A DNA stretch of 64,000 bases from Fragilaria crotonensis. Its lineage: Eukaryota > Bacillariophyta > Fragilariophyceae > Fragilariales > Fragilariaceae. Below the pieces are notes generated by a model that saw only the letters and a list, made by a program, of their open reading frames with translations, was not told the DNA's origin and made no database searches. Each line of letters opens with the position of its first letter. Position 1 is the stretch's first letter. Positions 1 to 64,000 of this stretch are shown one piece after another. The stretch is taken from assembly GCA_022925895.1 (NCBI GenBank), contig JAKSYS010000013.1, forward strand, positions 186,001-250,000, read 5' to 3'. Position numbers and translations under genes: made by a program.

Positions 1-756
1 GGATAACATACCAATGTGTTCTTCTTCTCTTCTTATCTCCTGTCCAGACGTGCTGCGCCAAATGATTGGCATGATAAAGCCTGCCAACCAAACGTATGTC
101 CTGCTCAGCAACGATTTGGTGCTGTTACCCCGGGGAGATCCATCTATGTACGCGCGTAATAGACCTTGTCTGATTTCATCGTAACGTAACGTTCGTCTTG
201 GTTTTTCTTTCGGCGTACGCACAACGTCAGCTTCAGCATATGTTGCAGCTTCAATTAAGAATCTGAATACCGTTGACATGAGGCGCGATATCAATTTTTC
301 TACGGAAGACACTCAACAAAGCTAAAACGTGCTCGTGCGAAGACGTTTCATGGTGCATGAAAAAGATCCGAGTCGAAACCACCAGAGTGACGATTTTTGA
401 CGTCAGCATGTAGAGTCCCTACACAAAGTTACTGTAGAAAATAAATGCCACGCGTAGCTTCTTTATAATGGGAATCTTGACAATCATTTTTTTTAATTTG
501 TGTTCAACAGATCACTCAACTTGTATCTTGGCGTATCACGTACGAGTACTCGTACTCCGTTTATCACGCATCACGCAGTGCTCAGCTACTCGAGTGCGCA
601 ACAACTCCAGTCTTCTACTCGAGTACTGGCTCGGGTACACACACTCGGAGTATAGTGTATGGCTTATTTCACTCCGAGACCGCATATCGTTGGGGCTCGT
701 AGACTTGGTACTTTAAAAATTTAGTTGAACCTTAAATCCCTTATCGAATCATATTC
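1..756. other. Non-coding flank of transposon copy 1
   Basis: No convincing gene is visible. Short open frames are isolated and lack recognisable motifs. Around 540-620 there is a cluster of short GTAC/ACTCGAGT-type palindromic words, the same word type that fills many spacers in this window. The segment probably contains the 3' end of the adjacent transposon, but I could not identify its terminal repeat. Confidence 0.5.
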
Positions 757-3700
757 TCATGTATCACGTTGCTTCGTTTCATTGTTTAATGCGTGCGTAA
801 CAAGATCCTCAATTGCTGGTGACACAAAGCTATTTACAAACCCTGCATCAAAGTCAACAGCAGCGCGGTGTGTCTTGAACTCTTTCATGAGACGTTCAAT
901 AAGAGGTAAGGTGAGGGTTGGAGTATCGTTCTTGTCACCGTTATTCAACAGCATCCGTTGGTGAAGTGCATAGTAGGCACAGATGTATGATCGTGCTCGT
1001 CGTGAGAGTTTTCGTACAGTATCTGTTGTGAGGACATCTCTGCTTGCACATTCGTTCACTAACACCTTGAACGATGCCTTTCCCTTTTTAGAATTCAGCG
1101 GCATTTTGCGGTATACACTCTTCGCTACACCCCAGCTATACTCGATTCCTTCACCAGCCATTTCGGCGTGGAACTTTGGAGTTATCAGAACGGAGACACC
1201 AAGCATATGCCCAACATGCTGCAATGCCGTCATCTCTTCAGCAAAATCGAGGCAACTAGCCATCAAGTACTTCAAGCTCCAATTTTCTGCTCCTTCAACT
1301 ACGCCGCCATCATCATCCTTTGGAATATCCATGGTGTATTTATCGATTTGATTGGTATCGATCCAACCTCGCTCCCACAAAACTTGAAGAAGACCTTTTG
1401 GCTGACCAGTCCAACCTTTTTTATCCCTTGTCCGTTCGACTCTGAGATCTATATTCTTGTCTCTTGCAATTTGTTGCAATTCTGTCAACCGATATTGACG
1501 ACGCTCGCTTAAAACGTCGAATTGACGAAGCTCAGATTTGAGCTCTGCAATTGTCTTGTTTCGCAAATTCCTTGCACCTGGTGGTGCCGGAAGCAAACGA
1601 TCATGCCGGTTCAGTTCCCGCTCCTCGGGTGACATCCAGAACGGACCCTCGTCGTCAGATGTGAACACAAACGACTGTGTATCACCAACTTGTAAGGTAC
1701 GTTCGTGCATTCCCAGGTAACCATCATGATCTTTTATCTTTGACTCACGCATCATCGGCTGCGCTCCTCCGTAGTTTTTGTTCATTCTGTAAGCATCTAA
1801 ACCGCCGGTTAACTTTTTCGCATGTCCCTGTGAATGATCGAACAAGAAAACAAAATCAAAGTGCGGGTAGATAACTTTGATACAGTCGACACAATCCTCA
1901 AACTGTATTGACATATGATTGTAAGTCCAGTATCCTTCGTTGTTTGCTCCCAATTCGAAACTCACGACAAATTTTGCCTCCTGCAGGTCCTTCTTAGCAA
2001 CTTGACCATGTACAGCAAGGGCTGCATCAAGATCGACGTAGTTTTGACCTCGACGTCTTTCGTTGATTTCGTCTAGTTGAAGGCGACTGACTTTCACACC
2101 AAATCCTGTTTCTCGACTTTGGAATGCAGAGAGCATGAGACTGATTCCTTCGGTCTTCGGTAGAAGTGCTCTTTGACCAAGCGGTGCCACCCATTGTTTT
2201 GGCTTGAGAAGGAACTGATTGAAAACGCTCTCGTCCTGCCCAAAGATCATCAAAGGTTTTTGGTGTTGTGGCTTGCGAACACTGAGGTTACCGCCAAACA
2301 AACCAAAGCCCATTTCGTCTGCAACTGAATGAAGGAAATCATAGGTGTCTACATGGAACTCAACCATTTCTTCGCCTGCGGCATTTCGGTATGTGTATCC
2401 TTGTTGATGTGCAATACTGCTGTCGTTTGGAATCCTGTTGTCTAACTTCCACCTTTCCACAGTCTCTTTCGTCACCTGGATCCATCGATGCGTTCGAGGT
2501 TCGAGTTTGGAGAGGTAGTTAGCACAGAACTCGTTGCGATGGAAGACAACATCAGGTCTCTCGTGTCCATCGACAAAAAAAAAGACTTCTTGTTTCTGTC
2601 ATGCCCGAAACCTAAACGTCGAAGCCATCGCCACGTTGTTGAGATTGAAATAGGTGACTCTATGTAACCCTGAAGTAAACAGTCTCTAATTGTTTGAATG
2701 CTGCTTTGTTGATGCTCTGTTTCGTTACTAGCTCCTGCATCTTGATTGTGGTTGTCGTCGCCGTTTATCTTGTTGAACGCTTTCGGAATGATATTCGTTA
2801 CGAGCTCGTTACGAGCCATTTCAACAGTGATGTCAGCAAGGTTTTTAACGCAGAAACCGATCCATGGAAGCGTTATCTCCTCACGATAATATTCGAGAAG
2901 GTGTGGCAGTGGTTTCTTGCGCTTGAGTATCTTGGGGTCTGGAAGGGGAAAATGCTCGCAATTTGCTCGCAAAAGTATGTTCCACTCCGCAACGGTGCGT
3001 TCAGTCGTTGCGGCGGCTTCCTATACCCATCCGACCGCTATCAAAGATAGCTTGGGAGCAGCAATCCTCAACCCAGCGAACAGAGTTCATTTCTTCCAAC
3101 GCCAAAATGTATGCTAAACACAGAATGCAACATCTCTGTCGGATTATGAAAACATCATACGCAGAACATAGATTGTCTACGTCATGCTTATCGACAAGAT
3201 CTCTCCATCCATCTTGAGTTCGATTGACTTGCTGCAGTCTTTGAATTCTTTCCCTGAGGACATCCACAACGCTCCGATTGTCAGTTGAGTTACCGAGGAA
3301 CAATTTTTTTGCCTCAGGGCTGTCCCAGTAGGTCTCGAGCATGATCTGAGAAGAGGCGGACCCATCAGCAGCTGTAGTAGAATCATCTGCAGAAGGTTTT
3401 ACTTTTTTGCTTGGCGTGGCTGTTTCTTCTGCTGCAAGTGCTGCTGCTGCTGCTGCTGCTTTATCTACCGCTTCAGCTCTGCGCTTCGCTCTCGACTTGA
3501 CATGGATTTCCTTCGTCAAGTCCACAACTTCGGACAAACCTCGTGCAACGCTATATCGATCATTGATGGTCTCGTCTTGAAGCAACGACAAGAAACTCCT
3601 TGTTCCATCTGGTGGTCGCGCTACCAATCCTCCAGGCGTTGTCACATAATATCCCCAAATTGTTCGTTTCTGATTATCGAAGGGATCGGTTCCTTTCGCC

Positions 3701-3933
3701 TTGCGTCTGAATATGCCAGTAGTATTAGATGATGAAAAATCATCCATTGTTCCACCACCGCAAACAGCAATTGCTCGATTCAGGACACCTCTGTTGAAGT
3801 CCAGCAAGTTAAGGGAAGGAAACTGCGCCTTCACCGCACGAAAATATGTCTCGTCGGTCAACCACTTGTCACGGTAGCGTGTTTGCTTCGTCACCTCCAT
3901 CCAACATTGATAATACATCTGTAGCGCCTTCAT
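757..3933 (-). pseudogene. Decayed DDE transposase, IS630/Tc1-mariner-like family, copy 1
   Basis: Three consecutive minus-strand frames (3933-3001, 2972-2472, 2475-757) read as one transposase of roughly 1,050 residues. The first holds the N-terminal region with an Ala run. The second carries a helix-turn-helix-like segment (SISTTWRWLRRLGF). The third has the DDE core: GQDES (first Asp), FLFDHSQGHAK (second Asp) and PKFHAEMAGEGIEYSWGVAK (late acidic residue). This layout matches the eukaryotic DDE_3-like endonuclease family. The order and motifs are repeated by the copy at 43464-46538. Frame 1 passes to frame 2 near 3005-3035; frame 2 passes to frame 3 at an A9 run near 2575-2584, just before a conserved VDGHE segment. 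The frame stays open a little upstream of 3933 to about 3990 without a clear ATG, so a 5' exon may be missed. The role is cut-and-paste transposition; as read, the gene is inactive. Confidence 0.8.
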
Positions 3934-3943
3934 TTTCCAATAT

Positions 3944-4016
3944 TCAGGAAGACCTTTTGCTGCAACGGCCTTCTGTAGCCAATGACGAATCTTGAATCAC
4001 CAAAAGGTCTTCCTGA
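3944..4016. repeat. Inverted repeat with 16-bp arms
   Basis: Arm TCAGGAAGACCTTTTG at 3944-3959 is perfectly complementary to CAAAAGGTCTTCCTGA at 4001-4016, with a 41-base loop. It sits at the 5' side of transposase copy 1, and the inner arm overlaps the open frame leading into that gene. It could be a rearranged end of the element. Confidence 0.7.
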
Positions 4017-4654
4017 TGAGCACGGGAAGGCAATCAACTTGCCGCTGCAATACCATGGTCCGCAACTCCAGTTTTTGGGTGCTGTTTATCGCGTTGCATC
4101 CGTATGCGAGTCAGCCATCCTAGTGAATATCGCTATGACGTCACAAGTTTTGTACTGACTCTACAGAATTTGAACGTGATGTGGATTCAGAGTGAAACAA
4201 GCCATAGTCCTTGCATAGTACTTCTAGTATACATTACCTGTAGTACACATTACAGTACACTTGCTTGCATCAATATACTCTATATCTTGTAAAGTACCAG
4301 GTACTCCAGTACAATGTAGGTCTACATGGAGTTTGGATCTACGAGATGCATGCCAGATGCGAGATGCGACGAGTATCTTCAACGAATTCAACGTCGTACG
4401 CATACTGTAAAAGCGAACTACAAACTACGTCAGACATTAGCGTACAAGTACTATTAGCCCTGGAATGTGCGTATGTAGAGAATTTTTCACAAGAGGATCT
4501 TTTTTCACTTCAACGCTAATCTACTAGTAGGAGCTACATAAGTACGAGTACCCGCCAGTACATCGTAGTACTAGGCAAGCTACGTACGTACTCGGAGTAC
4601 ACCAAACACCAATTCCAATTTGTTTTTGCTCACATTCTTCACTTATGGATTTTA
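4017..4654. other. Spacer without recognisable gene
   Basis: No coding region can be supported. The stretch contains GTAC-rich words, especially around 4210-4320 and 4540-4600, and leads into the 119-bp tandem array. Confidence 0.5.
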
Positions 4655-4659
4655 GCTAG

Positions 4660-5195
4660 GTCTGCACATTCGAGATCCATTTTGGTTTCCTCTGTCTGGG
4701 ACGTTGCCATCCAGCAACCCCATTTAGAAAAATACTGATTTGGGGATCCTTGATCATTGAATGCAATCATGTTTGAGCTCAGTGCTGTCAAGATCCATTT
4801 CTGTTTCCTCTGTTGGGACGTTGCCATCCAGCAAACCCCATTTAGAAGAATACTGATTTGGAGATGCAATCACGTTTGAGCTCAGTGCTTTCAAGATCCA
4901 TTTCTGTTTCCTCTGTTTGGGACGTTGCCATCCAGCAAACCCCATTTAGAAGAATACTGATTTGGAGATCCTTGGTCATTGACTGCAATCACGTTTGAGC
5001 TCAGTGCTTTCAAGATCCATTTCTGTTTCCTCTGTTTGGGACGTTGCCATCCAGCAAACCCCATTTAGAAGAATACTGATTTGGAGATCCTTGATCATTG
5101 ACTGCAATCACGTTTGAGCTCAGTGCTTTCAAGATCCATTTCTGTTTCCTCTGTTTGGGACGTTGCCATCCAGCGAACCCCATTCAGAAGAATAC
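4660..5195. repeat. Tandem array, ~119-bp unit, about 4.5 copies
   Basis: The word ACGTTGCCATCCAGC recurs at 4701, 4818, 4922, 5041 and 5160, giving periods of 117, 104, 119 and 119 bp. The 104-bp unit has a short deletion around its ATTTGG/GATCC junction. Units are close to identical. The array ends about 20 bp before the stop codon end of the MULE-like gene at 5217, so it lies directly in that gene's 3' flank and may be subterminal sequence of that element. Confidence 0.9.
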
Positions 5196-5216
5196 GATAT
5201 TGCTTTTGACTTGTTG

Positions 5217-8200
5217 CTAGTAATGCTGAGTACCATGAGTTCTTCGTCTCTTGTTAGAGTTCACAGAAACTGAGACAAATTGTCCCGTGAGCTGAATGCT
5301 TTGGGTCTTTTTCAAGCACCTCTCCTTTTCATGAAGAATGCTCTTTGAAAGATATGTGAAATGCATTTGAACTTCCGGGGTGTTGGGCTCAAGAAGCGAA
5401 CACAGTTCTTTGAACACTGGGTACAGTTGTTGATAAACCGATCCCCTTTCTGATACTGCACATACTTCGTGGATATTGACCCGGTCTTCAACTGCAAAGT
5501 CAACCTCTTGTCCTTGATTCGACATCTCAAAGTTGTGGTTGTCGACATCATCAATGTTGGCATGTTCATGAAGCGGAGGCCAGTGCTGGCTAATGGATGT
5601 TTCCTGTGTCATGTTGGGAGGAATGCAGGCATTATCCCATCCGTGAAGCCGTTTACCAATGGCCAATGCAATCTCATCAACAGTGTAGTTCTTGCACGAA
5701 TCCTGAATTGGCTTAGCATCAAAAAATGAAGCATCCACAGGTAACATAGCATTTTGTTCATGCTGACAGATGATCGGGTAGCTTGGTGGTAGATGAGATG
5801 CAAAATTCTTTGGCACCAATGGTCCCTTGCAGTCATTTTGATCGAGTGCCTTTAATGTGCTACAGATTTTAACATGGTCAGCATTGACAGATCGATAGAA
5901 GAACAGATATGCTGTCCACCACCGCACAGACACATCGTGATGTGATAAACCTGACCACAATGGCATCATGTGATAGTGGAGAACATGAATCTGATGTCGA
6001 CAGGGCAGACCAATTCTTTCAAAAAAATGGCATGAACAATGAAGACATTGGCCCACAAGCTTGACCTTGCGGATCCGATCAAACTGAGGAATAACCCTTG
6101 GCTGGCTTTGCATGTGGTTGGCATCAACAAGTGCTGTACCTTGTACTACTTCAGCAGAATGCAACAATGGTTGTCGTCTTCGCACACTCCAATTAGAGCT
6201 GTTCAGCCGCATTGAACAGTAATTATCAATTTGAGATGTCTGGTTCTTGATCTCATTTTCGGCACAGTTGGTCACGTAGTCAGCAGTTTTTGATTTGGAC
6301 CAAAGCTTGTGGCCCATGAGCAATGCAGCACTTTCCCTGCCTCGATGAATGGTATTCAGCTCTGAATTCACACACAAAACTTGTGCAGCAGTGGCGATAC
6401 TGTGCTGTGGCATTGATGGCGCAGCTGATGCCTTCATGCCATTGTTTGTGCCTTCGTGAGGAGTATTGCTATATAGATCCATATGACGGATTGCGAGGCG
6501 TTGGAAGAAGCAGTAATGCTGTTCATGAGGTTCAACATGCAAACGGATAAATGTTTCGAGCTTTCTGCAAGCATCCTGACCAATAGTTGAAGCAACATGT
6601 CTGGAGTTGATGTACTCAAGAATCAGAGCCTTTGAAACTTTGTACTCTTCCTCAGTCTCACAGGATCCAGTTCCGGCGCGCATCCAGGAATACATCCAAA
6701 GTTGAAGGTTTCGTTTGATGGCAGAATCTCGACCACAGAGTGAGCGACAATGTCGTTGCCAGCCTCTATCAATGATATGCCAGCCGCAGCGCAATCTTTG
6801 GGCGGTCGGCATGTAATTCCTTAGGGCATCATCAAGCTGTGAAATCTCCTGAGAATCACCATCCGTGATGACAGCTCGAACACGGAGGAGCAAATCCTTT
6901 CCTAGGAGTGCAGGCATCACTGTCTGAAATATCCACCGGAAAACCCAAGCACGTTCATTGGGAACAAATGCCCGCAGAATTGTGAACATATGCCCCGTAG
7001 AATCTTTTCCGGTTATTGTAAAGAGAGGCCGACTCTCTTTGTTTGTGTCGGCTGTTGAGTCCATGAGGAGCACTTCCGGAAACTGATAAGCCAAACGTGT
7101 CTCCGGTGCAAGAACCCACGCAGAGGCAATCATCAGTTCCTGAGTGCTGCAAAGATCAAGTGATTTCCGATGCATTTCAGCGTATTGTGCCAAATCTGGA
7201 TTATCCTTTGTTTTAAGCTCCATCTCTTCAGTTTGCTTCGAGTTATGTCGAACAACCTCATTGACAAGCTTTGACGGGCTCAAAGTGGTACTTGCGATCA
7301 TGGGTTGAGGAATCTCGTTTGAGCAGGCATGGTGGTACAGACAACAGTAGCTTGCACCCGGAAGGCTTTGCAGGTATTCAAACATCTGATCTGATGTGCT
7401 ACTTTCTTGACCTATTATCTTGTCGCCAGACTTTTTGTTGGTGATACGTGACATGCCCTGGACATATGCAATCTGTCGACGGGAAAGAATTGTACTTGTT
7501 GACAATGGTGTGGATCCAGCAACCACTGATCTCATTGTCTTCTTCATGAGAAAATTCCGCGCAACTGCAGGAGAAGCATGTGCAGCAGCCATGCAGCGAA
7601 TGTCTTCTCTTTCAGCGGACTTGAGCACACAAGATGACATGAGGAGCTGTTCAGGATTGAGCTGGGGGTGACCACAGTGAAGCGATGATCCAATCCCTCC
7701 TTTCATGAAGAAGTTTGAACCATCTGTTGAAATGGTCAGATTGAAGGAACATTTGTCTGCTTTCTTGAGCGGCCGAGCAGTGGTTGTCCGCTTTGGTAGT
7801 TTGAGTCCAGCCGGACCACGACTATTTCTTCGATCGTTGGTGAGTGTTGACTTGCGGTATACTACTGGTGCATTACGAGCAGAAACCTGATTCTTGCCAA
7901 CACCAGCAGTGTTGATAAGAAGTTGATTCTTTCGGTATACGCCATTGTGTTTGCAGCAAAATCGTTTTATGTTCCCTTTTGCACCGCCATTTGAGAACAA
8001 GACAAAGCCATTGTTGATGGCTGCTTTCTGGATGTCACTCTTGAGATTGGACCAGCCCGGTGAGTCAGAGAATGGAGTTCTGGGGAATGCATTTGAAGGG
8101 GAAGGACAAGGAGGACACGGATATTGAGTGGCATCGAAAACAAACTTAGACGAGGAGTAGACAATACTGTTGGTGTAATCCATAATGTTACAGGACATGT

Positions 8201-8561
8201 GAGGTCCATGCAGTGCTTGACAATATGTTTCAGTTACCGGGATAACTGAGCCATGAAACATCAATGACGATGCCCATGTCCCTTGTTTAAAACTGGCAAC
8301 AGCACAGTCCACCGCTTCTTGGATACTTTGACTGTTTGTCTCGTCATCCTCGTGTCCCTTCACAACCACATTCAAATAAGATAATGGTACTGAATTGGTG
8401 GCACCCTTCTTTGGCGTCATTGTTGGGATGATACAGCAATGATTTGTAAACAAAGTTGACTTTGGTATGTTGCAAAAGGTTACTCTGTACTTCAAATACT
8501 TCTGGTACAAGAAGTACTCTAGTACATTTACCGCACTTCTTTGCTGAGCATGTTCATTCAT
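5217..8561 (-). CDS. MULE/FAR1-like transposase with SWIM zinc finger, intact
   Basis: A single uninterrupted frame of 1,114 residues. The N-terminal third has a Cys/His cluster consistent with a WRKY-GCM1/FAR1-type DNA-binding fold (CCKHNGVYRK, KCSFNLTI, LHCGHP). The MULE-type DDE core follows: MDSTADTN near residue 501, ITDGDSQE near 563 followed by a CGWHII segment, and an acidic residue in TPHEGTNNG. A SWIM finger, CHFFERIGLPCRHQIH with preceding CLHC, lies near residues 835-860. These are hallmarks of Mutator-like transposases and of domesticated FAR1/FHY3 factors. ATG at 8561 is the longest start; the next ATG at 8420 (MTPKKGATN) is equally plausible because the first 47 residues look non-conserved. 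Lack of disruptions in a region full of broken transposons suggests recent activity or selection. Terminal inverted repeats were not found, so element versus domesticated gene is open. Confidence 0.85.
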   Translation of the reverse strand: MNEHAQQRSAVNVLEYFLYQKYLKYRVTFCNIPKSTLFTNHCCIIPTMTPKKGATNSVPLSYLNVVVKGHEDDETNSQSIQEAVDCAVASFKQGTWASSLMFHGSVIPVTETYCQALHGPHMSCNIMDYTNSIVYSSSKFVFDATQYPCPPCPSPSNAFPRTPFSDSPGWSNLKSDIQKAAINNGFVLFSNGGAKGNIKRFCCKHNGVYRKNQLLINTAGVGKNQVSARNAPVVYRKSTLTNDRRNSRGPAGLKLPKRTTTARPLKKADKCSFNLTISTDGSNFFMKGGIGSSLHCGHPQLNPEQLLMSSCVLKSAEREDIRCMAAAHASPAVARNFLMKKTMRSVVAGSTPLSTSTILSRRQIAYVQGMSRITNKKSGDKIIGQESSTSDQMFEYLQSLPGASYCCLYHHACSNEIPQPMIASTTLSPSKLVNEVVRHNSKQTEEMELKTKDNPDLAQYAEMHRKSLDLCSTQELMIASAWVLAPETRLAYQFPEVLLMDSTADTNKESRPLFTITGKDSTGHMFTILRAFVPNERAWVFRWIFQTVMPALLGKDLLLRVRAVITDGDSQEISQLDDALRNYMPTAQRLRCGWHIIDRGWQRHCRSLCGRDSAIKRNLQLWMYSWMRAGTGSCETEEEYKVSKALILEYINSRHVASTIGQDACRKLETFIRLHVEPHEQHYCFFQRLAIRHMDLYSNTPHEGTNNGMKASAAPSMPQHSIATAAQVLCVNSELNTIHRGRESAALLMGHKLWSKSKTADYVTNCAENEIKNQTSQIDNYCSMRLNSSNWSVRRRQPLLHSAEVVQGTALVDANHMQSQPRVIPQFDRIRKVKLVGQCLHCSCHFFERIGLPCRHQIHVLHYHMMPLWSGLSHHDVSVRWWTAYLFFYRSVNADHVKICSTLKALDQNDCKGPLVPKNFASHLPPSYPIICQHEQNAMLPVDASFFDAKPIQDSCKNYTVDEIALAIGKRLHGWDNACIPPNMTQETSISQHWPPLHEHANIDDVDNHNFEMSNQGQEVDFAVEDRVNIHEVCAVSERGSVYQQLYPVFKELCSLLEPNTPEVQMHFTYLSKSILHEKERCLKKTQSIQLTGQFVSVSVNSNKRRRTHGTQHY

Positions 8562-9047
8562 TTTGATTTATGGCGCGGAGGTGCAGATTGTGGATGGTCA
8601 GTCGTTTGGGTTTAACCCGAATTCCCTTCATACAACATTCCATGATTTCGTGCTGACGTCAAATCTCGTCATCCTGGTGGTTTCGACCCTGATCTGTCAG
8701 CCAAATGTTCTGGTTTCCTCGCGCGTTGATTGGTGGGATCTTTTGTTGCGCCGAATACGAACAAGCTGTGTATTCGTACAGTATGACATACCACACAGTA
8801 TTCATGCAACGGAAAACTTCTGTATGATACGTTGTCTATGGGTACAGTACAATTCTGGTTTGCCGAATTCGTACTCGACACTCGACAGTCGACAACAGGC
8901 GTCTTGCCTCATCAAATCTCAGATCCCAGATTTCGTGAAACTTACACGTGCGGGATAGTAAAAGGGCACACAAACCAACATAGTTGAGCTCGATAAGTAG
9001 GAGAAACAAACCAGCGAAAGCCTCTCTAAGACTCTGCGACCACCATC
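8562..9047. other. Intergenic region between MULE-like and lysine-rich genes
   Basis: No gene is supported. It should contain the divergent promoters of the genes at 8561 (minus) and 9048 (plus). A CACGTG E-box-like hexamer occurs near 8946; this is a common word and its function is unknown. Confidence 0.4.
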
Positions 9048-9845
9048 ATGGATGAGGATAGATCCTGGAAGATGGGTATGAAGCCTGAGGAAACCCGTAT
9101 CTCTCTCAGTTATGAGGAAGTCCTTGAGCATGTGAAGGACCTCCCTGATAATGAGGCCAAGGCATTCGAGAAGGCGTTGAATGAAATGTGGAAAAAGGCA
9201 GTGAAAAAGAGAGTCAAGGTAGCAGAGAAGGCAGCCAAGAAAACCGAGAAGGAAGCCGACAAGGATAATGAGAAGGCAGGGAAAGAGAAGAAGAAGGAAG
9301 CCGAGAAAGATAAGAAGAAGAAGGAAACAGAGAAGCCAGACAAAGAGAAGAAGAAGGACGCAGATAACCCAGAGAAAGAGAAGAAGAAGAAGAAGAAAAA
9401 GGACCCTGAGAAGCAAGAGAAAGAAAAGAAGAAGAAGAAGGGGTCCGACAAGGACGCCACGAGGGAACAAATGACCACCCTCGTGACGCTAAATCAATTA
9501 GCAAACGATTTCTTGAAGAAGCTCACTGGCGCTGTTAAACTGTTCGTTTCTGCTGATGACGATGTTGTTAAGGACAAGTGCGGTACGCTCTTGAAACGCC
9601 GAAACGTTTCATTCACATCGACGGATGACTTCTATGCTTTCGTGGTGGAAATTCATGATGCTTTCCCAACTCTCGATGCGCTTCTTGGATCTACAGAGAA
9701 GGGCAAGGAAAGTCGTATGTTTTTCCAGGAGTGGCACGATGTGTGCTGGGATAAAGATTCCAATCAGCCAAAGGAATTCCTTGTGGATTCCGACGCTTGT
9801 GAACAATTACTTGGGCTTGTAGATTCTCAAACCTGGCTGGCATGA
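9048..9845 (+). CDS. Lysine/glutamate-rich hypothetical protein
   Basis: An open frame of 265 residues starting at an ATG. Residues about 45-140 are a highly charged Lys/Glu/Asp stretch made of KEKKK-like repeats, expected to be coiled coil or disordered. It is flanked by ordinary-composition N- and C-terminal segments (C-terminal part about 145-265, with VTLNQLANDFLKKLTG and FFQEWHDVCW). The mixed composition of the flanks, with normal codon use and no stop, argues for a real gene rather than a simple repeat. No family is recognised. No signal peptide or membrane segment is seen. Confidence 0.65.
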   Translation: MDEDRSWKMGMKPEETRISLSYEEVLEHVKDLPDNEAKAFEKALNEMWKKAVKKRVKVAEKAAKKTEKEADKDNEKAGKEKKKEAEKDKKKKETEKPDKEKKKDADNPEKEKKKKKKKDPEKQEKEKKKKKGSDKDATREQMTTLVTLNQLANDFLKKLTGAVKLFVSADDDVVKDKCGTLLKRRNVSFTSTDDFYAFVVEIHDAFPTLDALLGSTEKGKESRMFFQEWHDVCWDKDSNQPKEFLVDSDACEQLLGLVDSQTWLA

Positions 9846-10905
9846 TGGCATTACAAATACGACCGAAGATAATTTGCAGCATGCACTAAGTGATAGATAT
9901 CCTAGTTGCCTGAACAGGATCCGCTTCTGCACGAATGAATTCACACGTTCAGCGATTCTTGCGTCGTTATGGTCATCACCCTAATGACAGATACCCCAGA
10001 AAATTGGACACTTTCGCGCTCTCCCGTCGAAGGTGATGACCTTGTTGAACATGTGACCACGAACAACGATACGAATTTCATTAAAAAAAACGCATGGAGG
10101 CGCAGACGAAGAGAGTGGATTGCAGCATGAATGCCGAGAATAATTACAGAAGCATCCATAATGCAGATTAACAGATGTGCGAAACTGCTACCAGTCCTTT
10201 GGTGGATCGCAGCGATTTTATCCATATTCTCCAGGCTTCGTTCATCTAGGGTTTCTTCAATAGATTCGTGGTCAATGGTATGGCGTTGGACCAACCAATT
10301 GTTTTGTGTATTGAAATTGTGCCACCGCGTTCAACATTCAGAAACCATTTTAGAATCTTCCAAAGACTGAGCCATACTTTGGTCGCGTTCGCCACGAGGC
10401 CATAGGTGTTTGCTCACCGATTGTCCACAGAGACAGTAAGTGTCCCCAGTTTGTGTCCACCACCCGCCAAGCGACCCGTGCATAATAATCCGCAGGGTTC
10501 TCATACTTGATGTGCAGCATCTAGGTTGTTTGTCAAGAGCGTCGTCGAACAATGCGGCAGCGTTCATCAGGATGCACTAGTTACCAAGGCCTGTAATGAA
10601 CCCATGGATGTTACGGATGAGTGTTTCGTCAGTCGTTGGAGGTATCTACATACGTTTGGCGGCGGAAGGAGCACCTCGGCATGAATGAAATGCAATCAAT
10701 AACTGTCATGGCCTGCTACTAAAATTAAGTTATGGACCGACAAATAAAACATGAAACTGTGGTGTTCATTTCCTGGTGCAATGATTGGAACGATCTTTTG
10801 TGCGCCTTTTCGTTGTTTTGCAATCACGAGATCAAGTACGCACGGAGCTCCTGTACAAATGCATTGTGCCCATCATGCATATCTCTCAGCATTGTTTTGC
10901 AACAA
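9846..10905. other. Spacer without recognisable gene
   Basis: Several open frames under 120 codons exist on both strands, but none has motifs or a neighbour that supports it. The 3' end of the phytotransferrin-like gene borders it on the right. Confidence 0.4.
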
Positions 10906-12813
10906 TTACAACATTGTGCCACCATCCACCTTGAAGGCGGCCGGTGGAGGCACGGCATCACTGTACGGAGGAGTAAGAATACTGTCATTGATCGAACCAG
11001 CCTCATCAAAGGACTTGTCTTTTCCAGCCCTCCTGTGACCTCGGCATTTGCAAACGCACCAGGCAAGAAGAATGGCAGCCACAAGTCCACCGATGATACC
11101 TCCCACAATGGCTCCGACAGGAGGACCTGCATCCGAGCACGCGGCGCCTCCCGCAAAGTATCCTTGCCACAAACTCCCAACGGACGAGCAGGTGACTCCC
11201 ATGCAATGGTAATTCGCCTCCAACGCTTTCTTGACCGTCACAAAGTTCACAGACGTTTGGTCGGCTCGCATGGCCTCGTACAGTGCGGCAGCATCACCTG
11301 TATTGCAGTAATAGACGAGCGGTAGGACGGAGGCGGCAAAGACGGCACCTGCCGCGTGTATTTGCGACACTTCGCGCTTCGGGTCGTACGAGACGGATCC
11401 CTCGGATCGGAGGTGAGCGTGGCGGAGCGTTCCCTGAATCAATGGGACTTTCATCAAGTTGACGATCACGTCCTTGCTCTGCTTCACGTCACTGCACTGA
11501 CCATTGTTCAAGCTGTACTGTCCGTCTTGGAAGGCTTGCATAATCTTGAAATTGACAAAAGCGGTACCGTGAGGCATGTTGCCAGACTCTCCGCATGTTT
11601 GGAATGCGTTACAATTGTTGTTGGCAAGCGCGTAGAGGAGGTTTCCCTCCTTGTCGTTGTTGACGTGATCATCGTCAGTTGAATCGATGTAGCCCGTTTC
11701 TGTGGATCCGGCGTAATAGGCAACAGCCTCATCCCAGGCGAGGATGGCATCGGCGTTGTGTCCAATGACGCCGGAAACGCAAATATCGAGTGCAAATTCC
11801 AATTGGCGAATGACGCGCATCCAGAGATTGAGGATAACAGTTCCCTTCATTAGGAATTCTGAGGGTGTGAAAGTTAGGACAACGTGGTCAAGAGGTGAAG
11901 TCAACGTGAGTCAATGAGCGCGTTTACGCCAAATTCGACTCTGCAAAAAGTTTCTAACGTACCTGCTCTTCCTGCAAGATCGTATCCGGACAAATCGGCA
12001 TTCCCCATTCTGAACGTGGTGGTCCCTTGGTCGAGGGCAGTCATGATGAATTGATTCGCATAATCAAATTCCCCGTAGTAATCATAAAACTTTTGATAGG
12101 TATTGTAGGGGCATTGAGGGCAATCGTACATGAGAGTCTTGGCGTCCGTACTGAAGCTTGCCAACGTGCGGCTGTTGCGATTGTTAAGGTCGAAATTGTA
12201 CGAGTAGGACAAGTTCACGGGTGAGGAGCCTTCCACTTGAATAACATTACTTTCGTCCAAACAGCCTTCCGTATGGACTCTTTCATCGGGCAAGCCACCG
12301 ATATGGCACGCCATCGCCATGACAGATCCTGTACGATTGTCGGCCAATACATCGTATTGAAAATGTAGTTCTTTTGCTCCCCTCTGGCGTGTCGTCATGA
12401 GCAAACCCGGGAACTGGTAGTCCATCGCGATTCATTCCCATGAGAGGTGTACCTCGGGCTATGGATGTGGCGAGGGCGTCCTCGAGATTCAATGCTGCGT
12501 AGCTCTTGGAGAAACCGCCGAGTTCGTAGATTTGATGAACACTGTACATTTCTCCGGCGCTTGCAGTAGAAGTTTGAATGTCGGCCAGGATATCTTGAAT
12601 GGCTTCTTGATCGAGATCAATTCTGGATTGATCCCACATGGAAGATGCAGGCGTGTAGCCAACAATGTCGGGAACGTATCCAATGGTGTCAGGTGTAGTA
12701 ATATCATCAAAACCATTTTGATCTGCAGAAACGCCCACAGTCACGAGCATCAAGGGGATGCAGACATGAAGCGCCATTGAGACCAACGTTGACCTTTTCA
12801 TTGCGATGTTCAT
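10906..12813 (-). CDS. Phytotransferrin-like (ISIP2A/FEA1 family) surface protein, two exons, one apparent frameshift
   Basis: Exon 1 is 12813-11963 and exon 2 is 11858-10906, separated by a 104-bp GT-AG intron (GTACGT donor, CAG acceptor). The product is about 600 residues. An N-terminal signal peptide is visible (KRSTLVSMALHVCIPLMLV). Family-like segments include YELGGFSKSYAALNL, LAWDEAVAYYAGS, LLYALANNNC and VFAASVLPLVYYC. A single C-terminal membrane helix (GAIVGGIIGGLVAAILLAW) is followed by a short basic cytoplasmic tail. In diatoms this family binds ferric iron with carbonate at the cell surface and is induced by iron limitation; assignment here is from recalled motifs. The frame changes once around 12370-12390, where GGGG and AAAA runs lie close together. 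Exon 1 therefore reads as two overlapping frames (12813-12283 and 12425-11901). Confidence 0.72.
11859..11962 (-). other. Intron of the phytotransferrin-like gene
   Basis: 104 bp, donor GTACGT and acceptor TTTCACACCCTCAG, phase 1. Splicing joins the frame ending in LAGRA to the frame beginning EFLMKG. Without splicing the exon 1 frame meets a stop within the intron. Confidence 0.8.
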
Positions 12814-13545
12814 GACTTGACCTTTTAGTTTATGAAGGACTGAACGAGAGTATGAGGATGATATTCAAACACAAACACGTATCCACTTTGGTCAAGCGCG
12901 AGGTGAATGATTGTGAAAGTGCTTGTCTGAATTTCGATGGACGTGATTTCCTAGGGTCTACTCGCCTTAAAAATTAATTGAGGTATTCTTTGAAATTTGT
13001 AGATAGAAGGTTGCACGCAGTTGTCGGTATTAATTTTACACAGCCTAAGGTGTGAGTACAAGAGGTGAGTAGACGTATCTTACTAAACATCGATTCAGAT
13101 ATTGTCATCCCGGTCATGCCGGCCCTGTGCCCTCTCTCGTCGAAACTACATAGAACATGTGAGTGTTGCACATGTATATAATGCCAGGTTTTGGAAGCAC
13201 GTGGAGAACTCACCAAAACAAAATAACCCTTATCTGCTGGTAAAGCTGTCATGAAGTGCTCGAAGTACGATTGGATCCTATGGCCAGCAGGGAATCTTCA
13301 CGCCAAAAAGATTCGATAGATTCGGGTAGATTCACTTCGCGCAGAACTCGACTAAAAGTACTGTGCGCAGTACAGTACTGGAGTATAGGAAACATGTACT
13401 GGGACCTATGCATAACTTTGTAGTACAAGTATGCAGTATGCAGTACAAGTATCATACCCAGCAGAATGCAGTTCGTACTGTAGTACTTTTATTTCTTGCT
13501 CGGGCCTCGGGCCTCGGGCCTCGCCATTCGACGTCTACAGTAGAC
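12814..13545. other. Upstream spacer of phytotransferrin-like gene
   Basis: No gene is seen. It should hold the minus-strand promoter of the phytotransferrin-like gene. GTAC-rich words accumulate at 13360-13490, followed by three tandem copies of CGGGCCT at about 13500-13522. Confidence 0.45.
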
Positions 13546-13547
13546 TA

Positions 13548-15083
13548 CCAGTTAAAAACCGCTTTGAACCAATAATTCGCTTTGAACCAATCATGTGGTA
13601 ATTTTTTTGGTTCCTACGCAAACATTTGGTAAAAAGTCATATTCGAGCATTTTTTGTATGGAGAACTTGTTCATTTTCTCATGATGAAGAATTACTCTAC
13701 TTGTTTAAAAGCAAGCTTGAGTGATCGCTGTCTTACAGCGCATTGCACTGAGTTTTTGATTGGGAGAATTGTTTGGAGTTTGAGTTTTTCCCACGTTGAG
13801 CCGGGCCTCACTTTATATGCTACCTCACGGCGCTTAATATTTGTCAATGCTTGCGACATTTTTAGCTGAGACTGAACTGTCGTACCGCGCCATGAAATCT
13901 ACGTGATTAGTTTGGTAATCCATGAAATCTGGAGGTTCCGGAATTTCTGCTTTTATCCTAGTATTTCTTCTACAGGACTTTTTGTGTATCAGATTGGCAC
14001 GCGAAACGGACAAAATAGACTGATCGAATTGGTTGGAGGCTGTTGGTATTCGTAGGTACTCAAGTACAATGGACAATTATAATTTTCTGATTTGACGGAT
14101 TTTATTATAGAAGAAGAAAGTCCGCAGATTTCTTTCTCCTAATTTCTTTCTTCTACTTAAGCAAATTGAAGCTTCTTCAATTTTCTTCTAGTTTCTCCCT
14201 TTTTCTCCTTTTTTCTAAACAGCTTCTCCTATTTTCTCCCTTTTGCTTCCTTTCGCTTACTACGTTGCAAGTCGTAGAATTTTAATTTCGTTGATACGAA
14301 CTCGAACATATAAAACGTGTCGTACATAAAATTCAACTTAGAGCTGCGAGGTATACACTGCTTTAAAAGCCTATTTTGGACCATGCCACACACTTTTCCA
14401 AATGAGCGAGTAGAGCTTCTCTCTTTTTTCTTCCTTTTTCTCCTTTTTTCTGCACGGAATTTTTTCTTTCTTCCTTTCTCTTCTTTTTTCTTCCAGATTT
14501 TTTCCTTTCTTCCTTTTACTTGCTTTTTCTTCCGGGGTTTCTATGAATGTATATAGAACTTGCATATGAATCGATGGACTTGTTTTGCTCATCACGTTTT
14601 CAATTTCGGTTGATGTCCAAGGTTATCACGTCATGGCACGCAGAAAAAAAAAACGGTTTTGAAAAAAGTCCTTAAACATGAAAGAAAAACTAGTCCGAAA
14701 GCAAATATTCCGGGACCTCCTGGTGCTGTCACAATCACAATATGAACATACACGTTGCCAAGTGCGTAGCAGTAGAAATTTGTTTGGCGAGAATACATGT
14801 AAACGTGTGAAAAAAACTACGCGCCCACCTATTGATTTTACTTAATGTACGTCTATTTTTTAATGTTCCGCATTGAACCAAAAAAGTCCCGAAGCGAGGC
14901 CTTCAGAATGTTTGATAACTCAATGAATACTTAGTCCAGTACAAGAATGATTCATTTTCAGCATAAACGAGAACATTGAAAAGAATTCTTAACGCAACGG
15001 AAATGAAGCTGGAGGCCGCGTGAAACAGATATCCTTAGTCGGATCGTGCGGTAAATTATTGGTTCAAAGCGGTTTTTAACTGG
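13548..15083. mobile_element. Non-autonomous Tc1/mariner-like element (1,536 bp)
   Basis: Ends are a perfect 30-bp inverted repeat: CCAGTTAAAAACCGCTTTGA... at 13548-13577 and its complement at 15054-15083. Each end is flanked by TA (13546-13547 and 15084-15085), the signature target duplication of Tc1/mariner/IS630 elements. No transposase frame is present inside. A second element (13932-14719) is nested within it. The interior also holds C/T-rich segments around 14150-14250 and 14420-14540. Confidence 0.85.
13932..14719. mobile_element. Nested small inverted-repeat element with CTG flanks (788 bp)
   Basis: The left end GAGGTTCCGGAATTTCTGCT (13932 on) and the complement of the right end (GAGGTCCCGGAATATTTGCT, ending 14719) form an imperfect terminal inverted repeat that continues weakly for about 40 bp. 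Both ends are bordered by CTG (13929-13931, 14720-14722), suggesting a 3-bp target duplication. The same terminal sequence and CTG borders occur in the element at 26800-27686. No protein is encoded. Confidence 0.75.
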
Positions 15084-15085
15084 TA

Positions 15086-18000
15086 TCACCTTCTCAACTT
15101 CTCAACAGCAATTCTCTGTTTGTACGACGGGGGGGTGTCTGACCATCTGACCATCTGACGTACTCGTACGACGTACGTCTTCGTGTGCTAGGACCACACG
15201 TTCCGGTGCAACTAACCAAGTATGACCTGCATGTACTGCAGTACCAGGCACGACATTTTTGCGCCACCACCGAGCACTTTGATACTCGCTCTGACTACAG
15301 TACCCGGTACATTATGATACACTGTCATTGATCTGTACTGTCCAGTACTACAGTAAAATTTAGATGTACTACCGGTACAGTACAAGTAATCAGATCAGAG
15401 CACGCTGGAATGTCCGACAATTATTGAGGGGACGGTGTTCGGTCTTTACACCTGATATGTCACATATCATACCTCATGACTCATGACTCATGACACTCAT
15501 CGAAACGTCAAGGCTTGTAAACGTTTCAACACTCACCACACTACATCCTTTGGTGCGACAGTCACCAGGTACGAAGGGCACAGAGCACGTGTGGTGTCCT
15601 GTTGTCCTCGCCGCTGGAATAGGGCTCGTTCTCTCATGCAAAGGAAATCCAACACATGCATCATACGTTTGATTCATTCATCTCGAGTACGTCGCCAGTG
15701 GACTAAAGAATGAAATTACTATTGCATCGAGCTTCGATGTGGTTCTGTAGTATACGTGAACGGCAATAATAATTGACCTTCGGCGTGTTTCGTCGAGAAC
15801 CAACGATAACGTCAGGCAAGGGTCGAACAGAAGCTTTTCCAAAAGAAGGTCTATGGATTTGTTTCCATGGAAACGTAATCAAGCGAAGCGCAGTTTCCTT
15901 TAGAAAGCAACGAGTCAATTGTCCGCTCCGGTAGTTGCCATCATATTATGACAGCCCGGGTGCAACCACCACGCTTCACCATTCCGCATCGTTGTAGGAG
16001 CTACAGCTCCTTGGCGCAACCAACATGGTCAACCAACGCAATGGATTTCCCTTGCTTTGTCATCTCAAAAGCTTCAGCGACAGTGCAAGAATGCCATCTT
16101 CATCTTCAGTATCAACATAGAGACCTCCACATGCGGGAGGAAGATCATACGTTTCCTTCAATACTAGGCGTCAATTTCGACGTGAAGTAAAACTTTAAGA
16201 CTGCGATGATGATTTGCCAGAAATTGCGTGGCGCTTTAGGCAGTAGCTCATTTTCAGTTGTTAGTCGTGGCCACGTCGATTTCAAAACCGAGCAACCGAG
16301 TACGTGCCTGTTGAACAGCGGAGCATACATGGAAGCCAAGTGACTGGCTGTGCTGGAGTAGATGAAAGGTGGTAGTGGATGTGCTACGGAGTGACAAGTC
16401 AATTTGGTTCAGTTCGTCTATCCCCGTTGTCCATGACAAACTGGTGCAATAGAGTATGCTTCTGGAACAATATGTCCCCTTGGGCTTGCCAATGGCGCCT
16501 TACTTGATGTACAAGAATCGTGGTTGCCAAAGAATGCACCTAGAAACATGAGCGCTAGCCTTCTTGATGCAGATATCCTCGTGCTGAGTGCTTCATTACA
16601 TTTTCTCAATTGAGGAGGACATAAATTCTCCTGCTTTGTCGCGACTTGTAACGAACATCAACAGGTTGCTAGCTAGTATGTACTATTGAGTATTCATGTT
16701 GACAGTTACTTCAATTCCTCGGTTCTATGCTTGATAGTCATTGACAATATGAGATTATGAAGTTCAACCAGTCACACTTAGCGCACATCTGACCCAGATG
16801 TACATCCTTTCCCAACCACTTTCGTCACCAGTTACTCCTAAACGCCAAGGTTCCTATTCAAGGCGTAAACATAACTCTCGGCCTTGACTTTTTCCAAGCT
16901 AGTTGGCTTCTTTTCTTTCTCATTCCAGGTCCAACTGTGCCAACGCTTCAAATGTTCGACATCGGCGGTCACCTCTTAGTTGGATTACTGTTTTTTGTAA
17001 GAAATAGTGAAAGGCAGATCCCTTTCACGCAATCCATAAGCAAGATTTTGCCTCAAGAAGAACATGGAGGCAGGTATGTCAAAGTCCGTGGGATTCTACA
17101 TAGGGACGACCGCAGTATTAGATGTATACCGATTGACGATACAACGTCCTGTCTGGAATTCATTCTAAGGGGGAGCACATTGGCGAACCAACTGGACGGA
17201 GTACTACCGGTAGGATAGTACCTGGTACCCTGGTACTGTACCTTGTACTGCCATATTTGCAGTATGCATTATATGCATACAATTGTGGTTTCCATTAGAA
17301 ATTAGAATGCAGGAAATGACGTCAACGATGACGTCACCGTACTGAACCTTTCACGTACTACCTACGGCGATACTGTGCTCCAGTAAGACTGTCATCACTA
17401 CAGAACATTCGGCCTCTGGAGCAGTGGACAAGTGAACACGGATTGACGTTTTCCGCCGTTTTTTACTATCGGCGTTTATGCAAGTATATATATCATTCTT
17501 TATTTCAGAGTCTTTAACGGCTTTTTTGGATGGTTTTTACTCAATAACTTCACCAATTCCTGAAACGACGTTGAGATCGTGCAACTTTGACTTCCTTGTA
17601 TATGTAGGTCTCATGGGTTGCACGTTCGCATCGAACTTTCGATTTTCAAGATCGTCGACTTTGAGCATGATCATCGACTTCCACGTGGCATGCAAAAAAT
17701 ACCTGTACTGATTCCGACGTAGACTTCTACAGAAGAAAATCTTATCTTCAAAACTCGCGTTCAGGCACGTTGTGAAACACCGTGTTGTGAACACACGATG
17801 TTGCTTTGGACCGACAACAATCTCATTGTCATGCGTCCAAAACACAATTTACACGGATAATCAGCAGTCAAATAACTTGTATAATGTTACACTTGATAAT
17901 GTTATAGTCAACGTTTCTCTTGTTGTTGCTTGAAGAAAGATTGTGGAGGGCATTTTAGGGATGATGGCATGGTGACACACAACATCTCTCGCGACGTCAA

Positions 18001-18436
18001 CACGAAGCATAAATACTGGGGCACTCCAGTACAAGTAAATTCACGAAAGAAGAGCAAGAAAAAAATTTAACGTCTGATCTAAACAAATCGATGCTGTCTT
18101 CGTCATTATATAAATACATACGGATAAAGGCGTTAATTGAAAGTTAAACAAGGGACATTTTTTATATAAAGTTGCGGCACATAACCAGTCACTTGTCCAC
18201 CTCTCCAGAGGCCGAATGTTCTGTAGTGTCGGCTTGACGTCATTTCCTTGCATTCTAATCGGATGCTACAATCTCTGCGTACTCCATAGGGAGTACGATA
18301 GTAGCATGCATACGTAGTATTTTACTCTGTACTCGAATAGATCCAGAGAGAACGACATCCAAGCATCAAGGCCAAGGACAAGTACAAGTTCTCTACATCT
18401 ACTAGCAACTGATTTGAAAACGACACAGCCGCCGCA
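15086..18436. other. Long spacer without supported gene
   Basis: Only short, motif-free open frames are present, for example 15948-16190, 16937-17218 and 17478-17711 on plus and 17845-17537 on minus. GTAC-rich clusters lie at about 15150-15400 and 17200-17260. A GACTCATGACTCATGACACTCA triplication occurs near 15478. I see no RNA gene or recognisable transposase. Confidence 0.45.
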
Positions 18437-19790
18437 GCCGCATCAGAAGGTGCAGAATGTTAACTATGTCATTATATGTTAACGTTTTTGTGAGTGGTGA
18501 TACATATATTGTAAATAGTTATATATATATTGGCAATAGTAAACGTGATATTGCCTAACGTTAAATATATTGTTTTTACGTCACAATTTAAATTCAAATG
18601 TTACGTTTGTGCATGTTACCTGCTCAACATGTTCAATTTTATCATTGTAAGTCAAAACATATTTGGTAACCATATGCAATAGTCGATTAAATTTGGCCAA
18701 GGTACCACATGTGAAATTTTGATATGGTTCCATTGAAGTATATGTTGTTCATTGATGCCATATTTGTTGTCTGCATCATCATTGCAAAATCTGAATTGTT
18801 ATGTCGTGTCCTTTATGTTGTTTATTGTATACCATTCATCTAATGTCCATACTTTTTTGCCTATGGGTTTTTGTTATCATCACATTTATGTTGTTGGTTG
18901 TGACAAGTGTATTCTGAACCAACCATCTCTGACTGTGATCAAAAAATCATTTGACATGATCAAACAATTGTGTTTTTTCTCATCACTTGTCAGCGCTCTA
19001 TGATCTCAATCAACAAGAATGTCGGCTTCTCTCCATTGCCGGCAGAATTTGAGGTCTTCTTCTTCATCTTGTGGAAGCCATTAAAGTCTACATCTTTGTG
19101 ATGACTCGGCCCAGATGAATGCAGGATGCTGACAACGATGTCAATGGGGATTGACCTGATGAAGAACTACAAACAGTTCAAAAGATCAAGCAATTTTGAC
19201 GGAAATTGTCTGAAAACTTTGCGAATCTACCAATACTACGATACAGTAACTTAGTCTAGTCAAAGTCTCTATCAACTTAACGGGTACTTTCAAGTGTAAT
19301 GGTAGCATTTGCATCATCTTGATGCGTTGCTCATGTCGACAAAAAGCACCTCAAATTGCAAACCAAAACCGGTCACGAAACTTGATGCAAGTCTTGTTGC
19401 AACGACAGGAATGTAACATCCAAGAATGAAGAATATCAATGTAATGCACGTATTCATTTTGCAATATAGAGAATAAATTTTGAATCATGTACATGGCTGA
19501 ATAATAAAACAAGCAACGGCAGTACTCACTGTATTGCTTGAAAATTGCACGATTCTTTTCATTCAAACGCACCAAGTACCACAAAACAAATTGCCATAAA
19601 TTACACTGCAAGCATGTTGTCGTCTTCATCAGATGAGAGCGGTGATGAAAGGTGATGGAACATCTGTGACGCAAATACAGGAGAAGCAATGGCTAGGGAG
19701 GAATGCAAGGTGTTGAATTGTAGTAGCCAGGAAGCTACAGCGAATCCACCACGCAGAAATCTGAATGCTGCTTGATTTGCTTGATCCATT

Positions 19791-20556
19791 TTGGCCAACA
19801 CATTTTGTTGGCTATCTCAACTACCTTTTATGTTCTTCAAATTTCAAAGTGTTTTGGAAACTCTGCACTCAGGCAAATGCGACGGCCTCCTCAGAATTTG
19901 GTGGCGACGTCTTCTCGCGATTTCGATTTGCAAGTTGGATGACTGGAACCAGATGCATTTTGGTCAACACATTTTGTTGACTATCTCGAGCCCTCATGAC
20001 CATTCATGGAATTTCGAAGTGTTTGGAAACGCCGCACTCAGGTGATTGCGACGACCTCCTCGGAATTCGGCGGCGACGTGTTCTCGCGATTCGATTTTCA
20101 AGTTGGAAGCCTGGAACCAGATGCATGTTGGCCAACACATTTTGTTGGCTATCTCGACGACCTCATGACTGTTCATGGAATTTCGAAGTGTTTTGGAAAC
20201 GCCGCACTCAGGCAATTGCGATGGCTTCCTCGGAATTCGGTGGCGACGTCTTCTTGCGATTTCGATTTTCAAGTTGGATGCCTGGAACCAGATGCATGTT
20301 GGCCGACACGAAACGCCGCACTCCGGTTAATGCGACGGCTTCCTCGGAATTCGGTGGCAACGTCGTCTTGCGATTTCGATTTTCAAGTTGGATGACTGGA
20401 ACCAGGTGCATTTTGGCCGACACATTTTGTTGACTATCTCGGCGCCCTCATGACCGTTCATGGAATTTCAAAGTGTTTTGAAAACTCCACACGCAGGCAA
20501 ATGTAACGGCCTCCTCGGAATTTGGTGGCAACGTCTTCTCGCCATTTCAATTTTCA
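19791..20556. repeat. Tandem array, ~169-bp unit, 5 copies
   Basis: The word TTGGCCAACA (with single-base variants) recurs at 19791, 19960, 20128, 20299 and 20413. Periods are 169, 168, 171 and 114; the fourth unit lacks about 57 bp. Units share segments such as GGAACCAGATGCAT, CTCATGACCGTTCATGG and TTCGATTTTCAAGTTGG. The array lies entirely inside the 18437-20924 element. Confidence 0.9.
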
Positions 20557-20577
20557 AGATTATATCAGAATGAAGGT

Positions 20578-20670
20578 TCACCATATATAGTTACTTTGCA
20601 ACAGAGAAGACCACATATATAGTTACTATGAAACAGACTTATCAACATATATAGTCATTACACAACAGGA
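20578..20670. repeat. Short tandem repeat, CATATATAGTTACT, 3 copies
   Basis: Three copies of CATATATAGT(T/C)A followed by a CAACAG/GAAACAG word lie at about 20582, 20613 and 20647, spaced roughly 31-34 bp. It is located directly after the 169-bp array inside the same element. Confidence 0.65.
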
Positions 20671-20924
20671 TAGTCAACACCAATGGCTTATCAGCATCAT
20701 ACAAATGTATTAGGTGATAACAAAACGTTAGCGTCTGTAACTATAAATGTTATGTTTAACACCCCACATGTTTATGATATGGTTTAAAGTAACCGTTTAT
20801 TGTGTTCTTAACATATTTGTTAACAAAAATATTTACATTGTCCAAATGCACAAGTCGTAGGCCATTATCCGGTAACCCTTAACATGTGAAAATTTAGTTA
20901 ACATATAGCACCTTCTGATGCGGC

Positions 20925-21792
20925 CGTTTTTCGCTTGAGTTCGGTGGAGGCAGCCTGCCGCTATGGCGATCACTGCTGCATCAGCCCTCGTGAGGGAGTG
21001 AAGAGGAAATGATTGCAAACCAGTTTGCTACAGCAGAAATTGGAGGTTAGCAATTCATGCACCGTTGGTTCAAACAAGTCTAAAACGGGCGAAAGCACGA
21101 GCAATTCAGATAGTACCGTGGATTTGATCATACTTTACCCCTAGTAGGTAGACGAAAGCAAAAATGGGACGCTGAACACTAGTCGTACACTGTACCAGTA
21201 GCGTCTAGCCGTGTAGGTCGAGTGTCTGTTATCTGGATACCGCGGCAGCACGATAAAGTAGATTGCAGGTTTTTTATGTGGCCATAGACTAGATGCCATT
21301 GGTGCTAGATGCAAAGTGCTCCAATCTCCTATGCACCTGTAGCTCCATATTATGCTTAGCAAAATACATGTTGGATAGAACACAAATTTGTGGCTTCAAA
21401 TTGGTGCTCCTCATGTTACCAATCTGGAATCTACTACGTGGGGTATGGGAAATACCTTATTTGAATGATCACATAAGTGTTGTTCATGATTCATGACATC
21501 AATCATACATATCACATACCTCAGCTCTCGTGAAGGGATTTGATGATGAGAAGTCGAAAATTTTCGATCCTCAACTTGGATCCAAATCGAGAAAAGCACA
21601 TTCCGGATTTGGAGGAAGTGGTGTCAATTCGCACAGAGACGCACAAATTGGTGAACGCACATATGACATACGACGACGAAACCGTAGAAACACAGTATCG
21701 TCATTTCCGGTATGCCCCATGCAGTTTTTAATTGGCTACAAAGTGCAATACCGTTACATCATAAAGTGTACATGCATATATATCATGAGGTG
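20925..21792. other. Spacer without recognisable gene
   Basis: No supported coding region. Open frames at 21293-21496 and 21530-21883 have no motifs and the latter runs into repetitive sequence. Confidence 0.4.
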
Positions 21793-21893
21793 GTGTCCAT
21801 ACAAAAATATTTCGATCCAAGTTTCCAAGTTTCCAAGTGATCGAACTAATCGATTCGTGATTCAACTTCGATTTTTGGTTTAGTGGGACTCAT

Positions 21894-21927
21894 CTTTCGT
21901 TAACTTGGACGTCCAAGTTAACGAAAG
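21894..21927. repeat. Perfect 34-bp palindrome
   Basis: Half-site CTTTCGTTAACTTGGAC is followed immediately by its exact reverse complement with no loop, centred on GACGTC. It lies just inside the left outer repeat of the foldback-like element. Confidence 0.95.
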
Positions 21928-22510
21928 TTTTTTAGCCAAGTTTGCAAATCCAAGTTTCATAACCTGTTCAACTCATTCTGTCTTGGCCACATGTTTTGGT
22001 CCAGACCTCGGACATGTTTTCATATGCCTTCGTTTTCGATGCCGAGCGACGTTGTCACCGTCGCACTCTTCATCTTACACTGATGCATGCGACACGATGA
22101 TGAATGAGGCCTGCCACTCCACTTGGCGAAGCTGCTGAAATGCGCTCCCCAGGATGGAATCTTTGACACGCCCCCTCTTGGCTGCGTCCCCAAGCAAGCC
22201 ACTCTCAAGTCCAAGGATTTCGATGAAGGTCGCCTTGACCTCTTATTTGCCATGCCTTTTCCAACTGTGGTTTGAACGGTGTTGTTGTCGGGGTCACTGA
22301 AGGGAGTGCAAAGCAAGAAGGAGCTGCAATGACCGAAAAAGTGCTGTTTCTTGAGATCTACTACATTGTTTACAGCTACGGTCACGATTTCAAGATGTCG
22401 GGACAAATCGTACACGTTGCTGTGTGGGCGTGGGACAACTATACTCGTCGCTCTGACGCAAGTCCTGCGATGTCGGACTCCGTCAAGACTAGCACATAAA
22501 TGACATGAGC

Positions 22511-24129
22511 GCACGAAGTGAAGGAACGTGGATTCCGTGTCCTCGTCAATGACCAAACTGCGAATGAGGAATGTGAATGTACTACCGGTAGTAGCATGTG
22601 AGGGCCAGGATCTAATCAACAGAAACCCATTATCCTGTAAAATGAAGAGCCAGCAATATCTAATCAAAATAATTATATGATATCACTCGTAGTTCACCAT
22701 TGTCGTGTCATTTTTAAAGCAAGAAGGTGATAACATCATAGCCATTTCCGGAGTAGTATCATCCGATCGTTGCAGTTGCAATCATGCAGCAAAAGGGTTT
22801 TGGCATGTTAGGCCGGTGCTTACAGCAAACGAAACGTCCCGCAAAACAGAACGCCGCGTCTATTCCGGGGAAAAATGGTCCTTACAGCCCCCAAAACTGC
22901 CCCCGAATGGCGCGCGCGTTTCGGGAATCCGGGTAATTTTGATCGAAACCACAGAACGCCGCGGGCAGGGATGCGCAACAATATATTGTATTACAATATA
23001 TTGCAATACTAGTGGGTACCTCCCAATTGGTCGGACTTTTGGAATACGTGTACGGTATGGGTTGTGCACGGTTGTGTGTACTGTTTGTACAGTTCAGTAC
23101 TATACGCAAGTAGTGCAGTACCCCAGAGTGGTCATACTCCGTAACAGACGCACGCACTGACGCAACTACGTATATGCAAATCTTACCGACATCACTTACG
23201 GAGTACTCCAGTATGCATGTATGACATATATCATACTCCGAGTATGAGACAGTATTCATTTGATCCAGTACCCCAGAGTGGTCATACTCCGTAACAGACG
23301 GACGCACGCACGCACACACGCACGCACGAAGTGAAGGAACGTGGATTCCGTGTCCTCGTCAATGACCAAACTGCGAATGAGGAATGTGAATGTACTACCG
23401 GTAGTAGCATGTGAGGGCCAGGATCTAATCAACAGAAACCCATTATCCTGTAAAATGAAGAGCCAGCAATATCTAATCAAAATAATTATATGATATCACT
23501 CGTAGTTCACCATTGTCGTGTCATTTTTAAAGCAAGAAGGTGATAACATCATAGCCATTTCCGGAGTAGTATCATCCGATCGTTGCAGTTGCAATCATGC
23601 AGCAAAGGGTTTTGGCATGTTAGGCCGGTGCTTACAGCAAGCGAAACGTCCCGCAAAACAGAACGCCGCGTCTATTCCGGGAAAAATGGTCCTTACAGCC
23701 CCCAAAACTGCCCCCGAATGGCGCGCGCGTTTCGGGAATCCGGGTAATTTTGATCGAAACCACAGAACGCCGCGGGCAGGATGCGCAACAATATATTGTA
23801 TTACAATATATTGCAATACTAGTGGGTACCTCCCAATTGGTCGGACTTTTGGAATACGTGTACGGTATGGGTTGTGCACGGTTGTGTGTACTGTTTGTAC
23901 AGTTCAGTACTATACGCAAGTAGTGCAGTACCCCAGAGTGGTCATACTCCGTAACAGACGACGCACTGGCGCAACTACGTATATGCAAATCTTACCGACA
24001 TCGCTACGGAGTACTCCAGTATGCATGTATGACATATATCATACTCGAGTATGAGACAGTATTCATTTGATCCAGTACCCCAGAGTGGTCATACTCCGTA
24101 ACAGACGGACGACGCACGCACACACACAC
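22511..24129. repeat. Direct tandem duplication, 813-bp period, two copies
   Basis: Copy 1 starts at 22511 and copy 2 at 23324. For example GTGGATTCCG occurs at 22528 and 23341, and TGTACTACCG at 22578 and 23391. Copies differ mainly by single-base indels. Each copy contains about 450 bp of foldback-arm sequence, the 8-bp word GCCGCGGG, and about 350 bp beginning with the hAT left terminus. The duplication therefore spans the hAT/host junction. A shorter word, CCCAGAGTGGTCATACTCCG, occurs twice in each copy. Confidence 0.92.
23769..23776. repeat. hAT target-site duplication, left
   Basis: GCCGCGGG immediately precedes the hAT terminus CAGG at 23777. The identical octamer occurs at 27690-27697, directly after the element nested at the hAT right tip. 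Eight bases is the hAT-typical duplication length. A further copy at 22958-22965 belongs to the tandem-duplicated junction. Confidence 0.8.
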
Positions 24130-24161
24130 AATTAATTTATAATATAGTAGGATATTGTTAC

Positions 24162-24341
24162 CAATATATTGTATTGGTTAGTACGACAATAACAATATAT
24201 TGTATTGTTGAATTCAACAATACCAATATATTGTATTGTTAAGCCTGACAATATCAATATATTGTATTGATACGGTTGACAATATCAATATATTGTATTG
24301 GTGAGTCGAACAATACAAATATATTGTACAATATATTGTAC
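24162..24341. repeat. Left subterminal array, six sites at exact 31-bp spacing
   Basis: The core CAATATATTG starts at 24162, 24193, 24224, 24255, 24286 and 24317 (first base variant in the last), each followed by TATTG or TACAA. Spacers differ in sequence yet every interval is 31 bp. In several units CAATAY precedes the core, making a near-perfect 21-bp palindrome. An extra core follows at 24329. Probable transposase-binding sites. Confidence 0.9.
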
Positions 24342-24450
24342 ACTACTCAAGTCTCGAGTCTCGAGTACTAGACCCTACTAGTATATTGGTAACAAGCCAC
24401 GTGAATTCTGCAGTTGTGGTGCACAATCATATCATCATATCCATTCAATC

Positions 24451-26187
24451 ATGTCAAGTTCACAAGCCCGTCGTCCAACAGTCCCGCCTGATAACAAGAA
24501 GGCGTGTCAGCTTTTCTTCGGTAAGGATCCAATTGTTGGCAAAGAACTAAATATGTGGAAGTGTAGCTGTGGAACAATTCGAAAACAAGACATCAAGGTT
24601 GGCTATACAAATCTCATGTCGCACATCCGACAGAAGCACCCGAACTACACGGAGGTGTTTAGCGTGTATCAGCAAGAAGAAAGCCAATCAGAAATGTCAA
24701 GTTTTGTTACTGGATATGGTACACCCTCCTCATCAGTGTCTGGGCAGACTACGTTGGACTACATGTTCGATACGGCATCCACTAATGTATTCAAGTGGCT
24801 CGAGTGGATTATCATGGATGAGCACGAATTGGCATTTTGCGAAAAGGATCTCACTAGGGGCAATTCAAAATTAGACCCCATCTCTGTCAAGACACTCAAG
24901 AAATACCTCTTCAAGGTGGTGAAGGCGGTAGAAAAAAAGGTATCTGCCAAGGCAATGTTTGCTACTTGTTTTGCCCTCGTATTTGATGGCTGGTCCGAAG
25001 CCTCAAGACACTTCATTGGTATGTATATTGTGTACCCTGCCAAGGAATACGATGCCGACCCTGTAATGAATTTGTTAGCCTTTGCACCTCTCCACGACGA
25101 GACAAACTTTACAGCGGAGAACCACGCAAACTTCATTGAGGCAACACTGAGATGGTACTCCTTGTCCGCAGATCGCCTTTTTTGTTTAATCGGTGACAAT
25201 TGCTCCACCAACAAGGCAACAGCAAACCGCCTTGGTGTCCCCCTTCTGGGCTGCCGAAGTCACAGGTTCAATTTATCTGTTGAGCAGTATTTGCGAAATT
25301 TCCTGGCAGCTGAATCGGAATTGGTTGGAAAGCTCATGTCAAAGTTGGCGACACTAAAACAGTCGGGCCGGTTGCGGATGATGACTGCACTGTGCCCAGT
25401 TAAGCGCAATGTTACACGATGGACAGGTGTACCGGATATGTTCCAGCGGTTCGAACGCCTCCTGCCAAATCTGAATCTTGACAGTAATGATGAATTGATG
25501 GACCTTGTTCCATCGGCAGCACAAAACAAGAATATCCGCGAACGCAAACAAGCATTGGCTGATTTTAAATCTGTGACAATTGCACTGCAGCGAATCGACA
25601 TGTCCATTAGGGAATCCGATGTTTTGTTTCGATCAATCATTGATGCCTACAAGGACTTCAACTTTGAAGGATATCTGGGAGCAAATAGCGATATCATCCA
25701 TGACAAACAATTGGAAACGGCCATTTTGAAGATACAATCGAACAAGGAGGACACCCTTACCGATCTTGAGAAAGGGGCCGTGGAGCCATTATTGCGTCCT
25801 ACTTTGATGTCACAGGATGCTGACAACATAGGAGGGGGAAGCGCTGCTGGCGAACATAACGATGCTCAACTGTCGTTTGCTGAGCGAGCGCTCAAGCGAC
25901 AACGTGTGCAAGACAAGACTGAAGGCAGCAAGTATGTCAACACGAGGTTTTTGCTTCCAACTTCGTGTGTGGTTGAGAGACTCTTCTCCCAGGCGAAACG
26001 AGTATTTAGTCCTCACAGGCGCAGGTTGAATACAAAGACGCTAGAGGCCCTGCTTTTTCTCAATCAAAACCGAGAGCTATGGAATTTGTCTACAGTTGCA
26101 TCGGTTGTGAATGAAAGGGACGCGGCAGAGTCGGATGACGAGCAGGATGATGAAGCCGAGGACAACCAGGAGGATCAGTTTTGGTAA
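24451..26187 (+). CDS. hAT transposase, BED finger and C-terminal dimerisation domain, intact
   Basis: A 578-residue frame with no disruption. Residues about 13-62 hold a BED-type zinc finger: MWKCSCGTI with two Cys, then LMSHIRQKHP with two His. The RNase-H-like core includes VFDGWSEASRHF near residue 177 (first Asp), LIGDNCSTNKA near 246 (second Asp) and a CRSHRFNL segment shortly after. The hAT C-terminal dimerisation region is clear near 503-548: SCVVERLFSQAKRVFS, with the conserved Glu, then RRRLNTKTLEALLFLNQNR. The tail is acidic. The protein would bind the terminal and subterminal repeats and excise the element. It is the only gene in the element and lies in the direction left to right. 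Integrity suggests recent or present activity. Confidence 0.93.
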   Translation: MSSSQARRPTVPPDNKKACQLFFGKDPIVGKELNMWKCSCGTIRKQDIKVGYTNLMSHIRQKHPNYTEVFSVYQQEESQSEMSSFVTGYGTPSSSVSGQTTLDYMFDTASTNVFKWLEWIIMDEHELAFCEKDLTRGNSKLDPISVKTLKKYLFKVVKAVEKKVSAKAMFATCFALVFDGWSEASRHFIGMYIVYPAKEYDADPVMNLLAFAPLHDETNFTAENHANFIEATLRWYSLSADRLFCLIGDNCSTNKATANRLGVPLLGCRSHRFNLSVEQYLRNFLAAESELVGKLMSKLATLKQSGRLRMMTALCPVKRNVTRWTGVPDMFQRFERLLPNLNLDSNDELMDLVPSAAQNKNIRERKQALADFKSVTIALQRIDMSIRESDVLFRSIIDAYKDFNFEGYLGANSDIIHDKQLETAILKIQSNKEDTLTDLEKGAVEPLLRPTLMSQDADNIGGGSAAGEHNDAQLSFAERALKRQRVQDKTEGSKYVNTRFLLPTSCVVERLFSQAKRVFSPHRRRLNTKTLEALLFLNQNRELWNLSTVASVVNERDAAESDDEQDDEAEDNQEDQFW

Positions 26188-26545
26188 CGCAGTCAGATGT
26201 TGTAAGCCGTATCCTACATTCTATATTATAGTAATCCACCATTACATTTAACTCCGAGATAATTATACATATACAGTTGACGATTGATTAACAATAGAGG
26301 AGGCGAGTAAAAAGCTGAGGTGCCGTCAACTTAGTCCGAATTGTATGCCTCAGAAGTCGTCGGAGCCCCTCCGAGGTTAATACGCTACTTGTAGTACTGC
26401 AAGCTGCGAGTACGATTCATGTTGCAATCCACTGTAGTAGTACGATGTACGTAGAACGTAGAATGTGTGGCACACTAAGCATAGTACAGTACTACAGTAG
26501 TAATAAACACGATGTCACATAGACAACATATGTATATATGTATTG
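26188..26545. other. hAT 3' region before the right array
   Basis: Non-coding. Contains GTAC-rich words near 26390-26510. The transposase polyadenylation signal should lie here but none is certain. Confidence 0.4.
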
Positions 26546-26750
26546 CAATATATTGCAATATATTGTGGACAATACAATACAATATATTGTATTGTTGGAT
26601 CAAAATATTGCAATATATTGTATTGTTCGTGAGGAATATTGCAATATATTGTATTGGCGTTTATGGATATTGCAATATATTGTATTGCTGGCAACGAATA
26701 TTGCAATATATTGTATTGCTGGGTACGGATATTGCCATATATTGTATTGT
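26546..26750. repeat. Right subterminal array, six sites at exact 31-bp spacing
   Basis: Cores CAATATATTG start at 26580, 26611, 26642, 26673, 26704 and 26735 (last is CCATATATTG), each followed by TATTG. Intervals are exactly 31 bp although spacers differ. Two extra cores at 26546 and 26556 precede the phased set. Most units are preceded by ATATTG rather than CAATAY, unlike the left array, so the two arrays are related but not simple inverted copies. Confidence 0.9.
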
Positions 26751-27057
26751 AAAATCACGAACCAACAATACAATAACAATACTATTGTGCGCATCCCTGG
26801 AGGTTCCGGAATTTCGGCTCTTTTACCTATATAAGTGTCTACTACTGGCTACGGATACTAATTCTACAACTTCGTTCGTCACGCCGGACAAATATTCCAC
26901 GTTCCATCACTTCAAATGTCCGGATCATTAGGTACATCAATCTCATGACGTGACAAATTTTGAGCTGCAACTAAAGAACTTGAGATTAGACTATGCGACA
27001 ACGGAATCGACGTTTTATGAAAATCCTACTTAAGGATATTCGACATTTGAAGTGTCG

Positions 27058-27131
27058 GCAGCCGTTGTCTCAAGAGCCAATGGCTCAAGAGCCATTGGCT
27101 CAAGAGCCGTTGTCTCAAGAGCCAACGGCTG
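27058..27131. repeat. CAAGAGCC repeat cluster A
   Basis: Four to five near-tandem copies of a 15-bp unit containing CTCAAGAGCC followed by ATTGG, GTTGT or AACGG variants. Each unit has GGCTC and GAGCC half-sites able to pair. Confidence 0.8.
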
Positions 27132-27348
27132 AACAACAGCCCCCGGCGAAGTCAAACTCAAGAACACACGTTTTGTGTGTGTCATAGAGCTCGTCCTCAA
27201 AAGTGCTCGCACTTTATGTCATACCACTAGGAGACGTAACGCATACGCATACCATCGACCTTAGATGACCTGTCATTTTTTTCCGTTCCCCGTGTGGCGA
27301 GTTCTCATTTAAAGAAAACACGTTCCTCGACTAGTTGGACGAGGTAAA

Positions 27349-27440
27349 TTGGCTCTTGAGCCACTGGCTCTTGAGCCACTGGCTTAAGCCAATGGCTCAA
27401 GAGCCAGTGGCTCAAGAGCCAATGGCTCAAGAGCCAACGT
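27349..27440. repeat. GGCTCTTGAGCC hairpin cluster B
   Basis: Two GGCTCTTGAGCCACT units are followed by the 10-bp palindrome GGCTTAAGCC and then by GGCTCAAGAGCCAGT-type units in the opposite orientation. The two arms are about 28 nt and essentially complementary, so this segment can form a ~70-nt hairpin. It pairs with cluster A as well. Confidence 0.85.
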
Positions 27441-27697
27441 CTTTTTGAATATCCCTACATAGTACTAGTTCATCCAAGACATTGAATCGATGTCGTACTT
27501 GTCATAACAAACGAAGTTAAACAACAGTTCCAAAATAAAGCACGGTTTTAATTATAGTGTATCAACAGAAGATATTCTATCATTTTGGAAACGTGGAATT
27601 ATTTAGATGTTTGTCGAACAAATTTCTGGTAGATAATCTGCGTAAAAGGTACGAGACACATAAAAGAGCCGAAATTCCGGAACCTCCTGGCCGCGGG

Positions 27698-28888
27698 CGT
27701 TCTGTGTGAAAGCCGGGTTCGCACGAAACGCAACAACCGAGTTTGTGTATGAAGTGCTACGTAATTAGAACTCGGACTAAATGGGACCAGACATGGGACG
27801 GTGTGGTACTACAGTATGCTGTGCCAATGGAGTACAATGCGAGTTGCGGTGCGCGGGCAGGCGGCTATTCTTGTCTTCGGAACTCATCTGATTGTCACCG
27901 ATAACCGCATCCGATAGATAAGCTCGTCGTTTGATCCGAGACGGCGAATCGTAGCATCCGAACGAAACGAGCGCCTGCCTTTCTTTCACGAGCCGCGCGG
28001 CATGTCTGTCGAGTGCTTCTTGCGGTTTTTTGGCCCATTTGCTCATGGCGGCAAATTTGTTCGACGAACGAAGTGACAAGCGACAAACGAGACGACTGAT
28101 ACACATGATACCTTTAGTACATTTTTAACGCAACTACATTCAACGCCTGATTTCTTTTACACTTATTCATGTCAGTATAGTATACATAAAATGCTCTCCG
28201 ATTCTGCGGTTTTGTGGTTATTTCTAGGGAGTACGCCTGTAAGGACCATATTTCACGTTTTCACAGAACAGAACGGGACGTCCGTTCTGCCGAAAACGTT
28301 TCGTTCACTGCAAGCACCGGCCTTATTACTGGCGAGAGTACCAGCACAGCCTCCATGCACAAGTGCACAGTACCGGTACTCACCATCGACTTTCAAGGGG
28401 AAACTTGGGAGTTTCAAACTTCGATACTTCGACGTGCATTTTTTTGTATGGACACCATGCTGAAGAACAAAAATCGAACCTAAAATTAATTGGTTATGCG
28501 CCCTTGGAAACTTGGAAACTTCGATCGAAATATTTTTGTATGGACACGGCCTGAGCATATGTAATTGCAGGACAGGTACTCGAGTACAGTACTGCAGCAC
28601 TGCAGCTCGCCTCTCTACTGTATATATATTCATTTATGAATGCACATCAAAGTAATGTTCTGCCCTGGGAATATCCTTTTTACTGTGCTTTGTTGTACTT
28701 CAGTACCAGGTATTAAGAGTACGTATCGCCTGTCGAGCTACAGTGTCGAGAATCCTGTGATTGATATCATCCACAGATCGCAGTTCGCATCTTCTCACGT
28801 TCGCACCTGATGTCGACGATCACAAATCACAACTTGTAACTTGCAACACGCAACGCAGCTGTGAAGTTGGAATAAGGAAGTGCTCGAT
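27698..28888. other. Right arm of foldback-like element and spacer
   Basis: Contains the inverted matches to the left arm described for 21793-28547. An open frame of 109 residues on the minus strand (28106-27777) has no recognised motif and lies in repetitive DNA, so it is not called as a gene. Direct repeats of the arm end occur near 28393-28466 and 28503-28547. Confidence 0.5.
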
Positions 28889-28920
28889 TGAAAGGTAACT
28901 GTGATCGAGAATACAGGAGT

Positions 28921-29581
28921 ATGAATTATCATTCCATCCCCATGGCATCTCCTCAGGATAATGACGAGGACAAACATAACTTTATCGAGCCGTCAAATTC
29001 CAATCCTGCGGCTCGTTTCAGTAATATGGCCTACACTGCATGTGCTGACACTTTGCAGAGAAGAGGTACTAGTACCTTTGCTAAAGTTGCCATGACTCTC
29101 CTTCGCCATTATCGTAACTGTGGCGGTCTTCCTCCTCGTCGGCAGTGGTTCCAGCAACATCGACGCTGCGGAACATGAGATTCCTATGCTGGGCTTTAGT
29201 GGCGTCGCCTCATGTACCTTCGATGAGTGCTTCAGTACCAATTGCAATCCTGAAGTTGCACCCTTCACCTGTCTCTTCCACAACGGCGGTCCCCACGGTG
29301 GATGCAGCACTCTCCCCTGGATCATTGGGACATGCGACAAACAGTGTGATTTGAGTACCTGCAAGTCCATCGAAATTCCAACCGATACGGATTCGTGCGA
29401 ATCCATCGCTTGCGACAAGGACTGGTGCCATCAGGGACAACTCTGTGGACCACTCGTTCCCTACCAGTGCACAGAAGGTGCGTCCACTTTTGGATGCAGT
29501 GCCGATCCACTTCAGTGGACTCTCAGGACCTCCGATACGACGTGTGCGGCGTGCTGTGATGTATCCACATGTGGAGAATAA
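28921..29581 (+). CDS. Cysteine-rich predicted type II membrane or secreted protein, one apparent frameshift
   Basis: The first frame, from ATG 28921, encodes a polar N-terminal segment (NYHSIPMASPQDNDEDKHNF) and reaches TFAKVAMTLL. The second frame continues with a hydrophobic helix (SFAIIVTVAVFLLVGSGSS) and a lumenal domain of about 130 residues with some 20 cysteines, many spaced as in small disulfide-rich repeats (CDLSTCKS, CDKDWCHQGQLC, CAACCDVSTC). The switch is at about 29095-29102, in a CTCTCCTTC stretch, where an in-frame TGA would otherwise stop the second frame. The combined reading gives a short cytoplasmic tail, one membrane anchor and an extracellular Cys-rich domain. No family is recognised. 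Confidence 0.6.
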
Positions 29582-29759
29582 GAAAAGGCACTTGCATGTG
29601 GGATCTACACGGAGAGCATGAAATGCAATATTGAATTGCCTAAAAAACATTGCATGTCAGTGAACAGGAGTGATCTTCGTCCACTCCAGCATCTCTGTCT
29701 CCGCTCTACTTCTATCCGCGGCATTGACCTCCTGGGCAATGGACTTTACTTTCTGAGCC

Positions 29760-30090
29760 CGTCTCCATATAATTTCATGAAAAATACAGCAATACACAGT
29801 TTCATACACGTTTACTGATGCTGATATATAAACTCATTCACGATTGCATTGTTGTGCAAACCTCGCGCGTCATGTATTCTCCATATCGTTTCATGAGGAA
29901 AACAGCAAGACACAGTTTCGACGTTTGCTGCTGCGTATAACCTCGATTGTAGTGTTGTGCAAACCTTTGGTGTCAGGTATTCATGTATTGTTTCATTCAT
30001 TATCACATGCATTATTTCCTCCTGCGTCGATTTTCCCGCGCTGATTCATCATTGCGTTGTCGTGCAAACCTTTCGCACGCATTGTTACAT
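29760..30090. repeat. Imperfect ~105-bp tandem repeats, about 3 copies
   Basis: The word GTTGTGCAAACC (third copy GTCGTGCAAACC) recurs at about 29851, 29953 and 30058. It is accompanied by repeated GTTTCATGA...ACAGCAA(T/G)ACACAGTTTC segments near 29775 and 29890. It lies between the Cys-rich gene and the LRR gene 3' end. Confidence 0.65.
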
Positions 30091-30167
30091 TCCGTGTTGC
30101 TTACGAGTGCGACCATGTGTTTATCATTGGATGCGGATCATCATCGGTGAAAGCCAAACTCTTCGCT

Positions 30168-32288
30168 TCACCGGAGGAACACTGGAGGCGTTTCTTCGTA
30201 GTCTTCATTGAAGTCATAGTAGTGCATTCCGGAAAACCCATCTTGCCATTTGGGATCGTACTGCGAGAGACGGTCATCGGTGTTGCAAGGCTCTGGATCA
30301 TTGTCGTTACAACAAAATTTGCAGCAAGTGCAGTTCACTTCAGGCATGCTACGAGTACCATCCGCAGCAAGCAAGGCTTTGCAGTCTGCAGTCACTCCAA
30401 ACGCGGGCTGGAGACTGCAAAAGGGATCCAAACTCCCAGTGATGTTGTTATGATCCAACAACAAAAGCCCTGTTTTCCGGACAAGAGAATCATAGCATGT
30501 GGGTTAGTTCCAAGAAAAGTGTTCCAAGCATCTCTCGATAAAGAAGTACGGAACGTACACAAATTGCTGGCGTGGTCGAATTCTGCAGGCAACATGCCCT
30601 CCAATTTGTTCCGATTCAACAAGAGGTAGAGCAAACTCGACATGTCCGTGAGGCCCGATGGAATCTCGCCCGTCAGCTCATTGTTGTCGAGGTCCAACAA
30701 AACAAGTTCATCCAAATCTTCCAACCAAACCGGAATCGCTCCGGTGCGGAACGAGTGCTTGAGACTCAAGTCATGCAACTTTTCAAGGTTTTGGTAGGTG
30801 TCAGGAATTTGGCCCTGGTCAAACGACGTGTCCGCCATGAACAGATACCGGAGCTTCGTCAAGTCGCCAAGGAAGTCGGGCATTGTTCCCGTGAAATCGG
30901 TTGACGTGATATCCAGATGAGCCAAGTCCGTAAGATGTGCGACACTTGAGGGAAAGGGAATGCCGGCGATGGGGTTCCTGTGTATAGTCAACATCTGGAC
31001 TTTGTTGCCCTCTGGAATTTCGTCCGGAAACTCACTAAACTTGTTACTATTGACATCCATGACCAACAAACTATCCAAATTCATAAGATGAACTGGGACA
31101 GTGCCCTCAAAGTCATTGTTACTGATGTCGAGATGTTCCAATTGTTCGAAACGGTCCAGAAATGCGCCGTTGATGTCTTGCGCGAAATTGTTCCGTTCCA
31201 AGTACAAGTGCTTCAATTTGACCAGCTCTTCCAGGACGACTACGTCGCCGGATATCTGGTTCCCATCCAGCGCCAACTCCTCCAAGTTGGTAAGTTCGGA
31301 CAAAGAAGCAGGAAGGACCCCGGTCAGTATGTTTTCAGATAGTTTCAATGCTGTCAAGGCAGTCCACGCTCCAATCCAGTCAGGGATGGTGCCTGATATC
31401 GTGCTGCAACCCTGGACATTGAAGGTAACGAGATTCGACAGGGACCGATACTCTTCTGGTATGGTGCCGCTGAGAGCAGTTCCTTCAACGTTGAGTTCTC
31501 TCAATTTTGTTAGCGATCCGAGTTCTTCTGGAAGTGAACCCGAGAGAGCAACAAACGAAAGCCTAAGATACTCCATGTCTGTCAAAAGTCGGAATTCTGA
31601 TGGAATTGTTCCGGACAACCCATCGAGGCTGTCTAAAGGTGAGAAACAAATCATCGGTCAGCGCACAATCATCTGGTATGGGAGACAGGATTACGTGCGG
31701 CACACAGCGCATGGTAGCTACGCTACTGAGGATGGAGCACTTACAAATCTCAAGGCGGTTGATGCGCCCATCAGAACCGCAACTTGCACCTTGGTACTGG
31801 ATAGGAGAATCCTCATCGGTGCTTTCCATATTCCAGTTGCAAACATCAGTTACAGGATCGATGAAGCCAAGGTTTAAAGCCCAATCATCGCCATGTGTGC
31901 TGTAATAGAACACAGCCATGGTGTATGTTTCGGTCCATTTGACAGCAGATTCTCCTGGCGAAGGACGCGATGAGTAGCGCGCCATGAACGTAGCTGCTTT
32001 AGATTGTGGACTCCCTCGCACCGAAAGTGATTCCGTTGAACTAATTTGGTTGGAGATAAGATACGTACGGACTTCTTGCTCACTGTATTGAGAGGTTTGT
32101 TTTGTGGTCAAGGCGATTGTGAGGCCCACGATGAGTGCTAGCGATGCGACACCAACGATGACAAGGAGTGGGATCCAGTAGGCTCTCTGTCGGGGTTGAT
32201 TTCGTTTCTCCAATGTCATCGTGAGGTTGGGTTCGCCTTCAACTGGAAGGTCCTCAAGTTGAGAGGGTATAGTGTGATCACCGCCCAT
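30168..32288 (-). CDS. Membrane-anchored leucine-rich repeat protein, three exons
   Basis: Exons 32288-31745, 31632-30559 and 30469-30168 splice into a 639-residue protein with no disruption. Residues about 36-62 form a single membrane helix (YWIPLLVIVGVASLALIVG) behind a short acidic N-terminal tail. A cap segment follows (AVFYYSTHGDDWALN ... CNWN), then roughly a dozen and a half plant-like LRRs with LSGTIPxE and LTGxIPSGL signatures. The C-terminus has a cysteine cluster (CTCCKFCCNDNDPEPC). Introns are 112 bp and 89 bp with GT-AG ends; each restores frame. This is the common diatom architecture of a type II anchored extracellular LRR protein without a kinase domain. The likely role is surface recognition or adhesion, but the ligand is unknown. 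Confidence 0.9.
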
Positions 32289-35265
32289 GGTTGCAGGTTG
32301 CGGGTTGCAGGTTGAAGGTTGCAGGTGTTCTGATTCAGTTTAATATGCTTCTGAAGGGCATTGTTCTGTCAGCTGGTGCGAGCTCCTTGAAGGCACGCGT
32401 CTCGAGCATATCTTCGAACTGTTCGCTTGGTATGACGAGCGACCTATCTTCGGCTGTCACGCCGTTTAAGTATCTTTGAACTGACATTTATCAGGTTTCT
32501 TTAATAGGATGAATTCAGGTTGTTGCGAAATACTGAGTATGTATCTCATGGAGGTCATCGACCATCGTAATTACACCATGGACTGTTGTCATTTGTTGTT
32601 TCATGTATAACGCAGTAAGACACCGGAACTCTGTTCGTCGACATTTATGTCATATACTAAATAAGGTACGAAGTCAACGAATCTCTGCATGATTTTAGTC
32701 TGATTTTTAGCGGGAAACATATAGAATCTTTGTATGTACTGTGTACTGTGTACTGTACATTTCATCCGAGTTTTTTTCCTGAAGGCTCCAGTACGACAGT
32801 ACCATAACCCTAGTAGTACAGGGTATTTTTTGAGCGACCCGAAATTCTTGTCCTTCAAAACAGCCAGACTGGTGCAACAAATGTTTTCAGCGATACTTGT
32901 CAATTGCAACAATTGAAGTTAAGTTGTTGTCCCTTGAAGGTATCCAGAGCTATGGTGTGCATCCAGTCCTTTCTCTATAAGTCAAGGACTGGATACACCA
33001 GATGATTTGTATATGGTGGGTAGTATTGCTTGTTTCTTGTTAACCCCCATACAAGTTGCAGGTGAAATGTGAAGTACTTTACAACAACTAACACCCTCAA
33101 AGTGTTGCCAATCATGTTAGGCAGCAATGGCAGCAATTTTGGTGAGTGTGATTGTGGTGAAAGAGTGTTGACCATCATCACGTCCTTCTCAGGTAGCTAA
33201 TTTGGATTGTGTTTAAGTGTTGGCCTTTGTGGCTGTACTCCTTTTTGGTGTGGAAAGCAAGGCAATACTTGCAAACAAGAACATGGGATACATTGGCTCT
33301 GGTGTCTGACCAGCAGACAGATGATGATCTTGTTGCTGGGTGATTGACCCGTACATACCAAGAAGCAACCTAGCAAATCCTAAAGCTACCTGACGACGAG
33401 TAAAGGCTTCTTGGAAACAGGTTGCAATAACCAAGGTGACTCCCAAGTCTGCCAAGCCAGTGGAGGTGTCACGGAGCCTCACAGATACTGTCCTGGAAAT
33501 GATGCTCTCCGTAAAATCCGTAATTACAAGAAGAGATCTGTAAGGTTTCTTTTTGCATCACGTCCGTGACCACATTGCTCCTCCTCAGGACTTCAACTGG
33601 TGACCTTCATTTCCAGAGATCTACTGTCCTTGCCCTTCAGCAAGTCTTCTTGTTTCTTGAGAAAAAGAAAGCATGATAATTGGTTCCAGAGCAATATCCA
33701 ACATAGTAGTATTTAGCTCTCAGCACAGAAACATTGTTGATGGATGCAATGAGCGACCACCACATTCATTCAGCGTATGGGGATCAAAGCACTCAGCCAG
33801 TGCATGGCGTTTGAGCAATTCGGGCAATGCTCCAAGACCGTAAATCTTTAGAAGCCAATTTTGTTGCATGCTAGCTTATTCATGCAGGTTTGGGAACATC
33901 ATGATGCTGGGGAAGGAATTGTCACAGATTTAGGAAGAGAAAGTTGATAGCATTACAGATTGCATTTTTCACAATCAAGAAATGGACATTTTGTTCTGAT
34001 GTTATGGCGTCTCAACACTTCTTGTCTTTGTTGTTGCACGGAATTTCCCACATTGGAGATAAGGACAGTCTGTTGTCCATTTTCTGTACAGGTACCTAAT
34101 TCCTCTGCTTCAATCCGGACAATGTTACTACCTCATACTGGCATACAATTATAGTGTTGCTAGAGTAGTGAGGCATGTGGCAGCACACAGGCAAGTCTGG
34201 TGTCAACAATGGCTTCAATTTACTTCCACATGGCATGATAACTTGGGTTTTGCAATTTGACTTCAGCAGCAGCAAGATCACATTATCACCACTTCTGATG
34301 AAATGGTTTCTCTTGAAAGCAGCATCACAAACCCTATTGGTGATTCCACTTCTTTTTGTGACCATTAAATGCACAAACATCTGAATTTGGGAAGTTTTCT
34401 CGCAAAGGCTGTCAAATCCTCTAGATTGTTCGGTGGTTCCCCAAATAGTTGGTGTTTGCAATAGCCGCTATGGCCACACGCTGCTTTTTTCCCATTTAAT
34501 CGCTATGTTCAGTGGAGAATAACTAGGAAGAATAATGTTGTTTTCTTCTCACCGAACGTTACGTTTTGACGGCATATCTCCTAACGCTCAGGTCTTCATG
34601 GGGGTTCATGTACAGCTGGATCCACGGTTGTGAGCTGCAGCTATAGACTTGAGGAGGCGCGCTTTTTCATAAATGAAGTAGTGATCAAAGAACATTCGTA
34701 AGGAAGTGCCTGTTTTCGATCTAGTACATGGATAGATAGCTTACAGAAGTTTCGGTCAAATGCCAGAATTCTCTACTGATTTATCAAATTGGACACTTTT
34801 ATTGGAACAAAGTGGTTCAAGAGGAGCTGCTGTGTGTACCATAGCACATGAAGTACAAGTGTAATTCTTAACTGTTTTTACGTTCATGTTGATCCTACAA
34901 GGCATCGGTTCCCATGGGTTGTCCGCCATGATTGTGAACGTGACTTTCGAACGGCAAGAATTCGATGAACCAGTATATTGGTAGCATCGGTACAGCAAAG
35001 TGTGTCGCATGCAGCAAGATACAGTTTGGAACTGTGGCCAGCTTGTCTGGATTACGAGTTTCTCCTCGTGCACTTTCCTGTGGAGTACTCTAGAGTTCCT
35101 CAAGAAAGGAGTAGTTGGATGAGTCATCCTGGAAGAATCCCGGTATTCACGAGTTGATAAAGTGCGATGGATTGCATGTATGCATGCGAAACCAGAATCC
35201 AAGAGATGGAGACGTGTGCGAAACACGCGCGTCCAGTCTCTCCTCATTCCTCAGTGATTGTCGTG
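32289..35265. other. Long spacer without supported gene
   Basis: Open frames such as 33482-33213, 34461-34096 and 35247-34756 (all minus) have no recognisable domains. Segments at 33180-34480 have the look of old transposon sequence (low GTAC, CA/TG-rich), but no motif confirms it. A GTACTGTGTACTGTGTACTG microsatellite lies near 32734-32755. Confidence 0.45.
32952..33000. repeat. Inverted repeat hairpin
   Basis: TGGTGTGCATCCAGTCCTT at 32952-32970 pairs with AAGGACTGGATACACCA at 32984-33000 with a short loop; one arm has two extra bases. Function is unknown; it could be a small foldback repeat. Confidence 0.7.
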
Positions 35266-35877
35266 TCACACAATCTTGGACAGCTCCTCTTCAATGATTC
35301 TCTTCCACATCTGATATCCCTTATCATTAAGATGAAGCTGATCTCGGTGAAAGAATTTCGGATCCGCCTGCTGGTGGTGTTGATTGTCACAAAACATGAA
35401 TAGACAATCTAAAAACGTGACATTGGTGTGTTTCAAACATTGGCGTCGCATCCCCTCGCTCAATCGCGTGTATTGCTTTCGCGATTCTGCATCATCATTG
35501 AGCCATGGTTCGAATTTTGGACCCAAAACAATCAAATGACAAGTATGACGTTCGGATGGATGAGGATTGTGATGGGATACTGATGATGATGGTACTGTCA
35601 TGTTCTCCAACAATGTGTCCATGGCGCGAAGAGTAACTTTCAGTGGAATGCCATTCCCAACATCATTTTCACCAGCACAGAAAATGACAATGGTGGGCGA
35701 AGCCGTAGTATCATCCTTGAGGAATGAGAAATCGAATTGATCCACCACTTGTTCCAAGGTTGCACCGGAGTATCCTTGGACTTGCACTTCTGCCTTTGTC
35801 GACGATATCGTCCACTCTGGTAACAAATCCGATGGCCATCGAGCAATATCGGAATCACCCAGGAGAAGAATCTTCAT
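35266..35877 (-). CDS. SGNH/GDSL-type hydrolase
   Basis: About 203 residues from ATG 35877, which begins MKILLLGDSD as expected for this fold. All four SGNH blocks are visible: GDSD (nucleophile Ser), a block II Gly in YSGAT, GENDVG (Asn in block III) and DQLHLNDKG (Asp-x-x-His). Likely activity is hydrolysis of an ester or acetyl group; the substrate cannot be told. An upstream in-frame ATG at 35997 would add 40 residues, partly encoded by a GT microsatellite, so I prefer the internal start. No signal peptide is seen with that start, suggesting a cytosolic enzyme. Confidence 0.88.
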   Translation of the reverse strand: MKILLLGDSDIARWPSDLLPEWTISSTKAEVQVQGYSGATLEQVVDQFDFSFLKDDTTASPTIVIFCAGENDVGNGIPLKVTLRAMDTLLENMTVPSSSVSHHNPHPSERHTCHLIVLGPKFEPWLNDDAESRKQYTRLSEGMRRQCLKHTNVTFLDCLFMFCDNQHHQQADPKFFHRDQLHLNDKGYQMWKRIIEEELSKIV

Positions 35878-35997
35878 TGTCTGCGTCCCATGGCATCGAT
35901 CGATGGATGTGTGTGTGTGTGTGCTGAACTTTACTGGATTGTTCGTGAGGGGATCACTACTAGCTCCAAACGGGTTGCAAGTGTACCTCCGACGCAT

Positions 35998-37513
35998 GAT
36001 GAAAAAATAATATGAATTGTCGTAGATGCGAGTACATTTTGTACGTGACAGAAAAAAGCGTCATCCTTGTTTCGCCGCCGACGTGCATTTTAGAATATAA
36101 GGTACTACTAGTACTGTACTACCAGGTGCACTTGCGTAGTGCGTACTAGACCTCAGTTCACGTGTTTCTTCTGGATGATATGACGACCTGCTACTAGTAA
36201 CTGCTGTTGGTTATCATTAAACACATCATGCTAACTCGATCAAAATCGCAGTTGCTAATTCATAACGTATTAAACTACCGCAGTCACCACCCAACAGAGC
36301 TCGCTTAGCATCTTTAAATTGAAGACTTGAGTCCCTCGCCACTGTTAGCATAATGGACGAGCCAGGACAACGAAACATCAGGTCCTTTCCTGCTGCAGGG
36401 CATAGCCGACTGCCGACACTCCATCAGGTATTACATCATTGTTGCAGGCTGGGATTCCATAATGCCTTCTCATTGCCTCTGGGATCCTATTGAGTCGGGC
36501 ATCAAAATACTCCATTTGACAAGCCAAGTAATGATACTATGGCAGGCCGTAAGATCGTGATCAAAACAAACTCTCCAACCAAAAGTTGATCGAGATATTG
36601 AGATTCCGGACATCGCACCAGGCACAACTCCCTTTCCAAGTGTTCAATAGCTGGAAATGCAACTGAGTGTGCCTTCAATGATTCCATCACGGACCTGCCA
36701 GTCGCTCAGGAATTCAATCCGGCTATCAATTTCATATTGCTGTTGTATCCGTCGGCGCATGAGGAGCAATCAGTAATGACGTCAACCATTCCATTAAAAC
36801 ACCCGGTGATGCTTCCTACTAAGAATGGATTCCATCCACACTCCAACTTTTCCTGCTGCGATGCCTTCGTCGTCAACAGACAGTGATCCCACCTGAACTT
36901 CGATCGAGTATGCCATCCGACACTCCATCACTTGTTCCATCGGTCCAGAGGTATTCCTCGATTATTGTCGTCAAAGTCAGGAATTCCCTCGCCTACCAGC
37001 CAGAATTCTATCCAACAATCTAAATGATGCTCCATAGAAAATCCAATGCTGGTCCAACGAAAGTCGATCGAGAAGGTTGATTTCCACAACCACCTTGCGA
37101 TAACTCGGAATGTGTGTCACCATTGATTGTGCTGACTTCGGCGATTCATCCCACCAGTTACTAGTTACACCATCACAAATCAGAATCGTACATGTGGGTT
37201 GATCTCGTCAATCTCTCTAGATTCGGTGATGACTTGTCCCCGAAGGATGCAAGTTGGGCCAAAAGAAGTTGTTGTCGATGTTGTTGTGTCGTCATTGCTA
37301 CGCTGGAAGTACTATGGTAACATACCAGGACGTACATGATACACGTGCTTACAAGCGTATATTCGGACTGCCTCCTTGTGCAGGATCTTGTCTCATAGGA
37401 GTGGATTTAAAACTCCTGTAGACATATACTAAGCGTGTACGACCCGACCCACAGTATTTGCTTGCAGTTTTAATATTTTTCGGAGGTACACTTGCAACCC
37501 GTTTGGAGGTCGT
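35998..37513. other. Spacer without recognisable gene
   Basis: No frame above 65 codons and no domain. GTAC-rich words occur at about 36100-36150. The rest is unremarkable. Confidence 0.45.
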
Positions 37514-37841
37514 ACTAGAGACCATTCGGGCTCTGAAGGGCTGGCCCGAAATTCGACACATATCCCATTTTTTAACTGAAAAATTCGAACACACATGTTT
37601 AATTTGCTTCCCCGTGGAAGGAAGCAATCATCAACTTCACCAAAACCCAAAAGTTCGATGAGATCGTGCACTACGTGAGACCTCTACATACATGGAGTAC
37701 AATGGTGCACGATCTCATCGAAGTTCAAGGAATTGGGAGAGAAAGGTACACTACAAACGATCCGAAATATGTCATGTAACGGTCTGTTAACGCGTGTTCG
37801 CATTTTCGGGCCAGTCCTTCAGAGCCCGAATGGTCTCTAGT
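37514..37841. mobile_element. 328-bp foldback/MITE-like element
   Basis: Ends form a 38-bp inverted repeat with one mismatch, beginning ACTAGAGACCATTCGGGCTC at 37514 and ending in its complement at 37841. Inside is a second, perfect 18-bp inverted repeat, TTCGATGAGATCGTGCAC, at 37654-37671 and 37705-37722. No protein is encoded. No clear target duplication was seen. Confidence 0.8.
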
Positions 37842-38017
37842 GCCCCCCTGCAATATGTCATACGACTCTTGAACGGTTTTTATTATATTGATACATGTAT
37901 ATGATTCGATCTTCCGAATCTAGTGTGTATGGATATCAGATATATGTGCGCGTGTTACTCGGAGTACATACAGTATTCCACAAATACTATGCATATCCTA
38001 CTATATTATCCTACTAT

Positions 38018-38076
38018 AGTGTGCGTGCGTCCGTGTGTTACGGAGTATGACCACTCTGGGGTACTGGATCAAATGT
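38018..38076. repeat. Dispersed copy of the 23.3-kb repeat, inverted
   Basis: This stretch is the reverse complement of about 23256-23312, with matching words TTTGATCCAGTACCCCAGAG and GTCATACTCCGTAACA. It shows that part of the tandem-duplicated 22.5-24.1 kb sequence is a dispersed repeat. Confidence 0.85.
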
Positions 38077-38779
38077 TGCACTGTTACGTGGATTACATGT
38101 ACTACAGGTCTACAGTACATAAACGGACGGTAATTTATGTTGAAACGACAGTGTGTTACGTTACTGAACTACAATACTGTACGAATTCAAAGTTACTGGA
38201 TGGAATACTCATTGAATTTGCTGTGAACAGGTTGCTTGACAAATGCTACTGTAAAATATACCGTGCGATGAACTGCAATACTGGGGCATGATGGCATGAT
38301 AAGTACGTTGTACCTGGTACTGTACTTCATGAAGTTTCCTTCGTTGGTACCATGGTACTGCATACTGTAGGGGGAAAAATTAGTGGTACGGAGTACGACC
38401 AGGTTGGGGGTACTGTACGTCCAGTTTCCTGTAGTAGACACTCCGATCAAATGTGAGGTACTTGTACCCACTAGTACAGTTTATATTGTAAACAGCACAA
38501 TACCTGGTAACAGGTACGGTAGCGGGGCGTTCGGACGGACGGGGTTCCAATCACACGTCCAGAGGCGTCATCAATCGCACCATATATCGGATCCACGTCA
38601 AACGCTCGGAACCAAATTCAGTCGTATGTCACAAGACACTTTCCAAAGCACGACAGAGCCATGATCGTGAAAGGTTTTGTTTCGTGCCCTTGCCTTGTTG
38701 TGCAGCAGTCCACATTCGTATTGGTGCGTTAAATACAGTGCTCAGCAGAGATTCATAGCAGTCAGAAGTTGTGGTCAGT
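38077..38779. other. Spacer upstream of ankyrin gene
   Basis: No gene is supported. GTAC-rich words cover 38300-38520. The last 100 bp should contain the ankyrin promoter. Confidence 0.45.
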
Positions 38780-40605
38780 ATGAGTAATTCTACAACAATA
38801 TCCAACGAAATGAAATTGATTGAGAACGCCAGGGATGGTCATCTTCTCGAGGTTACGAACCTCCTGCGTAGAGGGACAAACGTGAATGCTACAGATGAGA
38901 ATGGCAACACAGCTCTTATCTTGGCAAGCACAAATGGTCTCTTGGATGTGGTTCGTGCCTTATTGGACCACGACGACATTGATGTGAATATCGAGGATAG
39001 TGATGACAACACTGCTCTTATCTATGCCAGCATATATGAGCATTTGGAAGTGGTTCGAGCTTTGTTGGATCATGACGGGGTGGATGTGAATGTCAAGAAT
39101 AGTGACGGCGAGACATCTCTCATCATTGCAAGTACACACGGCTATTTGGATGTGGTTCGTGCTTTATTGGATCATGAAGAGGTGGATGTGAATATCACGA
39201 ATGATGATGGCGAGACATCTCTAATCATTGCAAGTACACACGGCTATTTAGAAGTGGTTCGTGCTTTGTTGGATCATGCTGAGGTAGATGTGAATATCAA
39301 GGATGATTATGGCTGGACAGCCCTCATCTGGGCTAGTGACAACGGCCATGTGGACGTGGCTCGTGATTTGTTGAATTACGATGGGGTGGATGTGAATATT
39401 CAGGATGAGTGGCTGGACAGCTCTCATTTGGGCCAGCGAAATGGCCATGCGGAAGTGGTTCGTGCTTTATTGGATTACGAAGGGGTGGATGTGAATGTCA
39501 AGAGAAATGATGGTGACGCAGCTCTTATCCGCGCCAGCGTGAATGACCATGTGGAAGCGGTGTGCGCTCTATTGGATCACGATGAGGTGGACGTGAATAT
39601 CACGCATCATGATGGTTGCTCGGCTCTCATGTTGGCAAGTAGTTTCGGTCACTTCGAAGTGGTTCGTGCTTTACTGAATCACGAATTATAGATGTGAACA
39701 TCACCAATGATCATTGCAACACAGCTGTGAACAATGCAAGCGAATACGGCCATTTGGAAGTTGTTCGTGCTCTATTGAATCACAAAGGCACGAATGTGAA
39801 TGTAAGGGATCGTGATGGCGACACAGCTCTCATCTTGGCAAGCAGAAGGGGGCATTTGGAAGTGGCTCGTGTTTTGTTGAATCACGAGGGGCTGGATGTG
39901 AATGTCAAGGATAACGATGGCAACACAGCTCTCATCAACGCAAGCCATCATGGTCATTCGGAAGTTGTTCGTCTTTTATTGAATCATGATGGCGTGGATG
40001 AGACTATCGAGAATACAGGGGGCAACAGTGCTCTCATCTGCGAAAGTAAGAAGGGCAATGTGGACGTCGTTCCAGCCTTCTTGAAACACGAGCCTGTGGA
40101 TTTGAATATCCAGAATAATGATGGTTGGACAGCCCTCATCTCTGCAAGCTATCATGGCTATTCGGAAGTGGTCTGTGTTTTATTGAATCACGCTGACGTT
40201 GATGTGAACATCAAAAGTAATGATGGCAACTCAGGTCTCGCCTGCGCAAGCTATAATGGCCGTTTGGAAGTGGTTCGAGCTCTTGTAAATCACGAGAAAG
40301 TGGATGCAAACATCAGGGATGATTACGGCTGGACAGCTCTCATCAAGGCAAGCAGCTTAGGCCGATTTGAAGTGGTTCGTGAGTTATTGAGTCACGAAGG
40401 AGTGGATGCGAATATCAAGGATAAAGAGGGTAGGACAGCTCTCATCGTGGCAAGCACTTATGGCAATTTGGAAGTGGTTCGTGCATTCTTGAACCAAGAA
40501 GGTGTGGATGCGAGTATCAAGGATAAAAAGGGCGAAACGGCTCTTGATAAGGCTCGCCAGAAGAAAAATGTTGCGGTTTCTCGTCTTTTGGAAGACTATG
40601 CATGA
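38780..40605 (+). CDS. Ankyrin-repeat protein (about 17 repeats), one frameshift
   Basis: ATG 38780 (MSNSTTISNEMKL) opens a frame that ends at 39691. A second frame from about 39690 to 40605 continues the same repeat pattern, so the two are one gene of about 608 residues interrupted by a one-base shift near 39685 (CACGAATTATAGATGTG). The repeat unit is 34 residues, close to DVNIKDxDGxTALIxASxxG followed by HLEVVRALLDHEGV. Adjacent units are very similar at DNA level (102-bp period), which implies recent expansion or gene conversion. Unit 6 (39404-39443) contains ten residues in a shifted frame bounded by compensating indels. No other domain is present; the role is protein-protein binding with unknown partner. 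Confidence 0.85.
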
Positions 40606-41956
40606 TTGCAGAGACAGGACGCTCCACAGGTTGCCAAATGGATTGGGCCGGTCCTGCATTGATGTAGGCGCTTCTGTTAGCCTACCCGTTTTAGAAGTGC
40701 CCGAATCTCGACTGCCAGACTCCCCGTTCGATATGAAAGACCTGAGAAATTCCACGAAACGGTTTGCGAACGTGATGCAAAGATACAGAGTCGTCTTCAC
40801 CTATGCACACTCGGGTTGACCAAGACGCAAGCCAATTGAGATCGAGTTCCCTCGAAGATTGATTGTGGTGATGGGATCCTGGCTGGACTTGTGTAGTCAG
40901 GTACTCGAAACGCTTGACACCGATTCGATGAAGACTTTTCTAGATTCTGAGTCCAACGAAGCATCGAAGCATCGAAGCATCGAAAATACCATAGAGAAAA
41001 ACACCGTGTTCAGGATACACAAGCGGGAGAAATTTCACAGTTTATAATTGAAAGTGCGGAGTAAACGACTTACTACCTGGTAGCAGACGCTGTACAGGCC
41101 TTCGACGTCTTGGATGACGCTGCCGAATGCTCCTTCGATTTCATCATAATACGCAAAGGAGGAAACGATCCGGTTGCGCGAATCTGCAGACGAGGTGATG
41201 CGAAGAGACATGACGCAGTTGCGATGCGCGGCGAAGCTTGAGAGAGAACGGTGCTTCTATAATAATCGGCACTTGTCTTCGACCGGCTGTACTAGGTATC
41301 ATAGCCACGATTGTACGACGAGGGCCTGGCACAGAGTTACCTACCGACAATGAGATGAGGAGTTTCTTGGCAGAGTTGGGGGCACATCTACGTTTAGATA
41401 CGTTCTCGACCGTGGCGTAGGTGGCCTTATCGGTTGCTGGGTACAAGTACCAGGTACAATCTCCACGTTTGTTGTTGTGACAGTCAGATCCAATTCTCCC
41501 AAACCGCACGTAGGCACTCGTTGTCCACTCGGATGTTGACATTTCATTCATGATGGAATCCAACCACGTATAACTTATACACTGCATTACATACACTAAG
41601 ATACAACAATATTGTGATATCCGTGTCGCGTCTCCGTAGTATTGCCATCTCCATTTCAACCATGTTCAATACGATCAGGAATTCGAAAGCTCCATGGCGT
41701 CCGTGTTGCCTGTTCAGGTTGAATGTATTGGTGCAGGTCTGTTGTTCCGGGAGTCGGGATTGGGGAACCAACGATAGCCGATCATGCCTGCTGATTCTGT
41801 TTCGTTCCTGGTGCTTGCAGTGTCCTAATAATAGAACGGCATTTGTTTCAGACTGGATACTGGGTAACTTATTCCCTTCAATGATAAAACCAAGAATTTT
41901 TAGTCTAATACTATCTACGTAGTATGAACTAGAACCTGTTAGTGCAGTTGGAACTC
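40606..41956. other. Spacer without supported gene
   Basis: Open frames at 41659-41144 and 41960-41544 (minus) have no recognisable motif. GTAC words occur near 41440. Nothing else is seen. Confidence 0.45.
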
Positions 41957-42999
41957 TCAAGTACGTGTTTCAGACACCCAGTTGGTGAGCGCGTATCGAT
42001 CCACTGACGATGGCAACACCATGTGCTCCACCAGGTCGCTTTGAAAAATGACCAGAGTTCCTCCTTTCGGGACAATATCGAATGACTCCTCCCGATCCTT
42101 TGGATTCGCCCAACATCGCAGCATTCCTCCATCGGACTCTTGTCGATCTGGCTCGTTCAGATATAAAATGACTGTCGTGACTCGTTGTCGATAGTCCGAG
42201 AGGCGCCACCATTCCAAAAGACCCAACTCGGACAGTGTCGACGCAGGCATCCGTGTCGCGAGTACGACGCTTTGGAATCCCCTGGATACAGTGCCAATTG
42301 ACAGGGTCGAGGAACCACCACGTGACGATGCTGAGCTGGATGAGACAATGTTGCAGTTGTTGTTGTCGGAGTTGTAGATGAAGCCGTATTGACGCCATTG
42401 CCATGGTATCCAGAGTCTTGTAATGCCTGTTCGACCCCGCGAATAAAGCGAACGCAGTACATCAAGTGTTCACTGCAATGTCATCATTTGTATCATCGAC
42501 GACACCATTTGTTCTTATTGCGCTACTACTACTACTTGTAGTACTACTACTCTTCATGTTTGTGTTGACCTCATCTTGAATCCAAAGGATACAATCCTGT
42601 CTGACATCGTCATCATTCCCACTTGTTTCCATGACAAGATGTTTCTGTTTTATATAATTCTCATTCCACGTCGTGCCGCATACTTGTTCCTTGATAGTGC
42701 CGCAGGCAGTACAACAATCCCTCGTTGTTGTAGTTCCTTGACATGATGAGGTTGAATGAGTGTACTCGTTTGTTGACAACGACAGTGATGAGGAATGTCG
42801 ACATTGTCAGGATGTAGATCCGTCCGATGGTAGGCTCCACAAGTAGTCCAACAAGACCGGCACAAATGGCAAGTGCCATGATTGTATCAGGAGATGGTGG
42901 TGCTGTTGTACTTGTTGTTGTTTTTGTTGTTGTGGATGTTTGTCGTGGTAGTTGTAGTCGTTGCTTGTTGGTTTGTATGTGACCCGTGGCAGAGGACAA
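41957..42999 (-). pseudogene. 2-oxoglutarate/Fe(II) dioxygenase (prolyl-hydroxylase-like), multiple frameshifts
   Basis: Consecutive minus-strand frames give an N-terminal membrane segment (MALAICAGLVGLLVEP, with a second hydrophobic stretch LTMSTFLITVVV). A QPHHVKELQQRGIVVLP segment, an NDDDVRQDCILWI segment and a catalytic core follow. The core has ALYPGDSKASYSRH, LGLLEWWRLSDYRQR, TTVILYLNEPD, DGGMLRCW and a C-terminal His and Arg in EHMVLPSSVDRYALTNW. That order fits the 2OG-Fe(II) oxygenase superfamily. The frame changes near 42765, near 42662 and in 42240-42260. The last falls exactly at the expected His-x-Asp iron ligands, so the motif cannot be read cleanly. Either a pseudogene or a gene with several sequence errors; no other stops interrupt it. 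Confidence 0.7.
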
Positions 43000-43463
43000 A
43001 AGTCGTTGCCACTTGAATATATTGACTTCCTTTGTTCTGGAACGAGAGGCAGGGTTGTGAGAGAGAGGGAGGCGGAGGGACAGATCAAGTTAGTCTTGCT
43101 TCAGGATCACTTCACACTTCAGTTACACCAGGAATTTAAGAACTTCAAAGTACACGTAGCTCAAGTTGAGGTGAGTTGCGCAAGAGTGTGCAAGACGAGA
43201 GTGGGGTGGACTTTTTTCCGTGTCTGGGGCAGCTGTGATTTTGTGTTTTGTGAGGCCAGTGCGCGTTTGCGTATGGCTGGATTCACGAACAGGATTCGCG
43301 AGGTAGAGCTCTACGTACTAGTACCACGATTTTTTTAATGCGTGCGCATCGAAAATAGATTTATGCGTCGAATCACTTGCTTCTCAACCCCATTGACCTT
43401 GACAGTCCATACCTTCACCAATTCTTGATATTCCGTGGAGCTTCTTGAAGATATTTCATCTCC
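43000..43463. other. Spacer between oxygenase and transposon copy 2
   Basis: No gene is supported. It likely contains the promoter of the oxygenase (minus) and the left end of the second DDE element, whose terminal repeat was not identified. Confidence 0.4.
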
Positions 43464-46400
43464 TTGTTCATCATGAGTGAAAACACGCTGAAGCTCCACA
43501 GAAATCGGATCAGGTATCAGTTCGTTAGAAGTAGTTTCAACGCTGTTTTGCAAGATTCACGACTTCATGAAGTTTGGTGGCAAGCGGACACATTGCTGGA
43601 TGAAATCAATACAAGGTGCCAGCTTCAAGATGATTTGAAGGTGAAAAAGTCAGAGCTTCTACGTGTTGTGGGAAAGGAGTACCATGAGAAGTCCATTGAG
43701 GGTAACATCTTTGTCGGTGGTGGCGGCGAACAACTGAAGCTTTTTCGACACGACTTCAAAGCAAGGGAAGACGGAAAGCAACAGAAGTACAATTTCTTTC
43801 AGGTTTCTGTAAAGGATGTCCCCAATCCTACCCGACCGCATCCAATTCAGTAGCTTGAAAGAGCAAAATGCCTCACACCTGCTGCCTCCAAGGACTCGTC
43901 AACATGTTGACTTCACCACATCATCCTCCTCGCAATTTTTTCGGCTGTTCCTGGACCTGTGAATACTAAGAAGCGTAAGCTTGCTTCTGACCAAGCAAAC
44001 GAAACTCAGATAGAGGAAACAACCCCTACTAGTTCCTTGTTGATCCTCACCGCTCAAGAACCGTCGCTGCAATTATCCTCGTATTGGGAATCTGGCGATT
44101 CCAGAAAGCTCTTCGCACCAAAGTTGTATTATGGCACTGATTGCGATGTTCGGAAAGCTGTCATGGATCGAATTGAAAAATTGGAGATGGTTAACAGTAT
44201 TGCTGCAGATTGGAGGACACTTGTAGATGGTGGCGATCAAGAGGATTTGTGTTCAGAACACGACATCTTTATGATCAGGCATCGGAGCATGTACCTTGCA
44301 TGTGCCTTGCGAAAATTTGTCGACGAGGCGAGCAAAACATCGAGGTGGACATGGCAGCAATGTATCGAGTACTCAATTGGATTGATGAATGATGTCGGAG
44401 TTGAAAGCTACTCCCATTGGCGACCACTGGCAAGGTGGCACAGACGACTGGCCTACAGCCCGAAAGGCACCTTTATCAAATCACCTGTACCCAAAAATTG
44501 CTTGCCACCGTTCTTTATCGAGAATCCAGACGCAATGGATGCTTTCAGGAAACATGGAGTAAGCATTCTGAAAGAACTGTCGGTGGAAAGAATGCACACG
44601 TACGTGCTTGAAACATTGATTCCAACGATGATGGCAAGAGTTGAGCGAGGCATCGAGGAGACTTCTGACAATTCGCAAGAAAATGACCTTGTTACACCGC
44701 CAGTGCTGGAGCTATCGCAAGAGACGAAGAGCTTCCTTCAAAGTTACCGTTTATCTAAGATATCCATTGCCACAGTTGTTCGATGGATGCATGCCACGGG
44801 TTTCAGATACAAAAACCGCAGCAAGCATTATTTTGTTGATGGACACGAGAAGGCGGAAACACTTGCTTATCGGCCTGTCTTCACAAAGCGATACATCGCT
44901 CATGAAGTTCAAGCTCATCGGTGGGTTCAGCTTAGTCTTGTAGCTTCTAAAATTCTAGAGGCACAAGATTCGGTTGCAAAAACTGTGGCTATCATTACGT
45001 AGATCCTATCAGTAATGTTGAGATGGTGGAATATCACGTTGACGCCATTTCGAGTGAAGCAGTGGCGGATATAGTAGGGACGGCGTTCTTTGGAGCACAC
45101 TTAAGCATACGACGGGACACAAGCAAGCCAATAGTCATCTTTGTCGGGCAGGACGAGGCCATCTTTAAGCAGTTCTCGTTTCTTTCAAAGATGTGGACAG
45201 GTCCCAAAGGCGAGCGTCCTCTCCTCCCCAAGGATGAAGGAGCGGGGTGATGATATCATCATTTATCTGCAGGGAATATGGTTTGATCCAAGAATTAGAT
45301 CAAAACACACTAGACTCGGTGAACGAGATACGGCAAGGAACGAGATATGCCGATGAAGAAGCAGCAATGGAAGTCTTAGGCTCTTCCCTTAAGCCCCTTC
45401 TATTAGCTGGCAAGTCGCCATTCCTAACATACTTCGACTACGGGGAAAACAAAGAGGGCTACTGGGATTATAATCACATGGTGCTACAGTTCGAAGATGT
45501 CGTTGATTGTCTAAAGGTTATGCATCCACAGGTCCATTTTGTATTTCTATTCGATCATTCATCAGGACACGCAAAGCAGCGCCCCGATGGTCTCAATGCA
45601 GCTAAAATGAATAGATCATTTGGTGGAAAATGCCCAGTCATGCACCCGACTGTCATTGAAAGGGAATCCGGCTTCCTCGGTCCATATGCACGTATCCTGG
45701 AGCCCGGCCAAACTCAGCGATTGACATTTACCGAAGTTGATGTTGGACCTTTCTGGATGATACCAAACGAACGCATTCTCAGTCGCCTTGATCAAGTCGA
45801 TGGCGATCCGTCAAATGTCTCAAGAAACAAATCCGAATTAATCCTCGAACTACGTCGTCAAGGCATTAACACCAAAGGAAAGAACAAAAGAACTGATCGC
45901 TATTTGTATCGACAAAAATATCCCGATCAATCGCGAAGTTCCTAAAATAAAGGAAGGTTGTGGGAAAGGCAAAGGGTTTGCTTCAGGTGTTGTGGGAGCG
46001 AGGATATATTGATATGAACAAGCTGTCAAGCTATACACTTACCGGCAGGAAGGATGAGCTCGGAAACGTGGACTTGAGCTTGAGTTTGCGCCATCTAATG
46101 GCGATGTGTTCTGATTTCTTGAACGAAGAAAGCATGATGGAGCATGTCGGAGCAAAAATTGGCGTGGAAGTCATGCTAACCCCCAAGTGTCATGCCGAAA
46201 TAGCAGGTGAAGGCGTTGAGTACATGTGGGCATGCAGCAAAGGTGCATACCGCAATCTCACCTTAAAAGAAAAGAAAGGGAAGGAAAATTTCATGGCAGG
46301 CGTTAGATATTCTTTGTCGGAGAAAGTCCTTTCAATTGAACGCATTCGAAAATTTGCGAAACGAGCTCGTCAATATCTTCTTGCTTACCACGCCATTGAT

Positions 46401-46538
46401 AGCGGGCAAGTCAGTGCTGAAATACAGCAAGACTGTGCAAAGTATGGTCCTGTTGCATTGGAGAAACTGCTTCGGGAGTTCAAAACACATCGATGTGTAA
46501 TGGACTTCGATTTCAAGTTTGTGATGAATCCAGATTAG
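43464..46538 (+). pseudogene. Decayed DDE transposase, IS630/Tc1-mariner-like family, copy 2
   Basis: Frames at 43464-43853, 43959-45002, 45023-45250, 45247-45945 and 45960-46538 line up in order with copy 1 (757-3933). Shared features are the N-terminal FNAVLQ region, YWESGDSRKLF, the helix-turn-helix KISIATVVRWMHATGF, VDGHEKAET, GQDEA (first Asp), FLFDHSSGHAK (second Asp) and PKCHAEIAGEGVEYMW (late acidic residues). It is broken by in-frame stops after 43851 and by further stops or shifts near 45002, 45245 and 45945. Lesion positions differ from copy 1, so the copies decayed independently. Divergence between the copies is large, indicating old, separate insertions in opposite orientation. 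Not functional as read. Confidence 0.85.
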
Positions 46539-47030
46539 AAACCTCGATCCATTTGCGTTTGCGTAGACTTAGTATACTTTCTACGTCTGAACAAAAACAT
46601 TGAATACTACGACCTACGTGGTGGGGCTACCTCGTGTACCCAGAATATGCATCCAGCCATAGGCAGCCACAGCAATGGACTCAAAGTCCGAATACCGTGT
46701 AACCGCCAAAAACCAATTATGACCAGCGACTACTGCATAATACTACTATATTACTTGAAGACTGAGTTCTGAGTTCTGAGTGCTGAGTACTAGTACCTTG
46801 TACAGTACCTTCTACTGTACCTTGTACTACTACGACACTACCGGTAGTTGTACGACGCCCTTTTATGCATAGTGGGCCCAATACCCAATCGACGGAGCAT
46901 GACAAGCATGTACTGTACTACATATACAGTAGTAGTAAAAAATTAATACAGATACTAACAACTGCTATATTTGTTAGAGTCTTAAACTGAGAGAGTCGAA
47001 CTGCGCAGTGTTTATCTAGAACAGCATCAC
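46539..47030. other. Spacer with GTAC-rich words
   Basis: No gene. A GAGTTCTGAGT/GCTGAGTACT micro-repeat lies at 46763-46791, followed by GTACCTTGTACAGTACCTTC-type words to about 46860. Confidence 0.5.
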
Positions 47031-47927
47031 TCAGTATTGCAACTTCTCAGATGGCTCATACTCGTAAATATCCGGAGGAGCCGTGGGAACAACTGCAATC
47101 GTCGGTAGGACTGCTGCCGGCGTAACTCCTTTCGAAATGTCCTCTTCGTCATACGTTGTTGTTGTAGTTGTAGTTGGAAGAGAAGTTGGCGTTGTTACAG
47201 TTGGTACTGCCGGAGCGACATTGCTACACCTACAGCAGCATAACATGAGCTGCCGTGGCGGGTTGCATGTTTTGCGATGAAGGTGTCGCGAGGCATGACA
47301 TATACGTCGAATGTACTGATGCCAGTTGCATGCCGCGAGGTGACCACCAAAAATGATGATGAATATAAATGCTGACCCCGCGAGAAATTCTGCAACAAGA
47401 ACGGATGTCATCAAGAGAATGGAATCCACCATGGCGAAAATGTAATACAGGATACGAAGGCACCGTATGTATTTCGACATGTGGAAAAGGGCGGCCGAGA
47501 TGAAATAGATGCAGGTGGCAATGATCTCAATGGCGTTGACCGCCAGAAAGGCAGCAAGAGCCAAGGAGGCACCAGTTATCATGACAACGGGACTGCAGAC
47601 CTGGCAGAAGTGGGGTTTTCGGTATTCCTCGGTTCCGGCAGAGGGACCTTGGGCTTTGTCATCGACTGGAATGCCAACCGCGGAAGGCATACCAGGTTTA
47701 AAGTCTTCATAGGCAGTCCACCATGGATTACCTGGGATGAGAAAGCGCGTATCGATCGTCACAGATGCGTTCTCAGGATGTAATGTTGAAATCCATGTCA
47801 CGTAGGAAGAATTTGGGTTCGCATCCATGTGGCTGGCGAGGTGCTCGCGAATCAAGGTCGTTCCCTGCTCCACGGCCTGGGCGGCTTGCGCACGAGCTTC
47901 TTCGTCTGAGTGTGTAGTGCTCATCAT
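47031..47927 (-). CDS. Multi-pass membrane protein, unknown family
   Basis: An intact frame of 298 residues (ATG 47927; a second ATG is adjacent at 47924). The N-terminal ~110 residues are soluble. Three to four hydrophobic segments follow between about residues 113 and 205 (VVMITGASLALAAFLAVNAI, IATCIYFISAALF, ILYYIFAMVDSILLMTSVLV, FLAGSAFIFIIIFGGHL). A Cys/His-rich basic linker and a Thr/Pro-rich acidic tail close the protein (TTTTTTTYDEEDI). Topology suggests an integral membrane protein with cytoplasmic tails. No family recognised. Confidence 0.75.
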   Translation of the reverse strand: MMSTTHSDEEARAQAAQAVEQGTTLIREHLASHMDANPNSSYVTWISTLHPENASVTIDTRFLIPGNPWWTAYEDFKPGMPSAVGIPVDDKAQGPSAGTEEYRKPHFCQVCSPVVMITGASLALAAFLAVNAIEIIATCIYFISAALFHMSKYIRCLRILYYIFAMVDSILLMTSVLVAEFLAGSAFIFIIIFGGHLAACNWHQYIRRICHASRHLHRKTCNPPRQLMLCCCRCSNVAPAVPTVTTPTSLPTTTTTTTYDEEDISKGVTPAAVLPTIAVVPTAPPDIYEYEPSEKLQY

Positions 47928-48768
47928 GGAGGCACACGAAGGATCGTCACCAGGGAGTGGTCTTTATGGTCCTAATAAATGAGAGACGTATTCAAGGAAC
48001 GTTTTTGTCAAAAGGGTGAGACGACGGATGTTCTCTGAACAGAGTCTTTATATGCACTTCATTTTGTATTCATATATATATATACAACATGGAATTTCGG
48101 GGATTATACAATTAACTCGTGGCCTCCCTTTCTATCGGAAAGAGCGCGAACAAAGCATTCGTTGATGATTTGTGCTGTATGTCATACTACCAGGTACCTT
48201 GTACCTCGTACTACTAGTAGTAGCGGTATTGTACTTGAACCTGGTACATCGGAGTCCAACTGTGTGCTTCTATTCCGGAGCGTACTTGTACGGTAGAATG
48301 TACAATGCTGTAGTATTCAAATACTCGAGTATGTGACTTCACCTTTCATTTTCAGTCATGACACCACCGAAAGTGCAACATGTTATATAGATATATTCAT
48401 ATCTGTAATCTGTACAGTGTACAGTAGTCTCTCTACTACCGGTAGTGGAGCGGTGGAGTACTTGTATTGCACTACCATTCGTCCTAAGTATTGACACGCT
48501 GCAGTACTGTCGTACTGGCAGTTGCGTACCTTTCGTCCTAAGTACTGAAACGCTGCAGTACTGTCGTACTGGCAATACGGAATACGGTGCAATAGTACTC
48601 CGAGTACGGGGTACAGTAACGAACGTAACACAGTACTTGTACTACCGGTAGAGAACAGATTGTTGAGATGGCAGCATCGGACATTGGTGATTGTGAGGCC
48701 TCCTCATTAAACTGTAGTCTATAGCACTGTCAATAGAGTATTGTAAATCAGTGGAAACATCGCACGTA
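47928..48768. other. GTAC-rich spacer
   Basis: No gene. Long clusters of GTAC, TACTACCGGTAGT and similar palindromic words cover 48185-48320 and 48420-48660. Within it TTTCGTCCTAAGTACTGAAA and TTCGTCCTAAGTATTGACA are a direct duplication (48478 and 48531), each followed by CGCTGCAGTACTGTCGTACT. Confidence 0.6.
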
Positions 48769-51700
48769 TTAGTAGTGATCGCGTCGAAGATCGTGCTGAT
48801 CTTGCTGAGAATATCCTCCTCGGTCACCAAGGGATCGACTCAACATGGCAATAGCCTCGGCGATGGACGCAGGAGAAGGAGCAGGAGCAAGACCTCCTGT
48901 TCCACGCAGTAAACTCATCGGGTCGGAAGCTCCTCCCAGCGCTGACAACCGATCAACCCCGCTGTGCTGTTGCTGTTGCTGCTGCTGGGTCGCATTTTCC
49001 AGCTGCTGGAGAAACACTGAGGTCGCGCTGCCTTGAGCTGGGTTTTGGTATCTAAGGAGGAGATTCCGGAGCTGCGCCTGGGGGTCAATCGAAAAGCCAT
49101 GCGATTGGCCAAGTCCCAAAGCGTTCTGAAGTGTTTGAGCCTCGCGAAAATCTCGCACAACGTTGTCCGGGTGTTGTTGTTGTTGTTGTTGCTGCTGGTG
49201 TTGGTGCTGATGGTGTTGTTGGTGGTGGTGATGATGATGAGCATGCTGCTGGTGCTGCTGCTGCTGCTGTTGCAATGCAACAAGCTGTGAAGCCCAGGGC
49301 GAAAGTGCGGACAGGCCTGATAGACCAAGCTGGGATTGCAAAAGACGTCTCGCCTCCTCCTGAGCTGCGTGTTGTTGGAGGAAGTGATGCTGTTGTTGCT
49401 GTTGTTGTTGCTGCTGCTGCAAAAGAAGCACTGCCTCGTGCTCGGGGGTTCGCTGTCCGTCTCCTTGGGCTTCCACAAGCCTTCGCGTTGACAGCTCTAA
49501 GATCGCCTGCTGGTGGAAATCAGATGCAACTGACGATTCGTTTTGCTGATGTTGTATCTGCTCACGATGCAATTGTGATTCCCGATCTCGCTCTCGGAGA
49601 GCCGCTTTAATTGCTTCACTGCTTTCAACCGTCGTATCGACGGACGGAATAGGCACTTTCTTACGAGGGATGTCAACGTCGATATCCGCGGCTTTCTCCT
49701 CAACGCCTAACGAACCTTGCTTTCCAAATTGTTTCTTGTGATCGTAGTAATAATTTTTGATTTGTGCAGTTGTTTTGTTACCAATCGCTTCTTCCAGAAC
49801 GGTCCAATTCTTGCCGTGCTCCCCAACGATTTCTTGAAAAAGCTTCTTTTCTGCTGTGGTCCATTTTTGCGGCGCCTTTCGCCCTGCTGGACTTCGGTCA
49901 CCCGACAAAAGTTTCTCCTTCGTCACACCTGACAAAGCTTCTTGAGTAGATGACTTCAGGTACTTCTGTGCCCTCTTTTCCAATTTGAATAATGGCTCCC
50001 TCTTTCGCTTACGATTTTTTGTTGCGAGAAATTCCTCGTAGACATCCTCGTCGTAATCCTCGGCGGAAACATCAACCGTGTCCAGGAGTTTTCTCTTGAT
50101 AGGGTGAAGATCGTAAGTGTGGAAAGAGGCGTCATCATCTGGAAGTGTGAATACAAGAGGCTTGTCCTCGCCCGTGCCGGCTGTTACAGTAGCACCACAA
50201 GACAGCGACGCCTCAATAGTAGCATCCCAGTTCTGGTAGTCCCCTCGTCGCTTTCTTCTCATCAGAAATTCCTTCAAGGCTTGTTTATAAGGAACGCTTT
50301 GTTTCGAGTTGTAGTAGAATGCGACACAATCCCGTGTACTCTTATTGCGCAGGAAGGAAGCAATCTTACGAAAGTCCTTGGGGTGTTGAAGGAAGCGATC
50401 GAGAAAGATACATTTTTCCATATCAGTCCAAATGTTCGTGAGCGACTGATCCTGCGCTTCCTTTAGGGGATCGAGAGTCCTCTGGGCTTCAAACGTATTC
50501 ACATAGGTCGCAGTGAGTGATCGCTCGAAAGAACAGATCTGGTTGGTGGGTTTGACGCCACCTTGAGAAATTCGTTTTTCCATGGCCTCCTTGGCTGTAA
50601 GTTCTGCAATAATCTGCTCCTGTTCGTACTCTGATCGAACGACATCACCAGTACTCGGAGCCGCGGCGAGCGCGGCGATATGGATTGTTTGATGTGCGCC
50701 CTCCAGGAGTGCACACTTCAGGAGGAGGAACTGTCGCGGCACTTTGATTATTCATGTTCAACATTGAGGATCGGCCATGTATTTTAGCGCTTCCCAATAC
50801 GTTTTCTCGCATGTAGCCTTTCCGGCGCATCTGCTTTTCGTAGATCTTGGTGCGTCCGACGTATTCTTCGGCCAGCTCAGTCCAACGTTGGGTTAGTTTT
50901 TGTTTGTTGGTCCGAACGCATTCCTTGATGAGAGGACCTAGCTGCTTGTGCGTTTCTTGATGCTGTTCAAAATATGGACTGTTCCAAGGATCGGAATACA
51001 AAGCATCGGCTCGGCCGGTAACCTTGTGCGCCAAAGTGGACCACTCCTCGAAATTACGACCAAACTTGAGGTCGACAATGTCGTCACACAAGGTGTGCCC
51101 GACATTCAAGGTAATCAGCGATTCTTGCTGAGCTTCTTGTGCCTTTTTTCTGTTCTCTGCCATAATAAGGTCTACGGTATTGCGGTGGTCAGTTTCTTGC
51201 GCCGCCCCGGTGGATTCTGGCGTCTCTTCCATGGCAGACTTGAAAGCGGAGTTCATCGCGGCTTCCTCGGCCTCTGCTTCAGCAGCCTCTTTGCGAGCCT
51301 TTTGAAGTTGACGCTCTGCCTTGGCGATATCAGCGTCAAGTGATTCTAGAGTGCGAGCTGTCTGCTCGGCATGGAGGATCTTGCGTCGTTTTTTCTCTTC
51401 GGACCTGGCCTTTTTGATACGTTCTTCCAAGGTTGCTCGCATTTCTTCCTGCGCCTTTCTGAACAATTCTTCCTGGTCACGCAATTTAGCCTGCAACTCT
51501 TCTCGTCGCGCCTCCACCTTCCTCTGAATCTCCTCATCTCTCGCCTTGCGTTTGAGCTCCTTTTGCACCTCCTTCTGACGCAGGGCTTCGGCTGCTCGGC
51601 GCTGCTGGTCCAAAAGAGCAGCCTGCTTCTGGCGGACCACTTCCGCTGCCTCCTCTTTTTGAATTTCCTCCAACTCCTCCTTTGCATGGTCTGCGTCATC

Positions 51701-53839
51701 TAGAGCTTGGTTGATGCTTTGTTCCATCTTCTTAATCGCTCGGATGATAAGCAACTTGCCCGGCAATTTGGTCTCGCCGCGAACACCAGAGACGAGCGAT
51801 GGATCATTCATCAATTCGCTAACTTTCTTGACAGACGACTCCGCCTTGTCAATGTTCTCCTCACCTAAAATGGAGACGGTCAGCACCTTGTTGGATTCTT
51901 GGATTGCATCAGGGGCTGACTCTCGAGCAGCTGCTGGAGCAGCTGTCATTTGCAGTGGCGGTTGTGACACTTGTTCCTCTTCGGCAACGACTACAGGTCT
52001 TGGGAAGCGTGGATCCCAGCGTTTGGGTGGTGGCCTAGCAAGCAGGACGGGCAAAGGTGGAGGGGGCAACCGATGATGGGACAGTGCTTCGTTGGAGTAA
52101 CCGCGACCTTCTATTTTTGAAACTGCGGGGCGAGGCGGGGTTTGGCTGTTGTTTGCAAGATCTGCAGTGCCGTCAGGAGGCATCGTGCGATCTGGTTCCG
52201 GTGGCAGCACTTCACCCGGTTCGGGACGCACGGATGAGGCAAACTCTTCAACAAGCGGAGCATGCGGAAGGTTATCAAGAATGGAAGAGGCTTGACGATC
52301 TGTCTGCACGTTGGGTGAGGAATACTGTTGAAATGACTTGCGTCGCTGTGTGGGTGAATGTCGAAACACACTTCGCCCAGGTGTACCATTAGTAACAGGG
52401 AACTCTCTTGGTGGATCGGCCAGGCTGCTGTAGGAAGAATGGCGTCGGTTACCTCCTTGTGGAAGTTGCTGCAATGATGGCGGTTGTAATTGCTGTTGTG
52501 GCAAGGGCGGATGTTGTTGCTGAGAGAAGGAATTGCGACGAGAAGTACCAAAGTCCTGCGGATTCGACGATTGTGACTGTGCTTGAGTAATCGGAGGGGG
52601 GCCACGACCAAATTCATCGGCTCGCCCGGAACGATGGTTGTCTGGCATATCCTGGTTGGACGTGGAGGAATAGGACCGATCCAGACCACTGCCCCAATTG
52701 GGACCCGAGTGAGAGTCGCTCGCGGTTCTAAAAATGCCCGAATCTGTATCTCGTCCCGTGGTGGAGGAAAAGGACGATCGTGGAGGTGGTTGGTCCTGCA
52801 GAGGAGGTGGGCCGCCTCGACCTCCATAATTGTTATTTCGAGGAAAGGCGGGTCCGCGACCTCCGCGAAATGAATTGCTTCGAAACGGCTGAGACCGCAC
52901 ATCGTTAGGTCTCGCTGCAACACCAGAAACCCCCTCTGAGCTTGATGGTCTGAAATCGCCACTCGTCACGAGTCTTGGTTCTGGCGGCGGTACAATTGAA
53001 GGGGCATTAATGTTGAGGTGATGAGTGTTGGTGTTGGAAGCGTTGCGAGGGTCGACAGGACGAGACTGTTGTGCCCCGGCAAACGAATCTGGTCCGGATG
53101 ACCCTGAAGGGTTTCGATGAAATGATGGGCCACCTTCGGACACGCTTCTCTGTGCAAAGCCAGGTCCTCCTTGATCCAGCAATCTAGTGAAGGATCGATC
53201 TCGTGGTTGATCCCAGAGCCCAGAGCGTCCACCGCGTCCTCGCCATCCCCTTCCACCTCTTCCTTCTCCTCGGCCGCCTATTCCGCTTCGTCCACCACCT
53301 CCCCCTCTGCCAAGTCCTCCTCCTCCACTAATTATTCCAATACTCCCGACTCCAGGATTATTGTTGTTGCTGCTGTTTGCGTTGCCAGGAAGTGATGATA
53401 TTCCACTTGGACCCATTCCTTGGGAAAACGATCGTCGGAATCCTCGATCCGCATTCATCATCATCGTATTGTTGTTTGAATTAGGAGCAGCAGTATTAGC
53501 ACTGCTGCTGCTGAGACCTCCAATACTACTATTTGACGGAAAATTGCTGCGACGAAATGGAGGTTGTTGTTGCTGTTGCTGCTGTTGCTGTTGTTGTTGC
53601 TGAGCCGGAGGTAACGCCAACGTTCTTGGTGCTGATGAAAACGAAGCATTTGATGCAATTTCTTCACGTTCTTCGCCAATTTCACCTTCTTCACCAATTT
53701 CTCCTTCTTCTTGAGAACGAGATGTATGGATTGACGACATGGGAGTTGTCAATGGCGTTGCTTTTGTTGTTGTTGTAGCACTGGGAGAGTTGCTGTCGCT
53801 GATATTCGCATTCCCGCTGCTATGATTATAGCATCTCAT
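48769..53839 (-). CDS. NCoR/SMRTER-like corepressor with two SANT domains, one frameshift
   Basis: Two frames, 53839-50645 and 50742-48769, form one protein of about 1,690 residues. N-terminal half: low-complexity, poly-Gln (about 53550-53605), an RGG-rich stretch (about 53190-53330), then a long coiled coil rich in Glu/Lys/Arg (about 51270-51700). A conserved helical block (KIYEKQMRRKGYMRENV) and NNPYRRARRG precede the join. The second frame starts in DVVRSEYEQEQIIAEL. SANT1 includes IWTDMEKCIFLDRFLQHPKDF with RNKSTRDCVAFYYNSKQ; SANT2 is KWTTAEKKLFQEIVGEHGKNW with KTTAQIKNYYYDHKKQFG. The C-terminus is His/Gln-rich. This arrangement matches NCoR/SMRT and related corepressors that recruit histone deacetylases. 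The frame shifts at about 50650 (TACTGGTGAT), with only one base needed. Nuclear location is expected. Confidence 0.83.
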
Positions 53840-54266
53840 GGCACAGGATGGTCGCCGTTGAAGGCAAGGCGGCCGTGAGGTACTGTAGTTTCATCATACA
53901 CTCCAGCAGTACTCGTACTCCACTGCAAGTACGACATCATACTGCCGGTAGTACTCTACCGGTAGCCGGTAGGCACTATGCACTAGCACCGTATGCATGG
54001 TACTTGTACGCATACTCGTAGAACTACTTTACTTTACCTGGTACTGGAGGACCGTACTTGTACTCCAGTCTGCATGTTAGAATTGATGTGCCGTATGGCC
54101 ATTGGCCATTGGCCATATCTACTACGGTACTATGAGTGTACCGGTAACACGTACCAGCATAGTACTTTGTTCGGAGACGAGGCCTCCTTACATCATTCAT
54201 TATTATATCGAGACGTCGTCTTTCGCTTTTCATCGGAAGGATGAGCATCCGCCTTTCTCTGCTGAT
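53840..54266. other. Divergent intergenic region
   Basis: Lies between the divergently oriented corepressor-like and SET-domain genes and should hold both promoters. GTAC/CCGGTA-rich words fill 53875-54080; GGCCATTGGCCATTGGCCAT occurs at about 54097-54116. Confidence 0.5.
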
Positions 54267-55773
54267 ATGATACGCGTATGCATAATAATCGTTCTTTGTG
54301 GAAATCTCATTCCTTGGATTGTTCTGATAATACTATCAAATGTCAATGCCGTGACAGTATCGATATCAGAATCAATCGCATCCGAGCAGCGCACAGAGGA
54401 ATCAACAAAATTGGCAACAATATCATCACGACACGAACAATGTTCCATCTACATCGCCCCATCAACAATCCCCGGGGCAGGTCAGGGCGTATTCACGTCC
54501 AAACCAATCGCCAATGGAACAGTGATTGGCATTCCTGATTTTATTATACCAATTATTGATTTAGAGTTCAATCATCCATCTCTCATTTTGATCAACAGCA
54601 ATGACAGTTGTTGGATGCTGCATGACTATGTTTGGAATGGTGACACAATGATGGGAATGCATCGTGAAGGTGGGAATACGGGTGCCTTGGCTCCCGGTTT
54701 TGATGCTGCCGTCAATTCGTACATTGAAACAGCCGGAAACGCAACAACAACGACGACGACAACAACGAGCAGCAGCAGTAGATTCAATGTCGAGCGCCGG
54801 GAATATCCCCTGTTTGATACGACACTACCCCATAGATACAAGTATCCCTCAGCAGGATCCATGACAGCCTATTGGGATCACAATTCCAATTTCGCAAAAA
54901 AACGATACACCGGCTGGTGCTGAACTTTTCAAGGATTATGGTCAAGAATGGTTCGCATCGAGGGAGGCACTTGCTAAACATCAAGGTGATGGTGATGATG
55001 TTGTCAAGAATGATGATAGTCCGTCCTTGGACGAAGTGGTACGCAACAATAATGTCGACCAGAAAATCAATTTGGAAGTCCAGCACCGGGATAACATTCG
55101 TGACAAATTACCAGACATGCCAGACTCTAGATGTTTGGAAAGTATTGTACCTCGTCCGTCCACAATCGAGGGCGCGGGGCGAGGAGGATTTGCAACTTGG
55201 AGTTTTCAAAAGGGACAAGTCATTACTGGGTCTCCTCTGATTCATATTCCAGACAGGAAAAAACTCGAGTTGTATAATCTGGATGACGACGACACTAACG
55301 AGACCTCAATGTTGGATCACGTTGCACCCAAGCTTTATGGACATCAACTGCTAATGAAGTATTGCTGGGGCCATCCCAAAACGAACTTGTTGCTGTGTCC
55401 GTATGGAGCTGGCATTAACCTTTTGAATCATTCTCGCGAACGTGCAAATGTCATGATTCAATGGGCACCCCATGGACACTTGGCTCAAAATGACGCGTGG
55501 TTCTACATCTGCGTTACTGACATGAATTCCTGCAAGGCAAACTTGGCATGGGATTATGTTGCTGTGAGAGACATTGCACAAGGCGAGGAGCTATTCATCG
55601 ATTACGGCGATGCATGGCGGGTAAATGCGTGGGAGGCTCATGTAGCTGCATGCCTAACCACAAAATGGAGACCACCCACCACCCAATCCCTAGTTAGAAG
55701 AAAGAAAACCAACTACATAGATTATGATTCAAGGAGGAACATACTCACGTCCGACGTTGCCAATCTTCTGTAG
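54267..55773 (+). CDS. SET-domain protein with two SET-like segments, one frameshift
   Basis: Start chosen at ATG 54267, which gives a hydrophobic N-terminus (VCIIIVLCGNLIPWIVLIIL) resembling a signal anchor. The first SET-like region has STIPGAGQGVFTSKPIANG, then LAPGFDAAVNSY, WDHNSNF and, in the next frame, AGAELFKDYGQEWF. The second has STIEGAGRGGFATWSFQKGQ, YGAGINLLNHS and QGEELFIDYGDAWR. The motif pairs (GxG start, NH-type core, ELFxDYG end) define SET lysine methyltransferase folds. The frame changes at an A7 run at 54895-54901; after that the frame is open to 55773. A membrane or secretory N-terminus is unusual for a histone methyltransferase, so the substrate may be non-histone. Its last 35 codons are duplicated at 59245. 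Confidence 0.8.
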
Positions 55774-55799
55774 TCTTAGAGAAATCCTTCGCTCTGTGG

Positions 55800-56075
55800 G
55801 TCCTAAAATTCTTGGATTGGCCCATGAATTGGCAGTGTACTCAATAGCATTGACCGGGGTCAATGCAGAGTGCACTGTCCGCTTATCCTCTTCGCTCAGA
55901 CAATCGTTCAAACGTTTGGCCATACGGCGGCTCGGCCCATTCGAGGTTGTATCGTAACGTTGAGAAACGGAAACACGGTGCCGCCGTCTTGTTCGACGTC
56001 ATTGAAGAACGAACTCGAACGCAAACACGGCGCCAGGTCAACAAGGTCGATCTTGGTGAATGTCATTGAAATCGC
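55800..56075 (-). pseudogene. Prolyl 4-hydroxylase domain relic, copy A
   Basis: On the minus strand one frame reads FFNDVEQDGGTVFPFL then NVTIQPRMGRAAVWPNV. After a one-base shift at GTTTG another reads EEDKRTVHSALTPVNAIEYT then ANSWANPRI. These match the C-terminal half of prolyl 4-hydroxylase domains (LNDVEEGGxTxFP, GRALLWP, HxALPVxxGxKYxANxW). The N-terminal half and most active-site residues are missing or unreadable. The same shift is present in copy B. Confidence 0.75.
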
Positions 56076-56211
56076 TGTGATGGCAGCAGAACTGGTCCGG
56101 TTCGTGTCGTGTCAATCAAAGTTACTCAAAGTTCTCGTTTGGGCAGATTCATCAAATTCGCCATGCGATGGGTCCCCTAATGGTTGTTTTCATTTCTGCA
56201 ATCAAATTCAA

Positions 56212-57541
56212 TCATTGGCGGGTGAGATGAGTGATGAAACCAGTCATAATGTTGAAGAACCTCTCCTTGACGACATTGCTCATGATAAACTCCATCACAA
56301 GATGTAGCTGGTGTGCTCCACACCAAATTCGGGTCAACGGGCAAGAATTCGCATGCATGGCAGAGGCAAGTCTGGTCACGACGCCCGCAACGCCGCCACC
56401 AGTCATATCATGAGCTCCATCAGAAGCGACACCGATCAGACGAATCTTCCAGTCAGGACAGAGCACGTTTAAAAACTTAGTCACCATGTCAAACATTACT
56501 TCTCCTGTGTGCCGATCAAACATTGGAAGGGCGCAACCATGAAGACAGACAATTGTACCTTGCTCCTTAACAAATACACGGAAGCGTATGTCAAGATACG
56601 ATGTACTCTGGTGTGTTGCAGAGTCAAGGGCAAGTGAGAAACCCCAGGAGCGACAAAGTATGTCCGAGATATGATGTAAATTGACAGCGCAGGCAACCCT
56701 GATATACTTGCTCACATCTTTCCGACAACAATGTCGCAAACATGGGTCACCCATCACATCATATGTGCAAGCAATAATTTCTGACATCATTCTAAAGGAA
56801 GTGCCACACGATGTGTACCTAAGGGCCAAATTGAAAAGTGTTGCTTTTGATGCAGGAGGAATCATCACCAAATAGGAATATTGTTGCTCTTCCTCCAGGT
56901 TGCGAATGCGCTTAAACAGTTGGAGAGCTTTTGCTTTTGCTGACGCTGCTGCATCTCCTTGTTTTTGCCTCAAGGCATTGAGCTCTCGCTCGCCCCCAAA
57001 TGATAAATCATTGGCATCATCAGCACTCTCCTCGCCATCAGCATCAATAGTATCATCAGCTTCATCGGCAGGATTAAAAAACATGTCACCAATGATAACA
57101 TCAACAATATCCTTCTTTCCAATTTTAAATATAGTAAAGCTGGAAAGACTTGATTGTAATGCCTGCCTGCTGCTTTGACGGAGTACTGCAGGAACGAGCC
57201 CCCCCCCTGCGGTCATTATTATTACCACCTTGATCGCGAAAAAAGCGTTCACATGCATCCTTATCCTTTCGGTCAATGCGCTCGTCATATTGTTCAAATT
57301 GGACTGCATGCTGCTTCCGCAAGTGAAGCTCAATATTGTCGTACCGAAATGGTGCTGACCATCCCTTCACGATGCTAAGTGCCTTCCGTTTGGTGCCAGA
57401 TCTTTCCTCGCGACCGAAGACGATACAAAAACGGCACTGAAGTCCAATCACTGCTGTGGTTTTGAGATGTCGTGACGCTATTGTAAGCCCAAACTGAGCA
57501 TCATTTGACTTCACGTGTGCAGAAGCACGGGACGACGACAT
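56212..57541 (-). pseudogene. Truncated hAT-type transposase
   Basis: From ATG 57541 the first frame encodes a Cys/His finger (CRFCIVFGREE ... IELHLRKQHAVQF), BED-like. At a C9 run near 57199-57207 the reading passes to the second frame, which continues through IVDVIIGDMFF, ALDSATHQSTSYLDIRF, CALPMFDRHTGEVMFD, LIGVASDGAHDMTG and RIWCGAHQLHLVMEF. It then stops at 56212. The DDE core up to the CGAHQL motif is present; the conserved Glu and C-terminal dimerisation domain are missing. The truncation coincides with the point where duplication copies A and B stop matching (about 56172). It is a different hAT lineage from the intact one at 24451. Confidence 0.82.
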
Positions 57542-57834
57542 GGTGGCACGTGACAATGTTACAACAGCATACAGGTGCAAATGTGCTTCTTTTAGGCAAA
57601 TTTCAACCACCGATTGATCTTAGGCGCCACGTCAGGGTCTAATTGGGAAGCGGAGGCGGGAACCCGGGAGATCGCCTCATCGAACCATGCCTGTATGTCA
57701 TATGACATATGACATATATGCATATATGGTATGTCGTATGTCATATATTTGATCCATATATCATATATTTGATCCAAATCGCGAGCAGTGAATCCAAATC
57801 GCGAACGCCAGTGAATCCAAATTCGTGCCCTCGT

Positions 57835-58830
57835 ATGGACCCTTTTGTAACAACAATTTATGTGAGGTATAGGAACAGAGTCGAGGCTCCAACCATGACG
57901 TTGATCAAGCCGACAGACATTATGCTTGGACGAGGCTGCACGTGTTACAACAACCCAGGCAACAAAGTATTTCGTAAAGTGTTGAAGGAGCACGTAATCC
58001 ATTACAGGAATCAAGCACTTCGGAGAGAAAAGGCAGCCTTAGTCAAAATGTTGGTTTCAAAGCTTGAAGCGATGGGTTATCGTTTTCTTCAGCAATCCAC
58101 AACTGGAACCTATGTTGAAGCGCCTCCTCATCTTGCCGAGAACAAGGTGGCTCACTGTCTTCGAGACCTCCGCCTGTCAAATGCTAAGCTTAGGGACGAC
58201 GTGAATGTACTTTCGAAGAACTTCCGTCCCTTCAATACAGAGCAAACGAACGCAGACCAGGTCATGCCAGTTATCACTGGGGAGGCACATACCACGAAGG
58301 AAATGTGCAACATGGAGTCGAACAACACGGCCGCGATCACCATGGACGTGGACCCATATTTACACGGTCTGCCAACAAAGCTACAACTCGATGCCAATTC
58401 ATTGGTATCCTCCCCGACGAACATGGCTTTTGGATTCAGTTCGGCGCTGCGGGAATACCCTCTCGCTGACGGAGGAAGGGAGGAAGCGGATCCGTCATCC
58501 TTTGCCTATGTGTTTGAAGACGCTTCTGAGCGAGGCGCACATGGATCTCTTTGCTCCCCTGGCTCTGAGCCCGAACAACAGTTGGAGCATTTAGAACGAA
58601 GTTGGAACAACATAACGGATACGTTGTTCCCGGCGACTGTTTCAAAAATGACTTGTGCAAGTCATCACGCTCACGGTCTGGATTCTGTGGGCGTGGCCTT
58701 CAACATGTATGCAGCCGTCTACGGACGGTCTATTGGCAATATCTTTGTTGGCGATCCATATCAACCGTTGGAATGCGATGTGGACGATGCGCAGAGCCTT
58801 TGCCGCTGGTTCAGTAGGCACCTTTCGTGA
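57835..58830 (+). CDS. DUF6824-domain protein, copy A, intact
   Basis: The frame is open from 57709; ATG 57835 (MDPFVTTIYV) is preferred because its surrounding sequence is conserved in copy B. ATG 57895 (MTLIKPTD) is an alternative. About 331 residues. The DUF6824 domain is at residues about 22-115: PTDIMLGRGCTCYNNPGN, KVFRKVLKEHVIHYRNQALR, YRFLQQSTTGTYVEA, KVAHCLRDLR. This domain is widespread in diatoms, often with regulatory-type partners, and is thought to be DNA-binding or regulatory; that is an inference. The remainder is acidic and low in recognisable motifs. It follows the SET gene's duplicated block and is the only intact copy. Confidence 0.85.
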   Translation: MDPFVTTIYVRYRNRVEAPTMTLIKPTDIMLGRGCTCYNNPGNKVFRKVLKEHVIHYRNQALRREKAALVKMLVSKLEAMGYRFLQQSTTGTYVEAPPHLAENKVAHCLRDLRLSNAKLRDDVNVLSKNFRPFNTEQTNADQVMPVITGEAHTTKEMCNMESNNTAAITMDVDPYLHGLPTKLQLDANSLVSSPTNMAFGFSSALREYPLADGGREEADPSSFAYVFEDASERGAHGSLCSPGSEPEQQLEHLERSWNNITDTLFPATVSKMTCASHHAHGLDSVGVAFNMYAAVYGRSIGNIFVGDPYQPLECDVDDAQSLCRWFSRHLS

Positions 58831-59244
58831 TCAGTCAGACAACACGGCCGTGATCATCCATGGGTGGGCGACTTGAGAGCAGGGATATCAACTCATCGAT
58901 ACAAATGCACTTCCAGGAAGTGCTCTTCACAGATGTTCACAGAAGTCTTCCGAAATGTAAGTTTAGGTAAGTGGAAGGACACGATAGCCTTTCTCCAGAT
59001 GAAGTAGAATACTTTATTTGTGTAGGGTCGGTTTTGTAGTATCAAGTGTTTGCACAGCGTAGATAGAAAAGGCTTCGATTCTGGGAGCTAGAAAAACATC
59101 ACGAAAAATGTATCACCACTTCATCACACCATGACAGACAATGATGTAATTCATGACAGCATTGTCGTGGCTTCTGAACGAATCGGCCGTTACACTGCTC
59201 CGAGGCGGATCCTTCTCATTTGAAACTTGCTATCCACGAAATTG
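58831..59244. other. Spacer between duplication copies
   Basis: No gene is seen. This sequence lies between the end of copy A and the start of copy B and is not duplicated. Confidence 0.5.
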
Positions 59245-59349
59245 AGACCACACACCACCCAATCCCTAGTTAGAAGATAGAAAACCAAATACATAGATTA
59301 TGATTCAAGGAGGAACATACTCACGTCCGACGTTGCCAATCTTTTATAG
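59245..59349 (+). pseudogene. Duplicated 3' fragment of the SET gene
   Basis: Matches the last ~35 codons of the SET gene (55669-55773) with a few substitutions, including the stop (CTTTTATAG versus CTTCTGTAG). No SET domain remains; it marks the left edge of duplication copy B. Confidence 0.88.
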
Positions 59350-59378
59350 TCTTAGAGACATCCTTCGCTCTAGCTACG

Positions 59379-59650
59379 GGTCCTAAAATTGTATGGATGG
59401 GCCCATGAATGGGCAGTGTACTCAAAACGATTGACCGGGGTCAATGCAGAGTGCACTGTCCGCATATCGCCTTCGCTCAGACAATCGTCCAAATGTTTGG
59501 CCATACGGCGGCTCGGCCCATTCGAGGTTGTATCGTAACGTTGAGAAACGGAAACACGGTGCTGCCGCCTTGTTCGACGTCATTGAAGAACGAACTCGAA
59601 CGCAAACACGGCGCGAGGTCAACAAGATTGATCTTGGCGAATGTCATTGA
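59379..59650 (-). pseudogene. Prolyl 4-hydroxylase domain relic, copy B
   Basis: Minus-strand reading gives FFNDVEQGGSTVFPFL then NVTIQPRMGRAAVWPN. After the same one-base shift as in copy A it gives RTVHSALTPVNRFEYTAHSW then AHPYNFRTR. Copy B keeps a better C-terminus (HSWAHPYNF) than copy A. The shared shift shows that the lesion predates the duplication. Confidence 0.78.
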
Positions 59651-59706
59651 AATCGCTGTGACGGCGGCAGAACTGGTCCGGTTCGTGTCGTGTCAATCGA
59701 AGTTAC

Positions 59707-60147
59707 TCAACCTTCTCGTTTGGGCAGATTCATCGAATTCGCCATTGGATGGGTCACCTCATGAATCACGTGATCCTCGGCGCAATCAGTTTCGCAGCGG
59801 AACATTCTTGCATTGCATGCATTATTGATTTTTGACACAACATTGCCCTGATAGTCCCGGAGCACGTCAACAGGTATTTTGAGAAGGTTTCTGCTTGTTA
59901 GCAAGGACTTGCATATGCCGGCACCTTGTCAGGTGTCAAAAAAATGTCCAACAGGATCAGCCAGGGTCCATCGGGAATAATGGATCCATCCGGAGCGGTA
60001 TTCGTGTCTGGATTTGTGGCCAACGCGAAGTCCATCCACTCCCACTTTGCATGCCTTCGATTCAGCGTCCGCCGATGACGCCAATATCATCACAAGCAAA
60101 GCGAAGAAGAAGTGGTCCTTGCGCTCCTTGTCAAGTACTCCGAGCAC
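59707..60147 (-). pseudogene. Secreted-protein relic, in-frame TGA
   Basis: One minus-strand frame shows a signal-peptide-like start (DHFFFALLVMILASSADAE), then GVDGLRVGHKSRHEYRSGW and HYSRWTLADPVGHFFDT. It continues past a TGA into QGAGICKSLLTSRNLLKIP and ETDCAEDHVIHEVTHPMA. The composition and Cys spacing look like a real protein of unknown family. The TGA stands where a Cys codon (TGC/TGT) would be plausible. It runs toward the prolyl-hydroxylase relic on the same strand, so both could derive from one gene. Confidence 0.5.
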
Positions 60148-60627
60148 TACAGCATGCTGTTATGCTCCGTCCAATGCCAGAATGAACGGGCTACACGGCA
60201 GGTTGTAGTACGAGTGCCTGGTAATCCGGAGTAACAGAGTAACAACACCTGTCATAACTCCTCTGCTGGCACTGCTGAGGGAATCCTTGGCTTATGCAAG
60301 GGTGTTTGCATTGCCCATGGTTCTGAACTATTCCACTGAAAGTGCAACAACGGTCTCGATGGGGATGCAAGCACTACTCGTGACTCGTGACTCGTAAGGT
60401 GCCAAAATGTACCAAAGGACGGTTCCACCAACAGGAAACGTCCAACTCAAGTAGGAGAAGGTGGGGCGCCTGAAGGTCCGGCCCAAGCACGTTTCAGCCG
60501 TTAAGTTTATGACCGTCGTCAGACATACGTTAGGGATCTTCCCATTTGTATGTATTGCGAGATTTGTAGCTCCATTGGTCGAAGCAAACGAGCCGGCAAG
60601 GTTTTCTCTTCGTAAGTAAAAAATTGC

Positions 60628-60896
60628 TGACCGTCAGTAAAAAATTGCTGACCGACAGTAAATATTTACTGACCGTCAGCAAAAAAAATCACTGACCGTC
60701 GGTAAATAATTGCTGACCGTCAGAAAATCTGATTTGTCTTTAAGAAGTTTTCGTGGACACATAGTATGTTCTTACGTCAGTAATTTCTCTTGACCGTCAG
60801 CAAATTTTACTGACCATAAGCAAATTTTTACTGACCATAAGCAAATTTTTACTGACCGTCAGCAATTTTTCACTGACCATCAGCAATTTTTCACTT
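60628..60896. repeat. CTGACCGTCAG array, 21-bp period, ten units in two blocks
   Basis: TGACC starts at 60628, 60649, 60670, 60693 and 60714, then at 60791, 60811, 60832, 60853 and 60874, nearly all 21 bp apart. Each unit is CTGACCGTCAG (or CTGACCATAAG) followed by CAAATTTTTA-like A/T sequence. The core is an 11-bp near-palindrome. It lies about 500 bp upstream of DUF6824 copy B and is absent from copy A. Confidence 0.9.
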
Positions 60897-61414
60897 TGCG
60901 TCATGCACATGATAAGAGCGCCAGCCTATGCTTCACGTTGCGTCACCACGACTCAGAATGGAAACGTCAGACACCTTCAAAAGGTTGTTTAACATTCAAC
61001 TCAGTACAAAACAATTATTACAATGAGCGTGAAGTCGACCAAAGCTTCAGCGCTCCTTTAGACGTCAGATCGGTCGGAACTCTAACAAATCATCATGAGC
61101 ATCTTTAATGACATGAACACCTACGCCGACACTTCGAGAACTGAGACATAATTTCGCTCCTTTAGGTCATTTTCTCGAGCGGACGCTATACCCCAGCAAT
61201 CGCACGAAGGAATCTACAGTACATACTACTTGTAAAAGGATTCTCTGCCTTAAATGTATTAAAAAGTCCAGAATATCCTGAGATCACCATGACATATATA
61301 AACAGCAACCACGTTGGTAAAAAGGGTCGTGCTATATCATCTACATATCATATAGGCGTATATGTGAACCAAATCGCGCCTATCCAACAGATGAATCCAA
61401 ATTCGTGCCCTCGC
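60897..61414. other. Region between 21-bp array and DUF6824 copy B
   Basis: No supported gene. The last ~40 bp regain similarity to copy A (AATCCAAATTCGTGCCCTCG). Confidence 0.45.
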
Positions 61415-62398
61415 ATGGACCCTTACAACAATTTATGTGGTAGGAACAGAGTCGAGGCTCCAACCATGACGTTGATCCAGCCGACAGACATTATGCTTGG
61501 ACGAGGCTGCACGTGTTACAACAACCCAGGCAACAAAGTGTTTCGTAAAGTGTTGAAGGAGCACGTAATCCATTACAGGAATCAAGCACTTCGGAGAGAA
61601 AAGGCAGCCTTAGTCAAAATGTTGGTTTCAAAGCTTGAAGCGATGGGTTATCGTTTTCTTCAGCAATCCTCAACTGGAACCTGGATTGAAGCGCCTCCTC
61701 ATCTTGCCGAGAACAAGGTGGCTCACTGTCTTCGAGACCTCCGCCTGTCAAATGCTGTTTAGGGACGACGTGAATGTACTTCCGAAGAACTTCCGTCCCT
61801 TCAATACAGAGCAAACGAACGCAGACCAGGTCATGCCAGTTATCACTGGGGAGGCACATACCACGAAGGAAATGTGCAGCATGGAGTCGAACAACACGGC
61901 CGCGATCACTATGGACGTGGACCCATATTTACACGGTCTGCCAACAAAGCTACAGCTCGATGCCAATTCAATGGTATCCTCCCCGACGAACATGGCTTTT
62001 GATTCAGTTCGGCGCTGCGGGAATACCCTCTCGCTGACGGAGGAAGGGAGGAAGCGGATCCGTCATCCTTTGCCTATGTGTTTGAAGACGCTTCCGAGCG
62101 AGGCGCACATGGATCTCTATGCTCCCCTGGCTCTGAGCCCGAACAACAGTTGGAGCATTTAGAACGAAGTTGGAACAACATAACGGATACGTTGTTCCCG
62201 GCGACTGTTTCAGAAATGACTTGTGCAAGTCATCACGCTCACGGTCTGGATTCTGTGGGCGTGGCCTTCAACATGTATGCAGACGTCTACGGACGGTCTA
62301 TTGGCAATATCTTTGTTGGCGATCCATATCAACCGTTGGAATGCGATGTGGACGATGCGCAGAGCCTTTGCCGCTGGTTCAGTAGTCACCTTTCGTGA
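61415..62398 (+). pseudogene. DUF6824-domain gene, copy B, two compensating indels
   Basis: Nearly identical to copy A. The N-terminal DUF6824 domain is intact to 61755. There AAGCT in copy A is replaced by GTT, a net loss of two bases that creates an immediate TAG stop. A further single-base loss at about 62000 (GCTTTTGATTC versus GCTTTTGGATTC) restores the original frame, which then runs to the same stop at 62398. As read it can make only a ~116-residue truncated product that still contains the whole domain. Confidence 0.88.
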
Positions 62399-62868
62399 TT
62401 GGAACAATGCGGTTTCTATAATAAGTCGAGCGAGCCTTCTGCGAAATTTTTAAACAATATAGCAGCAGCTCTTTGTCTGCGACAGCATCGTGTTTCAATG
62501 GTCGTCGGTCACCATTGTAGTTGTCTACGGAGTTTTCCCCCGTCGATATCGACGGCAAATGAGGAGTCCACAATCCTTTCGCATCCAAAGGATCAGCACG
62601 GCATGCATGAAGAGATGAGCATAGTGAATCTGTCGTAATTCCCTTTGTGCAAGCTCGTCTCCTGTTCGGTCGATTGTGACGGTGGTGGGTTAGAATATTA
62701 TATGGCATGGTGGATCGTGAGAACCGTGTCGCGAGGGATCGGTTTGGCGGTAGCAGATGTCAAGAACCAGTCCACACAAGGTTCGTCAGTGTACATAAAT
62801 CCGGGGGTGGACAATTTGCCTATGCATTGGTGGCATCAAACCACAGTGCAAACATATCCTTCAATGGC
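62399..62868. other. Spacer without recognisable gene
   Basis: Open frames of up to 109 codons on both strands lack motifs. Nothing else is seen. Confidence 0.4.
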
Positions 62869-63410
62869 ACACAGAGCAAAAAAGAGGATTTTGATGAGCT
62901 TTTCAATGCTAGGGTAGAAGTACATGTTGGCCAGGTTCATTTCAGACACTGCGGTTAAAAATGATAACGAAACTTTCATGCCTTTGGAATCCAATCTGGC
63001 TTAACCGAATAATGGAGGGAAAATGACTAAAGCGATGTGGCAGGTGCATGTGAGTACCACTCATGTGTTGCTTTAGTTCCTTTGATTTCTCTGCACCCAA
63101 CAAGTTGGCCCATTTGGCCAGGTTCATTTCAGCCAGACACTGCTGTTGAGGCTCATGTGCACCCAGAGCAAAGACGAGGATTGTGTTGAGCTTTTTCAAT
63201 GCTAGAGAAGTAGTACATGTTCGCCAGGTTCATGTCAGACACTGCTGTTGAGAATATAAACCAAACTTTCACGCCTTTGGAGTCCAATCTGGCTTAGCGG
63301 AATAATGGAGGATAAACGACTTAAGCGAGGAGGCAGGTGCATGTGAGTACCACTCGCTCATGTGTCGCTTTAGTTGCTTTGATTTCCCTGGACCCAACTA
63401 GTTGGCCCAT
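62869..63410. repeat. Direct tandem duplication, ~297-bp period
   Basis: CAGAGCAAAAAAGAGGATTT at 62869 matches CAGAGCAAAGACGAGGATTG at 63166. The following ~240 bp (AGGTTCAT...CAGACACTGC, CTTTGGA(A/G)TCCAATCTGGC, GGCAGGTGCATGTGAGTACC) is repeated with scattered differences. Confidence 0.85.
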
Positions 63411-64000
63411 CTGTCCAACAAACCTCTCCACTTGCATCAACACCTAAAACTTCCCAGAATCTGCTTGTCCGCGCAAGTCCCAACAATAATGATGCAGAGC
63501 GACCTCATCAATACAAGGCAATTGTGAGAAATGCGGACTCTTTTGGGTAGAAGTGTGGTCTAGTAGGGCTCCCCTAATGCTGAGATTGTGATGGGAGCAG
63601 GGGATGTTTGCAGAGAGTTAATCAAATGAAGCTGGTCCACCGAGTGATGAAGGTTGCTACTGTCATGCGGTGGTATCTGAACAGAGATGTACCAATGTGG
63701 TGCAAAAAATACAGTGAAAAAAGCATTGGAGGCTGTAGCATCAGTCAATGCCACAATCATCAATTTGGAGGTAAATAAACTGAACTGATGCACAGAGATA
63801 ACATTGTCATTGGAAACTGACACAGAAAACAAATGAAAATACAATTGGTGTCTTCACTACTGGACATCCTTTAACATGCCATTGGTATTGTGATCTCTTC
63901 TTTCCCGCTCAAGACAAGTAGGCGCAACCAAAATCTTGCCTCCAAGGAACCGTCTACACAATTTCGAGGAGCGCTTGGCAAGCAGAAAGATTTGAGGCTT
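63411..64000. other. Window end without recognisable gene
   Basis: No supported coding region. The 94-codon minus frame at 63844-63560 has no motif. Confidence 0.4.

Follow-up and report, generated by a model that had tools for sequence, protein, structure and literature searches.

In the diatom Fragilaria crotonensis, a family of hAT transposons carries at both ends arrays of a palindromic core, CAATA|TATTG, repeated at a step of 31 bp. Across 28 copies, including the one in the window (the whole 64,000-nucleotide stretch analysed, positions 186,001 to 250,000 of contig JAKSYS010000013.1) and with same-site duplicates removed, exactly 31 bp separated 200 of the 222 consecutive cores lying 20-45 bp apart, and 26 of the 28 copies contained at least one such step. 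On balance, we think it probable that the arrays are the parts of the element that its transposase recognizes, that the 31-bp spacing lets an oligomer load, and that core sequence and distance have been kept while the family was moving.

The window copy spans positions 23777-26799 (plus strand, like every feature below unless noted), and its inverted tips read CAGGG...CCCTG (left tip CAGGATGCGCAACAATA, right tip TATTGTGCGCATCCCTG). The terminal inverted repeats lie at 23777-23793, shorter by one G than in relatives (CAGGGATGCGCAACAATA), and at 26783-26799 (TATTGTGCGCATCCCTG). The borders given in the preliminary description, 24162-26750, are incorrect and delimit the arrays only; the true left tip had been overlooked because a nested insertion of 334 bp (23819-24152, minus strand) splits the left end and parts the tip from the array. 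Helitrons are distinguished by a 5' TC, a 3' CTRR, insertion between A and T and the absence of a target duplication, and all four hallmarks occur in this insertion, which reads 5'-TC...CTAG-3' on the minus strand, sits between A and T without target duplication and cuts a core of the window copy at +39, between CAATA and TATTG. A second copy of the left tip (22966-22983) is the product of a tandem duplication of ~810 bp spanning about 22503-23315 and 23316-24128. A search for an 8-bp target site duplication (TSD) at both borders of the window copy found none, and the two flanks differ. Two close copies (L009 and L010, of 2694 and 2700 bp) are flanked by the TSDs ACACAGAT and ATTGTGAT, respectively, and retain the unsplit left end, in which the terminal inverted repeat is followed by cores at 14, 29, 39 and 53 and then by further steps of 31 bp.

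Within the window copy, the outer left cores comprise two direct matches to CAATATATTG starting at 23789 and 23804 (span 23789-23813) and a third divided by the insertion into halves at 23814-23818 and 24153-24157, with spacings of 15/16, 10 and 14 bp. The left array (24162-24326) contains six cores at 31-bp steps, of which those starting at 24162, 24193, 24224, 24255 and 24286 are exact CAATATATTG and the last, at 24317, is AAATATATTG (one mismatch); an additional core at 24329-24338 lies 12 bp inward of it. At the opposite end, an inner pair of cores 10 bp apart (26546-26565, starting at 26546 and 26556) is followed by the right array (26580-26744), again of six cores at 31-bp steps, with exact CAATATATTG at 26580, 26611, 26642, 26673 and 26704 and CCATATATTG (one mismatch) at 26735. 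Subtraction places the end of this last core 55 bp (24+31) short of the right tip, and an off-register core with one mismatch, at 26601, lies inside the array. The earlier reading of cores at 24162+31n and 26580+31n, six per side, was thus borne out in that all ten steps equal 31 bp. Its count was right, although on each side only five of the six are exact, and its list covered the arrays but omitted the cores at 23789, 23804, 24329, 26546, 26556 and 26601.

The core is AT-rich and self-complementary, as would be expected if AT-rich DNA had produced the pattern by chance or as a low-complexity artefact, yet shuffled and reversed-pattern controls yielded few such sites or none. With up to one mismatch allowed, CAATATATTG cores numbered 23 in the window against 2.4 expected and a maximum of five in 100 shuffles. 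In 20,000 trials, random placement of equal core numbers in both ends yielded a maximum of four 31-bp steps, and 5,000 Markov shuffles of the ends a maximum of one, against the ten observed. Genome-wide (62.1 Mb in 881 contigs), CAATATATTGTATTG occurred in 430 copies and its reversed-pattern control in none, and the family tips CAGGGATGCGCA.../...TGCGCATCCCTG were found 41 times as left and 42 times as right tips (up to one mismatch), with reversed-pattern controls again at zero. Shuffles, random placement and reversed-pattern controls together rule out a chance origin of the spacing, an explanation to which we give practically no credence.

A single open reading frame of 578 aa (24451-26187) was annotated as the transposase from Pfam profile matches and from motifs read by eye. 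It matched Dimer_Tnp_hAT above the cut-off (E=3.3e-6; 27.2 bits against 21.4) and zf-BED below it (E=0.0023; 18.4 bits against 20.6), and the first of these matches, together with the 8-bp TSDs of relatives, upholds the earlier assignment of the element to the hATs. The BED-like finger, at residues about 23-64, carries Cys-x-Cys (C38, C40); the usual form of a BED finger is Cys-x2-Cys. Candidate catalytic motifs recognized by eye were FDGWS (D179), GDNCS (D249), CRSH (C268..H271) and VVERLFS (E509), which may supply the RNase H-like D, D and E and the CxxH. A single-sequence fold of the protein had a mean pLDDT of 34, and a phmmer search against solved structures listed no hAT among matches at E up to 10. 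The frame is open in the window copy, and at L009 and L010 the protein match falls into several pieces.

From the genome scan, 53 loci were cut out, of which 30 were delimited as elements, two (L040 and L041) at the right end only, and 23 were omitted from interval counts (L011, L013-L017, L019-L021, L043-L048, L050-L052, L054, L055, L057, L060 and L061). Shared flanks, compared for three pairs, identified L034/L022, L037/L033 and L053/L049 as same-site duplicates, and L034, L037 and L053 were removed from the step count. Shared 12-mers plus layout defined subfamilies A (the window copy, L009 and L010), B (L025, L030, L038, L040, L041, L056 and L059; 474-558 bp where whole), C (L022, L023, L027, L029, L031, L032, L034, L035, L039 and L042; about 598 bp plus insertions) and D (L024, L026, L028, L033 and L037; tip CAGGGCTGC), along with the small or single groups E (L012), F (L018), G (L036), H (L049 and L053) and I (L058). 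One member of D, L024, is 298 bp long with a single array and without a TSD, and is probably an inner fragment of a larger copy.

Both tips were present in 31 loci, or 28 after removal of the three same-site duplicates, and among these 28 the 8-bp target duplication was perfect in 19, had one mismatch in two (L035 and L049) and was absent in seven. L022 lacks its last G, and its TSD was perfect once the right boundary had been shifted by a single base. The seven without a TSD were L024, L032, L036 (two mismatches), L040, L042 (one base out of step), L047 and L060, some of which are probably wrongly delimited. Among the 21 duplicated target sites, T occupied position 2 in 18, A occupied position 7 in 17 and both were found in 14, whereas nnnTAnnn was seen in two. 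The preference nTnnnnAn serves to divide Ac from Buster elements, and by its target sites the family would belong with the Ac-type hATs.

The preliminary description had called for inter-site distances to be measured in other family members and named random spacing there as the result that would count against it; the relatives instead keep the 31 bp, and 200 of 222 steps at this value rule out irregular spacing. The remaining steps took values of 20, 21, 24-27, 29, 30, 32, 34 and 39 bp, each one to five times. Genome-wide, the pair TTGTATTG-N16-CAATATAT, equivalent to a 31-bp step, occurred 352 times, compared with 41 for N8-15 together and nine for N17-19 together, counts in which some units appear twice because they are readable on both strands. 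By eye, many of these 41 and nine off-step pairs resemble the 10/14-bp cluster at the edge of the arrays.

The arrays are also placed in register with the tips, tightly on the right and more loosely on the left. Right arrays follow 24+31n from the right tip in subfamilies A, B (six of seven copies), D (five of five) and I. Of the ten copies in subfamily C, six conform throughout; lack of the terminal G gives L022 and L034 a reading of 23, only the outer four right cores of L039 are in register, with slippage further in, and insertions leave L032 without a core in the 230 bp next to the tip. Exceptions are F, which lies at 26 and so 2 bp off, and L059, which drifts, while in E, G and H a single right core per copy is in register and the others are off it. 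The left array begins at 53 in subfamilies A, E and F and in most C copies; in most B copies it begins at 54. Subfamily D has an irregular first step on this side, with its first regular core at 85-87, compared with 84-85 for the second core elsewhere; its departures from the regular step are first steps of 27 bp at the two ends and one step of 37 bp.

Each 31-bp unit consists of the palindromic core CAATA|TATTG, a further TATTG and 16 bases up to the next core. In most units, an additional CAATA/TATTG pentamer, in either orientation, precedes that core and leaves about 10 bp of free spacer. The 16-base part takes three layouts, namely 10 nt, CAATA and 1 nt; 11 nt and CAATA directly on the core; or 10-11 nt and TATTG. 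Two or three of these are mixed within single arrays of C and E, with every unit still 31 bp long. Descent alone does not readily account for a flanking half-site that shifts by 1 bp while the core distance stays unchanged, which is our main reason to favour selection on the distance.

The spacers nevertheless bear the mark of common descent. Over 10 spacer positions, mean mismatches were 5.3 in the left window array against 7.3 after shuffling (p=0.001), 5.9 against 7.4 in the right window array (p=0.002) and 5.1 against 7.4 over all tabulated arrays, a comparison that rules out unrelated spacers. The right array of subfamily B consists of near-identical 31-bp copies, and arrays differ in unit number by whole 31-bp units. 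These three observations indicate that tandem repetition of a 31-bp unit, followed by divergence, is the most likely origin of the arrays. The preliminary description had noted that spacers differ, which they do, although those of one array resemble each other more than shuffled spacers would; its point on conservation holds across subfamilies in the form that distance is better conserved than spacer sequence, but it does not argue against a tandem origin, given the related spacers and the copies in B. Near-identical tandem copies, which it had named as evidence against its reading, are what the right array of B displays, and the window spacers are related beyond chance yet diverged.

On these grounds the period could simply have been inherited from a founding 31-bp duplication, with the cores bound and the distance itself without function. 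This is a serious alternative, though we judge it unlikely. Within-array similarity of spacers, the near-identical units of B, whole-unit differences between arrays and an indel test that loses significance under strict counting all agree with it. It accounts poorly for three layouts that each total 31 bp and are mixed in C and E arrays, where units of 30 and 32 bp would be expected alongside, and for a right-tip register retained in five subfamilies with different spacers.

The indel test compared length change with substitution. Decay after insertion in B and C copies comprised eight non-31 indels and 66 substitutions, while the 49 units tabulated across subfamilies, which are consensus or single-copy units (several from single copies) selected for a length of 31 bp, were joined by a minimum spanning tree of about 119 substitutions without any length change. 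Subfamily D, whose left array aligned badly and is absent from L024, was left out. Counting all eight indels gave p=0.0004, 0.002, 0.007 and 0.017 for zero, one, two and three subfamily-level length changes, respectively. Four of the eight are AT slippages inside the core, a kind of change that selection for the core sequence would suffice to remove; three of the other four occur in one copy, L039. Recounts with three to five indels, zero to three exceptions and substitutions counted as 66 or assumed to be 45 returned p from 0.002 to 0.37. The test therefore leans towards constraint without proving it and is fragile, p ranging from 0.0004 to 0.37 with the counting rule. Taken with the layouts, selection on the 31-bp spacing beyond mere descent appears likely but unproven.

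Although the tips are inverted, the arrays run in the same direction at both ends. Mean unit identity between ends over all pairs, direct versus inverted, was 0.51/0.31 in A, 0.80/0.47 in B, 0.62/0.48 in C, 0.82/0.27 in D and 0.49/0.32 in F, so that direct orientation was better in all five subfamilies compared, with part of the excess due to the invariant TATTG that flanks each unit on one side. Subfamily C repeats even the order of unit layouts at both ends.

A role in control, rather than in movement, would be that the AT-rich palindromes bind the transposase or a host factor, repressing or driving transcription, or exclude nucleosomes, with a period fitted to the protein concerned. The left array does end about 110 bp ahead of the transposase start codon, but a similar array also lies downstream of the gene, at the right end. 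Furthermore, the transposase search listed no match at loci of subfamilies B, C, D, G, H or I, and most of the short copies without a match retain both arrays, which points to a role in cis during movement and leaves control improbable.

Under the transposase-recognition reading that we favour, the N-terminal BED fingers of transposase dimers, by analogy with Hermes, would bind CAATA/TATTG half-sites, each core being occupied by a pair of fingers. If cores recur every 31 bp and keep register with the site of cleavage at the right end, an oligomer would be able to dock several BED fingers together, the step offering identical geometry repeatedly along the array. Arrays would lengthen and shorten by whole 31-bp units through tandem duplication or deletion, and lineages still moving would keep core sequence and core-to-core distance as spacer sequence drifts. 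We infer both the transposase as binder and three helical turns as the reason for the step. Three turns of B-DNA measure 31.5 bp at 10.5 bp per turn, so five steps of 31 bp would drift by about 2.5 bp, and with outer left cores 15/16, 10 and 14 bp apart the idea of sites on one helical face is applicable to the inner arrays only. We raise tentatively, as possible rather than probable, that the arrays act as a molecular ruler, in which selection would hold palindromic BED-finger sites three turns apart in the register of right cleavage, with the oligomer loading one face of the DNA and the two ends being discriminated. If so, arrays of one direction between inverted tips would bring the two ends into the complex in different poses, a built-in discrimination of left from right. 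Were the distance indeed selected, it would provide a simple sequence signature for oligomeric loading.

The strict 31-bp lock is a feature of the window element's family and not of all hATs in this genome. No comparable array was found at L014 and L021, which share a TSD and a CCGGTT motif, or at L016, where the best 60-bp self-match at any lag was 0.43-0.55, compared with 0.83-0.85 at lag 31 in L009. The right end of L021 had a self-match of 0.52 at lag 31, reached by none of 300 shuffles at that lag and by 18 of 300 over all lags; the corresponding count at lag 31 was 18 of 300 in its sister copy L014. At the right end of L016, the self-match at lag 30 was 0.55, reached by none of 300 shuffles at that lag and by four of 300 over all lags. 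A 30-bp repeat was present once at L015, in 2.8 copies, and a 26-bp repeat at L017, and no cores were found in the stretch taken from L011, whose protein is 75% identical. L015, L016 and L021 thus give weak hints of a looser three-turn habit in more distant hATs. Viral contigs searched with the transposase protein yielded no relative; seven of them held one exact core pair at 31 bp each, without an array. NrdR boxes are likewise paired palindromes about three turns apart, but no nrd gene was recognized by eye among the neighbouring reading frames of the viral contigs, and a literature search on this parallel found nothing. As for the host, 61 matches to the chlorophyll-binding family mark it as a photosynthetic eukaryote; one of these proteins was most similar to LHCI-11 of entry 9vfj, followed by VCPI-1 and fucoxanthin-chlorophyll proteins, among others.

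Among known systems, no hAT with equal-step subterminal sites was found in the titles and abstract openings of open-access literature on transposon ends and hATs, which weakly suggests that the arrays are new for hATs. The foldback (FB) elements of Drosophila also have 27-31-bp repeat blocks on either side of a middle region, but in the part of the publication available they are called P element-related rather than hAT, the blocks are oppositely oriented within long inverted ends and no role as transposase sites is given (PMC7642927). The transposase of Herves, a hAT of Anopheles gambiae, similarly binds a short motif that recurs in the subterminal DNA of either end, and three imperfect tandem repeats lie at its left end; these repeats are 100 bp long, and phased 31-bp palindromes are not described in the accessible portion of that report (PMC3143072). 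Tol2, Ac and Tag1 need about 100-200 bp of end sequence, the Ac transposase binds several scattered repeats cooperatively and the left end of Tol2 has a palindrome, AAGTACTT, behind its tip, yet a fixed-step array is not described for any of the three in the sections consulted (PMC10368747).

The closest resemblance is to Hermes of Musca domestica, which, according to the same sections, has a hAT transposase with a BED finger (a candidate one in the present family), shares the nTnnnnAn target, subterminal repeats, a quasi-palindromic pair beside the tip and asymmetric ends, and depends on position relative to the tip (PMC10368747). Two of its BED fingers bind the subterminal pair cooperatively, a shift of that pair by 1 bp relative to the tip severely impairs cleavage, and the octamer is ring-shaped, with fingers for the left end supplied by three dimers (PMC10368747). 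Its motif, AAGT/AAGC, is different and occurs asymmetrically, in 17 and 14 copies per end, and no equal-step array is described there (PMC10368747). In the literature consulted, end-complex structures are described only for Hermes, whose repeats are irregular. A family with equal steps, subfamilies that differ in step number and many small non-autonomous copies constitutes a natural series on phase, number and total length in assembly. Judged by tips, target and protein domain, the family of the window element appears to be of the same kind as the Hermes-type hATs, and what sets it apart from them is the even step of its palindromic arrays and their register with the right tip.

A small Helitron-like element (TC...CTAG, inserted without duplication) was found repeatedly within hAT cores or core-like sites, namely at 23819-24152 of the window, in locus L019, in the hAT family copies L040, L023 and L032, and in L022 and L034, whose hAT copies occupy one and the same genomic site. 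These sites were split by the element as CAATA/TATTG or CAA/TATATTG. Genome-wide, its terminus TTATAATATAGTAGGA occurred 258 times and was followed by TATATTG (n = 7) or TATTG (n = 6) in 13 of these occurrences. The element may preferentially target the A/T centres of palindromes in the hAT arrays, although some of its copies could have been inherited.

At the left end of the window hAT copy, a tandem duplication of ~810 bp (22503-24128, pieces 96-100% identical) has copied the hAT left tip together with most of the Helitron-like insert. The sequences flanking the hAT copy (22940-22965 and 26796-27720) seem to belong to a larger inverted-repeat element: an inverted copy of 26796-26825 lies at 27661-27690, and the sequence beyond it is similar to the inverted left flank (CACAGAACGCC...). 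In two opposed blocks (27060-27131 and 27348-27442), the palindrome-rich unit AGCCAATGGCTCAAG is tandemly repeated with a period of 15 bp.

Repeat patterns in more distant hAT copies of the genome hint at a step similar to the 31-bp one: L015, whose ends are not delimited, carries a 30-bp repeat with CTGCAG (3959-4043, 2.8 copies), and the right ends of L016 and L021 match themselves at lags of 30 and 31, respectively.

Each of seven contigs of the viral collection (L062-L068) contained one exact CAATATATTG pair 31 bp apart, with TATTT or TGTTT after CAATATATTG in several of them. The arrangement is reminiscent of paired NrdR boxes, but inspection by eye of the reading frames adjoining these pairs recognized no nrd gene.
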